51,702 nucleotides of DNA, from the NCBI GenBank assembly GCA_937920275.1, contig CALGVD010000124.1, forward strand, positions 1-51,702, read 5' to 3'. Below, in pieces: positions 1 through 51,702 of the stretch (position 1 is its first letter; every line of letters begins with the position of its first letter). The stretch is from an uncultured Pseudomonadota bacterium (lineage in GTDB: Bacteria; Pseudomonadota; Gammaproteobacteria; Steroidobacterales; Steroidobacteraceae). Below the pieces are notes generated by a model. That model had not been told where the DNA came from, did no database searches, and saw nothing but the letters and a program-made list of their open reading frames with translations. Both the position numbers and the translations under genes were made by a program.

Positions 1-624
1 CGCGTCGAGCAACGCCCGGGGACGGGCGAGGGTGTCGGGCGCGGGCGCCCAGGTGCCGTACCCCCAGGCCGCCGCGAAGAACCGTAGGCCGTTGACCTCG
101 GCAGCGCGGCGGTCTTCGGCGGAGTCGCCGACCATCCAGGTCTCCTTCGGCTGCAGCGCGGCGCCGCGCAGCACCGCTGCCACCATCGCCGGCTTGTGCG
201 CAGCGGGAGGCTGCGTGGCATCTAGCGCGTGGACTTCGGTGAAGAAGCGGTTCCAACGGAGGTGTTCGAGGATGCGACGGGTCGGCGCGATGCGCTTGTT
301 GGTGACGATGCGCAAGGGGATACCGGCTGCTGCGAGGCCATCCAGCAATTGCGGGATTCCCTCGTACACCGCGGTGGCGCGGTAGCCTGCTTCGTCGTAG
401 TCGGTGCGGAACGCGGCGGTGAGCGCATCGATCGCCACCGGATCGTCGCGACCGACCAAAGCTGCGGCGGTCACGGGCAGCGGCGGGCCGATCAGCGAGG
501 CCACGAGCGGGACCGCCGGTGTGATGCCGGTCTGTCGCAGCGCGGCCTCGAACGAGGCCAGGATGCCCGGTGCCGAGTCGATCAGGGTCCCGTCGAAGTC
601 GAACAAGATGCTGCGCGGTGGCAT
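1..624 (-). CDS. HAD-superfamily phosphatase, phosphoglycolate phosphatase-like (C-terminus off the window)
   Basis: The frame begins with ATG at 624 and stays open to base 1, giving at least 208 residues. The N-terminus holds the HAD nucleophile motif DFDGTLIDS (residues 9-17). Motif II VTNK, a KPAM lysine motif and the acidic motif VGDSAED follow in order, so the catalytic core is complete although the last residues are cut off. Such enzymes hydrolyse small phosphomonoesters such as 2-phosphoglycolate; the substrate cannot be read from the sequence. The start lies 6 bases after the stop of the ABC exporter gene, so the two are probably cotranscribed. Family assignment is firm, the phosphoglycolate role is a guess. 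Confidence 0.85.
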   Translation of the reverse strand, partial: MPPRSILFDFDGTLIDSAPGILASFEAALRQTGITPAVPLVASLIGPPLPVTAAALVGRDDPVAIDALTAAFRTDYDEAGYRATAVYEGIPQLLDGLAAAGIPLRIVTNKRIAPTRRILEHLRWNRFFTEVHALDATQPPAAHKPAMVAAVLRGAALQPKETWMVGDSAEDRRAAEVNGLRFFAAAWGYGTWAPAPDTLARPRALLDA

Positions 625-630
625 ACGGGG

Positions 631-2433
631 CTACAGCAGCGCGGTACCGCGGTCGTTGAACTGCAACGCTGCGAGGCGCGCGTACAAGGGGTTCGAGGCG
701 ATGAGATCGGCGTGGGTGCCGCTTGCGACGATACGACCTTGGTCCATGACGACGATCCGGTCGGCCTTGAGCACGGTGGCGAGCCGGTGCGCGATGATGA
801 TCGTCGTACGGGTGCGCATCAGCTGTTCGAGCGCTTCTTGCACCACGCGTTCGCTTTCGGCATCGAGCGCAGAGGTGGCCTCATCGAGCAGCAGCAACGG
901 CGGGTTGCGCAGGATCGCGCGGGCGATGGCGATGCGCTGTCGTTGGCCACCGGAGAGCCGCAGGCCGCGCTCACCTAAGAAACTGTCGTAGCCCTCGGGC
1001 AGGGCGCGGATGAACTCGTCGGCCGCCGCGGCCTGGGCGGCGGCCTCGACCTCGGCATCGCTGGCGTCAGGCCGTCCGTAGCGGATGTTCTCGCGGGCGC
1101 TCGCACCGAACAGCACGGTGTCCTGCGGCACGAGGCCGATACGGCTGCGCACGGCATGCAGATCGGCGCTGGCGATGTCGATGCCATCGAGCAGCACACG
1201 ACCGTGTTGCGGATCGTAGAAACGCAGCAACAGCTGGAAGGTGGTGCTCTTGCCCGCCCCCGAGGGGCCGACGAAGGCGACGGTCTCCCCGGGCGCGATG
1301 TCGAGCGTGAAGTCATCGAGCGCCGGGGTCTCCGGACGGGAGGGATAGTGGAAACGCACTCCCTCGAAGCGCACGCGGCCCGCGGCCGCGCCCGGCGTGA
1401 CGGCGGGCAGGGCTTGCGGTACCGCCGGGGAGAGGATCGCCGGGGTCGCGTGGTGCAGCTCGACGAGGCGCTCCATGGCGCCTGCCGCACGCTGCACTTC
1501 GCTCCACATCTCGCTCAAAGAGGCGGCGGCGACGCCGGCGTAGACGGCGAACAGCAGGAACTGCACGAGTTCGCCTCCGGACATCTTGTCCGCCAGCACC
1601 TGATGGGCGCCGAACCACAACACGAGGGTGATGGCGGCGACCACCAGCGTGGTGGAAAGGGCGGTCAGCCAAGCCCGTACCCGGGTGCGTACCACGGCGA
1701 TGTCGAACGAGGCTTCGACCGCTTGATCGTAGCGCCGGACGTTGAGATCTTCGAGCGTGAACGCCTGCACGGTCTGGATCGCGTTCAGGGTCTCCCCCGC
1801 AAGGCCACTGGTATCGGCGATCCGGTCCTGCGAGCTGCGCGAGAGCTTGCGCAGCTTCCGGCCGAGCGCGATGACCGGCACGATCACGGTCGGCATGGCG
1901 ATCAGGATCAGCCCGAGCAGTTTGAGGTTGGTCACGCCCATCATCACGATGGAGCCGGCGAGGTTGATGGTCGAGCGCAGCGCGATCGAGATGCCGACGC
2001 CCGAGATCGATTGCACGAGCGTGGTGTCGGTGGTGAGACGCGAGAGCACCTCACCGGTGCGGGTGACCTCGAAGAACTGCGGGTCCATCCGGACGATGTT
2101 CCGGTAGACGGCCGCGCGGATGTCCGCGACCACGCGCTCCCCCAGCCAGGTGACGAGATAGAAACGCATGGCGGCGAACGCGCCGAAGAGCACCGCGACG
2201 CCGAGGAAGGTGATGAAGTAGATGTCGATGGTGTCGGCATCACCGGCCGACATCCCGCGATCGACGAGATGCTTGAGTGCGACCGGCAGCGCGAGCATCG
2301 ACCCCGAGGCGAGCAGCAGTGCGACCATCGCCCAAGCGAGCACGCTGCGGTAGGGCTTGAGGAAGGGCAGCAGCGAAGCGAGCGGACGGACCGACTTGGC
2401 TTTTGGACGGTCGGCAGAGGACGGATCAGACAT
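631..2433 (-). CDS. ABC exporter, fused permease and ATPase (MsbA-like)
   Basis: This 600-residue half-transporter has an N-terminal six-helix ABC membrane domain (about residues 25-310) and a C-terminal ATPase. Walker A GPSGAGKSTT starts near residue 389, the signature LSGGQRQR near 493 and Walker B LLLLDE near 513, followed by the H-loop AHR. It should work as a homodimer in the inner membrane, exporting a lipid or hydrophobic compound. I chose ATG 2433 (MSDPSSAD) because the 52 residues upstream in frame are Arg/Gly-rich and overlap the end of the preceding oxidoreductase gene. It sits 8 bases after that gene and 6 bases before the HAD phosphatase gene. The substrate is unknown. Confidence 0.9.
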   Translation of the reverse strand: MSDPSSADRPKAKSVRPLASLLPFLKPYRSVLAWAMVALLLASGSMLALPVALKHLVDRGMSAGDADTIDIYFITFLGVAVLFGAFAAMRFYLVTWLGERVVADIRAAVYRNIVRMDPQFFEVTRTGEVLSRLTTDTTLVQSISGVGISIALRSTINLAGSIVMMGVTNLKLLGLILIAMPTVIVPVIALGRKLRKLSRSSQDRIADTSGLAGETLNAIQTVQAFTLEDLNVRRYDQAVEASFDIAVVRTRVRAWLTALSTTLVVAAITLVLWFGAHQVLADKMSGGELVQFLLFAVYAGVAAASLSEMWSEVQRAAGAMERLVELHHATPAILSPAVPQALPAVTPGAAAGRVRFEGVRFHYPSRPETPALDDFTLDIAPGETVAFVGPSGAGKSTTFQLLLRFYDPQHGRVLLDGIDIASADLHAVRSRIGLVPQDTVLFGASARENIRYGRPDASDAEVEAAAQAAAADEFIRALPEGYDSFLGERGLRLSGGQRQRIAIARAILRNPPLLLLDEATSALDAESERVVQEALEQLMRTRTTIIIAHRLATVLKADRIVVMDQGRIVASGTHADLIASNPLYARLAALQFNDRGTALL

Positions 2434-2441
2434 GCTGCATT

Positions 2442-3578
2442 CTAGCGCGCTGCCGCCGCAGACCCCTCGCCTGATGCACCGTTGCGTGGGCTGTCGACCG
2501 CGGGCTTGTCCACCTGGAGCACCAGTTTGCCGGTGGTGTCGCCCGATTGCAGCGCGGCGAGCGCGGTGTGGGCGTCGGCGAACGGCCAAGCACCGCCGAT
2601 GTGCGGCGGATCCGGGATCAACGCGAGCGTCTCACGCAGGGCGTCGGGCAAGCGTGCCGCCTCGCCCCACAACCAGATGAGGTTGAAGGCGAGCAGACCA
2701 CGGTTCTGCGAGATCATGGCCAGCGGGTCGAGCCGTGGGCGTCGCAACCAGCGCCAGGCGAGCCGCAACGGATTGGCGCGGCGACCCTCACCCATGAAAT
2801 CGGCAGCGCCGTACAGCAGGTGCCGACCTTCCGGCGCGAGCCGCTCAAAAGCGGGCCGGAACGAAGGGCCGTAGACCGCATCGAAGACGAGATCGAACGC
2901 TGCGGCGTCGAGATGGCGCAGCGCCGCATCGAGGGCGGCACCGAAGTGGGGCCCCCGCAGCACGACGCAGGCGGGGTCGAGGCCGTGTTCCCGCACCAGC
3001 CAATCGCGTTTCGACTCGCGCCCCACCACCGCCACCGGCTGCGCACCGAGCTGGCGCAGCACCTGCAGCGCGTTGAGGCCGACGCCGCCTGCGGCGGATT
3101 GCACGAGGACCACGCTGCCGCGCCGCGCGCCGCCGAGCGCCACCAAGCCGTACCACGCCGTCAGCGCCTGCACCGGGTAGGCCGCACCGTCCTCGAACGA
3201 CCAGGTCTCGGGCAACGGCCAAAGATATTGTTCGCCGACATTGAGGGCGCTGGCATAGCCGCCGAAGCGGGTGAGCACGATCACGCGGTCGCCCGGACGC
3301 CAGCGCGTCACGCCATCGCCCACCCGGCGGACCGTGCCCGCGGCTTCCAGTCCCGGCACGAACGACCCGGCGGGCGTGGCGGAGTACAGCCCGAGGCAGG
3401 CGAAGATGTCGGCGAAGTTGAGACCGACGGCGACCACATCGATCTGGACCTCGCCCGGCGCGGGGGCGGGCAGGTCCTCTTCGACGAATCTCAGGTTCGC
3501 CAGGGACCCCGCACGGGGGATCCGCCAAGCGAGGCGGCGATGCTCAGGGCGCGACGGTCGATCGGTCCGGTCGTTCAT
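2442..3578 (-). CDS. Zinc-less medium-chain dehydrogenase/reductase (quinone oxidoreductase / VAT-1-like)
   Basis: The 378-residue protein has the quinone-oxidoreductase layout. An N-terminal GroES-like domain carries GLNFADIFACLGLY, and a Rossmann NADPH-binding part carries VQSAAGGVGLNALQVL. The structural-zinc cysteine cluster of alcohol dehydrogenases is absent, which fits the zinc-independent NADPH:quinone or enone reductase branch. ATG 3578 (MNDRTD) is preferred, and ATG 3590 in the same frame is the alternative. Either start overlaps the 3' end of the AraC-type gene (stop at 3544), so translation is probably coupled. The true substrate is unknown. Confidence 0.85.
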   Translation of the reverse strand: MNDRTDRPSRPEHRRLAWRIPRAGSLANLRFVEEDLPAPAPGEVQIDVVAVGLNFADIFACLGLYSATPAGSFVPGLEAAGTVRRVGDGVTRWRPGDRVIVLTRFGGYASALNVGEQYLWPLPETWSFEDGAAYPVQALTAWYGLVALGGARRGSVVLVQSAAGGVGLNALQVLRQLGAQPVAVVGRESKRDWLVREHGLDPACVVLRGPHFGAALDAALRHLDAAAFDLVFDAVYGPSFRPAFERLAPEGRHLLYGAADFMGEGRRANPLRLAWRWLRRPRLDPLAMISQNRGLLAFNLIWLWGEAARLPDALRETLALIPDPPHIGGAWPFADAHTALAALQSGDTTGKLVLQVDKPAVDSPRNGASGEGSAAAAR

Positions 3579-4005
3579 GCCACCGAGCATACTGCGAGGG
3601 CAGCATGCCGATGTAGCGGCGGAACATCCGGGCGAAGTACGACCCGTCGTGGAACCCGACCGCGTAAGCGATCGCAGTCACGGAGTCGTGGTCCCGGGTC
3701 AACGCCTGACAGGCGGCCCGGACGCGGTAGCGCAACAGATATTCGCGGAAAGTGATGCGGAAGGTCGCATGGAAGGCGCGGCTGAACTGGAAACGGCTGA
3801 GCCCGCAATGGGTGGCGACGGCACTGGCCGGGAACTTGTCGGGGTAGCGACTGGCGACGAATGCGATCGCCCGACGGGCATCGCCGGGTGCGTCGGCCAG
3901 CGGCGCGATCGCCCCAAGCGAACCGCCTCGCAAGGCCTCTTCCGCGAGGATCTCCGCCGGCATCTCGATTTCCCGGGGCTGCAATAGCGTTTCTTCGGTC
4001 GTCAT
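3544..4005 (-). CDS. AraC/XylS-type transcriptional regulator, short form
   Basis: A 153-residue protein with a double helix-turn-helix AraC domain from about residue 45 to the end. The first helix region is SAVATHCGLSRFQFSRAF and the second contains VTAIAYAVGFHDGSYFARMF, ending in the typical PSQYARW. There are only about 40 residues before it, so it lacks the usual ligand-binding domain. The frame can be extended upstream to 4416, but that extension lies antisense to the plausible gene at 4141-4449 and has no regulator-like sequence, so I use ATG 4005. It overlaps the oxidoreductase gene it precedes and probably controls that operon or itself. Confidence 0.8.
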   Translation of the reverse strand: MTTEETLLQPREIEMPAEILAEEALRGGSLGAIAPLADAPGDARRAIAFVASRYPDKFPASAVATHCGLSRFQFSRAFHATFRITFREYLLRYRVRAACQALTRDHDSVTAIAYAVGFHDGSYFARMFRRYIGMLPSQYARWHERPDRSTVAP

Positions 4006-4140
4006 GATTCGTTGACATGTTAATGGACGCCTTGCCGCACTTCGGATTAAGAATCGGTAACCTGTACGATATCGCCAACTGCAACAAAATTTTGTTCGAG
4101 AGGGTCGGGTGGCGTGCCGACCTTCGGATAAACTACCGTT
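4006..4140. promoter_or_regulatory. Divergent intergenic region, AT-rich for this genome
   Basis: These 135 bases separate the AraC-type gene (minus) from the small gene at 4141 (plus), so promoters for both should lie here. The region is visibly richer in A and T than its surroundings and contains a perfect palindrome (see 4083-4096). I cannot place -35 and -10 boxes with confidence. Confidence 0.5.
4083..4096. promoter_or_regulatory. Perfect 14-bp palindrome, candidate operator
   Basis: The sequence AACAAAATTTTGTT is its own reverse complement and lies 45 bases before the ATG at 4141 and about 80 bases upstream of the regulator start. A perfect AT-only-core palindrome is unusual in DNA this GC-rich. 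Binding by a dimeric regulator is an inference. AraC proteins usually bind direct repeats, so the partner may be another protein. Confidence 0.4.
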
Positions 4141-4449
4141 ATGCCTACCGAGCAGGACTCCACCGCGTCGTTCGACGCAGCCTTCACCCAAGCCGTGGAC
4201 CTCGGCAACACCTTGGCTGACCGCGACAAGTCGGCCGACCTTTGGGATGTCTCCGATGGCTTGCTCGCCGGTGCCGTGCAATTCTGGCTCTACGCCCGGC
4301 AGCCCTGCGCCGACCCGCGCTGCACCGATTGCCTCGCCGTGAGCACTGCCGAGGGCCGGATGGCCGAGTTGCAGCGCTTGATCCGCGACCTGTCGGCAGA
4401 GAGCGAGTACTTCCACAGCCCGAACGATTCCAACGCCGGCCGCGCCTGA
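4141..4449 (+). CDS. Small hypothetical protein with a CX4CXXC cysteine cluster
   Basis: The 102-residue acidic protein has a coherent, mostly helical composition (AVDLGNTLADRD, GLLAGAVQFWLYARQ) and a compact cysteine group PCADPRCTDC that could bind a metal or form a disulfide. It ends in the polar tail SPNDSNAGRA. No signal peptide or membrane segment is visible, so it is probably cytoplasmic. I have the impression of similar proteins in Xanthomonas relatives but cannot verify it. It runs convergently into the aminotransferase gene with 11 bases between the stops. The ribosome binding site is weak. Function unknown. Confidence 0.65.
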   Translation: MPTEQDSTASFDAAFTQAVDLGNTLADRDKSADLWDVSDGLLAGAVQFWLYARQPCADPRCTDCLAVSTAEGRMAELQRLIRDLSAESEYFHSPNDSNAGRA

Positions 4450-4460
4450 CCGCGGCGTGC

Positions 4461-5744
4461 TCAGCGCGCGGCGACATCCTCGAGGGCGGCTTCGAGGATC
4501 GCGAGCCCTTCGGCCAACTGCGCATCGGGGATGGTCAAGGGCGCGAGGAAGCGGATCACGTTGCCATAGATCCCGCAGGACAGCAGGACCAGACCGCGTC
4601 GGCCTGCCGATTGGACGAGCGCCTTCGTGATCTCGGCGTCGGGTGAGTCGGGACGCCGATCGCGGACCAACTCCATCGCCACCATCGCGCCGAGGCCGCG
4701 CACCTCGCCGATGCAGGGCCAGCGTGAGCGCATGTCCTCCAGACGCGCGCGCAGCATCGCGCCCTGCCGCTCAGCCCGCGCGCAAAGACCTTCGGATTCG
4801 ATCACATCGAGCACGGCGAGCGCCGCTGCGCAGCCGAGCGGCGACCCTGCGTAGGTGCCGCCGAGACCGCCCGGCAGCGGCGCGTCCATGATGTCGGCGC
4901 GGCCCACCACGGCGGAGAGCGGTACGCCCCCCGCAAGACTTTTGGCGACGGTCATCAGGTCGGGCACCACGCCGGAGTGCTCGATCGCGAACATCTTGCC
5001 GGTGCGGGCGAAGCCGCTCTGCACCTCGTCGACGATGAGCAGGATGCCGTGGCGGTCGCAGAGCGCACGCAGCTCGCGCAGGAACGCTGGTGGCGCGATG
5101 TAGAAGCCGCCTTCGCCCTGCACCGGTTCGATGATCAGTGCGGCGACACGCTGCGCGTCGACATCGTGCTTGAAGAGGTGTTCGATCGCCGCCAGCGACG
5201 CCTCCACGCTGATGCCGTGGTACTCCATCGGGAACGGTGCGTGGTAGATGTCGGGCAGCATCGGGCCGAAGCCTGCTTTGTAGGGGTGCACCTTGCCGGT
5301 GAGGCTGATGCAGGCGAGGGTGCGGCCGTGGAAACCGCCACCGAACGCGATCACCGCGGGTCGTCCGGTATGGTATCTCGCGATCTTCACGGCGTTCTCG
5401 ACCGCCTCGGCGCCGGTCGTGAGGAAGATCGTCTTCCAGGGTCCCGGCCCGGGCGCCAGATCGTTCAGGCGTTCGGCGAGGGCGACATAGTTCTCGTAGG
5501 GTGTGACCTGGAAGCAGGCGTGCGAGAGCCGTGCGAGCTGCGCCGCCACGGCCCCTTGCACCTTGGGGTGCAGGTGCCCGGTATTGAGCACGGCGATACC
5601 CGAGCCGAAGTCGATGTAGCGGCGACCCTCGACATCCCAGATCTCGCCGTTGGATGCGCGCTCGGCGTAGACCTGGAGGGAATTTCCGACACCCCGGGGG
5701 ATGGCGGCCGCACGGCGGCGAGCAAGGTCGGCATTGGTGGGCAT
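4461..5744 (-). CDS. gabT: Class III aminotransferase, 4-aminobutyrate--2-oxoglutarate transaminase
   Basis: The 427-residue protein matches the GabT family throughout. The N-terminal region has FGSGIAVLNTGH, the cofactor site has TTGAEAVENAVKIAR, the PLP-ring aspartate lies in LIVDEVQSGFARTG, and the Schiff-base lysine lies in VAKSLAGGVPLS. It moves the amino group of 4-aminobutyrate (or a related omega-amino acid) to 2-oxoglutarate. ATG 5744 is chosen because a strong GGAGG sits 6 bases upstream; an upstream ATG at 5771 lacks one. No succinate-semialdehyde dehydrogenase is adjacent, so another omega-amino acid could be the real substrate. Confidence 0.88.
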   Translation of the reverse strand: MPTNADLARRRAAAIPRGVGNSLQVYAERASNGEIWDVEGRRYIDFGSGIAVLNTGHLHPKVQGAVAAQLARLSHACFQVTPYENYVALAERLNDLAPGPGPWKTIFLTTGAEAVENAVKIARYHTGRPAVIAFGGGFHGRTLACISLTGKVHPYKAGFGPMLPDIYHAPFPMEYHGISVEASLAAIEHLFKHDVDAQRVAALIIEPVQGEGGFYIAPPAFLRELRALCDRHGILLIVDEVQSGFARTGKMFAIEHSGVVPDLMTVAKSLAGGVPLSAVVGRADIMDAPLPGGLGGTYAGSPLGCAAALAVLDVIESEGLCARAERQGAMLRARLEDMRSRWPCIGEVRGLGAMVAMELVRDRRPDSPDAEITKALVQSAGRRGLVLLSCGIYGNVIRFLAPLTIPDAQLAEGLAILEAALEDVAAR

Positions 5745-5835
5745 GGGGGCCTCCGGGGCGGTGCAGGGCACGGGTGTCTGCTAGAATTTACCTGCTAAAT
5801 CTACTCTTTCTCGACGATCCCTGACGAGGTTGTGC
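5745..5835. promoter_or_regulatory. Divergent promoter region of gabT and the ferredoxin reductase gene
   Basis: This short gap separates two divergently transcribed genes and has an AT-rich stretch around 5780-5810. TAGAAT and TAAATC hexamers on the plus strand could serve as -10 elements for the rightward gene. No matching -35 is clear, so individual promoters are not assigned. Confidence 0.4.
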
Positions 5836-6870
5836 GTGTCCCAGACCCTACAGACCGAGGTCGTGATCATCGGTGCCGGACCCTGTGGCCTGTTCCAGGT
5901 CTTCGAGCTCGGATTGCTCGGCATCAAGGCCCACCTCATCGATTCTCTCGCGGCACCCGGCGGCCAGTGCACAGAGCTCTACCCCGATAAGCCGATCTAC
6001 GACATCCCGGCGCTGCCGGTCTGCGGTGCCCAAGAGCTCGTCGATCGCTTGATGCAACAGATCAAGCCCTTCGAGCCGGTGTTCCATCTCGGACAAGAGG
6101 TCGTCGAACTGACGCCGCGCGCCGATCGGCGTTTCGATGTGGTCACGGCGACGGGCACCCGTTTCGACACCGGTGCGGTCGTGATCGCGGCCGGGGTCGG
6201 TTCGTTCCAGCCGCGTCGCCTCGGCGTCGCGGGTAGCGAGCGGTACGAGGGGCGGCAGATCCACTACCGTATCAAGGGTGCCGATGCCTACCGGACACAA
6301 CGGCTCGTGATGTTCGGCGGCGGTGACTCCGCGCTCGACTGGGTCAATGAATTCGCCAGCACCGCGCCCGCCCTCACCTTGGTGCATCGTCGCAGCGAAT
6401 TCCGCGCGGCGCCCGCATCCGTCGCGCGCATGCGCGAACTCGAGGCTGCGGGTCGCGTGCGTTTCATCGAGGGGCTCGCCGAGACGCTCATCGAGGACGG
6501 CGAGCGGCTCACCGGGGTGCGCGTGAAGGCGGCCGATGGGCTGCTGCATGACCTGCCTGCCGATCACCTGTTCGCTTTCTTCGGTCTGCATCCCAAGCTC
6601 GGGCCGGTGGCGCAGTGGGGGCTCGCGCTCGAGCGCAAGGCGTTGACGGTCGACACCGAGAAGTTCCAGACCAGCGTGCCCGGCATCTTCGCGGTCGGCG
6701 ACATCAATACCTACCCCGGCAAGAAGAAACTGATCCTGTCGGGCTTCCACGAGGCCGCGCTTGCGGCGTTCGGCATCCAGGCCTGGCTCTATCCCGAAAA
6801 GAAACAGTTCCTGCAGTACACGACCACCAGCCCGGTGATGCAGAAGCGATTGGGGGTCACCGCATCTTGA
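5836..6870 (+). CDS. Ferredoxin/flavodoxin--NADP reductase, thioredoxin-reductase-like (YumC type)
   Basis: The 344-residue flavoprotein has an FAD-binding motif (VVIIGAGPCGLFQVFELG) at the N-terminus, an NADPH-binding motif (LVMFGGGDSALDWV) mid-protein, and a second FAD contact in GIFAVGDINTYPGKKKLI. The CxxC redox disulfide of thioredoxin reductase is missing. That is the hallmark of the dimeric thioredoxin-reductase-like ferredoxin-NADP reductases known from Chlorobaculum and Bacillus. It should exchange electrons between NADPH and ferredoxin or flavodoxin in the cytoplasm. I start it at GTG 5836, 6 bases after GAGG; a TTG at 5830 is the alternative. Its stop overlaps the thioesterase start. 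Confidence 0.88.
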   Translation: MSQTLQTEVVIIGAGPCGLFQVFELGLLGIKAHLIDSLAAPGGQCTELYPDKPIYDIPALPVCGAQELVDRLMQQIKPFEPVFHLGQEVVELTPRADRRFDVVTATGTRFDTGAVVIAAGVGSFQPRRLGVAGSERYEGRQIHYRIKGADAYRTQRLVMFGGGDSALDWVNEFASTAPALTLVHRRSEFRAAPASVARMRELEAAGRVRFIEGLAETLIEDGERLTGVRVKAADGLLHDLPADHLFAFFGLHPKLGPVAQWGLALERKALTVDTEKFQTSVPGIFAVGDINTYPGKKKLILSGFHEAALAAFGIQAWLYPEKKQFLQYTTTSPVMQKRLGVTAS

Positions 6871-7727
6871 TCGGCCAGTTGTCGGATCTGCTGCGCCAAT
6901 TCGAGCTCGAGCGGCTGGAGGTCAATCTTTTCCGCGGCGAGAGCCGAGATATCGGCAGCCCACAGGTCTTCGGCGGGCAGGTGCTCGGCCAGGCGCTCAC
7001 CGCAGCCTACGCGACGGTCGATGCGGGTCGCGAGGTGCATTCGCTCCACGCTTATTTCCTGCGTCGCGGCGACTTCAACCGGCCCATCGTCTACCAGGTC
7101 GACCGCAGCCGCGACGGTCACTCCTTCTCGTCGCGGCGTGTCATCGCCATCCAGAACGGCGATCCGATCTTCACCTTCTCCTCGTCTTTCCATGTCCCGG
7201 AGCCCGGTCTCGATCACCAGTCGGCGATGCCGCAAGTACCGATGCCCGAGACGCTCCCTGATTGGAGCCGCCCGGCCGCCGAGATCGCCGAGCGCCTACC
7301 CGAGAAGATCCGCCGTTTCATGGTGCGCGAGCGGCCGTTCGACCTCCGTCCGGTCGATCCCATCGACTACTTGGATCCGAAGCCTGCGCCGCCGGTCCAG
7401 CACATCTGGTTGCGCACCGCCGGTCGATTGCCCGATGACCCGCATCTGCACCGCTGTCTGCTCGCGTACATCTCGGATTTCAGCCTGCTCGGGACCGCCA
7501 CGCGACCGCATGCCATCCAATACAGCAGCGACGATCTGGTCATGGCGAGCATCGACCACGCGATGTGGTTCCATCGTGATTTCCGTGTCGATGATTGGTT
7601 GCTGTATTCGATGGACAGCCCGAGCGCCTCGGGCGCGCGTGGCTTCTCGCGCGGCAGCATCTTCGACCGCAGCGGTCGTCTGGTGGCGAGCATCGCCCAA
7701 GAGGGCTTGATGCGGGTCCGCTCATGA
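6867..7727 (+). CDS. tesB: Acyl-CoA thioesterase II
   Basis: The protein has 286 residues, the usual TesB length, with two hotdog domains. The N-terminal one contains FGGQVLGQALTAAYATV and LHAYFLRRGD. The C-terminal one contains AYISDFSLLGTA, the aspartate-bearing helix of TesB, and DHAMWFHRDFRVDDWLLY. It hydrolyses medium and long acyl-CoAs in the cytoplasm. No ATG or GTG fits; the only sensible start is TTG 6867, which overlaps the TGA of the reductase gene as TTGA and has GGGGGT upstream. Its stop overlaps the cytochrome start as ATGA. Confidence 0.9.
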   Translation: MIGQLSDLLRQFELERLEVNLFRGESRDIGSPQVFGGQVLGQALTAAYATVDAGREVHSLHAYFLRRGDFNRPIVYQVDRSRDGHSFSSRRVIAIQNGDPIFTFSSSFHVPEPGLDHQSAMPQVPMPETLPDWSRPAAEIAERLPEKIRRFMVRERPFDLRPVDPIDYLDPKPAPPVQHIWLRTAGRLPDDPHLHRCLLAYISDFSLLGTATRPHAIQYSSDDLVMASIDHAMWFHRDFRVDDWLLYSMDSPSASGARGFSRGSIFDRSGRLVASIAQEGLMRVRS

Positions 7728-8191
7728 TCGGCGTCCGCTTCGGCGTGATGGCGGTCCTGTTGCTCACCGTGCCGGTGGCGTCGGCCGATCCCGTCGCCGC
7801 TCCCGTCGCCGATCCCGCCGCCGCAGTAGACGAGAAACGCGGTCGGCTGCTCTACCTCCAATGCCGCGCCTGTCACGCGTTGCAGCCTGGCGGAGCGGAG
7901 CTCATCGGTCCGCATCTGGGCGGACTGCTCGGACGCGAAGTGGCTTCGGTGCCCGATTTCAGCTACTCGGAGGCCTTGCAGGCGCAGTCGTTCCGGTGGG
8001 ACCGCGCACGGTTGGATCGATGGTTGGAATCCTCGGGCAGGATGGTCCCCGGCAACTCGATGGCTGTCGCGGGCATCAAGAACGCGTCGGACCGCGCCGC
8101 GTTGATCGCGTATCTCGAAGCGGCTACGGTGCTGCCGGCCATCCCTGCGGCGCCTGCTGCAGCACCCACGGACAACCGTCCGGCGCCCTGA
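7724..8191 (+). CDS. Secreted class I c-type cytochrome
   Basis: The 155-residue protein begins with a signal peptide (hydrophobic MAVLLLTVPVASA, probable cleavage near residue 21). It has one haem attachment motif CRACH (residues 47-51), a PHLGGLLGR segment typical of mitochondrial/c2-like cytochromes, and a distal methionine within MVPGNSM. It should be a periplasmic electron carrier. It is translationally coupled to tesB through ATGA, an unusual partner. The C-terminus is Ala/Pro-rich, and its last 68 bases overlap the convergent VOC gene. Whether it serves respiration or a photosynthetic chain cannot be told from sequence. Confidence 0.85.
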   Translation: MIGVRFGVMAVLLLTVPVASADPVAAPVADPAAAVDEKRGRLLYLQCRACHALQPGGAELIGPHLGGLLGREVASVPDFSYSEALQAQSFRWDRARLDRWLESSGRMVPGNSMAVAGIKNASDRAALIAYLEAATVLPAIPAAPAAAPTDNRPAP

Positions 8192-9242
8192 GCCCGAGGC
8201 TCGGCCGCCCGAATTCGTCCGGCAAGATCTCCCCGAGCGTCGCAGCCGCGATGCCTGCCACACCCGGCGTCGCCGCGAGCGTCCGCCGCAGCAGACCCAA
8301 GTCTCCGACGCGCCAGGTGTAGAGGCTGTAGCCGAGGCAGCCGGGGCGTGCGAGCTCGCGCAGGTCCTCCATCCGGGCGTCGGCTGTGAAGCGCACGCAC
8401 TTGAGTTTGCCGGAGCGCCGTTCGCCGAGTGATGCGCCGGTGCGTGGGTCGTCGAAGTCCACCATGTGGAAGCCTTCGTCGGGTTCGAGACCGAAGATGC
8501 TGCGTGAGCCGGTGGCGTTCGCATACGGCACGCGCTCCTCATGGGTGCGCTTCAATCCGAGCACCGTCTCGTAGAAGTCGAAGATGCGCTCATCGTCGCT
8601 CGCGACCATGAGTCCGGCGTGGGTGTGCTGGCTCGCGCGCAGCAACGAGGCGGGCTCCACCCGTCCGTAGAGCGGGCTCTCGTAGCCGAACCGCTCGAAG
8701 ATGACCTGTCGATAGTGCGGCTGGATGAGCACCATCTCGCGTACGCCGACGATGGGATCCCGGAACGGTTGCACCGCGCGCTCGCCGCTGACTTCGCCGA
8801 TCACCGCGAGCTGTGGCGGCAACAAGGCGAGCGGCGACCCTGATTGCAGGGCGCGTTCGGCGTGGTTGAGCACGCCATGGACGCTCTGGGTGACGCGCAC
8901 ACCCCAGCGCGAGCCGACGCCCCGCAGGTTCGGGCGCAGGCCGACCCCATCGTTGAGCGGCCTCTGCCATTTCATGAGGCGTACGAGACCGTGGTCGGCG
9001 TCGCCGTGTAGCAGTTGCACGGATTCCAACGCCGAGTCGTGTCCGTAGAGCGCTGCAGAGGCTGCGGCATCGAGGTGTCCGCGCAGCCCCGGTCGGCAAC
9101 CCCAGGCGCGGAAGTCGGCGATCGCTTCTTCGAGGTCGGTGACGCCGACGCAGGCTTCGTGCAGGCCGCCGACACAGCCCGCGCTGCGCGACGGCACGGG
9201 GGAGGGGGTCGGGACGGTCGAGGGATCGCAAGCGGCGGACAT
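8124..9242 (-). CDS. VOC (glyoxalase/dioxygenase fold) family protein, two domains
   Basis: The 372-residue protein has two vicinal-oxygen-chelate modules. The first starts near residue 25 (GLHEACVGVTDLEEAIADFRAWG). The second starts near residue 195 (HTHAGLMVASDDERIFDFYETVLGLK) and contains the glutamate-region DEGFHMVDFDDP. This is the arrangement of extradiol dioxygenases and lactoylglutathione-lyase relatives, but the metal ligands are not clear enough to name a reaction. ATG 9242 is preferred; 9257 is an alternative. It is the last gene of the long minus-strand run, 55 bases after the outer-membrane protein gene, and it overlaps the cytochrome gene at its 3' end. Confidence 0.75.
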   Translation of the reverse strand: MSAACDPSTVPTPSPVPSRSAGCVGGLHEACVGVTDLEEAIADFRAWGCRPGLRGHLDAAASAALYGHDSALESVQLLHGDADHGLVRLMKWQRPLNDGVGLRPNLRGVGSRWGVRVTQSVHGVLNHAERALQSGSPLALLPPQLAVIGEVSGERAVQPFRDPIVGVREMVLIQPHYRQVIFERFGYESPLYGRVEPASLLRASQHTHAGLMVASDDERIFDFYETVLGLKRTHEERVPYANATGSRSIFGLEPDEGFHMVDFDDPRTGASLGERRSGKLKCVRFTADARMEDLRELARPGCLGYSLYTWRVGDLGLLRRTLAATPGVAGIAAATLGEILPDEFGRPSLGLRAPDGCPWVLQQAPQGWPAAP

Positions 9243-9297
9243 AGCGCCCGATATCATGGCACAGCGTCGTCCTGTCCCGGGATCGGTCTGCACGGGA

Positions 9298-11007
9298 TCA
9301 AAAACTGCGCTTGGTCTCCACCAACAGCTGGACATCCTTGATCGACGGATCGCCGTTCAAGGGAAACGCGAGATCGATGTGCAGCATGTTGCCGAGACCG
9401 GATCGGCTGTTGCCGAGACGGAGCCCGAAGCCGACATCGGCCAAGGCGCCTTGTGGTCGGCTGCCGAAGGCGTTGTCACCGAAAGCGCCACCCACATCGG
9501 CGAACACGGCACCGCCGACGTTGACCAACCGGAACGGGTACCAATCCGAATAGAAGCGTTGCTCCAGCGTCACGAGCCAACGCCCTTCACCCGCCTGATA
9601 ACGAAGCGGGTAGCCGCGAAGACCGCTGTCCCCGCCGATCAGCACCTGTCGATCGGCGTCGAGCTCATGGCCGAGCGTCACAGCGACCGCAGCGAACGAG
9701 AGCCGCCGCTCCGAATGGCGCCGGTAGTAGCGCAGTGTGCCGTCGGCCTGTACATCGACGAAGCTGCCGTCCTCGTGGCGCCCGTTCAGGGTGGCCTCCA
9801 AAAGGATCGAGCTGCGCGAGCTGAGATCGAACCCCCGCGACACCCGTCCGTCGAACAGCACGGCGCTGCGATCCGCGCCGAATGTGGGGGAGGCGATCCC
9901 GAGGCGGGCCGAGGCACGCCAACCATAGGCGAAATCCTCGGTGCGCTCGATCTGGTCGCGGTTGCGCAATTGACGGTAGTCGTCCTCCAACCATTGCGCC
10001 GAGAGCCACGGGTAGGCGAGTTTGCGGTCGGCGGGCAGCGGCGTCGGCAGCGCGCTGCCCGGGGCGGCTGCGAAACGGCTCTCGTCGAAGGTGTAGCCGA
10101 TGCGCCAACGCAGCACTTCACCGTCGACCAGACCTTTCGACCATCCCCCGTAGAGGCTGGCAAAGCGACGCCGTACCCCGTACTCGCCCACTTCTTCGCC
10201 GAGGTCGTAGCGGGCGTCGATCCGCTCATCTTCGACCGCGGCGATGCCGACGGCTCGGCGGGTATCGAGCGCGTAGAAATCGCGGTCGAGCGCGAGTCCC
10301 TTGCGTTGGCCGTCGCTGTTGTCGGCGTAGTCGAGCGCCAATGCCCACCAGCTGCGCGCGAGCTGCCGGTCGCGATATTTGAAGACCGTGGAGGTCCGAT
10401 CGACATCTTTGGTCCGGCCGATCCCGAGCTCGATACCGAGACCCAACAGGTTCAGCTCCTCCAGTTCGAGACCCGAGGTGCTCTCTCCGCCTTTGCGCCC
10501 GAACGAGATCCCGGGGTTGAGCGTCCACACATCACGGGTCTCGACCTCGATATCGACGACGCCATCGCGCATCGCCACCGGCTCGATGCGTGCATCATGC
10601 AGATAGCGTGTGCTGCGCAGCAGCCGTGCAGATTCCTCCAGCAGACGACCGTCGTAGAGATCGCCTGAAGCGAACAACAACTGGTCCTCGATCGTCGTCG
10701 CCCGGGTCCGGATGTGTAGCGTATTGGCGAGCCGGAAGAGCGCGGTGTCTTCCTCGGGCAGCGAGGTGTCGAAGATCTCGAGGGGGGCGATCCGGATCTC
10801 ACCGATGCGCACCCCCGATGCGGCCAAGCTGGCGTCGTCGGGCAGATCGGCAGGCCGGCGCCCGGCGTCGCGCGTGACCCGGGCGTTGACGCTCGGCAAC
10901 ACGGTGTGTGCGGATTCTGACGGTTCCGCCGCCGCATCCGCGATCGACGGCGAGGCGCCGAGGGTGAGCAGCAGCGTGATCGCTCCGTGCGTGCTCAGTC
11001 GGCGCAC
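9298..11007 (-). CDS. BamA/TamA (Omp85) family outer-membrane protein
   Basis: This 569-residue protein has a signal peptide (ITLLLTLGASPSIADA, cleavage about residue 25). It has one recognisable POTRA-like domain (about 65-160, including YDGRLLEESARLLRSTRYL). From about residue 165 it is a beta-barrel rich in alternating aromatic residues. The L6-type motif GLRGYP, equivalent to the VRGF motif of Omp85 proteins, is present, and the chain ends in phenylalanine. With only one POTRA it is shorter than BamA or TamA and is probably a specialised paralogue that helps insert proteins or handle lipids at the outer membrane. Its first 13 bases overlap the FAD dehydrogenase gene, so the two are coupled. 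Confidence 0.82.
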   Translation of the reverse strand: MRRLSTHGAITLLLTLGASPSIADAAAEPSESAHTVLPSVNARVTRDAGRRPADLPDDASLAASGVRIGEIRIAPLEIFDTSLPEEDTALFRLANTLHIRTRATTIEDQLLFASGDLYDGRLLEESARLLRSTRYLHDARIEPVAMRDGVVDIEVETRDVWTLNPGISFGRKGGESTSGLELEELNLLGLGIELGIGRTKDVDRTSTVFKYRDRQLARSWWALALDYADNSDGQRKGLALDRDFYALDTRRAVGIAAVEDERIDARYDLGEEVGEYGVRRRFASLYGGWSKGLVDGEVLRWRIGYTFDESRFAAAPGSALPTPLPADRKLAYPWLSAQWLEDDYRQLRNRDQIERTEDFAYGWRASARLGIASPTFGADRSAVLFDGRVSRGFDLSSRSSILLEATLNGRHEDGSFVDVQADGTLRYYRRHSERRLSFAAVAVTLGHELDADRQVLIGGDSGLRGYPLRYQAGEGRWLVTLEQRFYSDWYPFRLVNVGGAVFADVGGAFGDNAFGSRPQGALADVGFGLRLGNSRSGLGNMLHIDLAFPLNGDPSIKDVQLLVETKRSF

Positions 11008-12452
11008 GACGACCTGGGCAACACCTTGCCAGGGTTCATGATGCCGTTCGGATCGAAGGCTTGCTTGATGAGGCGCATCAGCTCGAGCTCGACCGGCGAC
11101 GCGTAGCGCTGCAGTTCCTCGACCTTCAGCCGGCCGATGCCATGCTCGGCGCTGAACGAGCCACCGTGGGCACGCACCAGGTCGTGGATGGCACGCTTGA
11201 CCCGATCCTCATGAGGTTTCAGCAGATCGGTGTCCCGCTGCGCAGCGGCGAGCGTGGCGCCCTGTCCTAAGTTGAAATGCAGGTTGCCGTCGCCGACATG
11301 GCCGTAGCACACGAGCTGCGCCATGGGTGCCTCGCTCGCGACCCACGCCGAGGCTGCCTCGACGAACGCCGGCAGACGGTCGATGGGCAGCGAGACATCA
11401 TGCTTGAGGCTCGGGCCATCGCGGCGCTGGGCCTCGGGGATGTTCTCCCGCAGGCGCCAGAACTCCCGCCGCTCGCGTTCGCCCTGAGCGAGCGCCGCAT
11501 CGGTGGCGAGGCCGGACTCGAAGGCTGCACCGAGGGCGTCCTGCAGGATCGCATCGAGCGGATCCTCCGCGCGCGCGCTGGTGAGTTCACAGAGCACGAA
11601 CCACGGCGACGGACCCGCGAGCGGCGCACGCATGTCCGGCAGGTGCCGAAGCACCAGTTCCAGGGCGATCCTCGGCAACAGCTCGAAGCTCGACACCCGA
11701 TCACCGCTGGCACTTCTCAGCGCACCGAGCAGGGTCACAGCGGCCTGCGGGTCGGGTACGGCGACGAAAGCCGTCGCGATCGCGCGCGGGGGCGGGAACA
11801 GCCGCAGCGCGGCGGCCGTGATCACGCCGAGCGTTCCTTCGGCGCCGATGAAGAGATGCCGCAGGTCATAGCCGGTGTTGTCCTTGCGCAGCGCATCGAG
11901 GCTCGAGAGCACGCGGCCATCCGCAAGCACCACCTCGAGACCGAGCACCAGCTCGCGCATCATCCCGTAGCGTAGCACCTGCACGCCACCTGCATTGGTG
12001 GCGAGGTTGCCGCCGATCTGGCAACTGCCTTCCGAGCCGAGCGACAACGGGAAGAACCGCCCTGCCGCGGCGGCGGCCTGTTGTGCTTCCGCGAGCACCA
12101 AGCCGGACTCGACCACCATCGAGTCGTTGGCAGGATCGATACGCCGTATGGCGCGCATACGCCGCAGTGACAGCACGAGCTCGGTGCCCGACTCGTCTGG
12201 GGTGGCGGCGCCGCAGTAACCGGTGTTGCCCCCCTGCGGTACGACAGCGATACGCCGTGCGTCGCAGAACGCGAGCAGCTGTGAGACCTCGAGGGTGCTG
12301 CGCGGCGAGGCGATGGCGAGGGGCTTGCCGTGATAGAGCCGACGATGGTCGACGCCCGCGGCCGCGAGCGAAGCAGGATCGGTCGAGATGAGTTCCAGGC
12401 CGAAGCGCGCCTGCAGCTGCGCGAGCGGCGTGGCTGCGCCGCCCGATGTCAT
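10995..12452 (-). CDS. FAD-linked D-2-hydroxyacid dehydrogenase (GlcD / D2HGDH-like)
   Basis: The 485-residue flavoenzyme has the PCMH-type FAD domain at the N-terminus with VPQGGNTGYCGAA and IGGNLATNAGG. A C-terminal FAD-oxidase domain holds YGHVGDGNLHFNL and EHGIGRLKVEEL. This is the layout of D-lactate, glycolate (GlcD) and D-2-hydroxyglutarate dehydrogenases, which pass electrons to quinone or an electron-transfer flavoprotein. No GlcE or GlcF genes follow, so single-subunit D-lactate or D-2-hydroxyglutarate oxidation is more likely. It overlaps the methylase gene upstream by ATGA and the Omp85 gene downstream. Confidence 0.85.
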   Translation of the reverse strand: MTSGGAATPLAQLQARFGLELISTDPASLAAAGVDHRRLYHGKPLAIASPRSTLEVSQLLAFCDARRIAVVPQGGNTGYCGAATPDESGTELVLSLRRMRAIRRIDPANDSMVVESGLVLAEAQQAAAAAGRFFPLSLGSEGSCQIGGNLATNAGGVQVLRYGMMRELVLGLEVVLADGRVLSSLDALRKDNTGYDLRHLFIGAEGTLGVITAAALRLFPPPRAIATAFVAVPDPQAAVTLLGALRSASGDRVSSFELLPRIALELVLRHLPDMRAPLAGPSPWFVLCELTSARAEDPLDAILQDALGAAFESGLATDAALAQGERERREFWRLRENIPEAQRRDGPSLKHDVSLPIDRLPAFVEAASAWVASEAPMAQLVCYGHVGDGNLHFNLGQGATLAAAQRDTDLLKPHEDRVKRAIHDLVRAHGGSFSAEHGIGRLKVEELQRYASPVELELMRLIKQAFDPNGIMNPGKVLPRSSCAD

Positions 12453-13726
12453 GTGGCGAGCGGCGACGGCAGCCGGCAGCCGGGCTTGGTGAGCAGCAGT
12501 TGCACATCACCCAGTTGCCGTTCGGCGAACCCGCCCTCGCAGTAGCAGAGATAGAACTCCCACATGCGCACGAAGGAGTCGGGATAGCCGAGCGTACGGA
12601 CCTGGTCACGGTTGGCCATGAAGTTCGAGCGCCACTCGCGCAGGGTGCGCGCGTAGTGCGGTCCGATGTCCTCGAGGTGGAAGATCTTGAGGTCGGTGAC
12701 GCGGGTCAGGGACTCGCTGATCGCCTGCACGCTCGGGATGAAGCTGCCCGGGAAGATGAACCGCTGGATGTAGTCGACCGACTTCCGCGCCTGGGCATAG
12801 AACTGGTCCTGCAGCGTGATGGCCTGCAGCAGCATCGCGCCGTGCGGCTCGAGCAGCGTCGAGCACTTGGCGAGGTAGGTGTCGAGGTACTGCGCGCCGA
12901 CCGCCTCGATCATCTCGATGGACATGGCCTTGTCGTAGCGGCCCTTGAGGTCACGGTAATCTTCGAGCAGCAGGGTGACGCGGTCCGTGAGCCCGGCGCG
13001 CGCGATCACCTCACGCGCATGATCGTGCTGCTCGCGCGAGATGGTGGTGGTGGTGACATGGGCGCCGTACCGCGCAGCGGCGTGGATCGCGAGGCCGCCC
13101 CAACCGGTGCCGATCTCGACGACGCGCTCCCCGGGGCGCAGCCGCAGCTTGCGGCAGACCGCTTCGAACTTCGCGACCGAGGCCTGTTCTAGCGTGGTCG
13201 AGTCGTCCGCGAAGATGCCGCAGGAGTAGGCCATCGTCGGGTCGAGCATGAGCTCGTAGAGCGCATTGCCGAGATCGTAGTGCGCGGCGATGTTGCGGGC
13301 GCTGCCTTGTCGGCTGTTGCGGTTGAGCCAGTGGGCGGCCTTGTTCAGGGGCGTGCTGAGCCAGGCCCAGCGGCCGTCCATGCCATCCATGACCACGCGG
13401 TTGGCGACGAACAGGCGCACGAGCGCCGTGAGATCGTCGCAACGCCAAAGATCGTTGATGTAGGCGCCGCCCGCGCCCACCGTGCCGCCGAACGCAGCGT
13501 CGGCGAAGAACTGCGGGTCGCGCACCTCGACGGTCACCGCCACGTCGAGGCGGGCGGTACGACGGCCGAAATCGTGGCGTCGACCATCCGGCTCGATCAG
13601 CGTCAACGCGCCGTCCTGCAGCCGGGTCAACTGGCCGAGCAGCAGACGGCGACCGAACCGGGCCAGCGGACCTGACCGAGCGGTCGCACGGTCGGTCTCG
13701 CGGGGGATGATGGTGGGTACGGACAT
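12449..13726 (-). CDS. Cyclopropane-fatty-acid synthase family SAM methyltransferase
   Basis: The 425-residue protein has an N-terminal CFA extension (to about 120) followed by a SAM-dependent methyltransferase domain. Family marks are HYDLGNALYELMLDPTMAYS, the SAM motif VVEIGTGWGGLAIHAA, SIEMIEAVG and FIFPGSFIPS. It should methylate or cyclopropanate the double bond of a membrane phospholipid acyl chain. Classical Cfa and the UfaM methylase of furan fatty acid synthesis share this domain, and the neighbours (flavin oxidoreductase, DUF1365) favour a modified-fatty-acid role beyond simple cyclopropane formation. It lies one base after the DUF1365 gene and overlaps the next gene by ATGA. Confidence 0.87.
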   Translation of the reverse strand: MSVPTIIPRETDRATARSGPLARFGRRLLLGQLTRLQDGALTLIEPDGRRHDFGRRTARLDVAVTVEVRDPQFFADAAFGGTVGAGGAYINDLWRCDDLTALVRLFVANRVVMDGMDGRWAWLSTPLNKAAHWLNRNSRQGSARNIAAHYDLGNALYELMLDPTMAYSCGIFADDSTTLEQASVAKFEAVCRKLRLRPGERVVEIGTGWGGLAIHAAARYGAHVTTTTISREQHDHAREVIARAGLTDRVTLLLEDYRDLKGRYDKAMSIEMIEAVGAQYLDTYLAKCSTLLEPHGAMLLQAITLQDQFYAQARKSVDYIQRFIFPGSFIPSVQAISESLTRVTDLKIFHLEDIGPHYARTLREWRSNFMANRDQVRTLGYPDSFVRMWEFYLCYCEGGFAERQLGDVQLLLTKPGCRLPSPLAT

Positions 13727-13727
13727 G

Positions 13728-14507
13728 TCAGGGGGTCCCCGGAGGATGCTTCTTGGGATGCGTGAAGAACGGCGTCCGCTTCAAAAGCAGCACGAGCGCC
13801 TGCCAGTAGATGAGTAGGCTCACTTTCAGGGTGACGAACGGCACGGTCAGCAGGGCGCGCGCCAAGGCACGACCGGTGATGGGTCCTCGGCGCAACACCA
13901 GCGTGGCGTCGAACTGTGACCGGCCCTCACGCCAGTTCTCCATATGAACGCCGAGCGTGCGGCCCGGCTCGTTGAAGCGCCAATCGTAGCGCATGTCCAT
14001 CGGCATGAACGGTGAGACATGGAAGGCTTTGTCGAACTGCCAGCGCCACATCTGCGCCCCTGACCGTGTGGCGTCCGCCACCGCGAGCACATAGGCGTGG
14101 CGCTCGTCCCAGGGGGTGTTGGTGATCTCCGCCACGATGGTCTCCAGTCGATCTCCTGCGGCGTCATAGACATAGTAGAAACTGACGGGATTGGAGGTGA
14201 ACCCGAAATAGCGCAGGTGGGTCAGCAGGCAGATGGGGCCGGCCGGGCGACGGCCGGTGCGCTGTTCGATGAGATCGCGCACGGCTCCATCGAGCGGCAC
14301 GCTCGGATCACCGAGATAGTCGGCGCGTCGGAACCACGCGAGCGCGGGTCGTCGAGCGGACCAGAACCATCGCCCGTCGAACAGCGCCGGGAGGTCGGCG
14401 AGGTCTATCCAGGCCATGAAAAGGCGATAGCGGAAAGCGTTGCGCCGCGGCCCGAAGCGACGATGGCCGATGGATCCGGTGTACAGGGCGCTGTGCGTGG
14501 CGCTCAT
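13728..14507 (-). CDS. DUF1365 family protein
   Basis: A 259-residue protein whose family marks are visible: ALYTGSIGHRRFGPRRNAF at the start, TNPVSFYYVYD-like NPVSFYYVYDAAG, EITNTPWDERHAYVL and KAFHVSPFMPMDMRYDW. A hydrophobic segment lies near the C-terminus (about 222-245), suggesting membrane association. DUF1365 proteins recur beside flavin amine-oxidase-like proteins and CFA-type methylases, often in sigma-E/ChrR or light-stress operons. From memory one of these may be the UfaO step of furan fatty acid synthesis, which needs checking. ATG 14507 overlaps the stop of the oxidoreductase gene by ATGA. Confidence 0.87.
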   Translation of the reverse strand: MSATHSALYTGSIGHRRFGPRRNAFRYRLFMAWIDLADLPALFDGRWFWSARRPALAWFRRADYLGDPSVPLDGAVRDLIEQRTGRRPAGPICLLTHLRYFGFTSNPVSFYYVYDAAGDRLETIVAEITNTPWDERHAYVLAVADATRSGAQMWRWQFDKAFHVSPFMPMDMRYDWRFNEPGRTLGVHMENWREGRSQFDATLVLRRGPITGRALARALLTVPFVTLKVSLLIYWQALVLLLKRTPFFTHPKKHPPGTP

Positions 14508-15832
14508 GCCGCAGCGCTGCCCTGCTTGAGGCTGCGACGGACGGGTTCGAGGCGCGGGGCGGGCGGTGGCGCGCTGCCGGTCGCTGTCGCAAAGTCCTGC
14601 AAGGCCCATAACCCGCTCACGACGCCATCCTCGTGGAAACCGTAGCGCCAGTAGGCGCCACAGAAATAGGTGCGGCGCCGACCGCTGATCTCGCCGCGCC
14701 GCTGTTGCGCAGCGACCGCGCCCGGCGTGTAGACAGGATGGTGGTAGGTATAGCGCCCGAGCACGAGTGCAGGATCGATGTCGGCGTTGCGGTTGAGGGT
14801 GACCAGGAACTTCTCAGGGCCGTCCAGCGACTGCAGCAGGCTCATGTCGTAGGTGAGCGCGACGCGTTCGGTGTCGGGATCGAGCAGGTGATAGTTCCAG
14901 GCCGCGCGGGCCTTCGGCGTGCGCGGCAACATCCGTCGATCGAGATGCAGTACGGCGTCGTTCGCCTGATAGGGGAACGCGCCGAGGATCTCGCGCTCCA
15001 GCGGGTCCGCATCGGCGAGCATCGCGAGCGCTTGGTCGCTGTGGCAGGCGAGGATCACATGGTCGAAGCGCTCGGTGGCGAGGCCGGCGGGTCCCTCGCT
15101 CGTGAGCGTGACGCCGGCGTCGTCGCGCACGATGCGGCGGACGGGCGTCGAGAGCCGGACACGCTCGAGGAACGGTGCGAGCAGCCGTCGCGCGTACTCG
15201 CGCGAGCCGCCGCTGACCGTCCGCCAGGTGGGACGGTCGTCGATGTTCAGGAAGCCGTGACGCTCAAAGAAATCGACGAAGAACCGGGCGGGGAAGGCGA
15301 GCATCCCGCTGCCGCTCGCCGACCAGATGGCGCGACCCATGGGCAGGATGTAGCGCTCGGTGAACGCCTGTGAGTAAGCTTCGCGCGCGAGGTACTCCCC
15401 GAGCGTGAGCCCGGTGTCGGGCGTCGCGAGCAATGCCCTCGACCGCGTGTTGAAACGCAGGATGTCGGCGATCATGCGCAGGAAGGACGGTCGCAGGACA
15501 TTGCGGCGCTGCGCGAACAGCGAGTCCACCGAGGTGCCGTTGTATTCGAGTCCGGTACGCTCGCAGCGCAGCGAGAAGCTCATGTCCGACCACTGCCACC
15601 GTGCGCCCACCGCATCCAGCAGCGCGATGAAGTTCGGGTAGGTCCAATCATTGAACACGATGAAGCCGGTGTCGACGGCATAGTGTCGACCGTGCCGCTC
15701 GACATCGACGGTCGCCGTATGGCCGCCGAAGCTGGCGTTCGACTCGAACACGGTGAGCTCGTGGTCCCGGTGCAGATACCACGCAGCGGTCATGCCTGAG
15801 ACGCCGGTCCCGACGATGGCGATCCGGCTCAT
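14504..15832 (-). CDS. FAD-dependent amine-oxidase-like oxidoreductase (candidate fatty-acyl desaturase, UfaD-like)
   Basis: The 442-residue flavoprotein starts with a Rossmann FAD motif (RIAIVGTGVSGMTAAWYL) followed by SFGGHTATVD, and ends with the second FAD contact FCGAYWRYGFHEDGVVSG. The family is annotated as NAD/FAD-dependent oxidoreductase or amine oxidase and is regularly found with DUF1365 and CFA-synthase-like genes. In furan-fatty-acid producers I recall a homologue (UfaD) that introduces a second double bond into vaccenate-type chains; this link is from memory. It lies 31 bases downstream of the acyl-CoA desaturase gene. Confidence 0.82.
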   Translation of the reverse strand: MSRIAIVGTGVSGMTAAWYLHRDHELTVFESNASFGGHTATVDVERHGRHYAVDTGFIVFNDWTYPNFIALLDAVGARWQWSDMSFSLRCERTGLEYNGTSVDSLFAQRRNVLRPSFLRMIADILRFNTRSRALLATPDTGLTLGEYLAREAYSQAFTERYILPMGRAIWSASGSGMLAFPARFFVDFFERHGFLNIDDRPTWRTVSGGSREYARRLLAPFLERVRLSTPVRRIVRDDAGVTLTSEGPAGLATERFDHVILACHSDQALAMLADADPLEREILGAFPYQANDAVLHLDRRMLPRTPKARAAWNYHLLDPDTERVALTYDMSLLQSLDGPEKFLVTLNRNADIDPALVLGRYTYHHPVYTPGAVAAQQRRGEISGRRRTYFCGAYWRYGFHEDGVVSGLWALQDFATATGSAPPPAPRLEPVRRSLKQGSAAA

Positions 15833-15863
15833 GTCGATGGGTCTCTCGGGTGCGGTCTGCGGG

Positions 15864-16847
<984 letters not shown>

Positions 16848-16856
16848 GACGCGGGC

Positions 16857-17744
16857 TTAGGCGAGACCGTTGGCGCGCTTGAGGGCGTCGATACGCTCCT
16901 CGAGCGGCGGATGGCTCATGAAGAGGCGCTTGAAGCCGCTCGGGACGGCGCCGTTGATGCCGAAGGCCGCCATCTGCTGCGGCATCCCCTCGGGCGGGTG
17001 GCCACGCTTGAGCGCCTCGAGCGCGCCGATCATGTTGCGCGCGCCGGAAAGACGGGCACCTGCGATGTCCGCACGGAACTCACGCTTCCGCGAGAACCAC
17101 ATGACGATGATGCTGGCGAGGATGCCGAGCAACAGCTCGGTCACGAGCACGATGACGAAGTAGCCGATACCGCGGCCGTCTTCGTTCTTGAAGATCGCGC
17201 GATCCACGAAGCCCCCGATGATCCGGGCGAGGAAGATGACGAAGGTGTTGACCACGCCCTGGATGAGGGTGAGCGTCACCATGTCGCCATTGGCGACATG
17301 GCCGATCTCGTGACCGAGCACGGCCTCGACCTCTTCGCGCTTCATGCGCTGCAGAAGACCGGTGCTGACCGCGACCAAGGCCTTGTTCTTGTTGGCACCG
17401 GTGGCGAACGCGTTCGGCTCGGGCGAATCGAAGATGCCGACTTCGGGCATGCCGATGCCGGACTCGCGAGCTTGGACCTTCACGGTCTCGAGCAGCCACG
17501 ACTCCACCGCGTCGCGCGGCTTGTCGATGATGCGCACGCCCATCATGCGTTTGGCGCTCCACTTGGACATCAGCAGCGAGATGATCGCGCCGCCGAAACC
17601 GAACACCGCGGCGAACACCAGCAGACCGTAGGCGCTTCCGCCCTGCGCGGCGATGTATTGGTCGAGGCCGAGCAATCGCATGGCGATCGACAGCACGAAC
17701 ACCACGGCAAGGTTGGTGACGAGGAACAGCAGGACGCGTTTCAT
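16857..17744 (-). CDS. htpX: Inner-membrane zinc metalloprotease HtpX
   Basis: The 295-residue M48 protease has two N-terminal membrane helices (about 4-24 and 38-58), the zinc motif HEIGH (145-149), further hydrophobic helices at about 158-177 and 190-214, and a third zinc-ligand region in [12 protein letters not shown]. It cuts damaged membrane proteins on the cytoplasmic side, often under heat or envelope stress. It heads the minus-strand lipid-modification run, which suggests that operon responds to membrane stress. A GGAG lies about 12 bases before the ATG. Confidence 0.93.
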
Positions 17745-17948
17745 GGGTGCTAGGGACTCCGGTTCAGGGATGTAGAGCTTAGGCAGTCGAACAGTAGTAT
17801 GCCCGTAAGGACAACATTGCAGATTGGACTCATTCCACCGATCGAGGTTCAGCCCGACTGCAAATTCATACGGGTCGGCGATGGGTCGCCACCTGCAACA
17901 GATGATAGAGGTGAAACTGCTTCTATTTCAAGGCTTTGGACCGGCTTC
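17745..17948. promoter_or_regulatory. Intergenic region carrying the htpX operon promoter
   Basis: This 204-base gap lies between the htpX start and the stop of the VIT1-type gene and is noticeably less GC-rich than the coding DNA. The promoter of htpX, and perhaps of the whole eight-gene run, should be on the minus strand here. I did not find a convincing sigma-70 or sigma-32 pair. No open frame of interest is present. Confidence 0.4.
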
Positions 17949-18983
17949 TCAGGCGAGTGCCACCCCGAGCAGTCGGCCGACGAGGAAGGACACCACACCC
18001 GCACCCCCGCCGATCAGCAGCATCCGCAACGCACCCTGCCAAGCCCCGCGCCCCGTGAACAGGCTGAGCGCAAGGCCGATCCCTGCGAGCGCCACGGCCG
18101 TGAGGCCTATCGTCCACCAGAGCGGGTGTGTCAGGCCGCGCACGAAAAAGGGCAGCAAGGGCAGCGACGCGCCGACGGCGAAGGCCAGGAAGGAGGACAC
18201 AGCGGCACCGAGCGGTGACCCGAGGTCATCGGGATTGAGGCCGAGCTCCTCGCGGGCGAGCACATCGAGGGCCTGCTCCGGGCGTGAGAGCAGGGTGCGA
18301 GCCATCGCCCGGGCCTGTTCGAGTTCGAGACCGCGCGCTTCGTAGATCAGGGCGAGTTCCTCGGCTTCTTCTTCCGGATACTCGGCGAGTTCCTCTCGTT
18401 CGAGGGCGATCTGGTACTCGTACATGTCGCGTTGCGAGCGCACTGACACATATTCGCCGGCTGCCATCGAGAGCGCGCCCGCCAACAGCCCGGCGACACC
18501 GGTCATGAGGACGGTGCCAGGTTCTGCGTTGGCACCGGCGATCCCCATCACGAGCGAGGCGTTGGACACCAAGCCGTCGTTGACGCCGAACACGGTGGCT
18601 CGCAGGTTGCTGCCGCCCACGCCGCGATGTCGCTGACCGACTTCGCTGACCGAGGTGGGCATGAGGTGGCCGGGGGCGACCGGGGGAGCGGCAGAGGTGT
18701 AGACCGACAGGCCGCGCAGTTTCATCGCGGCCAGCGCATGCCGCGAGGCGCGCGGGCCGATCCGTCGCACGATCTCTGCGACGAGTCGTGCGCGCAGCGA
18801 CGGCGAAAAATGGAAAGTGCGCGCCGGTTCGAGCGCCTGCCACCGTAGCGCCTGTTGCTCGGCTGCCGCGCCGAGTTTTTGGAACATCGCCCGGCGCACC
18901 GGATCGGGCTCCGCCGCCGCGACCCGCCCGTAGAGCCAGGCGGACTCTTTTTCGTGGTACCAGCTGTCGGGTGCGGCGCTCAC
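17949..18983 (-). CDS. VIT1/CCC1 family metal transporter with N-terminal ferritin-like domain
   Basis: The 344-residue protein joins a helical N-terminal part (about 5-60, HEKESAWLYGRVA...AAAEQQALRW) to a VIT1/CCC1 membrane domain from about residue 125 (NLRATVFGVNDGLVSNASLVMG, MAAGEYVSVRSQRD). An acidic metal-binding helix pair (EREELAEYPEEEAEEL) and three C-terminal helices follow. The membrane family moves Fe2+ or Mn2+. In related bacterial fusions the first part is rubrerythrin-like with an EEEHAARW-type ligand motif; here the equivalent reads EQQALRW, so at least one iron ligand appears lost. Transport remains the likely role. It lies 36 bases after the acidic-tail gene. Confidence 0.83.
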   Translation of the reverse strand: MSAAPDSWYHEKESAWLYGRVAAAEPDPVRRAMFQKLGAAAEQQALRWQALEPARTFHFSPSLRARLVAEIVRRIGPRASRHALAAMKLRGLSVYTSAAPPVAPGHLMPTSVSEVGQRHRGVGGSNLRATVFGVNDGLVSNASLVMGIAGANAEPGTVLMTGVAGLLAGALSMAAGEYVSVRSQRDMYEYQIALEREELAEYPEEEAEELALIYEARGLELEQARAMARTLLSRPEQALDVLAREELGLNPDDLGSPLGAAVSSFLAFAVGASLPLLPFFVRGLTHPLWWTIGLTAVALAGIGLALSLFTGRGAWQGALRMLLIGGGAGVVSFLVGRLLGVALA

Positions 18984-19019
18984 GCGCCGCGGCGCAGGGG
19001 CATCGTCACGCGACGATGA

Positions 19020-19346
19020 TCAGCGCTCACGGCCGTCGTCGTGGCCGTCATCCCCGTCGTCGTCGTCGTCGTCTTCATCCTCGTCTTCGTCCCAATCGTC
19101 TTCGTCTTCGTCCTCGTCGTCATCATCCTCTTCCTCCGGCTCGTCTTCCGACCAGCCTTCCGGTTCGGTGGTGAGCTCGAGGTCGAGTTCGTGCCATTCG
19201 TCGATATCGAGTTCCTCGAGCTCGCCGTCGAGATACTCGATCTCGACCATCTCGGCATCTTCGTCGACGGTGATCACGCGGAAGGTCTCTTCCTCCTCGG
19301 CGTTGACGTACCACTGGCCTACGACGGGTTCTTTGTCTCTGCTCAC
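19020..19346 (-). CDS. Acidic-tail small protein (DUF6763-like)
   Basis: The 108-residue protein has a folded-looking first half ([47 protein letters not shown]). Its second half is almost only Asp and Glu. The first half resembles a small family I know as DUF6763; the name is from memory. GTG 19346 is chosen because AGGT lies about 8 bases upstream and the residues before it are Arg-rich and unlike the rest. The tail could bind calcium, iron or basic proteins. It precedes the metal transporter gene, which makes metal handling an attractive but unproven link. Confidence 0.72.
19056..19137. repeat. Low-complexity GTC/TTC triplet tract
   Basis: The plus strand shows about 80 bases of near-continuous GTC, TTC and ATC triplets. 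It encodes the Asp/Glu tail of the gene at 19020-19346 on the minus strand. Triplet runs like this can change length by slippage without breaking the frame. Confidence 0.8.
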
Positions 19347-19406
19347 GGCATTTACCTCGGCGGATCGACGGGACTGACTCCAGCGCATTTTACCGCGCTA
19401 CTGAAT

Positions 19407-19412
19407 TATAGT
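19407..19412 (+). promoter_or_regulatory. Candidate -10 element of proBA
   Basis: TATAGT sits in the gap before proB. If used, transcription would start near 19419, which would exclude the ATG at 19416 as the proB start and support 19437. A clear -35 hexamer is not seen. Confidence 0.4.
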
Positions 19413-19436
19413 GCCATGCCCACGAGGATGCTTTGC

Positions 19437-20573
19437 ATGCCGCCACGAGTCGCGCGCCGTTCCAATCCGCTCCAGCGTGCCCGCCGCATCGTGGTGAAGG
19501 TCGGTTCCGCGCTGTTGGTCGATGGACGGACGGGTCGGCTCAATCGGGCTTGGCTCGAGACGCTGGTGGCCGATGTGGTTCGACTGCGCCGCCAGGGCAA
19601 GGAAGTCGTGCTGGTGTCCTCGGGGGCGATCGCGCTCGGGCGGCGCCACCTCGACCTGCCGCCCGGTCCGTTGCGCCTGGAAGAGAGCCAAGCGGCCGCG
19701 GCAGTGGGCCAGATCCGCCTCGCCCACGCCTACAAGGAACTGCTCGAGGCGCAAGGCCTGCCGGTCGCGCAGGTGCTGCTCACGCTGGAGGACAGCGAGC
19801 AGCGTCGTCGCTACCTGAATGCCCGAGCCACTCTCACGACGCTGCTGGCACATGGCGCGGTACCGGTCATCAATGAGAACGACACGGTCGCGACGGCCGA
19901 GATCCGGTATGGCGACAACGACCGTTTGGCGGCTCGTGTGGCGCAGATGGTGAGCGCGGATTGCGTGGTCTTGCTGTCGGACATCGATGGGCTCTACACC
20001 GCCGATCCCCACAAGGATCCGGGTGCGCAGTTCATCGAGCAGGTGGCGGAGATCACCCCTGAGATCGAGGCCATGGCGGGCGGTTCAGCCTCGGCGGTCG
20101 GCCGCGGCGGGATGACCACGAAGATCATCGCCGCGCGCATCGCCGTGGCTGCAGGCTGTCATTTCTGCATCGCCGCCGGTTCACCGCGTCACCCGGTGCG
20201 GCGTATCGAACAGGGCGGCCGCAGCACCTGGTTCCTGCCGACCGCGACGCCGGTGGCGGCCCGCAAGCAATGGATCGCGGGCACCTTGCGTCCCGTCGGT
20301 GCGCTGCATATCGACGAGGGCGCGCGTCGAGCGTTGCGCGCGGGCAAGAGCCTGCTGCCCGCAGGAGTGACAGCGCTGACAGGTCGTTTCGAGCGTGGTG
20401 ACACCGTGAGCGTGCTTGCGCCGGGGGGGCAGGAGGTGGCGCGCGGCATCGTCGCGTACGGTGACACCGACGCGGGTCGTATCCTCGGTCGGCGTAGCGC
20501 CGAGATCGCCCTGATGCTCGGCTATGCCGGTCGTGACGAGCTCATCCACCGCGACGATCTGGTGCTGCAATGA
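19437..20573 (+). CDS. proB: Glutamate 5-kinase
   Basis: The 378-residue enzyme phosphorylates glutamate, the first step of proline synthesis. The amino-acid-kinase domain shows [49 protein letters not shown] and [17 protein letters not shown]-terminal PUA domain (about 285-365, ...[15 protein letters not shown]) is present, as in the long ProB form that is inhibited by proline. Three in-frame ATGs occur at 19416, 19428 and 19437; I use 19437 because GAGG at 19424 is correctly spaced for it. The stop overlaps proA by ATGA. Confidence 0.93.
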
Positions 20574-21853
20574 CCGCCGATGGGACCGCGGCAGGCGAAC
20601 TCGGCACGCTCATGCGACGGCTCGGCGAGGCGGCGCTTGCCGCCCGGTCCGTTCTCGCAGCGGCGCCGCGGACGCAGAAGGACGCGGCTCTGTTGGCCGC
20701 CGCGGCGGCGCTGCGCACCCATCAGGTCGAGGTGCTCGCTGCCAACGCCCTCGACATGACGCAAGCGGAGCACAAAGACCTCTCGGCCGCGATGCTCGAC
20801 CGGTTGCGGCTCGACCCGTCGCGTCTCGAGGCGATGGCGCGTGGCCTCGAGGCCATCGCAGCCTTGCCTGACCCGGTCGGTCGGGTGCTCGAGGAGTGGC
20901 GTAGGCCGAACGGGCTTGCCATCGCCCGCATCGCCGTGCCGCTCGGTGTCATCGGCATCATCTACGAGAGCCGACCGAACGTGACTGCGGATGCGGGTGC
21001 GCTCTGCCTGAAATCCGGCAATGCCGTGATCCTGCGCGGCGGCTCCGAGAGCGTCCGATCGAGCGCTGCGATCCACCGCTGTCTGGTCGAAGGACTGCGT
21101 GCCGTTGGGCTGCCCGAGGCGAGCATCGGGCTCGTGCCGGTCACGGACCGCGCGGCGGTGGGCCATATGCTCTCCGGGATGACCGAGTACATCGATGTGC
21201 TGGTGCCGCGCGGGGGTAAGGGTCTGGTGAAGCGCGTTCAGGAAGAGGCGAGGGTGCCTGTCATCGGCCACCTCGACGGCAACTGCCATGTGTTCGTGGA
21301 CCGCGCCGCAGACCTGCCGATGGCGGTTGCGATCGTCCTGAACGCCAAGCTGCGCCGTACCGGCATCTGTGGGGCTGCCGAGACGCTGCTGGTCGATGAG
21401 GGTTGCGCTGCGACCCACCTCGCGCCCTTGGTGCACGCCCTGCTCGATGCAGGTTGCGAGGTGCGCGGTGACGCGGCGGCACAGCGGGTCGATCCGCGGG
21501 TGCGGCCCGCCACCGAAGAGGACTGGTTCACCGAATACCTCGATGCCGTGATCGCGGTGAAGGTCGTGGCCGGGCTTGATGCGGCGATCGCCCACATCGC
21601 CCACTATGGCTCTGCACACACCGAATCCATCGTCACGGAGGATGCGGCGGCGGCGGAGCGGTTCCTCGGTCGCGTCGACAGCGCCATCGTGCTGCACAAC
21701 GCCTCGACGCAGTTCGCCGATGGCGGCGAGTTCGGGATGGGTGCTGAGATCGGCATCTCGACGGACCGCTTCCACGCCCGCGGTCCGGTCGGGCTCGAGC
21801 AGTTGACCAGTTACAAGTACGTGGTGCGCGGCGCCGGCCAAGTGCGGCCCTGA
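20570..21853 (+). CDS. proA: Glutamate-5-semialdehyde dehydrogenase (gamma-glutamyl phosphate reductase)
   Basis: The 427-residue enzyme reduces gamma-glutamyl phosphate with NADPH, following ProB. Visible family marks are [27 protein letters not shown], the catalytic cysteine in [31 protein letters not shown] and the terminal [11 protein letters not shown]. It is translationally coupled to proB (ATGA). Its last 43 bases overlap the 3' end of the convergent MoaE-MoeB-rhodanese gene. Confidence 0.95.
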
Positions 21854-23430
21854 ACGCCGCCGCGCAACGAGTGCGCCGCGTGGATGCCTCGCTCGCGCAG
21901 CGCTTCGCAGGTGCTCCGGCTGCGCACGCCGCGGCTGCAGACCAAAAGATAGCGCCCTTCAGCCGGCAGGTTCCGTCCGGCCAGCATCTCCTCCATGGGG
22001 ATGCGGCGCACGAACCCGGGCAGCGGATCGGCTGCGCATTCGTCCGGGGCACGGATGTCGATCACCGAATAGCCGGCCGAGATGGCCTGCGCGAGATCGT
22101 CGAAGTCGAGTTCGAGTCCGGCGCCGCTGCCGGACGAAATCTTCGCCAAGGCTTGTCGGGTGTCGTGCAAGGCCATCGCCGCGCGGCCACAGGGACCGCC
22201 CTCGCAGCCTTGCGCACGCTTCGCGCGCACCCGCGTCATGCCGGTCTCGAGCAGGTTGACGAGCAGCACCTCGTCGCCGAGCCGTCCGGGCAGATCCAAC
22301 AGGATCTTCAGCGCCTCGAGCGCCTGCAGGCTGCCGAGGATGCCAGGCACCGGACCGAGTACGCCGGCTTCGGTGCAGTTGCCGACGATGCCGTCGCGCG
22401 TCGCCTGTGGCCATAGGCAGCGCAGGCAGGCGCTGCCGCGAGCCGGATCGACCACCTGCAGTTGCCCCTCGAACTGGTGCACGCTCGCGAGCAGCACCGG
22501 CACCGACAGTTCGTGCGCGAGGTCGTTGAGCAGGAACTTGGTGGCGAAGTTGTCGCTGCAGTCGATGATGAGGTCACAACCGGCAAGCAGCTGGGCGGCA
22601 TTGCCTGCATCGAGCCGCAGCCCGTGCGCTTCGATCTGCACCTCGGGGTTGAGGGCGCGGATCCGCGCCGCGGCGAGATCCGCTTTGGGTCGACCGCAAT
22701 CCGCGAGTGCGAACCAGGTCTGGCGGTGGAGGTTGGAGGCCTCGAGGCGATCGCCATCGATGACCACCAGCCGCCCGAGTCCGGCACCTGCGAGGTATTG
22801 CAGTACGGGTACGCCTAGCCCTCCCGCACCGATCACGGCGACCGAGCTTTCGCGCAATCGGGCTTGCCCTAGCGGCCCGACCTCCCGCAGCGCCATCTGC
22901 CTTGAATAGTCGGGGGTCGCTGGTGGCGAGTGATCGTGGGCATGGCTGTGATCATGGGCATGGCTGTGATCGTGCGGCTCGACAGCGCCCGGGGCCGCGG
23001 CGGCACAGCGCTCGCAATTCACCCAACCCGAATCACCGTCGACGTAATGCTCTTTTTTCCAGATGGGGACGCGGTGTTTGACCTCGTCGATGATCCAACG
23101 ACACGCGCGGAACGCCTCATCGCGGTGTGGGGCGGCGACGCCCACCCAGACCGCGAGCTCGCCGAGCGCCAGATCACCGATGCGGTGCACGCAACGCGCG
23201 TTGACGACCCCGAAGCGCGTGCAGGCCTCGGCCACGATCCGCTCCCCCTCGCGCAACGCCAGTGCCTCGAAGGCCTCGTACTCCAAGCGATGCACTGCAC
23301 GGCCTTCATTGAAGTTGCGCACCCAACCCTCGAAGGCCACATAGCCGCCGCAGGACGGATCGGTGAGCGTCTGCTGCAGGGCGGCCGCGTCGAGCGAGCC
23401 GGCGCTGAAGGCGAAGCGCGGCTCAGCCAC
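21811..23430 (-). CDS. Fused MoaE - MoeB - rhodanese (molybdopterin synthase large subunit, adenylyltransferase, sulfurtransferase)
   Basis: This 539-residue protein joins three enzymes of molybdopterin sulfur insertion. Residues 1-145 are MoaE ([12 protein letters not shown], catalytic lysines in VPIWKKEHY). A histidine-rich linker follows (about 152-168, [10 protein letters not shown]). Residues 175-430 are MoeB, with ATP loop GAGGLG (201-206), CSDNF (291-295), zinc pairs C335/C338 and C409/C414, and the conserved cysteine C352 in NCTEAGVLG. Residues 440-530 are a rhodanese with catalytic C498 in CSRGVRS. It would adenylate MoaD, load it with persulfide sulfur and build the dithiolene. MoeB-rhodanese fusion is known (human MOCS3); the added MoaE is unusual. 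GTG 23430 overlaps the mobA-moaD stop by 8 bases. Confidence 0.93.
22933..22974. repeat. 18-base tandem repeat, about 2.3 copies
   Basis: The unit ATCGTGGGCATGGCTGTG at 22933-22950 is repeated with one change at 22951-22968 and begins a third time. On the minus strand it encodes the repeating HAHDHS of the histidine-rich linker between MoaE and MoeB. Unit loss or gain would lengthen or shorten the linker in frame. Confidence 0.85.
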
Positions 23431-24259
23431 CGGCCACCGGCGGGATGAAGACCACGTGATCGGCGGCCTCGAGCGGGTGGTCCCACTCGGCGAAGTCGCC
23501 GTTGATCGCGACCCGAAGCATCTCGAGCGGCAGCGTGAATCGATGCCGCGTCTGCAGTTCGAGATAAAGGTCACGCGGCGTGCGCGCAGCGCTCTGCAGC
23601 GATTCACGCGCGCAGCCCGCTTGCTCGCGCAGCAGCGCGAAGTACTGGATGTCGAGCGGACGGGTCTTGGCGGTCGGATCGAGGTCCTGCATGGCTTGGC
23701 GATATTCCGTCGTGGAATTGATGTTGTCGAGGGCGTTCGATCGCGGCAGATCGATGAGGCATGCGTCGTGGGCGAGCAGGAACTTCCGCGGACAGCGTTT
23801 GTCGGCTGCGACGAAGTCCGCCAACAACGGCTCGCACTGGGGTTCCCAGATGGCGCACAGCGGTTCCGGCAGACCGTCGTAGGCGGAACGGAATGCGGTC
23901 GCCACCCGCGACGGGTCGCGCCCGGCGATCAGCGCCCGCAAGGTGGAGGCATCGAGGAAGGGCAGATCGCAGGCCAACACCAGCCATGCCGCAGCCGGCC
24001 GGGTCCGCAGCGCCGCGAGGATCCCGGCGATCGGTCCGACACCTTCGGTGCCGTCGATCACTTGAGCATAGCGTGCCCGCACCGGATCCGATATCTGGTC
24101 GGCGCGCACCGACACGAAGTTCGGCCCTGCGACCTCACCGAGCAGATCGAAGGCGACCTGCAATTGGTCGCGACCATGATATGCGAGCAGGGCCTTGTCA
24201 CGGCCCATCCTCGTGCTGCGCCCGCCGGCGAGCACCAGGCCGCGCAACGCCCCGGTCAT
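23423..24259 (-). CDS. Fused MobA - MoaD (molybdenum cofactor guanylyltransferase and sulfur carrier)
   Basis: The 278-residue protein has MobA in residues 1-195: the nucleotidyltransferase signature [13 protein letters not shown] (10-22), VGPIAGI and the metal motif CDLPFLD (97-103). A complete MoaD occupies residues 200-278, with ubiquitin-like [21 protein letters not shown] and the ending [10 protein letters not shown]. The terminal Gly-Gly is what MoeB adenylates and sulfurates, and it is free here at the C-terminus, so the carrier should work while attached. MobA adds GMP to form the guanine-dinucleotide cofactor, implying MGD-dependent enzymes elsewhere. Overlaps moaC by ATGA and the next gene by 8 bases. 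Confidence 0.93.
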
Positions 24260-24801
24260 CGTCGTGCTGCCTGCCGTCGGGGTCCGTGGTCGCGTTTGCC
24301 ACCACGCTTGACGATCAGCCGGATCGGGCCGATGCGTATGTCATGCGACAGCGCTTTGCACATGTCGTAGATCACAAGTGCCGCGATCGTCGCACCGGTC
24401 AAGGCCTCCATCTCGACACCGGTGCGGTGCGTGGTGCGCACCGTGCATCGGATGACGATGAGTCCGCGACGCGGGGTGTCGATGTCGAGCTCGCAGTGCT
24501 CGAGCGGCAACGGGTGACAGAACGGGATCAGTTCATGGGTGCGCTTGATGGCCTGCACGGCGGCGATGATGGCGGTATCGAAAACCGGCCCTTTTCGGGT
24601 GCGGTGTCCGCTCGCGGCGAGCGCCTTCGCGACTTCGGCGGGCAGCGTCACCCGCGCTTCGGCCACCGCTTCGCGTGCGGTGACGGCCTTGCCTGAGATG
24701 TCGACCATCGTCGGCCGGTTGCGCGCATCGAGGTGGGTCAGCCGGGCAGGGGCTGCGCGAGGCTTGCGTGGGCGTGCGGTAGTAGGGCGTGTCGCGGCCA
24801 T
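24256..24801 (-). CDS. moaC: Cyclic pyranopterin monophosphate synthase accessory protein MoaC
   Basis: The 181-residue protein completes the first step of molybdopterin synthesis, converting the MoaA product to cyclic pyranopterin monophosphate. Family motifs are [49 protein letters not shown], and [19 protein letters not shown] with the catalytic lysine in YDMCKAL. About 33 basic, low-complexity residues precede the MVDIS core; ATG 24801 leaves one base after the moaA stop. The longer open frame upstream lies inside moaA and is not used. Confidence 0.93.
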
Positions 24802-24802
24802 C

Positions 24803-25867
24803 TCAACCCCCGATGTGGAACATCTCGACCTTGCGCTCGCGACCTGCGTGCAGCGACGCGCGTTGCTCGCTGTAACGGTCGGCACGTCGCTCCCAGGCGC
24901 TCTGCAACAAGGCGAGCAGCGTGTCGTCATCCGCACCGCCCCGGAGCGGTCCCCGCAGTTCGACCCCGGTCGTGGCGAAGAGGCAAGAATACAGTGTGCC
25001 ATCCGAGGACAGCCGCGCCCGCGAGCAGTCGCCGCAGAACGGTTGGCTGACCGAGGAGATGAAACCGACCTCGCCCATACCGTCGGCGAACGCCTGCCGT
25101 TCAGCCACTTCGCCCGCATAGTTGCGACCCGCCGGCGCGAGTGGCCATCGCTGCGATATCCGTGCGGCGAGCTCCGCCGAAGGCACCACCAGGTCCTGCC
25201 GCCATTCGTTGCGGTTGCCGACATCCATGTATTCGATGAAGCGCACGATCACGCCCGTACCGCGGAAGTGTTCCACCAGCGCGAGCGCGGTATGGTCGTT
25301 CACGCCGCGTTGGATGACAGCGTTCACTTTGACCGGTCCGAGACCGGCGCGCCGCGCCGCCTCGATGCCCTCGAGGACCTGCTCCACGCCGCCGAAGCCG
25401 CCGCTCAGATGCGCGAAAGTCGCCGGGTCGAGGCTGTCGAGGCTGACGGTCACGCGGTGCAGCCCCGCCGCTTTCAGTTCCGTGGCGTACTTGGCGAGCA
25501 GTATCCCGTTGGTGGTGAGGGCGATGTCCTCGATGCCCGCGAGGCCGCTGAGATCGCCGATCAGATCGGGCAGGTTCGGGCGCAGCAGCGGCTCGCCACC
25601 GGTCAGACGCAGCTTGCGCACACCGAGCCGCGCGCCGAGCCGTGCGAGCCGGACGATCTCGCCGAAGCCGAGACGCTCGGCGGAGGCGAGGAAGCGGTAG
25701 CCGTCGTGGAAGGTGTGCTGCGGCATGCAGTAGGGACACCTAAAATTACAACGGTCCATCACGGAGATGCGCAGGTCGCGCAACGGCCGTCCCAGGGTGT
25801 CGCGCATCGCATCGCGACGACGGGGCAGCAGTGGGTGTTCGCGGTCGCTCATTTCGGGATCAGCCAT
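24803..25867 (-). CDS. moaA: GTP 3',8-cyclase (radical SAM) MoaA
   Basis: The 354-residue enzyme turns GTP into 3',8-cyclo-7,8-dihydro-GTP. The radical-SAM cluster motif is CNFRCPYC (C40, C44, C47). [14 protein letters not shown] marks the SAM site. The second iron-sulfur cluster cysteines are in [10 protein letters not shown] and YSCLF near the C-terminus. The chain ends in the Gly-Gly tail essential in MoaA. ATG 25867 follows the moeA stop by 13 bases; ATG 25852 is an alternative. Confidence 0.95.
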
Positions 25868-25880
25868 GCAGGCAGCCGCC

Positions 25881-27089
25881 TTACCAACGATGCAATCGGG
25901 CGACGAAGCCCTTGGGGTGGGTGTGGGGGCCGGGCGGCAGTTCGACCACGCCGTCGGTGCCGGTGAGGGCGGCATAGTCGCCCGATCCGTTGGTGGTGCG
26001 GGGCTCAGCCCAAGGGCGGCCCCAGTCGTCGATCATGATCTTGACCGGCATGAAGAACGCGAGCGCAGCGCGCACTTCGACCTCTGCAGCGAGCGCGATC
26101 CGTTCGGGCGCTCGTGGCGGTGTTTCGCCCATCGCGGCATAGAGCGCGGGCAACACGTAGCGCGCCAGGCAGACGAGCGTCGAGACAGGGTTGCCGGGCA
26201 GCGCGAACACGGCGGTGCCGGTCGGCGCGATGCCGAACCAGAGCGGCTTACCAGGTCGTTGCGCGACCCTGTGGAACACCTCGCGCACCCCGATCCCGGC
26301 GAGCGCCGCAGGCACGAGGTCGAGACGACCGGCGGAGACGCCGCCCGACAGGATGAGCACATCGTGGGTCTGTACGAGCACGCGCAACCGGGTCTTGAGC
26401 GCACCGAGCTCATCGGGCAGATGCTCGTCCGCGATGCGCTGGAAACCTTGACGACGCAAGGCCGCGACGATGCCGTAAGCGTTCGAGCGGCGTACCTGGT
26501 GCGCCAAGATCGGTTCACCCGGCTCGATGATCTCGTTGCCGGTCGACACGACGCTGATGGTCGGTTGGGCACTGACGCGGATGCGCGGCATGCCGGCGCC
26601 TGCGGCCACCGCGATCTCGGGTGCGCCAAGCCGTACACCGTTGGAGAGCAGCAGCGCCCCCTGCCGGATATCGCTGCCACGGCGGTGGATGTTCTGGCCG
26701 ATCGCGATCCGCAGTTCCGGATCGAAGGACACGGTTTGGGGTTCGATCCCGGAAAGACGCGACTGCTCGACCGGTATGACGGCATCACAACCGGCCGGCA
26801 GCACGGCGCCGGTCATGATCTCGATGGCGTGCTGCGGCGAGGCGAGGGACAGCGGCGGATCGCCGGCGGCCTGCATCGCTTGGACGAGGAGCGGCTTCCC
26901 GCTCCGCAGGCCCGCGGTGGAGACGGCGAAGCCATCCATCGCGACACGATCGAACGGCGGCTGGTCACGCTCGGCGTAGATGTTCTCGCGCAGCACGGCG
27001 CCGACGCACTGTACGAGCGGCAGCGACTCGATCGGTAGGCAGGTGACTTGCCCGGCGATGAGGGCGTCGGCTTCGACAGGAGAGATCAT
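25881..27089 (-). CDS. moeA: Molybdopterin molybdenumtransferase MoeA
   Basis: The 402-residue protein inserts molybdate into adenylylated molybdopterin. It shows PPFDRVAMDGFAV, AIEIMTGAVLPAGCDAVIPVEQ, the MPT-binding core VVSTGNEIIEPG and ILSGGVSAGRLDLVP, and VFALPGNPVSTLVCL, followed by the C-terminal beta domain. It is the first gene of the cofactor operon. No mogA or moaB gene is in the window, so the adenylylation step must be encoded elsewhere. ATG 27089 is chosen; a GTG at 27107 is in frame. Confidence 0.94.
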   Translation of the reverse strand: MISPVEADALIAGQVTCLPIESLPLVQCVGAVLRENIYAERDQPPFDRVAMDGFAVSTAGLRSGKPLLVQAMQAAGDPPLSLASPQHAIEIMTGAVLPAGCDAVIPVEQSRLSGIEPQTVSFDPELRIAIGQNIHRRGSDIRQGALLLSNGVRLGAPEIAVAAGAGMPRIRVSAQPTISVVSTGNEIIEPGEPILAHQVRRSNAYGIVAALRRQGFQRIADEHLPDELGALKTRLRVLVQTHDVLILSGGVSAGRLDLVPAALAGIGVREVFHRVAQRPGKPLWFGIAPTGTAVFALPGNPVSTLVCLARYVLPALYAAMGETPPRAPERIALAAEVEVRAALAFFMPVKIMIDDWGRPWAEPRTTNGSGDYAALTGTDGVVELPPGPHTHPKGFVARLHRW

Positions 27090-27146
27090 GCAAGCAGTGT
27101 AGCCCACCCACCCGTGCGCAGATCGATGGGGCTCGGCGGAAGGACG

Positions 27147-27169
27147 CCCGGTCGCCTCACGCGACCGGG
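27147..27169. terminator. Strong GC hairpin, possible terminator
   Basis: CCCGGTCGC (27147-27155) and GCGACCGGG (27161-27169) form a perfect 9-bp stem with a 5-base loop. It lies 10 bases beyond the stop of the minus-strand gene at 27180-27545 and before moeA. No clear U tract follows, so intrinsic termination is only probable. It would separate the small secreted-protein gene from the cofactor operon. Confidence 0.5.
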
Positions 27170-27179
27170 TCGGCCCAGG

Positions 27180-27545
27180 TCACTTCTTCGCGTTCTTCTC
27201 GCGCCAGGTCCGGATCTGCGTGTTGAGGCGGTCGGCCACGGCCTGTGCTTCGTCCACGGCGGCGTTCGCCTTCTGGTCACGGATCTTCTCGAGCTCACCG
27301 CGCGCTTCCGGTGTCATGTTCGGCTGCGCTGCGACGGTCTCGTTGAACTGGGTCTCGAGGCATCCCTGATAGCCGGTGATGGCGGCGTCGAAGGCCTTCA
27401 CCTCTTTTTGACTTGCGAGCATCTCCTCGAGCGTTGCCGACCCGCCGTCCGGGATCCTCTCCGGGGCCTTGGGGTAGGTGCATGCGGCATGCGCCTGGCT
27501 GGCGGCTAGGGCGGCGACGAGCGCCAGCGAGTACAGCATCTTCAT
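27180..27545 (-). CDS. Small secreted hypothetical protein
   Basis: The 121-residue protein starts with a clean signal peptide (MKMLYSLALVAALAASQAHA, cleavage after residue 20). The mature part is largely helical and charged, with two cysteines near residues 22 and 62 that could form a disulfide in the periplasm. It ends in a lysine-rich tail. I cannot name a family. It is transcribed away from the tRNA gene, with a 98-base divergent gap, and is followed by a hairpin, so it is probably a single-gene unit. Confidence 0.75.
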   Translation of the reverse strand: MKMLYSLALVAALAASQAHAACTYPKAPERIPDGGSATLEEMLASQKEVKAFDAAITGYQGCLETQFNETVAAQPNMTPEARGELEKIRDQKANAAVDEAQAVADRLNTQIRTWREKNAKK

Positions 27546-27629
27546 GGCGGAATCTCTCCGGATAAGGTGGTCGAGGAAAGACTATGTTACGGCGCAGCCG
27601 CAGACCGGGGCAATGGCAGCCGCAATTGC

Positions 27630-27635
27630 TACACT
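27630..27635 (+). promoter_or_regulatory. Candidate -10 element of the tRNA gene
   Basis: TACACT lies 8 bases before the mature tRNA 5' end, so transcription would begin about at the tRNA start. The -35 region is not close to consensus. Confidence 0.45.
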
Positions 27636-27643
27636 GTGGAGGT

Positions 27644-27720
27644 GCGTCCGTAGCTCAGTTGGATAGAGCATCAGGCTTCGAACCTGAGGGTCGGGAGTTC
27701 GAATCTCTCCGGGCGCGCCA
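27644..27720 (+). tRNA. tRNA-Arg (anticodon TCG)
   Basis: The 77-base gene folds as a full cloverleaf. Acceptor strand GCGTCCG pairs with CGGGCGC (one G-U), the D arm is AGCTCAGTTGGATAGAGC, the anticodon stem TCAGG/CCTGA holds loop CTTCGAA with anticodon TCG at 27678-27680, and the T arm contains GTTCGAATC. CCA is encoded. It should read CGA-type arginine codons. Confidence 0.97.
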
Positions 27721-27830
27721 TATTTTCTTGCGATACCGGCCTGTGATCCAAGGCCCCAGGACCGAAGGCCGCATGACCCAGGCTCCACATCCCCGCCCGG
27801 TGGTCCCGAGCGATCGGCTGCGTTGATGGC

Positions 27831-29018
27831 ATGAAACGGCTAGGCATCCTTTGGCTCGTGGTGTTCATCAGCCTGGCGGGCTTCGGCATCACCACGATAC
27901 CGTTCCCCATCGTCGCCGAGCAGATGGGTGCGTCGGATTTCTGGAAGACCTTCGGCGGCGCGGGTGTGTTCTCGCTGTTCCAGTTCATCTTCACCCCGAT
28001 CTGGGGGCGTTGCAGCGATGCCTACGGCCGCAAGCCGATCCTGGTGCTCAGCTTGGCCGGCACCGTGGTCGCTTTCGCGTGGCTGTCGATCGCCGACTCC
28101 CTGGCATCGCTGCTGATCGCGCGGGCATTCGGCGGCATCATGTCGGGCAATCTGGCGGCGGCCTTCGCCTACGCCGCCGATGTGACCGAGACCAAAGACC
28201 GCGCGAGGGGTCTCGGGATCGTGGCCTCGGCTTTCGGGGTGGGTTTCGCGATCGGGCCACCGCTCGGCGGCTTCCTCGGCACCCTCGACGGCGGCGTGAA
28301 CCTGTTCTGGCCGGGCATCGCGTCGGCGGGGCTTGCCGTGGTCGCCTTGGTGGGCACGGTGTTGTTTCTGCCCGAGAGTTTGCCGATCGAATCGCGTCGA
28401 CCGTTCGGCGCAGCGCCCGCGATCGCTGCGACGCGTCAGCGTGGCAGTGCGCCTTGGTCGATCCTCGCGGCGAAGCCGGTGCTCGTCGGTCTCGTCGTCT
28501 CCAGTCTGACGGTCGCGCTCGCGGCGGGTGCGTTGCAGTCGGTCTACCCGTTCTGGGGCCGCGACCTGTTCGGATTCTCGCTCGAGGATGTCGGGCTGCA
28601 CTTCATGGCTTTCGCGCTGCTGTCGGCGATCGGTCAGGCCGGGCTCACCGGGCCGCTGACGCGACGCTTCGGTGAAAGACGATTGGCGGTCGGCGCGCTG
28701 GCCGGCGTCACGGTCGCACTGATGCTGTTCTCGGTGGCGAGCAGCCCGGCGATCGCGTGGCTCGCGATCTGCGTGTTCGGTTTCGCCAACGGACTGTTTC
28801 TGCCTGCGATCAGCAGCCTCATGTCATTCGAGGCGGAGGACGACGAACGCGGTGCCGTGATGGGCGTGTTCAACGCCTCGAGCAGTGCCGGGCGGATCCT
28901 CGGGCCGGCGCTGTCCGGGCCGATCTACTTCAAGTTCGGTCCGGCGGCACCGTTCGTGTTGTCGGCGATGCTCATGGTCCTCGGTGCGCTGCTGATGGCG
29001 CGGCGCGAGCGCAGATGA
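27831..29018 (+). CDS. MFS transporter (TetA-like drug/metabolite exporter)
   Basis: The 395-residue membrane protein has about 12 hydrophobic helices and the MFS signature between helices 2 and 3 (GRCSDAYGRKPIL). GIVASAFGVGFAIGPPLGGFLG in helix 5 resembles the antiporter motif C of drug:H+ exporters such as TetA. A second loop motif RRFGERRL lies mid-protein. Substrate is unknown. It follows the tRNA gene by 110 bases that include no obvious terminator. Confidence 0.87.
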   Translation: MKRLGILWLVVFISLAGFGITTIPFPIVAEQMGASDFWKTFGGAGVFSLFQFIFTPIWGRCSDAYGRKPILVLSLAGTVVAFAWLSIADSLASLLIARAFGGIMSGNLAAAFAYAADVTETKDRARGLGIVASAFGVGFAIGPPLGGFLGTLDGGVNLFWPGIASAGLAVVALVGTVLFLPESLPIESRRPFGAAPAIAATRQRGSAPWSILAAKPVLVGLVVSSLTVALAAGALQSVYPFWGRDLFGFSLEDVGLHFMAFALLSAIGQAGLTGPLTRRFGERRLAVGALAGVTVALMLFSVASSPAIAWLAICVFGFANGLFLPAISSLMSFEAEDDERGAVMGVFNASSSAGRILGPALSGPIYFKFGPAAPFVLSAMLMVLGALLMARRERR

Positions 29019-29128
29019 CCTGCATCACGATGATCCTCGCCGTGATGGGTACGGGGTCTGTCTGGACAGTCGCCGTCCGTGCCATGATGTTTCAGACCCT
29101 GATGTCTTGAGATGAAGGAGACGGTCCG

Positions 29129-29701
29129 ATGTCCACGCTGATCTTCGGTCTGCTGATACTGCTCGGTATGCACTCGGTCTCGATCGTCGCGCCCGCTTGG
29201 CGCGACGCCATGGTGGCGCGGATCGGGCCGCTCCCTTGGAAGGGCGTCTATTCGGTCATATCGCTCGTCGGCTTCTGGCTGATGCTGAAAGGCTATGCCG
29301 AAGCGCGCCTCGAGCCGGTCGTGGTCTGGGTGCCGCCGACCGGCATGCGCCATGCGGCGGCGCTGCTCATGTTGCCGGTGTTCCCGTTGCTGCTGGCGAC
29401 CTACCTCCCGGGCCGCATCCGCAACGCCGCCAAACACCCGATGCTCGCGGCCGTGAAGTTCTGGGCGCTCGCCCACCTGCTCTCGAACGGCATGCTCGCC
29501 GACATCGTCCTGTTCGGCGCGTTCCTCGCGTGGGCGGTGGCCGATCGCATCTCGCTCAAGCGGCGTGCGCCGCAGCCCCTGCGGACGACACCCACGACGC
29601 CTTGGAACGATATGCTCGCGGTGGTCCTCGGGCTGACGCTCTACGCGGCTTTCGCGATGATCTGGCACCAGCGGCTGTTCGGTGTCGCACCGTTCGGCTG
29701 A
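29129..29701 (+). CDS. NnrU family membrane protein
   Basis: The 190-residue protein has five or so hydrophobic helices and NnrU family marks: LGMHSVSIVAPAWRDAM at the start, GPLPWKGVYSVISLVGFWLM, and HPMLAAVKFWALAHLLSNG. NnrU was described with nitrite/nitric oxide metabolism, but it is widespread in bacteria without denitrification, and no nir or nor gene is here. AAGGAG lies 10 bases before the ATG. It is followed 43 bases later by the peroxidase gene. Confidence 0.85.
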   Translation: MSTLIFGLLILLGMHSVSIVAPAWRDAMVARIGPLPWKGVYSVISLVGFWLMLKGYAEARLEPVVVWVPPTGMRHAAALLMLPVFPLLLATYLPGRIRNAAKHPMLAAVKFWALAHLLSNGMLADIVLFGAFLAWAVADRISLKRRAPQPLRTTPTTPWNDMLAVVLGLTLYAAFAMIWHQRLFGVAPFG

Positions 29702-29744
29702 CCCAGGCACCGTCCCCGTTCCCATCCCCTGACCCGGAGTCCGT

Positions 29745-30224
29745 ATGACCACCGTCCACGACTTCACCGTCCGCACGATCGAGGGTACCGAACAGTCCCT
29801 CGGTGATCATCGAGGCAAGGTGCTGCTGATCGTCAATGTCGCGAGCCGCTGTGGGCTCACGCCGCAGTACACCGCGCTCGAGGCCTTGCAACGCAAGCAT
29901 GCCGCGCGCGGGTTCAGTGTGCTCGGCTTCCCCTGCAACCAGTTCGGCGGCCAAGAGCCGGGCACCGAGGCGCAGATCCTCGAGTTCTGCACGCTCCATT
30001 ACGAGGTCAGCTTTCCGATGTACGGCAAGGTCGAAGTCAATGGCGAGGGGACCCATCCGCTCTACGCGCACCTGAAATCCGCGGCACCCGGGCTGCTCGG
30101 CAGCGAGAGCTTGAAGTGGAACTTCACCAAGTTCCTGGTCGACCGCGAGGGGCGTGTGGTGCGCCGCTATGCCCCCACCGATTCGCCCGAGAGCATCGAG
30201 AAGGACATCGAGGCGCTGCTGTGA
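29745..30224 (+). CDS. Glutathione peroxidase family thiol peroxidase
   Basis: The 159-residue protein has the GPx catalytic set: cysteine C36 in VASRCGLT (cysteine rather than selenocysteine), glutamine Q70 in NQFGGQEPG, and tryptophan W125 in LKWNFTKFLVD. It reduces hydrogen or lipid peroxides with glutathione or thioredoxin. A second cysteine in the FCTL segment could act as the resolving thiol. It has no signal peptide, so it is cytoplasmic. Its stop overlaps the GTG start of the gamma-glutamyltransferase, tying two glutathione-linked genes together. Confidence 0.92.
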   Translation: MTTVHDFTVRTIEGTEQSLGDHRGKVLLIVNVASRCGLTPQYTALEALQRKHAARGFSVLGFPCNQFGGQEPGTEAQILEFCTLHYEVSFPMYGKVEVNGEGTHPLYAHLKSAAPGLLGSESLKWNFTKFLVDREGRVVRRYAPTDSPESIEKDIEALL

Positions 30225-32020
30225 GGCGTGATGTCGGTCGTCTGAGCGTCGCGCTCGCGCTGTCGATCGGCGCATCATTGATCGCGGGTTGCGCGGCCCC
30301 CGTCGCGCGTGACGCAAGGCCTGCAGCGGTGGCGGGCGAGGCGGTGGTCGGCGCAGCGGTCATCGAGGCGAAACCTGCGCGCGATTGGCGCGCCGGCGGC
30401 ATGGTGGCCGCCGCCAATCCTTGGGCTGTGGAAGCCGGACTCGAGGTGCTGCGTGCGGGCGGTTCGGCCGTCGATGCAGCGGTCGCGGTACAAGCGGTGC
30501 TGGGGCTTGTCGAGCCGCAATCCTCCGGGCTCGGGGGCGGCGCGTTTCTCGTGCACTACGATGCCCGCAGCGGCGATGTCGTCACCTTCGATGGCCGCGA
30601 GGTCGCCCCGCAGGGTGCGACCCCCGGCATGTTCCTCGACGCCACCGGCAAGCCGCTCACCTTCCCGGTCGCGGTGCGCGCCGGGCGCGCGGTCGGTGTC
30701 CCCGGGGTCGTCTCGATGCTCGGTATGGCGCACCGCGAGTTCGGGCGGCTGCCGTGGTCGCGGCCGTGGCAGCCGGCGATCCGCCTCGCGGAGCGGGGGT
30801 TCCCGGTCTCGCCGCGACTCAATGAATTGATCGCATCGGCGCTCGCTCGTGATGCGCTGTTGCCCGCCGGCCGTGCCTACCTCACCGTCGAGGGGCGGGC
30901 CGATGGGCGTACGCCGCATCCGGTCGGCGCATCGCTGAAGAACCCTGATTACGCGCGGACCTTGCGGAGTGTGGCGACGCGCGGTGCGCGCGCCTTCTAC
31001 GCGGGCGAGATCGCCGAAGCCATCGTCGCCGGTGCAGCTGTCGAGCCGATGCCGGGGTCGCTGAGTCTCGCCGACCTCGCGGCCTATCGTCCGGCGCGGC
31101 TCGAACCGGTCTGCAGCGGCTATCGGGTCTACCTCGTCTGCGGCATGCGACCGCCGTCCTCCGGCGGCATCGCGGTGTTGTCGGTGCTCGGCACCCTCGA
31201 GAACTTCGATATGGCGTCGATGGGGCCAGACACCGTGGCGGGTTGGCATCACCTGATCGAGGCGCAACGGCTCGCCTACGCGGACCGCGACAAGTTCGTC
31301 GCCGATGACCGCTTGGTCGCCGTGCCGCTCGCAGGGCTCACGGACAAAGATTATCTACGCTCGCGGGCGGCGCTGGTGTCGCCGTCCCGGGCGATGGCCG
31401 TCGTCGAAGCTGGTGAGCCGCCCGGTGCGCCCTCCCGCGGTCGCGATGCCACCGCCGAGGTGCCGGGCACCAGCCATTTCGTGGTGGTCGACCGCCTGGG
31501 CAACGTGGTGTCGATGACGACCACGGTCGAGTCGCTGTTCGGATCCCAGCGTTTCGTCGCCGGTTTCTTCCTCAACAACCAGCTGACCGACTTCAGTTTC
31601 CGTCCGGTGGATGACCGGGGTGAGGCCATCGCCAACGCGGTCGCGCCCGGCAAGAAGCCGCGTTCATCGATGTCGCCGACCCTCGTGTTCCGCGACGGCG
31701 CGTTCGAACTCGCGGTCGGATCGCCCGGTGGCAACGCGATCATCGCCTATGTCGCGAAGACCCTGGTCGGTATGCTCGATTGGGGGCTGACGCCGCAGCA
31801 GGCGGTCGATCTGCCGAATGTCATCGCCCGCGGTCCGGTAGTGGTCGAGACCGCGCGCATCGACCCTGCGCTGGTGGAAGCCCTCAAGGGGATGGGGCAT
31901 GTGTTCCGTGACGGGCGCGGCGAGGGGTCGGGCTTGCATGCGGTGCGTGTGACCGCGGATGGCCGGCTGGAGGGCGCCGCCGATCCGCGTCGCGAAGGCC
32001 GTGCGGTCGCGGTGCCGTAG
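30221..32020 (+). CDS. ggt: Gamma-glutamyltransferase, lipoprotein-type
   Basis: The 599-residue protein begins with a lipoprotein signal (LSIGASLIAGC, lipidated Cys24), so it should be membrane-anchored outside the cytoplasm. It then follows the GGT fold: PQSSGLGGGAFLVHYD near residue 105, and the autoprocessing threonine T417 in GTSHFVVVD. Processing at T417 gives the large and small subunits. VGSPGGNAI marks the oxyanion region. It transfers or hydrolyses the gamma-glutamyl group of glutathione. GTG 30221 is used because it overlaps the peroxidase stop (GTGA) and produces the signal peptide. Confidence 0.93.
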   Translation: MRRDVGRLSVALALSIGASLIAGCAAPVARDARPAAVAGEAVVGAAVIEAKPARDWRAGGMVAAANPWAVEAGLEVLRAGGSAVDAAVAVQAVLGLVEPQSSGLGGGAFLVHYDARSGDVVTFDGREVAPQGATPGMFLDATGKPLTFPVAVRAGRAVGVPGVVSMLGMAHREFGRLPWSRPWQPAIRLAERGFPVSPRLNELIASALARDALLPAGRAYLTVEGRADGRTPHPVGASLKNPDYARTLRSVATRGARAFYAGEIAEAIVAGAAVEPMPGSLSLADLAAYRPARLEPVCSGYRVYLVCGMRPPSSGGIAVLSVLGTLENFDMASMGPDTVAGWHHLIEAQRLAYADRDKFVADDRLVAVPLAGLTDKDYLRSRAALVSPSRAMAVVEAGEPPGAPSRGRDATAEVPGTSHFVVVDRLGNVVSMTTTVESLFGSQRFVAGFFLNNQLTDFSFRPVDDRGEAIANAVAPGKKPRSSMSPTLVFRDGAFELAVGSPGGNAIIAYVAKTLVGMLDWGLTPQQAVDLPNVIARGPVVVETARIDPALVEALKGMGHVFRDGRGEGSGLHAVRVTADGRLEGAADPRREGRAVAVP

Positions 32021-32048
32021 AGTCAACTTCGCGTGGAGAGATAGAGAC

Positions 32049-33158
32049 ATGAAAGTCCGTGCCGCCGTCGCGTATCAGGCCAAATCGCCGTTGGTCCTCG
32101 AAGACATCGAACTCGGAGGCCCGAAGGAAGGCGAGGTGCTGGTCGAGATCAAGGCCACCGGCATCTGCCACACCGACGAGTACACCTTGTCGGGCGCGGA
32201 TCCGGAAGGCCAGTTCCCGGTGGTCCTCGGTCACGAGGGCGCGGGCATCGTGGTCGATGTCGGCAAGGGCGTCACCTCGCTGCGCAAGGGCGACCATGTG
32301 ATCCCGCTCTATACGCCGGAGTGCCGGCAGTGCAAGACCTGCCTCAGCCGCAAGTCCAATCTTTGTACCGCCATCCGTGCGACCCAGGGCAAGGGCGTGA
32401 TGCCGGACGGCAGCAGCCGATTCTCCTGCAGCAGCGGGCCGGTGCTGCATTACATGGGTTGTTCCACATTCGCGAACTTCACCGTGCTGCCTGAGATCGC
32501 GCTCGCCAAGATCCGCCCCGACGCGCCTTTCGAGAAGGTCTGCTACATCGGTTGCGGCGTGACCACCGGTATCGGTGCGGTGATCAACACCGCGAAGGTC
32601 GAACCCGGCGCCAACGTCGTGGTTTTCGGGCTCGGCGGCATCGGCCTCAACGTCATCCAAGGCGCGCGCATGGCGGGTGCCGACATGATCGTGGGCGTCG
32701 ATATCAACCCGGCGCGCGAGGCGATCGCGCGCAAGTTCGGCATGACGCATTTCGTCGACCCGCGTGCAGTGGGCGGCGATGTCGTCGGCCACATCGTCGA
32801 GCTCACGAAGGGCGGCGCCGACTACTCCTTCGAGTGCGTGGGCAACACCACGCTGATGCGTCAGGCGCTCGAGTGCTGCCACCGTGGTTGGGGGGTGTCG
32901 GTGATCATCGGCGTCGCGGGCTCGGGGCAGGAGATCTCGACCCGCCCGTTCCAGCTCGTCACGGGGCGCACCTGGAAGGGGACGGCGTTCGGCGGTGCGC
33001 GCGGCCGCACCGATGTGCCGCGCATCGTCGACTGGTATATGGACGGCAAGATCAACATCGACGATCTCGTGACGCATGTCATGCCGCACCACCGGATCAA
33101 CGAAGGCTTCGAGCTGATGCGCCGCGGTGAGTCCATCCGCACCGTGCTGACCTACTGA
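32049..33158 (+). CDS. adhC: S-(hydroxymethyl)glutathione dehydrogenase / class III alcohol dehydrogenase
   Basis: The 369-residue enzyme oxidises the formaldehyde-glutathione adduct with NAD+ and can also reduce S-nitrosoglutathione. Catalytic zinc ligands are C40 (TGICHTDEY), H62 and E63 (GHEGAG). The structural zinc cysteines are C92, C95, C98 and C106 (ECRQCKTCLSRKSNLC). The NAD motif is VFGLGGIGLNV. ATG 32049 follows GGAGAG. The next gene encodes the matching formylglutathione hydrolase, forming the complete formaldehyde detoxification pair. Confidence 0.95.
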   Translation: MKVRAAVAYQAKSPLVLEDIELGGPKEGEVLVEIKATGICHTDEYTLSGADPEGQFPVVLGHEGAGIVVDVGKGVTSLRKGDHVIPLYTPECRQCKTCLSRKSNLCTAIRATQGKGVMPDGSSRFSCSSGPVLHYMGCSTFANFTVLPEIALAKIRPDAPFEKVCYIGCGVTTGIGAVINTAKVEPGANVVVFGLGGIGLNVIQGARMAGADMIVGVDINPAREAIARKFGMTHFVDPRAVGGDVVGHIVELTKGGADYSFECVGNTTLMRQALECCHRGWGVSVIIGVAGSGQEISTRPFQLVTGRTWKGTAFGGARGRTDVPRIVDWYMDGKINIDDLVTHVMPHHRINEGFELMRRGESIRTVLTY

Positions 33159-33193
33159 CGACCCATGCCCGCATCGTCCGTCACCGTCGCAGC

Positions 33194-34039
33194 ATGAGCG
33201 ATGCCTTGGAGACCTTGGCGGAGCATGCCTGCTTCGGCGGCGTGCAAGGTTTTTATCGCCATCGTTCGCAGGTCTGTGCAGGGCCGATGCGCTTCGGCGT
33301 GTTCGTCCCCGCGTCCGCACGCAGGCGGCCGTCTCCGACGCTCTTCTGGCTCGCCGGTCTCACCTGCACCGAGGAGACCTTCGCGATCAAGGCCGGTGCG
33401 CAGCGCGTGGCGGCCGAACTCGGTCTCGTGCTCGTGACACCCGACACGAGCCCGCGTGAGCCGATATTGCCCGGCGACCGCGATGCCTGGGATCTAGGCC
33501 AGGGCGCCGGTTTCTACGTCGATGCCACCCAGGCACCGTGGTGCGCGCATTACCGCATGTTCTCCTGGGTGACCGAGGAGTTGCCGGCGCTGGTCGCGGC
33601 GCGCTTTCCCTCGGATCCGGCAAGATCCGGGGTGTCCGGCCATTCGATGGGCGGACATGGTGCGCTGATCGCGGCACTTCGCCGCCCCGATGTCTTCCGC
33701 AGTTGCTCGGCGTTCGCACCGATCGCCGCCGCCGCGGAGTGTCCCTGGGGTCACAAGGCCCTCGGCAGTTATCTCGGACCCGATCGTGCGGCATGGGCTG
33801 CTTGGGATGCGAGCGCCTTGATGAGATCACAGCCCTATCCGCGCGATATCCTCATCGACCAAGGATCGGCCGACCGATTCCTGACCGAGCAATTGCAGCC
33901 TGAACGGCTGGAGGACGCCGCCGCCGCATCGGGGCAACGCTTGAGGCTGCGCCGCCACGCCGGATTCGACCACGGGTACTACTTCATCCAGACCTTCGTC
34001 GCTGAGCACCTCGAACACCACGCGCGGCAGTTGGGCTGA
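33194..34039 (+). CDS. fghA: S-formylglutathione hydrolase
   Basis: The 281-residue esterase D family hydrolase splits S-formylglutathione to formate and glutathione. The nucleophile is Ser151 in GHSMGGHG, with likely acid D228 in DQGSADRFL and histidine H261 in GFDHGYYF. FWLAGLTCTEETFAIKAGAQ is a family signature. It follows adhC by 35 bases. Its TGA overlaps the ATG of the next gene, an SDR-like protein. Confidence 0.95.
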   Translation: MSDALETLAEHACFGGVQGFYRHRSQVCAGPMRFGVFVPASARRRPSPTLFWLAGLTCTEETFAIKAGAQRVAAELGLVLVTPDTSPREPILPGDRDAWDLGQGAGFYVDATQAPWCAHYRMFSWVTEELPALVAARFPSDPARSGVSGHSMGGHGALIAALRRPDVFRSCSAFAPIAAAAECPWGHKALGSYLGPDRAAWAAWDASALMRSQPYPRDILIDQGSADRFLTEQLQPERLEDAAAASGQRLRLRRHAGFDHGYYFIQTFVAEHLEHHARQLG

Positions 34040-34920
34040 TGCGGTTGAGACCGGGCAGGGCGCGACGCGGCGCGGGCACCCAAGTGGTCGTCATCACCGA
34101 CAGCACCCAGGGGATGGGGTTCGGCTACGCGCAGGCCTTCCTGCATCGAGGCCACCATGTCGTCATCAGCGGGCACACCCAGTCCTTGGTCGATGAAGCG
34201 ATCGACCGCCTCGAGGCCGATGCCGTGGTGGGTGGCGGTGTGGCGATCGGTCAAGCCTGTGATGTGACGGACCGTGCGCAGCTGCAGTCGCTCTGGGGAT
34301 TCACTGTGCGCAGTTTCGGTCCGGTCGGGATCTGGCTGCACAACGCAGACCCTGCACGCACCGGCACCGCCGCCGTCACGCCTGAGAAGATCGATGCCAG
34401 GACGCAGGCCAGCGTCATCGGTGCCCTGAATTCGGCGGAAGTCGTTGTCGCAGGCCTGTCTGCGCAGCCACAGGGCGGCAAGCTGTACCTGGATCTCGGG
34501 TATGACGGAGCGGTCGGACGCATCGCACCGGGTATGACGGTCGGCTCAGACACCCAAGACGAGTTGAGACGTGTCGCAGATTCTTTGGTCCTGGCACGGC
34601 GTAAGGCGCGGGACAGCCGCGTTTTGATCGGCACCCTCAGCCCGGGGGTCAGCGTCACCGAGGGGCTGCTGCGCGAGCTGCGCGCGCTGCCGCCGGAGCT
34701 GCGGGCCAAGTCGCTGCGTCGTCTCGACTTCATCGGCGATCATGTCGCCACGACCACCTCGTGGATCGTCGATCGCATCCTCGCCGACGACCGTCAGGGT
34801 CATGACATCACCTGGCTCACCCCCGCACGCTTGCTGCGTCGTGGCCTCGGTCGGTTGTTCGGCGCCAAGCGCGACCTTCTCGCGCGCTACAAACTCGACG
34901 AACGGAGCGGAGCCTCATGA
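34039..34920 (+). CDS. Degenerate short-chain dehydrogenase/reductase-like protein
   Basis: The 293-residue protein has an SDR Rossmann start (VVVITDSTQGMGFGYAQAF), a partial NAG motif (LHNADP) and a C-terminal GHDITWLTPARLLRR. These match the SDR group that also contains chlorophyll b reductase NYC1/NOL homologues. Where the catalytic YxxxK should lie, aligned by eye, it reads G169...Q173 (TVGSDTQDEL), so both catalytic residues seem lost and the glycine-rich loop is altered. It may bind a nucleotide or ligand without dehydrogenase activity. It is coupled to fghA upstream and to the propeller-like gene downstream by overlapping stop and start codons. Confidence 0.72.
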   Translation: MRLRPGRARRGAGTQVVVITDSTQGMGFGYAQAFLHRGHHVVISGHTQSLVDEAIDRLEADAVVGGGVAIGQACDVTDRAQLQSLWGFTVRSFGPVGIWLHNADPARTGTAAVTPEKIDARTQASVIGALNSAEVVVAGLSAQPQGGKLYLDLGYDGAVGRIAPGMTVGSDTQDELRRVADSLVLARRKARDSRVLIGTLSPGVSVTEGLLRELRALPPELRAKSLRRLDFIGDHVATTTSWIVDRILADDRQGHDITWLTPARLLRRGLGRLFGAKRDLLARYKLDERSGAS

Positions 34921-35876
34921 GCGGTCCGACACACGACGCCACGGTCGCTGCGTGGGAACCGGGCGATGTGTTCGTCGGCGCGACAGTGCTCGATGATCCG
35001 ATGGATGATCACGCCGGCCGAGGCAGGATCCTGCAGCTCGACGCCGCGCTGCGTCCCAAAGGTGTATGGATGCTTGCAGACACGAGCCACCTGGTCGGTG
35101 GTCTCAAGTTCGATCCGAGGGGCGTGCTCTGGGCGTTCGACAGCCAGGGTTTCGCGGTGCTCAATCTGCATCGCGATGGGCGCGTGGTGCGTCGTCGCGA
35201 GTTCGGCGCGCGCGCTTGGTCGCACGCCAACTTCGCCGCCGATGGCACCCTCCTGCTCGCCGAACATGTGGTCGGCGACGCGGTGGACCCTGCGGTGCAG
35301 GCGCGCATGCGGACCCGCATCCCGTTCATGGCGGGCACGCAGCGCTTCGGTGACGGCCATGTGTTCCGCTTTGCGGCTGACGGTACGCCGCTCGCCGAAT
35401 ACGGCACCGCCACCCACGGCGGGATGGGCGGTTTCCTCGGTGTGACGATGTCGGTGCTCGCGCCCGACCAACGCACGCTCATCTATTGCTCCGAGACCGG
35501 ACCGCGCCTGCTGCGCTACGACCTCGCGGCCGATGTGCAGTTGCCCGATCTGCAGTCGTCCACGCCGCCGTACCCGCCCGGGTCGCCACCGATGTTCTTC
35601 GCGTTGGATCACGCCGCGGACGGTACGCTCTGGGTGCTGCGGAGCGGCGCGCTCGAGGCGCTCGATGAAACGGGCCAGACGCTATGCCAGTGGCCGCTCG
35701 AGGGCTTCGGGTGGGCGCTGCTCGACTGCATGGCGGATGGTGTCCACGCGCTCGTCTCGAACTTCTTCACCGGGGAGATCGCCAAGATCTCCCTCATCGA
35801 TGGCAGGACGATCGCCTCGTATGCGAGCGGAGCGCCGAGGGCGATCGCGGGTGTCGTCGAGTTCACGGGTCCCTGA
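34917..35876 (+). CDS. Hypothetical protein, beta-propeller-like
   Basis: The 319-residue protein has repeating segments of the type found in NHL/SMP-30 propellers: GRILQLDAALRPKGVW, GLKFDPRGVLWAFDS, ANFAADGTLLLAEH, HVFRFAADGTPLAEY and LDHAADGTLWVLRSG. No signal peptide is visible. The calcium ligands of gluconolactonases are not obvious, so I assign no reaction. It overlaps the degenerate SDR gene by ATGA and ends 13 bases before the convergent permease gene. The pair may act together. Confidence 0.6.
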   Translation: MSGPTHDATVAAWEPGDVFVGATVLDDPMDDHAGRGRILQLDAALRPKGVWMLADTSHLVGGLKFDPRGVLWAFDSQGFAVLNLHRDGRVVRRREFGARAWSHANFAADGTLLLAEHVVGDAVDPAVQARMRTRIPFMAGTQRFGDGHVFRFAADGTPLAEYGTATHGGMGGFLGVTMSVLAPDQRTLIYCSETGPRLLRYDLAADVQLPDLQSSTPPYPPGSPPMFFALDHAADGTLWVLRSGALEALDETGQTLCQWPLEGFGWALLDCMADGVHALVSNFFTGEIAKISLIDGRTIASYASGAPRAIAGVVEFTGP

Positions 35877-35889
35877 CGGCCCGCAACGG

Positions 35890-37106
35890 TCACTCGTAGC
35901 GCAGCGCCTCGATCGGGTCGAGCGAGGCGGCCTTGGAGGCAGGCGCGATGCCGAACACCACGCCCACCAGCGCCGAGAAACCCGCCGCAGCGAGCATCAC
36001 CCAGATCGGGACATTGGCGGGCGGGAAGCCCGGGATCATCGCTGCGATGCCCATCCCGGCGAGCAGCCCGAGCACGATGCCGATGAGGCCGCCGAGCAGC
36101 GACAACAGCGCTGCTTCGAGCAGGAACTGGGTGAGGATGTCACGGCGCGTCGCGCCGAGCGCCTTGAGGATGCCGATCTCACGCGTCCGCTCGGTCACCG
36201 ACACCAACATGATGTTCATGATGCCGATGCCGCCGACCAACAGCGAGATGCCGACGATGCCGGCGAGCACTGCGGTCGCGGTGGTGGTGATCTGGTTGAA
36301 TTGTTTGACGAAGGAATCGGCGGCCTTGATCTCGAAGTCGTCTTCCGCGCCAGCCCGAAGTTTGCGCGAGCTGCGCACCGCGCGAGAGGCGCGCTCGCGC
36401 ACCTGACCGAGCTCCGCGAGGTTCGTGACCGTGAAGGAGACTTCCATATAGGGCCGCTCGAAGGTGCCGGTCAACGACCGTGCGACCGAGAACGGGATGA
36501 ACATCCGGTTGTCTTGGCTGAAACCGAGGATATCGCCGCGTTTCTCGAGCAGCCCGACGACCTTGAACCATTCGCGACCGATGAGGACGAACTCACCGAC
36601 CGGGTCGGTCGGCATCTTCAGGTCGTCACGCACTTTTGTGCCGATGACGACCACACGACGCCCGCCACGATCGTCGCTGGCCGTCAAGAACCGCCCCTTG
36701 AAGGTCGACACGCCGAGCGTCGCCTGCGCGTCCTCGGTGGTGCCGAGGATCTGCGGCACGGTGTTGCGGGTCTTCCAGCTGACAGCGCCGAGCTGCGCGA
36801 CGAGGATCGGCGCGACGTTCTGCACACCGGGGACCCGATAGCGCAGCACCTCGACGTCCTCGAAGGACAAGGTATTGATCCGACCGGTGCGGAAGTTCTC
36901 TTGATCGTTGAGCGCCTCGAGGGTGAGGGAGTTGCTGCCGAGGTCGGAGAACTGGTCGCGGATCGAGTCGGTGAAACCCTGCAGTACCGACACCACGGCG
37001 ATCACCGCCATGGTGCCGATGAGGATGCCGAGCGTCGTCAGGAAGCTACGCAAGCGATGGGCATTGAGGCTCGCTAGTGCGGCGCGGAAGGCTTCGCCGA
37101 GCGCGT

Positions 37107-37110
<4 letters not shown>
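35890..37110 (-). CDS. ABC transporter permease, MacB-like
   Basis: The 406-residue protein has the MacB/FtsX topology: one N-terminal helix ([24 protein letters not shown], about 20-43), a large periplasmic domain (45-280), and three C-terminal helices including [20 protein letters not shown]. It ends [11 protein letters not shown], typical of MacB permeases. It works with the ATPase encoded just upstream (ATGA overlap) and the periplasmic adaptor, exporting a compound or protein by mechanotransmission. Substrate is unknown. Confidence 0.92.
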
Positions 37111-37792
<682 letters not shown>

Positions 37793-37796
<4 letters not shown>

Positions 37797-39019
37797 CCGT
37801 CCGAATCCGCGCCCGCGGCGTCTGTCGAGCCGTCTTCCTCGTCCTTGGGACGGTCTTTGGCCTCCATCGGTCGGACCGAATCACCGTCCTTCAGGCGTCG
37901 CAGTGCACGCGACGGACCGGTGATGATGCGATCGCCCGCCTTGATGCCGGAGAGGACGGTCTCCCAACGGTCGTCCGACAGGCCCGTGGTGATCTCGGTC
38001 TTGCGGGCCTTACCCGAGACATCGACCCAGACCGAACGCCGGACGACATCGCGTTCGGGGCTCTCCGTGACCACCGACTCGACCGGCACGGCGAGGCTGC
38101 GTTGGCCGTCGCCGAGGTAGATCACAGCACGCGCGCTCATGCCGGAGCGCAGTTGCAGGCCGGCAGGCGGCGACAGCGCCAAGGTGACCCGGTAGGAGCG
38201 GCCTTGGCCGTCGATGGTGGGTGCGAGAGCGATCTTGGTCACTTTGCCGGTGAGGGCGGTGTCCTGGTATGCCGCGGCGAAGACATCGGCCGATTGGCCG
38301 AGCTTGATCTTGGCGATGTCGCCCTCGTCGACCTTCACCTCGGCCTGGATCGCCGATGTGTCGGCGATCTTCATCAACTGCGCGCCGGCGAGCGAGGCGG
38401 TCGAGGGGATCGCGACCTCGCCGGCCTTGATGGGCAACGACACGATGCGTCCGGTGATCGGCGCACGGATCTCCGTCTTGCTGCGTTGCTCGCGGGCGTC
38501 GGCGAGCTGCGAGAGGGCGCGCTGCAGCGCCTCTTCGGCGCTTTTGAGGTCTGCCTCGGCCAGCACGGACTGGTTGCGGTCTTCGTCGAGACGGTTCCGG
38601 TCGATGAGGTTCGAAGCGGCAAGTTTTTGGCTGCGCTCGTACTGCTGGCGGCGCAGCGCCACGACCGCGCGTTGGCGATCGATGCTGATGCGGTTCTGGC
38701 GGACGCCGGCCTCTTCACGGGTGATGATGTTGTTGTAGGTCTCGGGGTCGAGCCTCAACAGCAGTTGACCTTTCTCGACCACATCGCCTTCCTGCACCGC
38801 GATGCTCGCCACCCGGGCGAGGACCTCGGCGGTCAGGTTGACCTCGACCTCGAAGGCGAGCAGACCGGAGGCGAGGATGCTGGGACGCACCGCCTGCAAG
38901 GCGGCGGGCGAGATCTCGACGGCCGTACCGCCCCCTCCGCCCGGACGCTTGAGGGCGAGCGGCACGATGATGGCGAGGGCGACGAGTCCGGCGGCGAGCC
39001 ATTTGCGTGGGATGTTCAT
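37793..39019 (-). CDS. Periplasmic adaptor (HlyD/RND membrane-fusion type, MacA-like)
   Basis: The 408-residue protein has an N-terminal membrane anchor ([15 protein letters not shown]), a lipoyl half-motif ([22 protein letters not shown]), and a long helical hairpin (about 100-185, rich in Arg, Gln and Leu). The second lipoyl half ([18 protein letters not shown]) and beta-barrel domains follow. It bridges the inner-membrane ABC transporter to an outer-membrane channel, for which no gene is present here. The C-terminus is acidic and charged (about 25 residues), longer than usual for MacA. A longer open frame upstream lies inside the YIP1 gene and is ignored. Confidence 0.92.
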
Positions 39020-39021
39020 GA

Positions 39022-39705
39022 TCAGGCCATCAGCGCTTTGACGGCTTGGAACCCGAACACCAAGGCGTACGGCAGCGCAGCGATGCTGATCGCAGCACCC
39101 CATCCGCCGCGGCTCCAGAGCTTCCAGCCGAGGGCTGCCAGACCGATGGACCAGAGGGTCAGGAAGCTGAACGAACCCGCCAACCCCTTCCAGGGGCTGT
39201 CTGGCGCCAGTTGCACCAGCATGGGATCGACGGTGGTGTAGGACAGGGCGTCGAAGAAGGTCTGTGGTGTCATGCTGAGCGTGCCGTAGATGCCGAGCAG
39301 GGAGGCCAGGATGCCCGGCATCGACGAGAAGCCGGCGAGCGCCAAGCCCTGCTTGAAGCCGACGGCAAGGCCGGTGACCTTGCCGGCGAGCAGGAAGTAG
39401 AGCGCGAGCCCGCACATCATCAGGACCGAGACCAGCGCCGCGCCGATGGTGCTCGGCCACAGCAGCATCGCCGAACTGCCGCCTGGAGCGGATATCGCAT
39501 CGACCTGTTGCTTCGTCAGCTCGTCACCTTCCTGTTCTAGGGTGGTGCGTATGAAGAACTCGGGATCGACCTTGCTGAAATAAAGGTAGACGAACACGGT
39601 GCCGACCACCGAAAGCAGGATCACAGGAAGCCAGCCGTTCGGCTTTTCGTATTGCCGGAGGAGCACGGGACCGGGCTGCAGGAAGATGTCGATGAGGTCT
39701 TTCAA
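39022..39705 (-). CDS. YIP1 family membrane protein
   Basis: The 227-residue protein has five hydrophobic segments (about 24-43, 84-107, 118-138, 172-193 and 201-220) and the YIP1-family opening DIFLQPGPVLLRQYEKPNGWLP. The function of bacterial YIP1 proteins is unknown. It stands 2 bases before the adaptor gene, at the head of the exporter operon, and so may assist assembly or localisation of that transporter. Confidence 0.83.
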   Translation of the reverse strand: MKDLIDIFLQPGPVLLRQYEKPNGWLPVILLSVVGTVFVYLYFSKVDPEFFIRTTLEQEGDELTKQQVDAISAPGGSSAMLLWPSTIGAALVSVLMMCGLALYFLLAGKVTGLAVGFKQGLALAGFSSMPGILASLLGIYGTLSMTPQTFFDALSYTTVDPMLVQLAPDSPWKGLAGSFSFLTLWSIGLAALGWKLWSRGGWGAAISIAALPYALVFGFQAVKALMA

Positions 39706-39738
39706 GGGGGATCTCCGGCGGGCTGTTGCGCATCGTAG

Positions 39739-39744
39739 TATAAT
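39739..39744 (+). promoter_or_regulatory. Consensus -10 box TATAAT upstream of the DUF6491 gene
   Basis: A perfect TATAAT lies 52 bases before the ATG at 39797, in a locally AT-rich divergent gap (39706-39796). The expected -35 position holds CCGGCG-like sequence, so the promoter may need an activator. Confidence 0.55.
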
Positions 39745-39796
39745 GTGCTAAGGTCTTTGATGAGGGAATTTCTACTCCATCATCGAGGTGTCTACC

Positions 39797-40240
39797 ATGA
39801 ATACCTTGCCCCGCCCCGCCCGCTCTTTGAGCCTGATTCTGCTGGTTCTCCCGCTGTCCTCGGCCTGCGTCTCTGGCCTCGCCCACAAGGACGAGGGCTC
39901 GCCCGACTATGTCGTCTACGCAGGTGAGCCGGTCGACACGGCGCGGATCCGGGGAAGGATCGATGGCTGGAGATTGGTATCGCGCAACCAGCTCGTCATC
40001 GAGACCAGTGCCAACGAGGCGTGGTTGCTCAAGGTTTGGGACACCTGCCGCGATCTCACTTTTGCCTACGCCATCGTGGGGTTAGGGGGGTTCAACACCA
40101 CCGTGCGGGTGGCGGACACCGTGGGGGTGGCGGACATCACCCTGCTGGTGGAGGACGAGCGTTGCAAGATCACCGAGATCCGTGCGGTCGATGTGAAGCA
40201 GATGAAGGCCGATCGCAGGGCTGTGAGCGCTGCGTCATGA
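39797..40240 (+). CDS. Lipoprotein of the DUF6491 type
   Basis: The 147-residue protein has a lipoprotein signal (LSLILLVLPLSSAC, lipidated Cys near residue 24). The small globular domain carries IDGWRLVSRNQLVIET, AWLLKVWDTCRDLTF and ERCKITEIRAVD, which I recognise as DUF6491-like (name from memory). Two further cysteines may form a disulfide. ATG 39797 is used; GTG 39788 is an alternative. It faces away from the exporter operon. Function is unknown, probably outer-membrane associated. Confidence 0.75.
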   Translation: MNTLPRPARSLSLILLVLPLSSACVSGLAHKDEGSPDYVVYAGEPVDTARIRGRIDGWRLVSRNQLVIETSANEAWLLKVWDTCRDLTFAYAIVGLGGFNTTVRVADTVGVADITLLVEDERCKITEIRAVDVKQMKADRRAVSAAS

Positions 40241-40340
40241 TCGCCGTCTGAGCGCTCTTCAAGATCAAGCAGCCCCGCCGCCGACCGGCGCCGAACCTGT
40301 GGCTGACCGGCTGCGGGCGCGCTGAGCATCGGCTGAGCCC
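40241..40340. other. GC-rich gap between the DUF6491 gene and cysD
   Basis: The 100 bases contain short inverted repeats of GCCGG/CCGGC type that could act as a terminator or leader for the cys operon. No clear promoter or riboswitch is visible. Confidence 0.3.
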
Positions 40341-41240
40341 ATGCTTGTCTCTCATCTCGACCGTCTCGAGTCTGACGCGATCCACGTGATCCGCGAGGTC
40401 GCCGCCGAATGCGCGCGGCCGGTATTGCTCTATTCCATCGGTAAGGACAGCAGTGCGCTGCTGCATCTGGTGCGTAAGGCGTTCCATCCCGCACGCCCGC
40501 CGTTCCCGATGCTGCACATCGACACCACCTGGAAGTTCCGCGACATGTACGCGCTGCGCGATCGTGCAGCGCGCACGGCAGGCATGGATCTGATCGTGCA
40601 CACCAACCAAGAAGGTCTGGCGGCGGGCGTCTCGCCGCTGACCCACGGCGCTTCGCATCACACCGATGTGATGAAGACCCAAGCGTTGCGCCAAGCCCTC
40701 GACGCACACCGTTTCGATGCAGCCTTCGGCGGCGCACGCCGTGACGAGGAGAAGAGCCGTGCCAAGGAGCGTGTCGTGTCCGTGCGTTCGGCCGGCCATC
40801 GCTGGGATCCGCGGGCGCAACGCCCCGAGTTCGGTTCGCTCTACAACCTCGGCTGCGGACCTGCCGAGACGCTGCGGGTGTTCCCGTTGTCCGACTGGAC
40901 CGAACTCGATGTCTGGGAATACATCGCGCGCGAGGGCATCGAAGTGGTACCGCTCTATTTCGCGGCGCTGCGGAAGGTGGTGCAGCGCGAGGGTCAGTGG
41001 ATCGTGCGGGACGATGAACGGATGGTGCTCGGCCCGCAGGAGCAGCCACAACTGCGCCAGGTCCGGTTCCGTACCCTCGGCTGTTGGCCCTTGACGGGCG
41101 CGATCGACAGTCCCGCAGAGTCGCTGCAGGAGATCATCGCCGAGATGCGCGCCACCCGGTTCTCCGAGCGGCAAGGCCGGATGATCGACCATGATCCGGG
41201 CGCCTCCATGGAGATCAAGAAGCGCGAGGGATATTTTTGA
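40341..41240 (+). CDS. cysD: Sulfate adenylyltransferase small subunit
   Basis: The 299-residue PAPS-reductase-like protein forms APS from sulfate and ATP with the CysN GTPase. Family marks are the PP-loop [60 protein letters not shown] and the ending [11 protein letters not shown]. It heads the cysD-cysNC-cysQ operon; its TGA overlaps the cysNC ATG (TGATG). Confidence 0.96.
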
Positions 41241-43117
41241 TGGCTGCCGGTACGACCGGGGCCGACGACGCAGGCCTGCTGCGCGTCCTCGCCTGCGGCT
41301 CGGTGGACGACGGCAAGTCCTCGCTGCTCGGTCGCCTGCTGCACGAGCTTGACGCGATCCCTAACGATCAGCGACGCACGCTGGAGGCGGACTCGCGGCG
41401 GGTCGGCACCCGGGGCGGGGAGGTCGATTACGCGCTGCTCTTCGACGGGCTTGCCGCCGAGCGCGAGCAAGGCATCACCATCGATGTCGCCTGGCGGCAG
41501 TTCGCGACGCCGCGAAGACGGTTCATCGTCGCGGATGCGCCGGGTCACGAACAGTACACCCGCAACATGGCGACCGGTGCCGCGGTCGCCGATGTGGCGA
41601 TCCTGTTGGTGGATGCCCGCAAGGGGCTGCTGCCGCAGACCTGGCGGCACGCGCGCATCGCCGCGCTGTTCGGTGTGCAGCGCGTGGTGTTGGCCGTGAA
41701 CAAGATGGATCTGGTCGACTGGTCCGAGGATGTCTTCGGCCGGATCGTCGAGGCCTTCCATGACGCCGCCTTGCGGATGGGTTTCGTCGAGGCAGCGGCC
41801 ATCCCGATGTCGGCGGTGGAGGGCGAGGGTGTCGCGGTCCGTGGTCTGCGCATGCCGTGGTATCGCGGGCCGTGTCTTTTGGAGTGGCTGGAGGGTGTGG
41901 TGCTGCCGTTGGCCGATGCGCAGGACGGTACCTGTCTGCCGGTCCAATATGTCATCCGGCCGGATGCGGATTTCCGCGGCTATGCCGGCCGTCTCGCGCG
42001 CGGTCGGTTGCGACCGGGCGATCGCTTGCGCGTCCAGCGCTCGGGATCCGAGACCCGGGTATCGAGGCTCGTCGCGCTCGACGGCGATGTGTCCGAGGCC
42101 ATCGCCGGTCAGTCGGTGACGGTGGTGACCGACAGCGAGGTCGATATCGGGCGTGGGGATCTGTTGGTCGGCGCCGGGACGCCGCTCGAGATGGCCGACC
42201 AGTTCGAGGCGACGCTGGTGTGGGTGGATGACGAGCCGTTGTTGCCCGGTCGTCAATACGATTTCAAGCTCGGCCCGCAGCGCGCGCGCGCCAGCGTGAA
42301 CCCGCTCAAGTACCGCATCGACCCGGGTTCCGATGAGCGGCTCGCGACCGAGCGGCTCGAGCTCAATGATATCGGGGTCGGCGAGCTGTCGCTCGATCGC
42401 CTCGTCGCCTTCGCCCCGCATGCCCGACACCGCGAGCTCGGTGGTTTCATACTGGTCGATCGGACGACACAACGCACGGCGGCTTTCGGCCTGCTGCACT
42501 TCGCGTTGCACCGCGCCCGCAATGTCCGTTGGCAGGCGCTCGGCGTCGACCGCGAGGCGCGGGCGCGCCAGAAGCAGCAGCAGCCCGCGGTGCTCTGGTT
42601 CACGGGGCTGTCGGGCGCCGGTAAGTCGACCATCGCCAACCTCGTCGAGCAGCGCTTGGTCGAACTTGGTCGACATACCTACTTGCTCGATGGCGACAAC
42701 GTCCGCCACGGCCTCAACCGCGATCTCGGATTCACCCAGCAGGACCGGGTCGAGAACGTGCGGCGTGTCACCGAGGTGGCGGCGTTGATGGCGGACGCCG
42801 GGCTGATCGTGCTGGTGGCGATGATCTCACCGTTCCGCGCCGAGCGTGCGCAGGCGCGTGAACGCCTCGCGGCATCCGGTTTTCTCGAGGTGTTCATCGA
42901 CACCCCGTTGGTGGTCGCGGAGTCGCGCGATGTCAAAGGACTCTACGCGCGCGCGCGCGCCGGGGAACTGCGTAACTTCACGGGCGTCGATTCCCCTTAC
43001 GAGCCGCCGCTTGAGCCGGACATCCACATCGACACCGCTGCCTCGACACCGGTGGCTGCGGCGGAGCAGATCGTCGCTGCATTGCTGGCGGATGCCGTGT
43101 CCCGGGCATCGCGGTGA
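41240..43117 (+). CDS. cysNC: Bifunctional sulfate adenylyltransferase GTPase / adenylylsulfate kinase
   Basis: The 625-residue fusion has an EF-Tu-like GTPase first: P-loop GSVDDGKSS (20-27), [16 protein letters not shown], and NKMDLVDW. Beta-barrel domains follow, and then APS kinase from about residue 450 with P-loop GLSGAGKST (456-464), [15 protein letters not shown] and the lid region. The first part couples GTP hydrolysis to APS formation by CysD; the second phosphorylates APS to PAPS. ATG 41240 has GAGGG 9 bases upstream and is preferred to the adjacent TTG. Its stop overlaps cysQ (GTGA). Confidence 0.96.
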
Positions 43118-43953
43118 GCACCGGCGGTCCGTTGCTTCGATCGGTCCGGGATCTCGCTCTCGAAGCGGGGGAGGCGATCGCTGCGATCGAGCGCGCGCAC
43201 CGCGGTGGCGACGGTGCAGCGCTCCGGTTGCAGCACAAAGCCGATGAATCGCCGCTCACCGCAGCGGACCTCGCCGCCCACCAGATCATCACCGCTGGCC
43301 TCGCCCGGCTGACCCCGGAGTGGCCGGTGGTGTCGGAGGAGGGTGCGCACCTGCCCTACGCTGAGCGGGCTCACTGGCGGCGGTTCTGGCTGGTCGATCC
43401 CCTCGACGGGACCCGCGAGTTCCTCAGCGGCAACGGTGAGTACACGGTCAACATCGCGCTCATCCAGGACGGTGCGCCGTTGCTCGGCGTGGTGGTTGTG
43501 CCGGCGACGGGTCTTGGCTACTCGGGCATCGCCGGTGTCGGCGCGTGGCGCTCGCGGGGCGGCCCCGACACGCTCGAGGCGATCACTGTCGCGGGGCGCG
43601 GTCGAGAGGCGACGCCGCTGCGTGTGGTGGGCAGCCGTTCCCATCGAGGCCAGTCGCTCGATCGGTTGCTGGAACGCATCGGTCCGCACGAGTTCGTGCC
43701 GATGGGCAGTTCCCTCAAGTTCTGCGTGCTCGCCGAGGGCGGCGCCGATGTCTATCCACGCCTCGGTCCGACCAGTGGCTGGGACACCGCTGCGGGCGAT
43801 GCGGTGTTGCGCGGCGCCGGTGGACGGGTGCTGCGGCTCGACGGTGCGCCGCTCGACTACAACCGAGGTGAGGGTTGGCTCAACCCGGATTTCGTCGCCT
43901 GTGGCGACCGTCAGGCCGATTGGCCGCGTTGGCTGAAGGAGTGCACGGCATGA
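43114..43953 (+). CDS. cysQ: 3'(2'),5'-bisphosphate nucleotidase CysQ
   Basis: The 279-residue inositol-monophosphatase-fold enzyme removes the 3' phosphate of PAP made during PAPS use. Its metal-site motifs are [14 protein letters not shown], the hallmark [16 protein letters not shown], and [16 protein letters not shown]. The GTG start overlaps the cysNC stop. Its position directly after cysNC fits recycling of sulfonation by-products. Confidence 0.94.
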
Positions 43954-44483
43954 TCTACACCTTGGAGGGTCGGCGGCCGGAGATCTCGCCCGAGGCCTGG
44001 GTCGCGCCCTCGGCGGACATCATCGGCAGCGTGCGTCTTGCGGCGGGTGCGAGCGTCTGGTTCAACGCGGTGCTGCGCGGTGACAACGACCTGATCGACG
44101 TCGGTGAAGGCAGCAACATCCAGGACGGCAGCGTGTTGCACACCGATCCCGGCTTGCCGTTGCGGATCGCCGCTGCGGTCACCATCGGTCACCAGGTGTT
44201 GCTGCATGGCTGCACCGTGGGTGAGGGTGCCTTGGTCGGCAACGGCGCGCGGGTGCTCGACGGCGTGGTGATCGGCCGCAGCTGCGTGATCGCGGCGGGT
44301 GCGGTGTTGCCGCCCGGCAAGTCATACCCGGACGGCACGATGGTGATGGGTGCGCCCGGCAAGGTGGTGCGCGATCTCACACCCGAGGACCGTGCGCGTG
44401 CGCGCCTTGCTGCCGAGGCGTATCGAGCGCGTCTCGCGCGCTACCGCGCTTCGTTGCTGCCTTGGACGCCGTCGGCACCCTGA
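43950..44483 (+). CDS. Gamma-class carbonic anhydrase-like hexapeptide protein (YrdA type)
   Basis: The 177-residue protein is a left-handed beta-helix with repeated hexapeptides ([32 protein letters not shown]) and zinc-ligand histidines in [12 protein letters not shown]. Its family is called gamma carbonic anhydrase/YrdA, though activity is proven for few members. It is coupled to cysQ by ATGA and overlaps the 3' end of the convergent hydrolase gene by 43 bases. Confidence 0.9.
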
Positions 44484-45466
44484 GCGGGCGGTAGATCCGC
44501 CACGAACGACAGCATCGTCGCGAGCAGCGGCGCCGTGCCGGAGGGCGCGAGGATATCGCCCGCGAGCACATGACGCGCCCGATCCTCGCTCTGCGCGACG
44601 GCCTGCAGTCGTCGTGCAGGCATCGTCAGCCGTGCGTAGGCCTCTTCGATCCGTGCGGGGCTCACGACTTGGTCCTGCGGTGAGTACACCACGAGCGTCG
44701 GCACCTCGATGGTTTCGAGCGGCGAGTCGCGGACCTCCTTCACGAGCGCCATCATCGGCACGAGGGCGCGCGCGGGATAGCGCCAGGTCCAGTACTTCGC
44801 CTGTTGCGGATTGGCCGGCTGCCAGCGGTATTCCTCGCCGATGAGCGCCCGCTGCAACTGCTCGCCCCACGGGCCTGCGAGCAGGTCGGCTTTGCCGTCC
44901 CGCGGCCCGAAATTCGGTGAGACCAGCAACTGCGCGGCGATGGACTCCGATCCGGGTCGCTGCGTGAGCCAAAGCGCGAGGGTGCCGCCGGTCGATGTCC
45001 CGACCACCAGCACGCGCTCACCGAGCCGCCGCCCGATCGCGAGCGCTTCGGCGGCATCCCGCAGCCAATCGTCGGCGTTGGCGGCGCCGAGCGCCGTGGG
45101 GTCGCGCCCGTGACCGGTGAGGCGGGTGTAGAAAAGATTGGCACCGAGTTCGCGGGCGAGCAGGTCGCAGAGCGGTGCCACTTCTTGGCGGGTGGCGGTG
45201 TAACCGTGCAGGTAGATCACCGAGAGCGGTGTCCGGCGCCGATCGGCGTGCGCCCAGACGATCGTCTTCTCGGCGCCCGGGACGATATCGCCATGGCGGG
45301 CTTCGCTTGCGGTGAGCCAGGTCTGAAGTGCCGCAGGCCCTGCCTCCAAGGCAGGCAGCGCGGGTGCCGTCACCTGCGCCGAGACCCGGTGCACCGGACC
45401 TGCGAAGAACACGGCAGCGAGCACCAGGATCGATGCGAGCATCGCGAGCGAAAGACGCTTGAGCAT
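44441..45466 (-). CDS. Exported or anchored alpha/beta hydrolase
   Basis: The 341-residue protein has an N-terminal hydrophobic segment ([20 protein letters not shown]) serving as signal or anchor. The alpha/beta hydrolase fold follows: [13 protein letters not shown], nucleophile serine in VVGTSTGG, acid in [11 protein letters not shown], and probably a C-terminal histidine in ARHVLAG. It resembles carboxylesterases/monoacylglycerol lipases acting in the periplasm. It is divergent from bchO with a 59-base gap. Substrate unknown. Confidence 0.82.
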
Positions 45467-45525
45467 GGGCGGATGGTAGCGCAGCCGCCCTCACCGACGC
45501 AGCGGCTTGAGGGTACGATAAGGCC

Positions 45526-46425
45526 ATGCCCGCCTCGCGCGCACTCGACTGGGACACCGACGGCATCGACTGGCCGAACCGCTTGCTCAGCCGGTTCGTC
45601 GAGGCCGACGGCCTGCGCTGGCATGTGCAGATCGGCGGCGAGGGGCCGGTGCTGCTGCTGCTGCATGGCACCGGTGCCTCGACCCATTCGTTCCGCGACC
45701 TGCTGCCGCTGCTGGCGGCGCATTTCACGGTGGTCGCACCGGATCTGCCCGGCCATGGTTTCACCCGTCGTCCGGCGGATGCCGCCCGGCTCTCGCTGCC
45801 CGGCATGGCCGCAGGGGTCGCAGCGCTGTTGCGGTCGATCGGGCTCAGCCCGGAAGTGGCCGTCGGTCATTCCGCTGGCGCTGCACTGCTCTGCGAGATG
45901 TGTCTGGCAGGGCAGATCTCGCCGAAGTCGCTGGTGAGCCTCAATGGCGCGCTGTTGCCGCAGCCCGGTCTGCGCCATCCGGCGTTCACCCCCTTGGTGC
46001 GTCCGGTGGTCTCGGGGGATTGGTTGCCGCGACTCTTCGCCCGCCGCATGGAGGCACCGCAGGAGGTCGAGCGGATGTTGCAGCGCACCGGATCGACGCT
46101 CGATCCGCGCGGACGCGAGCTCTATGCGCGCCTGTCGCGCAATGCGGTCCATACCGGCTCGGCGCTCGCCATGATGGGGCACTGGGATACGCGACCCATC
46201 GAGGCGGGACTCGGTCGTCTCGCGGTGCCGCTCTTGCTGTTGGTGGGCGCGGAGGACCGGATGATCCTGCCCGGGGTCGCCTTGCGGGTGCGTCAACTCG
46301 CGCCGCGTGCCGAGCTGCTCCAATTCCCGGGGCTCGGACACCTCGCCCACGAAGAGGCGCCGGCGCGCGTCGGCGCCGAGGTGCTCCGTCATGCGCGGAC
46401 GCACGGCGTCGCAGTTCCCCCTTGA
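45526..46425 (+). CDS. bchO: BchO-type alpha/beta hydrolase (magnesium-chelatase-associated)
   Basis: The 299-residue protein has the opening typical of BchO from purple phototrophs (LDWDTDGIDWPNRLLSRFVE, GLRWHVQ). LLLLHGTGASTHSFRDLLPLL, PDLPGHGFTRRP, nucleophile Ser116 in GHSAGAAL, acid in GAEDRMI and histidine in GLGHLAHEE follow. BchO genes lie with bchI and bchD in bacteriochlorophyll clusters; the biochemical role is uncertain. Here it stands beside crtI rather than bchID. Non-phototrophic relatives exist, so phototrophy is an inference. Confidence 0.82.
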   Translation: MPASRALDWDTDGIDWPNRLLSRFVEADGLRWHVQIGGEGPVLLLLHGTGASTHSFRDLLPLLAAHFTVVAPDLPGHGFTRRPADAARLSLPGMAAGVAALLRSIGLSPEVAVGHSAGAALLCEMCLAGQISPKSLVSLNGALLPQPGLRHPAFTPLVRPVVSGDWLPRLFARRMEAPQEVERMLQRTGSTLDPRGRELYARLSRNAVHTGSALAMMGHWDTRPIEAGLGRLAVPLLLLVGAEDRMILPGVALRVRQLAPRAELLQFPGLGHLAHEEAPARVGAEVLRHARTHGVAVPP

Positions 46426-46450
46426 GCGGCGCCGCGTTATTGTATCGCCC

Positions 46451-47920
46451 ATGAAGCATGCGATCGTCATCGGCAGCGGTTTTGGCGGACTGGCAGCGGC
46501 GGTGCGTCTCGGCGTGCGCGGCTATCGCGTCACGGTCCTCGAGAAGCTCGATGCGCCCGGCGGACGCGCCTATGTGTATCACCGCGACGGTTACACCTTC
46601 GATGGCGGACCGACCATCATCACCGCGCCTTATCTCTTCGAGGATCTTTGGCAGCTCTGCGGCAAGCGACTCGCCGATGATGTCACGCTGCGCTCGCTCG
46701 ATCCGTTCTATCTCGTGCGCTTCGATGATGGCGACACCTTCCGCTACACCGCCGATATGCAGTCGATGCGCGATCAGGTCGGGCGCATCGAGCCGCGCGA
46801 TGTGGCCGCCTTCGACCGCTTCCTCGACACCAGCCGGCGCATCTTCGAGGTCGCGTTCGCGCATCAGGCCGAGAAGCCTTTCCACGAGATCGGCGCGTTG
46901 CTGGAAGCGGCGCCCGGATTGGTGCGTCTCGGCGGCTACCGCTCGGTCTACCGCGAGGTGGCACGACATTTCCGCAGCGATAAGCTGCGTCTGCTCTTCA
47001 GCTTCCACCCGCTGCTGATCGGCGGCAACCCTTTCACCACCACCGCGTACTACTGCCTCATCGCGCATCTCGAGCGGACCTACGGCGTGCACTACGCCGA
47101 AGGCGGCGTGGGGGCGCTGATGCGCGGTATCGTCGGTCTGGTCGAAGGTACAGGCGGTACCCTGCGCTATGACGCAGAGGTCTCGCAGGTGCTGGTCGAG
47201 GGCGGCCGCGCGCGCGGCGTGCGGCTCGCGAGCGGTGAGGTGATCGAGTCGGATATCGTGGTGTCGAACGCCGATGCGGCTTTCACCTACGGCAAACTGC
47301 TCGCGCACCACCCGCGCCGTCGTTGGACCGATGCCAAGCTCGAGCGGGCGAGTTACTCGATGAGCCTCTTCGTCTGGTATTTCGGCACCCGCCGCCGCTA
47401 CGACGATGTCTACCACCACACGATGGTGCTCGGGCCGCGCTACCGCGAACTGCTCGACGACATCTTCAAGCGCAAGCGCTTGGCCGACGATTTCAGTCTC
47501 TACCTGCACCGGCCGAGCGCCACCGATCCCTCGCTCGCACCGCCCGGTTGCGACGCGTTCTATGTGCTCGCACCGGTGCCGCACCTCGGCAGCGGCACGG
47601 ATTGGCGTGAGCGTGCGGAGCCGTATCGTGCGGCCGTGCAGCGGCGCTTGGAGCAGACGGTGTTGCCTGGGCTCGGCGAGTCGCTCACCGCGTCGCTGAT
47701 GCTGACGCCGCAGGACTTCCAGGACCGGTTGTCCTCGTGGAAGGGAGCGGCTTTCGCGATGGAACCGCAGCTCTTCCAGAGTGCGTGGTTCCGGCCCCAT
47801 AACAAAAGCGAGGAAGTGGAAGGTCTCTACCTCGTCGGCGCCGGCACCCATCCGGGCGCAGGCCTTCCGGGTGTCGTGTCCTCGGCGCGCATCCTCGACA
47901 AGATCGTCCCCGATCCCTGA
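46451..47920 (+). CDS. crtI: Phytoene desaturase CrtI
   Basis: The 489-residue flavoprotein has the CrtI start (AIVIGSGFGGLAAAVRL) with GGRAYVYHRDGYTFDGGPTI, AEGGVGALMRGIVGLVEGTGG, and the closing bacterial-desaturase signature (YLVGAGTHPGAGLPGVVSS). It desaturates 15-cis-phytoene to neurosporene or lycopene. It follows bchO by 25 bases on the same strand and is probably cotranscribed, and is convergent with crtD. The phytoene synthase gene (crtB) is not in the window. Confidence 0.93.
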   Translation: MKHAIVIGSGFGGLAAAVRLGVRGYRVTVLEKLDAPGGRAYVYHRDGYTFDGGPTIITAPYLFEDLWQLCGKRLADDVTLRSLDPFYLVRFDDGDTFRYTADMQSMRDQVGRIEPRDVAAFDRFLDTSRRIFEVAFAHQAEKPFHEIGALLEAAPGLVRLGGYRSVYREVARHFRSDKLRLLFSFHPLLIGGNPFTTTAYYCLIAHLERTYGVHYAEGGVGALMRGIVGLVEGTGGTLRYDAEVSQVLVEGGRARGVRLASGEVIESDIVVSNADAAFTYGKLLAHHPRRRWTDAKLERASYSMSLFVWYFGTRRRYDDVYHHTMVLGPRYRELLDDIFKRKRLADDFSLYLHRPSATDPSLAPPGCDAFYVLAPVPHLGSGTDWRERAEPYRAAVQRRLEQTVLPGLGESLTASLMLTPQDFQDRLSSWKGAAFAMEPQLFQSAWFRPHNKSEEVEGLYLVGAGTHPGAGLPGVVSSARILDKIVPDP

Positions 47921-47962
47921 AAGCGCCGAGGTCCGCCGGACACGGCGCGACGGGTCTGCGCG

Positions 47963-49459
47963 TCAGCGGGCGTCCTGCAGCACCGCCGCCGCTGCGAGCC
48001 GTCCCGACAGCGTCGCCATCGGGATCCCCGGTCCCGGGTGCACCGACCCACCCGCGAGATAGAGCCCGGGAACCTTGCTGCGTGAGCCGCTGCGCTGGAA
48101 GCTCGCGAGCATGCCGTGGTTCGCGCGGCCGTAGAGCGAACCTCCGGTGCAGGGGAACAAAGCTTCGAAGTCCTGGGGGCGGGTGATGACCGCCTCGGGG
48201 CTGTCATGCGCCGTACCAAGTTCCAGACCGCAACGGCGCAACGATGCGAAGGCATCCTTGCCGGCTTGCATCAAAGCAGCCTCGCTGACCCCGCCGCGGT
48301 CGCCGTCGGCCGGGGCGTTGATGAGCAGCAGCAGCCGCTCGGGACTGCCGGGTGTGACGGGGCTGTCGGCCGCCTCCCCGCGGTCTTGGGCGCAGACATA
48401 CACGGTCGGCGACCGAGCGATCTCGCAGCGTGCGAAGATCGCACGGAATTCGTCGGCGTAATCGTCACCGAAGAACACGGTGTGGTGGGCGAGATCGAAC
48501 CCCCGCACCGGCGCGCGCAGGCACCAGGTGACTGCGGAGAGGGCGCGCTGCGACGATGGGATCGCAGCGACCGAGGATCGCGCACCGATCCCGAGCGCGC
48601 CGCTCGCGAGCGCATTGGCATCGCCGTTGAAGACCACGGCATCGGCCTCGAGCACCTCGCCGGACGCCAGCTGCACGCCGGTCACACGCCCGCGCTGCGT
48701 CAGGATCTGCGCGACATGGGTGTGGTATCGATAGCGCGCACCCTGGCGCAGCCCAAGATCTTCGAGGGCGAGCGCGATGCGGCGCATCCCGCCTTTGACG
48801 AGCCAGACGCCTTGCTGTTCGACATGGGCGATCAGCATCAAGGTGGCGGGCGCGGCGAACGGCGATGATCCGACATAGGTCGCATAGCGCCCGAACAACT
48901 GGCGCAGACGCGGGTCGCGGAAATGGTCGCCGAGCTCGCGCCACAGCGAGCTCCAAGGCGGGGTCCGCCACATCGCCGCGAGTCCCGCCGCGCCGAGCCG
49001 CGCCGAGAGCCCGATCGCGGACGGGCGCTCCGTTTCCATGAAGCTGCCGCGCAGCGCCTGCAACAGTCCGCTGCCGCGCGCCACGAAGTCGCGGTAGCCG
49101 CGCGCCTCGGCGGCGCCGGCGAATCCACCGATCGCCTCGACCGAGCGTTCGAGGTCGGCATGCAGGTCGAGCGTGCCACCGGTCGACCACGCATGGCGCG
49201 CGATCAGGTCCGCCGGCACAAGCTCCAGATGCTCATCCAGACGCGCCCCGGCATCGCTGAACAAGGACTCGAACACCGCGCGCAGCGTGAACACGGTGGG
49301 CCCTGCATCGATGCCGGTCCCTTGCACCGTCACCTCGCGCAGCTTGCCCCCCGGTCCGGCGGCGCGCTCGAGCACCGTGACCTCGCAGCCCGTCCGGGCG
49401 AGGTCGATGGCTGCGGCGAGGCCGCCCATCCCGCTGCCGATGACGATCACGCGATGCAT
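47963..49459 (-). CDS. crtD: CrtD-type carotenoid 3,4-desaturase
   Basis: The 498-residue CrtI-family flavoprotein has IVIGSGMGGLAAAIDLARTG and GIDAGPTVFTLR, VWLVKGGMRRIALALEDLG and the end signature YLAGGSVHPGPGIPMATLSG. The GPTVFTL and GGMRRIA forms, and a second CrtI-family gene next door, favour CrtD (1-hydroxycarotenoid 3,4-desaturase of the spheroidene/spirilloxanthin pathway). CrtC and CrtF partners are not in the window. It lies 18 bases after the membrane-protein gene and is likely cotranscribed with it. Confidence 0.85.
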   Translation of the reverse strand: MHRVIVIGSGMGGLAAAIDLARTGCEVTVLERAAGPGGKLREVTVQGTGIDAGPTVFTLRAVFESLFSDAGARLDEHLELVPADLIARHAWSTGGTLDLHADLERSVEAIGGFAGAAEARGYRDFVARGSGLLQALRGSFMETERPSAIGLSARLGAAGLAAMWRTPPWSSLWRELGDHFRDPRLRQLFGRYATYVGSSPFAAPATLMLIAHVEQQGVWLVKGGMRRIALALEDLGLRQGARYRYHTHVAQILTQRGRVTGVQLASGEVLEADAVVFNGDANALASGALGIGARSSVAAIPSSQRALSAVTWCLRAPVRGFDLAHHTVFFGDDYADEFRAIFARCEIARSPTVYVCAQDRGEAADSPVTPGSPERLLLLINAPADGDRGGVSEAALMQAGKDAFASLRRCGLELGTAHDSPEAVITRPQDFEALFPCTGGSLYGRANHGMLASFQRSGSRSKVPGLYLAGGSVHPGPGIPMATLSGRLAAAAVLQDAR

Positions 49460-49477
49460 GGGGACGGGGCCGTTCGG

Positions 49478-50224
49478 TCAGGGGCGCGCCGCAGGCCGCC
49501 GCGCGACGCCCTGCAACCGCGAGACCGCGAGGCGTTGGTGGATGATGATCGCGAGACCGACCACCAGCGGCACCGCCCAGAGAACGGGATGCAGCGCGAG
49601 TTCGGGGACGGTGCGGACCGCCCCGAAGGCGAGGAAAGCGGTGTAGACGGAGATGCCCGCACCCACCAAGGCCTTCAGGTGTTCTTTGAGCCAATCGAGC
49701 GGCGCCGGATCGTCATCCAGCAGGAACCAGAGATTGGTGGCGACGGTGGCAAGGCCGATCGCCGGCATGCCGAGCATCAGCGGCAGGTCCGCCTGCCACG
49801 ACTGCCAAGCGCAGTTGAGGGAGGCGCCGAGCAGCACCCATTGCAGCGCCATGTTCTTCCAATCGCGGTTGGCGGCGTGGTCGTCGCGGTTGCGAACGCA
49901 CAACCAACCGTACCAAGCGAGGTTGATGGTGAGGAGCGCGAGCCCTTGCATCATCCAGCCGAAGATCCCGCGGATCCAGGTCTCGCCGGCGGCGGCGAGG
50001 TGAGGGTGGGTGCCGATGGGGTCGATGAGCGTACAGGTGCTGATGCCGATGGCGGCCGCGCCGGTGACCAGCATCGTGAGCGTAAAGACCTTGCCCCAAC
50101 GCTTGTGGGCGTCGCCGCCCTTGCGCCCGAGGATGGGGACCCAGAAGGCGACGAGTCCCACGCTGCCGAAGCAGATGTGCAGGACGATGAAGGCCCAGAA
50201 TGCGGTCGGTACCAGCGATTCCAT
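49478..50224 (-). CDS. Multi-span membrane protein (DUF2306-like)
   Basis: The 248-residue protein has about seven hydrophobic helices. Its first region reads FIVLHICFGSVGLVAFWVPI, then a HKRWGKVFTLTML segment as in DUF2306 proteins, a family of unknown function. It is the first gene of a two-gene minus-strand unit with crtD and is divergent from the P450 gene, sharing a 66-base promoter gap. ATG 50224 is used; a longer in-frame extension lies inside the P450 gene and is discounted. A link to pigment synthesis or membrane electron transfer is conceivable but unproven. Confidence 0.72.
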   Translation of the reverse strand: MESLVPTAFWAFIVLHICFGSVGLVAFWVPILGRKGGDAHKRWGKVFTLTMLVTGAAAIGISTCTLIDPIGTHPHLAAAGETWIRGIFGWMMQGLALLTINLAWYGWLCVRNRDDHAANRDWKNMALQWVLLGASLNCAWQSWQADLPLMLGMPAIGLATVATNLWFLLDDDPAPLDWLKEHLKALVGAGISVYTAFLAFGAVRTVPELALHPVLWAVPLVVGLAIIIHQRLAVSRLQGVARRPAARP

Positions 50225-50290
50225 CCGCGCAATGCTGCGCCCGTGCTGTGCGCGTTGCAAGGTGGCGCAGGCAAAGGCTAGGGTAGCGGA

Positions 50291-51688
50291 ATGTACTGTC
50301 CGCCGCGGCCCACACCGCTTGCCGCCGTCGTCTCCTTGCTGCGCGTCATGGCACGCGGCGGTGGCGACCTCATGAGTCTGCTGCCCGCCAAGGCGTATCG
50401 GGTCGAGACCGGTTGGCTCGGCTATTCGCGCCGCTCCATCCTGATCGTCAACGCCCCGGAGCTGCTGCGCGAGGTCTTGACCGACCCCATCGGCATCTAC
50501 CCCAAGAACGACCTGATGACCGGCGCCCTCGAGCCTTTGGTCGGCGACTCGATCTTCGTGTCGCACGGCGAGGTGTGGCGTCGCCAGCGACGGATGATCG
50601 ATCCTGCGTTCTCCCACATGCGCCTCGGCAAGGCGTTCGTGTCGATGTCGGCGGCGATCGACGACTACGAGGATCGGCTCGATGCGTCGTGCGAGTCCGG
50701 CGAGCCGTTCTCGCTCGATCTTGCGATGAGCCATCTCACGGCGGACATCATCTGCCGCACCGTGTTCTCCACCTCGTTACGCTCGCAGACGGCGATCGAT
50801 GTGTTCGAGTCGTTCACCGTCTTCGAGCGCACCTGCGCCCAGGTCGAGCTCAAGCGTTTGATCCTGGACCGGCCTTTCACCGCCATCCCCCAGCATCCCG
50901 AGGTGCTTGCGGCCTGCGAGCGGATCCGTCATCACCTCGGGGAACTGGTCGACAGCCACCTGCCGTCGGCGGAGCCCGGTGCCCCGGACAGCGCGCAGCG
51001 GGCGTACGACGATATCGCGGCCGAGGTCATCGCCGCGCGCGATGTGGAGACCGGTGCCGGCTTCTCGCGCAAGGAACTGCTCGACCAGCTCGGGGTGATG
51101 TTCCTCGCCGGGCACGAGACCACGGCGAGCGCACTCATCTGGTCGTTCATGATCCTCGGTCTGCAGCCGCAGTCGATGGCGCGGCTGCGTGCCGAGGTCG
51201 ATGAGTGCGGCGCGGGACCCTTGCAGCTCGAGCAGGTGCGTCGTATGGCGTTCGTGCGCAATGTCTTCAAAGAGACGCTGCGCCTTTATCCGCCGATCCC
51301 CTTCATCCCGCGGGTGGCCGCGAAAGATGCGCAGGTCGGCCGGCATCGGGTCAAGCGTGGCGCGATGCTCATGATCGCGCCTTGGACCATCCACCGGCAT
51401 CGCGACTATTGGCGGAACCCGCATGCCTTCGACCCCGACCGTTTCGCTGCGGAGCGCGAGCACGAACTGGTGCCGGGGGCGTATCTGCCCTTCGGTCTCG
51501 GCCCGCGGGTCTGTATCGGTGCGGGGTTCGCACAGCTCGAAGCGAGCCTGATCCTCGCGCGGCTCTGCCGCCGTTACGACTTCGAGGTGCTCGATGCCGG
51601 TCGTATCCGACCGGTGGCCCGGCTCACGACGCGCCCCGAACATCAGATCATGTGCCGGGTGCGGCGACGGCCTGGGGCACCGTCGTGA
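50291..51688 (+). CDS. Cytochrome P450
   Basis: The 465-residue P450 has the I-helix oxygen-activation motif AGHETT (273-278), the ExxR motif ETLR (E328, R331) and the haem loop FGLGPRVCIGAG with ligand Cys408. There is no signal or membrane anchor, so it is soluble or peripheral, needing separate redox partners; a ferredoxin-NADP reductase is encoded at 5836. It lies among carotenoid genes, divergent from the crtD unit, which suggests oxidation of a carotenoid or other isoprenoid. Some bacterial P450s (for example CYP175A1) hydroxylate carotenoids. The start ATG 50291 is the first in frame. Confidence 0.92.
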   Translation: MYCPPRPTPLAAVVSLLRVMARGGGDLMSLLPAKAYRVETGWLGYSRRSILIVNAPELLREVLTDPIGIYPKNDLMTGALEPLVGDSIFVSHGEVWRRQRRMIDPAFSHMRLGKAFVSMSAAIDDYEDRLDASCESGEPFSLDLAMSHLTADIICRTVFSTSLRSQTAIDVFESFTVFERTCAQVELKRLILDRPFTAIPQHPEVLAACERIRHHLGELVDSHLPSAEPGAPDSAQRAYDDIAAEVIAARDVETGAGFSRKELLDQLGVMFLAGHETTASALIWSFMILGLQPQSMARLRAEVDECGAGPLQLEQVRRMAFVRNVFKETLRLYPPIPFIPRVAAKDAQVGRHRVKRGAMLMIAPWTIHRHRDYWRNPHAFDPDRFAAEREHELVPGAYLPFGLGPRVCIGAGFAQLEASLILARLCRRYDFEVLDAGRIRPVARLTTRPEHQIMCRVRRRPGAPS

Positions 51689-51698
51689 GGGCGCCGTC

Positions 51699-51702
51699 AT
51701 GA
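51699..51702 (+). other. Possible start codon of the next gene
   Basis: An ATG lies 10 bases after the P450 stop at the very end of the window. Close spacing suggests a further gene in the same transcript, but no coding sequence is visible. Confidence 0.25.

Follow-up and report, generated by a model that had tools for sequence, protein, structure and literature searches.

Proteins in which a MoeB domain is followed by a rhodanese domain, such as MOCS3, Uba4 and the mycobacterial MoeBR and MoeZR, activate ubiquitin-like sulfur carriers, and for MoeZR and MoeBR the accessible text of the source reports sulfuration of MoaD in vivo (PMC3227635). A second kind of fusion joins the parts of molybdopterin synthase itself: in MoaX, the MoaD-MoaE protein of Mycobacterium tuberculosis, MoaD is N-terminal in the chain, its Gly-Gly is buried and, according to the accessible part of the report, cleavage after Gly-Gly is required (PMC4326299). 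In Archaea, with some cases also in bacteria, several syntenic Moco genes have been joined to give MoaD-MoaE, MoaD-MoeB, MoaD-MoeBR, MoaC-MoaE and MoaC-MoaB; the accessible sections of that survey give no MoaA-MoaC and leave MoaE-MoeB and MobA-MoaD unmentioned (PMC11237513). Finally, NCBIfam holds models for MobA fused with another Moco protein, namely MobA/MobB (PRK14490) and MoaC/MobA (PRK14500).

The locus described here lies in a stretch of 51,702 nucleotides from an uncultured bacterium of the Steroidobacteraceae, hereafter the window, and consists of two genes, one per fused chain, that together encode five Moco-synthesis parts commonly found as separate proteins. The longer chain has the MoeB-rhodanese order of MOCS3 and its relatives and differs from them in carrying a MoaE domain ahead of the E1; Foldseek aligned its model with Uba4 (6yub) over 409 columns at an rmsd of 19.5, a value owed to a different arrangement of the domains. 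As in MoaX, parts of molybdopterin synthase are fused, but MoaD and MoaE are in separate frames with a stop after Gly-Gly, so that MoaD ends its chain and no cleavage should be needed. The C-terminal MoaD is equally unlike that of MoaD-MoeB (PMC11237513), in which a further domain comes after the carrier. The partner of MobA also differs from those in PRK14490 and PRK14500, which score 167.7 and 151.1 against cut-offs of 354 and 606. A literature search by name for MoaE-MoeB(-rhodanese) and MobA-MoaD fusions found no paper.

The packing of five functions into two overlapping genes, as given in the preliminary description, was borne out by the coordinates (Table 1) and by the domain matches, and no stop codon separates domains in either gene. 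The GTG start of the longer gene was picked from homology. No Moco riboswitch was found in the window at the Rfam gathering threshold, a tRNA being the sole Rfam match.

Table 1. Moco genes of the window and domains of the longer fused chain.
Feature	Positions	Strand	Remarks
moaE-moeB-rhodanese fusion gene	21811..23430	(-)	539 aa, GTG start at 23428-23430
C-terminal rhodanese domain	21841..22146	(-)	residues 429-530, C498 in active-site loop CSRGVRS
MoeB domain, E1-like MoaD adenylyltransferase	22201..22914	(-)	residues 173-410
MoaE-MoeB linker	22915..23016	(-)	residues 139-172, CxxC then His-rich stretch
MoaE domain, molybdopterin synthase catalytic subunit	23017..23430	(-)	residues 1-138
Overlap of moaD stop codon and moaE GTG start	23423..23430	(-)	8 bases; junction never fused in 149 loci
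mobA-moaD fusion gene	23423..24259	(-)	278 aa, ATG start, TGA stop at 23423-23425
moaC, upstream neighbour	24256..24708	(-)	4-base overlap with mobA
moaA, upstream	24803..25867	(-)	start is one of four candidate ATGs
moeA, upstream	25881..27107	(-)	only PF00994 match of the genome

In the shorter chain, a putative MobA guanylyltransferase (residues ~5-190) is connected through a short joint (191-200) to a MoaD sulfur carrier (201-278), and the AlphaFold2 model has a mean pLDDT of 92.4 and a pTM of 0.75. Both halves gave Pfam matches above cut-off, NTP_transf_3/MobA at residues 7-164 (109.3 bits) and ThiS/MoaD at residues 204-278 (52 bits). Within the MobA motif LAGGxSxRMxxDK, residues L10, G12, G13, S15, R17 and M18 are invariant in 32 proteins, and D21 and K22 are kept in at least 90%. 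MobA models score 93.0 bits on this half and MocA models 38.9 bits, none reaching its own cut-off, and the top-scoring NCBIfam model is PRK14490. The MobA half is a candidate guanylyltransferase, which would transfer GMP rather than CMP. The free Gly-Gly end attributed to MoaD in the preliminary description was found as Val-Ala-Gly-Gly (VAGG) followed by the stop, and the same four residues close all 74 listed MobA-MoaD frames, duplicates included. More generally, MoaD frames end in GG in 148 of 149 loci; the one that does not (L059) is only partly matched as MoaD. With its beta-grasp domain and free Gly-Gly end, this half has the features of a MoaD sulfur carrier.

The longer chain was modelled with a mean pLDDT of 88.2 and a pTM of 0.63. 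Its MoaE domain is matched by Pfam at residues 12-120 (120.5 bits) and its MoeB domain by ThiF/MoeB at residues 175-409 (234 bits), both above cut-off; the 25 NCBIfam models listed for the chain all score below their own cut-offs. In MoeB-type E1 enzymes a GxGxxG motif binds ATP, an Arg and an Asp are catalytic, a further Cys is conserved and two Cys pairs bind zinc. The earlier claim that all catalytic residues are present stands for the three domains, since all 43 aligned proteins, the window included, agree at MoaE K118 and K125 (presumably the equivalents of the catalytic K119 and K126 of E. coli), at MoeB GxGxxG, R236, D293, C335/C338 and C352, and at rhodanese C498. It needs amendment for zinc binding: the first CxxC (335/338) is universal, but the second Cys pair of the window MoeB is a non-canonical CX4C (CEGGPC), and this region holds two Cys in 30 of the 43 proteins and is incomplete in 13. 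By fold and catalytic residues, the first two domains are predicted to be a MoaE and a MoeB-type E1 adenylyltransferase. For the C-terminal domain, Pfam rhodanese (PF00581) gave no match in the window protein at 0.001 or 0.01, the latter threshold being passed by 39 of the 43 aligned proteins, and the NCBIfam MoeZ model covers residues 174-527 below its cut-off. Solved rhodaneses are nevertheless matched by the final 115 residues (1wv9, E 1.6e-6), which, together with the active-site Cys, argue for an E1-rhodanese of the MOCS3/MoeZ type. The linker between MoaE and MoeB is probably flexible, as model confidence falls below 50 at residues 141-165. Four or more His are present in it in 67 of 78 fused chains; where no moeB adjoins, 26 of 68 MoaE tails have as many.

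Profile searches of the host assembly, a draft of 137 contigs that is 99.75% complete, found a single MoaE and a single ThiS/MoaD, which are the fused copies, and one ThiF above cut-off besides a weak match (24.3 bits) below it. Among eight further NTP-transferases, five best fit GlmU, MurU, KdsB, IspD and GlgC models, as fragments and below those cut-offs, and two (43.6 and 27.1 bits) are weak and without assigned name. The strongest of the eight (C136, 107.7 bits) was considered as a second MobA and set aside, as MocA models, themselves below their cut-offs, fit it best. The window MobA is thus probably the only one of the genome, and the search for redundant separate moaD, moaE, moeB or mobA genes, proposed earlier as a way to overturn the reading, found none. 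Genes of molybdoenzyme type are present, with four matches to PF00384 (one of which may be a NADH dehydrogenase subunit), four to PF02738 and one to PF00174. Since the pair supplies the only MoaE, the only MoaD, the only above-cut-off ThiF and probably the only MobA, it should be the working system of this organism.

Both chains are intact in a relative that is 94-96% identical (L013); a locus from another collection (L094) has a 545-aa chain identical to that of L013 and is no independent second witness. With dN/dS values of 0.055-0.313 across the five domains in this comparison, both fused genes are under purifying selection. That the pair is one of a kind was not borne out: 50 of 89 genomes sampled from the window's family have a match spanning MoaE to rhodanese (three of them stop-split). 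In a class-wide sample of 370 genomes only two score E 1e-80 or better, namely that of the window and another from its family, and triple chains are found also in Rhodanobacter, Bdellovibrionota, Melainabacteria and Hydrogenedentota. The architecture is thus shared with other bacteria. Its parts look ordinary, and the fused packing is an inherited variant that recurs across a bacterial family. A PF00899 search covering 60 of the 89 genomes found moeB at the moa locus in 41, of which 25 have no other ThiF and 16 have further ThiF proteins; where moeB is absent from the locus, a separate ThiF protein is present in 19 of 19. All nine genomes of the window's genus in this set have no further ThiF protein above cut-off.

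The junctions between these genes were surveyed in 155 unique loci, retrieved with the window protein as query and hence biased to fused forms. Of these, 150 conserve the gene order from moaA through rhd, and fusions occur at three junctions besides MoeB-rhodanese, always between operon neighbours: MoaC|MobA in 6 loci, MobA|MoaD in 64 and MoaE|MoeB in 77. No fusion was seen at MoaD|MoaE (0/149) or MoaA|MoaC (0/113). Among the 77 loci with fused MoaE-MoeB, mobA and moaD are fused in 40, separate adjacent genes in 30 and not scorable in 7. Among relatives, fused forms alternate with split ones, and in four loci moaE and moeB are separate yet in the same frame, the stop being followed by a start 4-7 bases on. 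On a tree of MoaC, MobA, MoaD and MoaE, about six changes are required at MobA|MoaD, two at MoaC|MobA and 11 (with L018 and L159 masked) at MoaE|MoeB; with so few changes, the 0/149 does not amount to 149 independent events, and MoaA|MoaC, too, is without a fusion. A MoeB tree explains the MoaE|MoeB state with three changes, and many independent MoaE-MoeB origins were rejected, as 11 changes against three are better explained if the MoeB half was lost repeatedly than if it was gained many times. One change on this tree parts 84 operon-borne MoeB (75 fused, nine labelled adjacent) from 39 stand-alone copies, 36 of which come from the window's order, at an SH-aLRT of 93 (a starred branch requires 95). 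Both trees are quick ones, with long branches and unsure placement outside the family.

The sequence itself shows the domains with their active-site residues, the free end of MoaD, the single-copy state and the conservation; the steps that follow are inferred. The MoeB domain would adenylate the Gly-Gly end of MoaD while the latter is carried by MobA, and C498 of the fused rhodanese, perhaps with C352 of MoeB, would provide persulfide sulfur to form the MoaD thiocarboxylate. MoaD would next reach MoaE, at the opposite end of the chain, through the flexible His-rich linker, and both would make the molybdopterin dithiolene; MobA would later add GMP to Mo-molybdopterin for enzymes of the DMSO-reductase family. 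Fusion would raise the local concentration of the two partners of MoaD and fix their ratio, and a 2:2 particle of both chains is a natural guess because MoaE and MoeB homologues are dimers. The fusions themselves may have arisen stepwise from an operon of the same order, by loss of stops between neighbours, the moaD|moaE boundary presumably staying open because the C-terminus of MoaD is its active end. The best reading is a tethered molybdopterin synthase cycle that is ordinary in other respects and has a dedicated E1-rhodanese. That the pair is a working molybdopterin system is hardly in doubt, and we regard as likely the reading as a whole, with the pair as the organism's only sulfur-transfer system and fusion as the tether between its parts, no claim being made on the size of the benefit; whether tethering matters for catalysis is an even question.

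The most serious competitor, which we rate somewhat below an even chance, holds that fusion is neutral: a stop codon between overlapping genes was lost, and the chains work like separate proteins or are cut after translation. As the fusions follow gene order, stop loss between overlapping neighbours explains the packing as well as channelling does, and the in-frame split loci and the alternation of states among relatives agree with it. Against the tethered cycle itself count the second zinc Cys pair of MoeB and the further ThiF proteins in 16 of 41 genomes, and the loci with fused MoaE-MoeB and separate mobA and moaD, as well as the 19 of 60 genomes without moeB at the moa locus, indicate that tethering is dispensable. 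Against neutrality speak the retention of MoaE-MoeB-rhodanese across much of the family, with one MoeB lineage accompanying it, and the His-rich linker favoured in fused chains. This explanation disputes only the benefit of fusion, not the function. A permanent factory, a single particle in which MoaD would move back and forth among MoeB, rhodanese and MoaE and molybdopterin would be handed to MoeA and the attached MobA domain, appears unlikely: the chains are complementary, single-copy and clustered with moeA, moaA and moaC, but MobA acts after metal insertion, so that the steps connected by the MobA-MoaD fusion do not follow one another, and 30 of the 77 MoaE-MoeB-fused loci keep mobA and moaD apart. 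That the fusions are artefacts of assembly or sequencing can be practically dismissed, since, despite the draft state of the assembly and defects in some loci of the set (a stretch of N in the L018 linker, stops inside MoeB of L042 and MobA of L159), the fusions recur in many loci, including the named genome Rhodanobacter sp. C01 (L034), which also has MoaE-MoeB-rhodanese.

Returning to the tethered cycle, the pair gives a naturally occurring form of molybdopterin sulfur transfer with only two proteins, convenient for structural and kinetic work. It also provides a comparative test of a rule, with operon fusions at several junctions and none at the junction that would bury the active C-terminus of the carrier, to which MoaX, in need of proteolysis, stands in contrast. 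Most searched genomes of the family seem to be without the separate adenylylating protein MogA/MoaB, a subject on which a literature search found no paper. A stable 2:2 particle, with MoaD as a swinging arm between MoeB, rhodanese and MoaE, the His-rich CxxC linker binding a metal of the pathway and molybdopterin passed straight to MoeA and MobA, is a long shot; if true, it would let the family dispense with MogA/MoaB. The findings also suggest a lineage of E1-rhodanese that accompanies MoaE, with a stand-alone enzyme where that lineage is absent.

The two overlapping genes encode a MobA-MoaD protein (278 aa) and a MoaE-MoeB-rhodanese protein (539 aa, hereafter the triple chain), and both lie where the preliminary description had placed them, 8-base overlap included. 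Pfam and NCBIfam assigned NTP_transf_3 and ThiS to the former and MoaE and ThiF to the latter, with the MoeZ model covering its rhodanese part. The rhodanese domain is divergent: with the threshold relaxed to 0.01, Pfam matched it in 39 of 43 aligned triple chains but still missed that of the window; the last 115 residues of the window protein match solved rhodaneses. The AlphaFold2 models of the triple chain (mean pLDDT 88.2, pTM 0.63, residues 141-165 below 50) and of MobA-MoaD (mean pLDDT 92.4, pTM 0.75) are confident inside individual domains. When the triple-chain model was used in Foldseek, ThiF, MoeB and MoaE aligned, and 409 columns aligned with Uba4 at an rmsd of 19.5.

Features located in the window
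Feature	Position	Strand	Product or basis
mobA-moaD gene	23423-24259	-	MobA-MoaD fusion
moaE-moeB-rhodanese gene	21811-23430	-	MoaE-MoeB-rhodanese fusion
8-base overlap of the two fusion genes	across moaD stop and moaE GTG	-	sequence
Linker joining MoaE to MoeB, His-rich with CxxC	22915-23016	-	sequence
Gene we take, from its sequence, to be proA	20570-21853	+	
Convergent 43-base overlap of 3' ends, proA and moaE-moeB-rhd gene	21811-21853		
tRNA gene	27644-27717	+	at gathering threshold, Rfam matches nothing else in the window

The two fusion genes are real and intact and, judged from their sequences, very probably functional. Both are intact in the nearest relative (L013, with which L094 shares an identical triple chain), and dN/dS against L013 was 0.055 for MoaE, 0.147 for MoeB, 0.313 for rhodanese, 0.312 for MobA and 0.111 for MoaD, ratios that are rough because dS was only about 0.1-0.18. 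The records of L013 and L017 are titled Klebsiella pneumoniae MAG; their moa loci group with the window's lineage, and the titles are probably wrong. The catalytic residues noted earlier for MoaE, MoeB and rhodanese were borne out in 43 triple chains (the window's and 42 relatives, hand-picked from 89 fused frames): MoaE R38, H102, R103, K118 and K125, MoeB G203, G204, G206, N233, R236, Q237, K249, D293, C335, C338 and C352, and rhodanese D458, R460, C498, G501 and S504 are identical in all 43, with K126 kept in 41 and R503 in 42. In MoeB, the region of the second zinc Cys pair reads CX4C in the window; of the 43 chains, 30 have two Cys there, 10 have one and 3 have none. The 32 aligned MobA-MoaD proteins conserve both the MobA motif and the PPVAGG end, and the free Gly-Gly end reported for MoaD closes all 74 frames from which these were taken (7 reaching the locus edge at the 5' end and one, L159, being a fragment downstream of a stop inside MobA).

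It had also been asked whether separate moaD, moaE, moeB and mobA genes exist in the window's genome, an assembly of 2.7 Mb in 137 contigs with 99.75% completeness. Profile searches found one MoaE, one ThiS-family protein and one ThiF protein over cut-off (a further match, 24.3 bits, fell below), so that no second copy over cut-off was found for these three; the window's MobA is probably the only one. Besides the window's MobA, the nine NTP_transf_3 matches comprise one that MocA models fit best, five best fitted by GlmU, MurU, KdsB, IspD and GlgC models, and two others (C46, C73) that are weak. Molybdopterin should be needed in this genome, since it holds four PF00384, four PF02738 and one PF00174 matches. 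A separate MogA/MoaB was not found there, the only PF00994 match being MoeA; the same search gave just one match over cut-off in 29 of 31 family genomes, a second match lying in a 216-aa frame in G249 and in a 414-aa, MoeA-length frame in G161.

The pair adds a new variant to the known fusions and is common within its family; neither fusion was named in the papers that literature searches found. A single match spanning MoaE to rhodanese was obtained in 52 of 296 genomes of the window's order, that is, in 50 of 89 in its family versus 2 of 207 in other families. Three of the 52 (G058, G223, G267; loci L135, L139, L138) have separate adjacent genes with an intervening stop; a further four genomes of the family, G167, G170, G227 and G245 (L147, L151, L145, L146), gave a two-piece match, yet have one frame, and G253 is divided between two contigs. 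In a class-wide sample of 370 genomes, just two reached E 1e-80, both from the window's family: its own genome and G010. Wider relatives (80 kept of 103 found in a contig search) include triple chains in Rhodanobacter sp. C01 (L034), Melainabacteria/Obscuribacterales (L036, L038), Hydrogenedentota (L037) and Bdellovibrionota-type records (L041, L043-L045, L047); the Krumholzibacteriota chain (L042, 5995-7491) has an in-frame stop within its MoeB domain.

Junctions between neighbouring operon genes in 155 unique loci (170 before duplicates were removed)
Junction	Fused	Adjacent	Apart	Not scored
MoaA-MoaC	0	113		42
MoaC-MobA	6	116	7	26
MobA-MoaD	64	71	1	19
MoaD-MoaE	0	149		6
MoaE-MoeB	77	10		68 (without moeB in stretch)
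MoeB-rhodanese	84			71

The order moaA-moaC-mobA-moaD-moaE-moeB-rhd is kept, for the genes within each stretch, in 150 of 155 loci (exceptions L037, L038, L074, L075, L076); moeA, where within 4.5 kb, lies upstream in 71 loci and downstream in 6. The ten adjacent MoaE-MoeB junctions become eight once L018 (an N-run artefact) and L042 are dropped, and L159 is scored adjacent at MobA-MoaD on account of its stop. In L032, L135, L138 and L139 the two genes moaE and moeB are in the same frame and are separated by a stop, followed 4-7 bases further on by a start, which places the fused and split states one small step apart. The loci are not independent: a tree of 144 requires 6 changes at MobA-MoaD and 11 at MoaE-MoeB (L018 and L159 masked for these two), and 2 at MoaC-MobA. 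Only a few events stand behind the absence of fusions at MoaD-MoaE, and MoaA-MoaC likewise has none; what gives the absence at MoaD-MoaE weight is the argument from MoaX, a MoaD-MoaE fusion needing cleavage after Gly-Gly (PMC4326299, in excerpt). MoaC-MobA, a third fusion, occurs in L124, L132 and L137 (genus g18) and in the Bdellovibrionota-type L044, L045 and L047, two groups that are far apart and both also have the triple chain. A MobA-MoaD fusion with MoaE in a separate frame was seen in a Verrucomicrobiales MAG (L084:5076-5900), perhaps of independent origin.

In most chains the MoaE-MoeB linker consists of CxxC followed by His-rich repeats (median 8 His), and at least four His occur in 67 of 78 fused chains; from C139 to D174 the 43 aligned proteins have 13 to 69 residues, mostly His-rich. 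Where moeB is not a neighbour, the MoaE tails are shorter, with a median of 13 residues, and 26 of 68 contain at least four His; those with an adjacent moeB have at least four His in 5 of 9. By this comparison, the linker resembles a MoaE tail that has expanded; a metal role for it would be a guess.

A tree of 123 MoeB domains sets the copies at moa loci (75 fused and 9 scored as adjacent, one of them L018) opposite 39 stand-alone ones, a split of one change (SH-aLRT 93); the stand-alone copies were hand-picked, 36 of them within the window's order, and the single-origin reading covers that order. A PF00899 search covered 60 of the 89 sampled family genomes; moeB lies at the moa locus in 41 of the 60 and is missing there in 19 (for G037, G048, G179 and G215 this state was taken from the order survey, which gave no strong match). 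Each of the 19 carries a separate ThiF protein scoring 236 bits or more (interrupted in G118); of the 41, 25, among them all nine of the window's genus, are without another ThiF protein over cut-off, and 16 have one. A further stand-alone E1-rhodanese lineage (L209, L210, L211; about 205-219 bits against ThiF) is present in many genomes of genus g6.

In the scheme proposed from general knowledge of the pathway together with PMC3227635 and PMC4326299, MoaD would be adenylated by MoeB and sulfur supplied by the rhodanese, the MoaD thiocarboxylate would enter MoaE, where the dithiolene would form, and GMP would be added later by MobA. Fusion tethers MoaD's partners, with MoaD itself in the other chain and its tail free, and gene order accounts for the MobA-MoaD fusion better than consecutive chemistry does.
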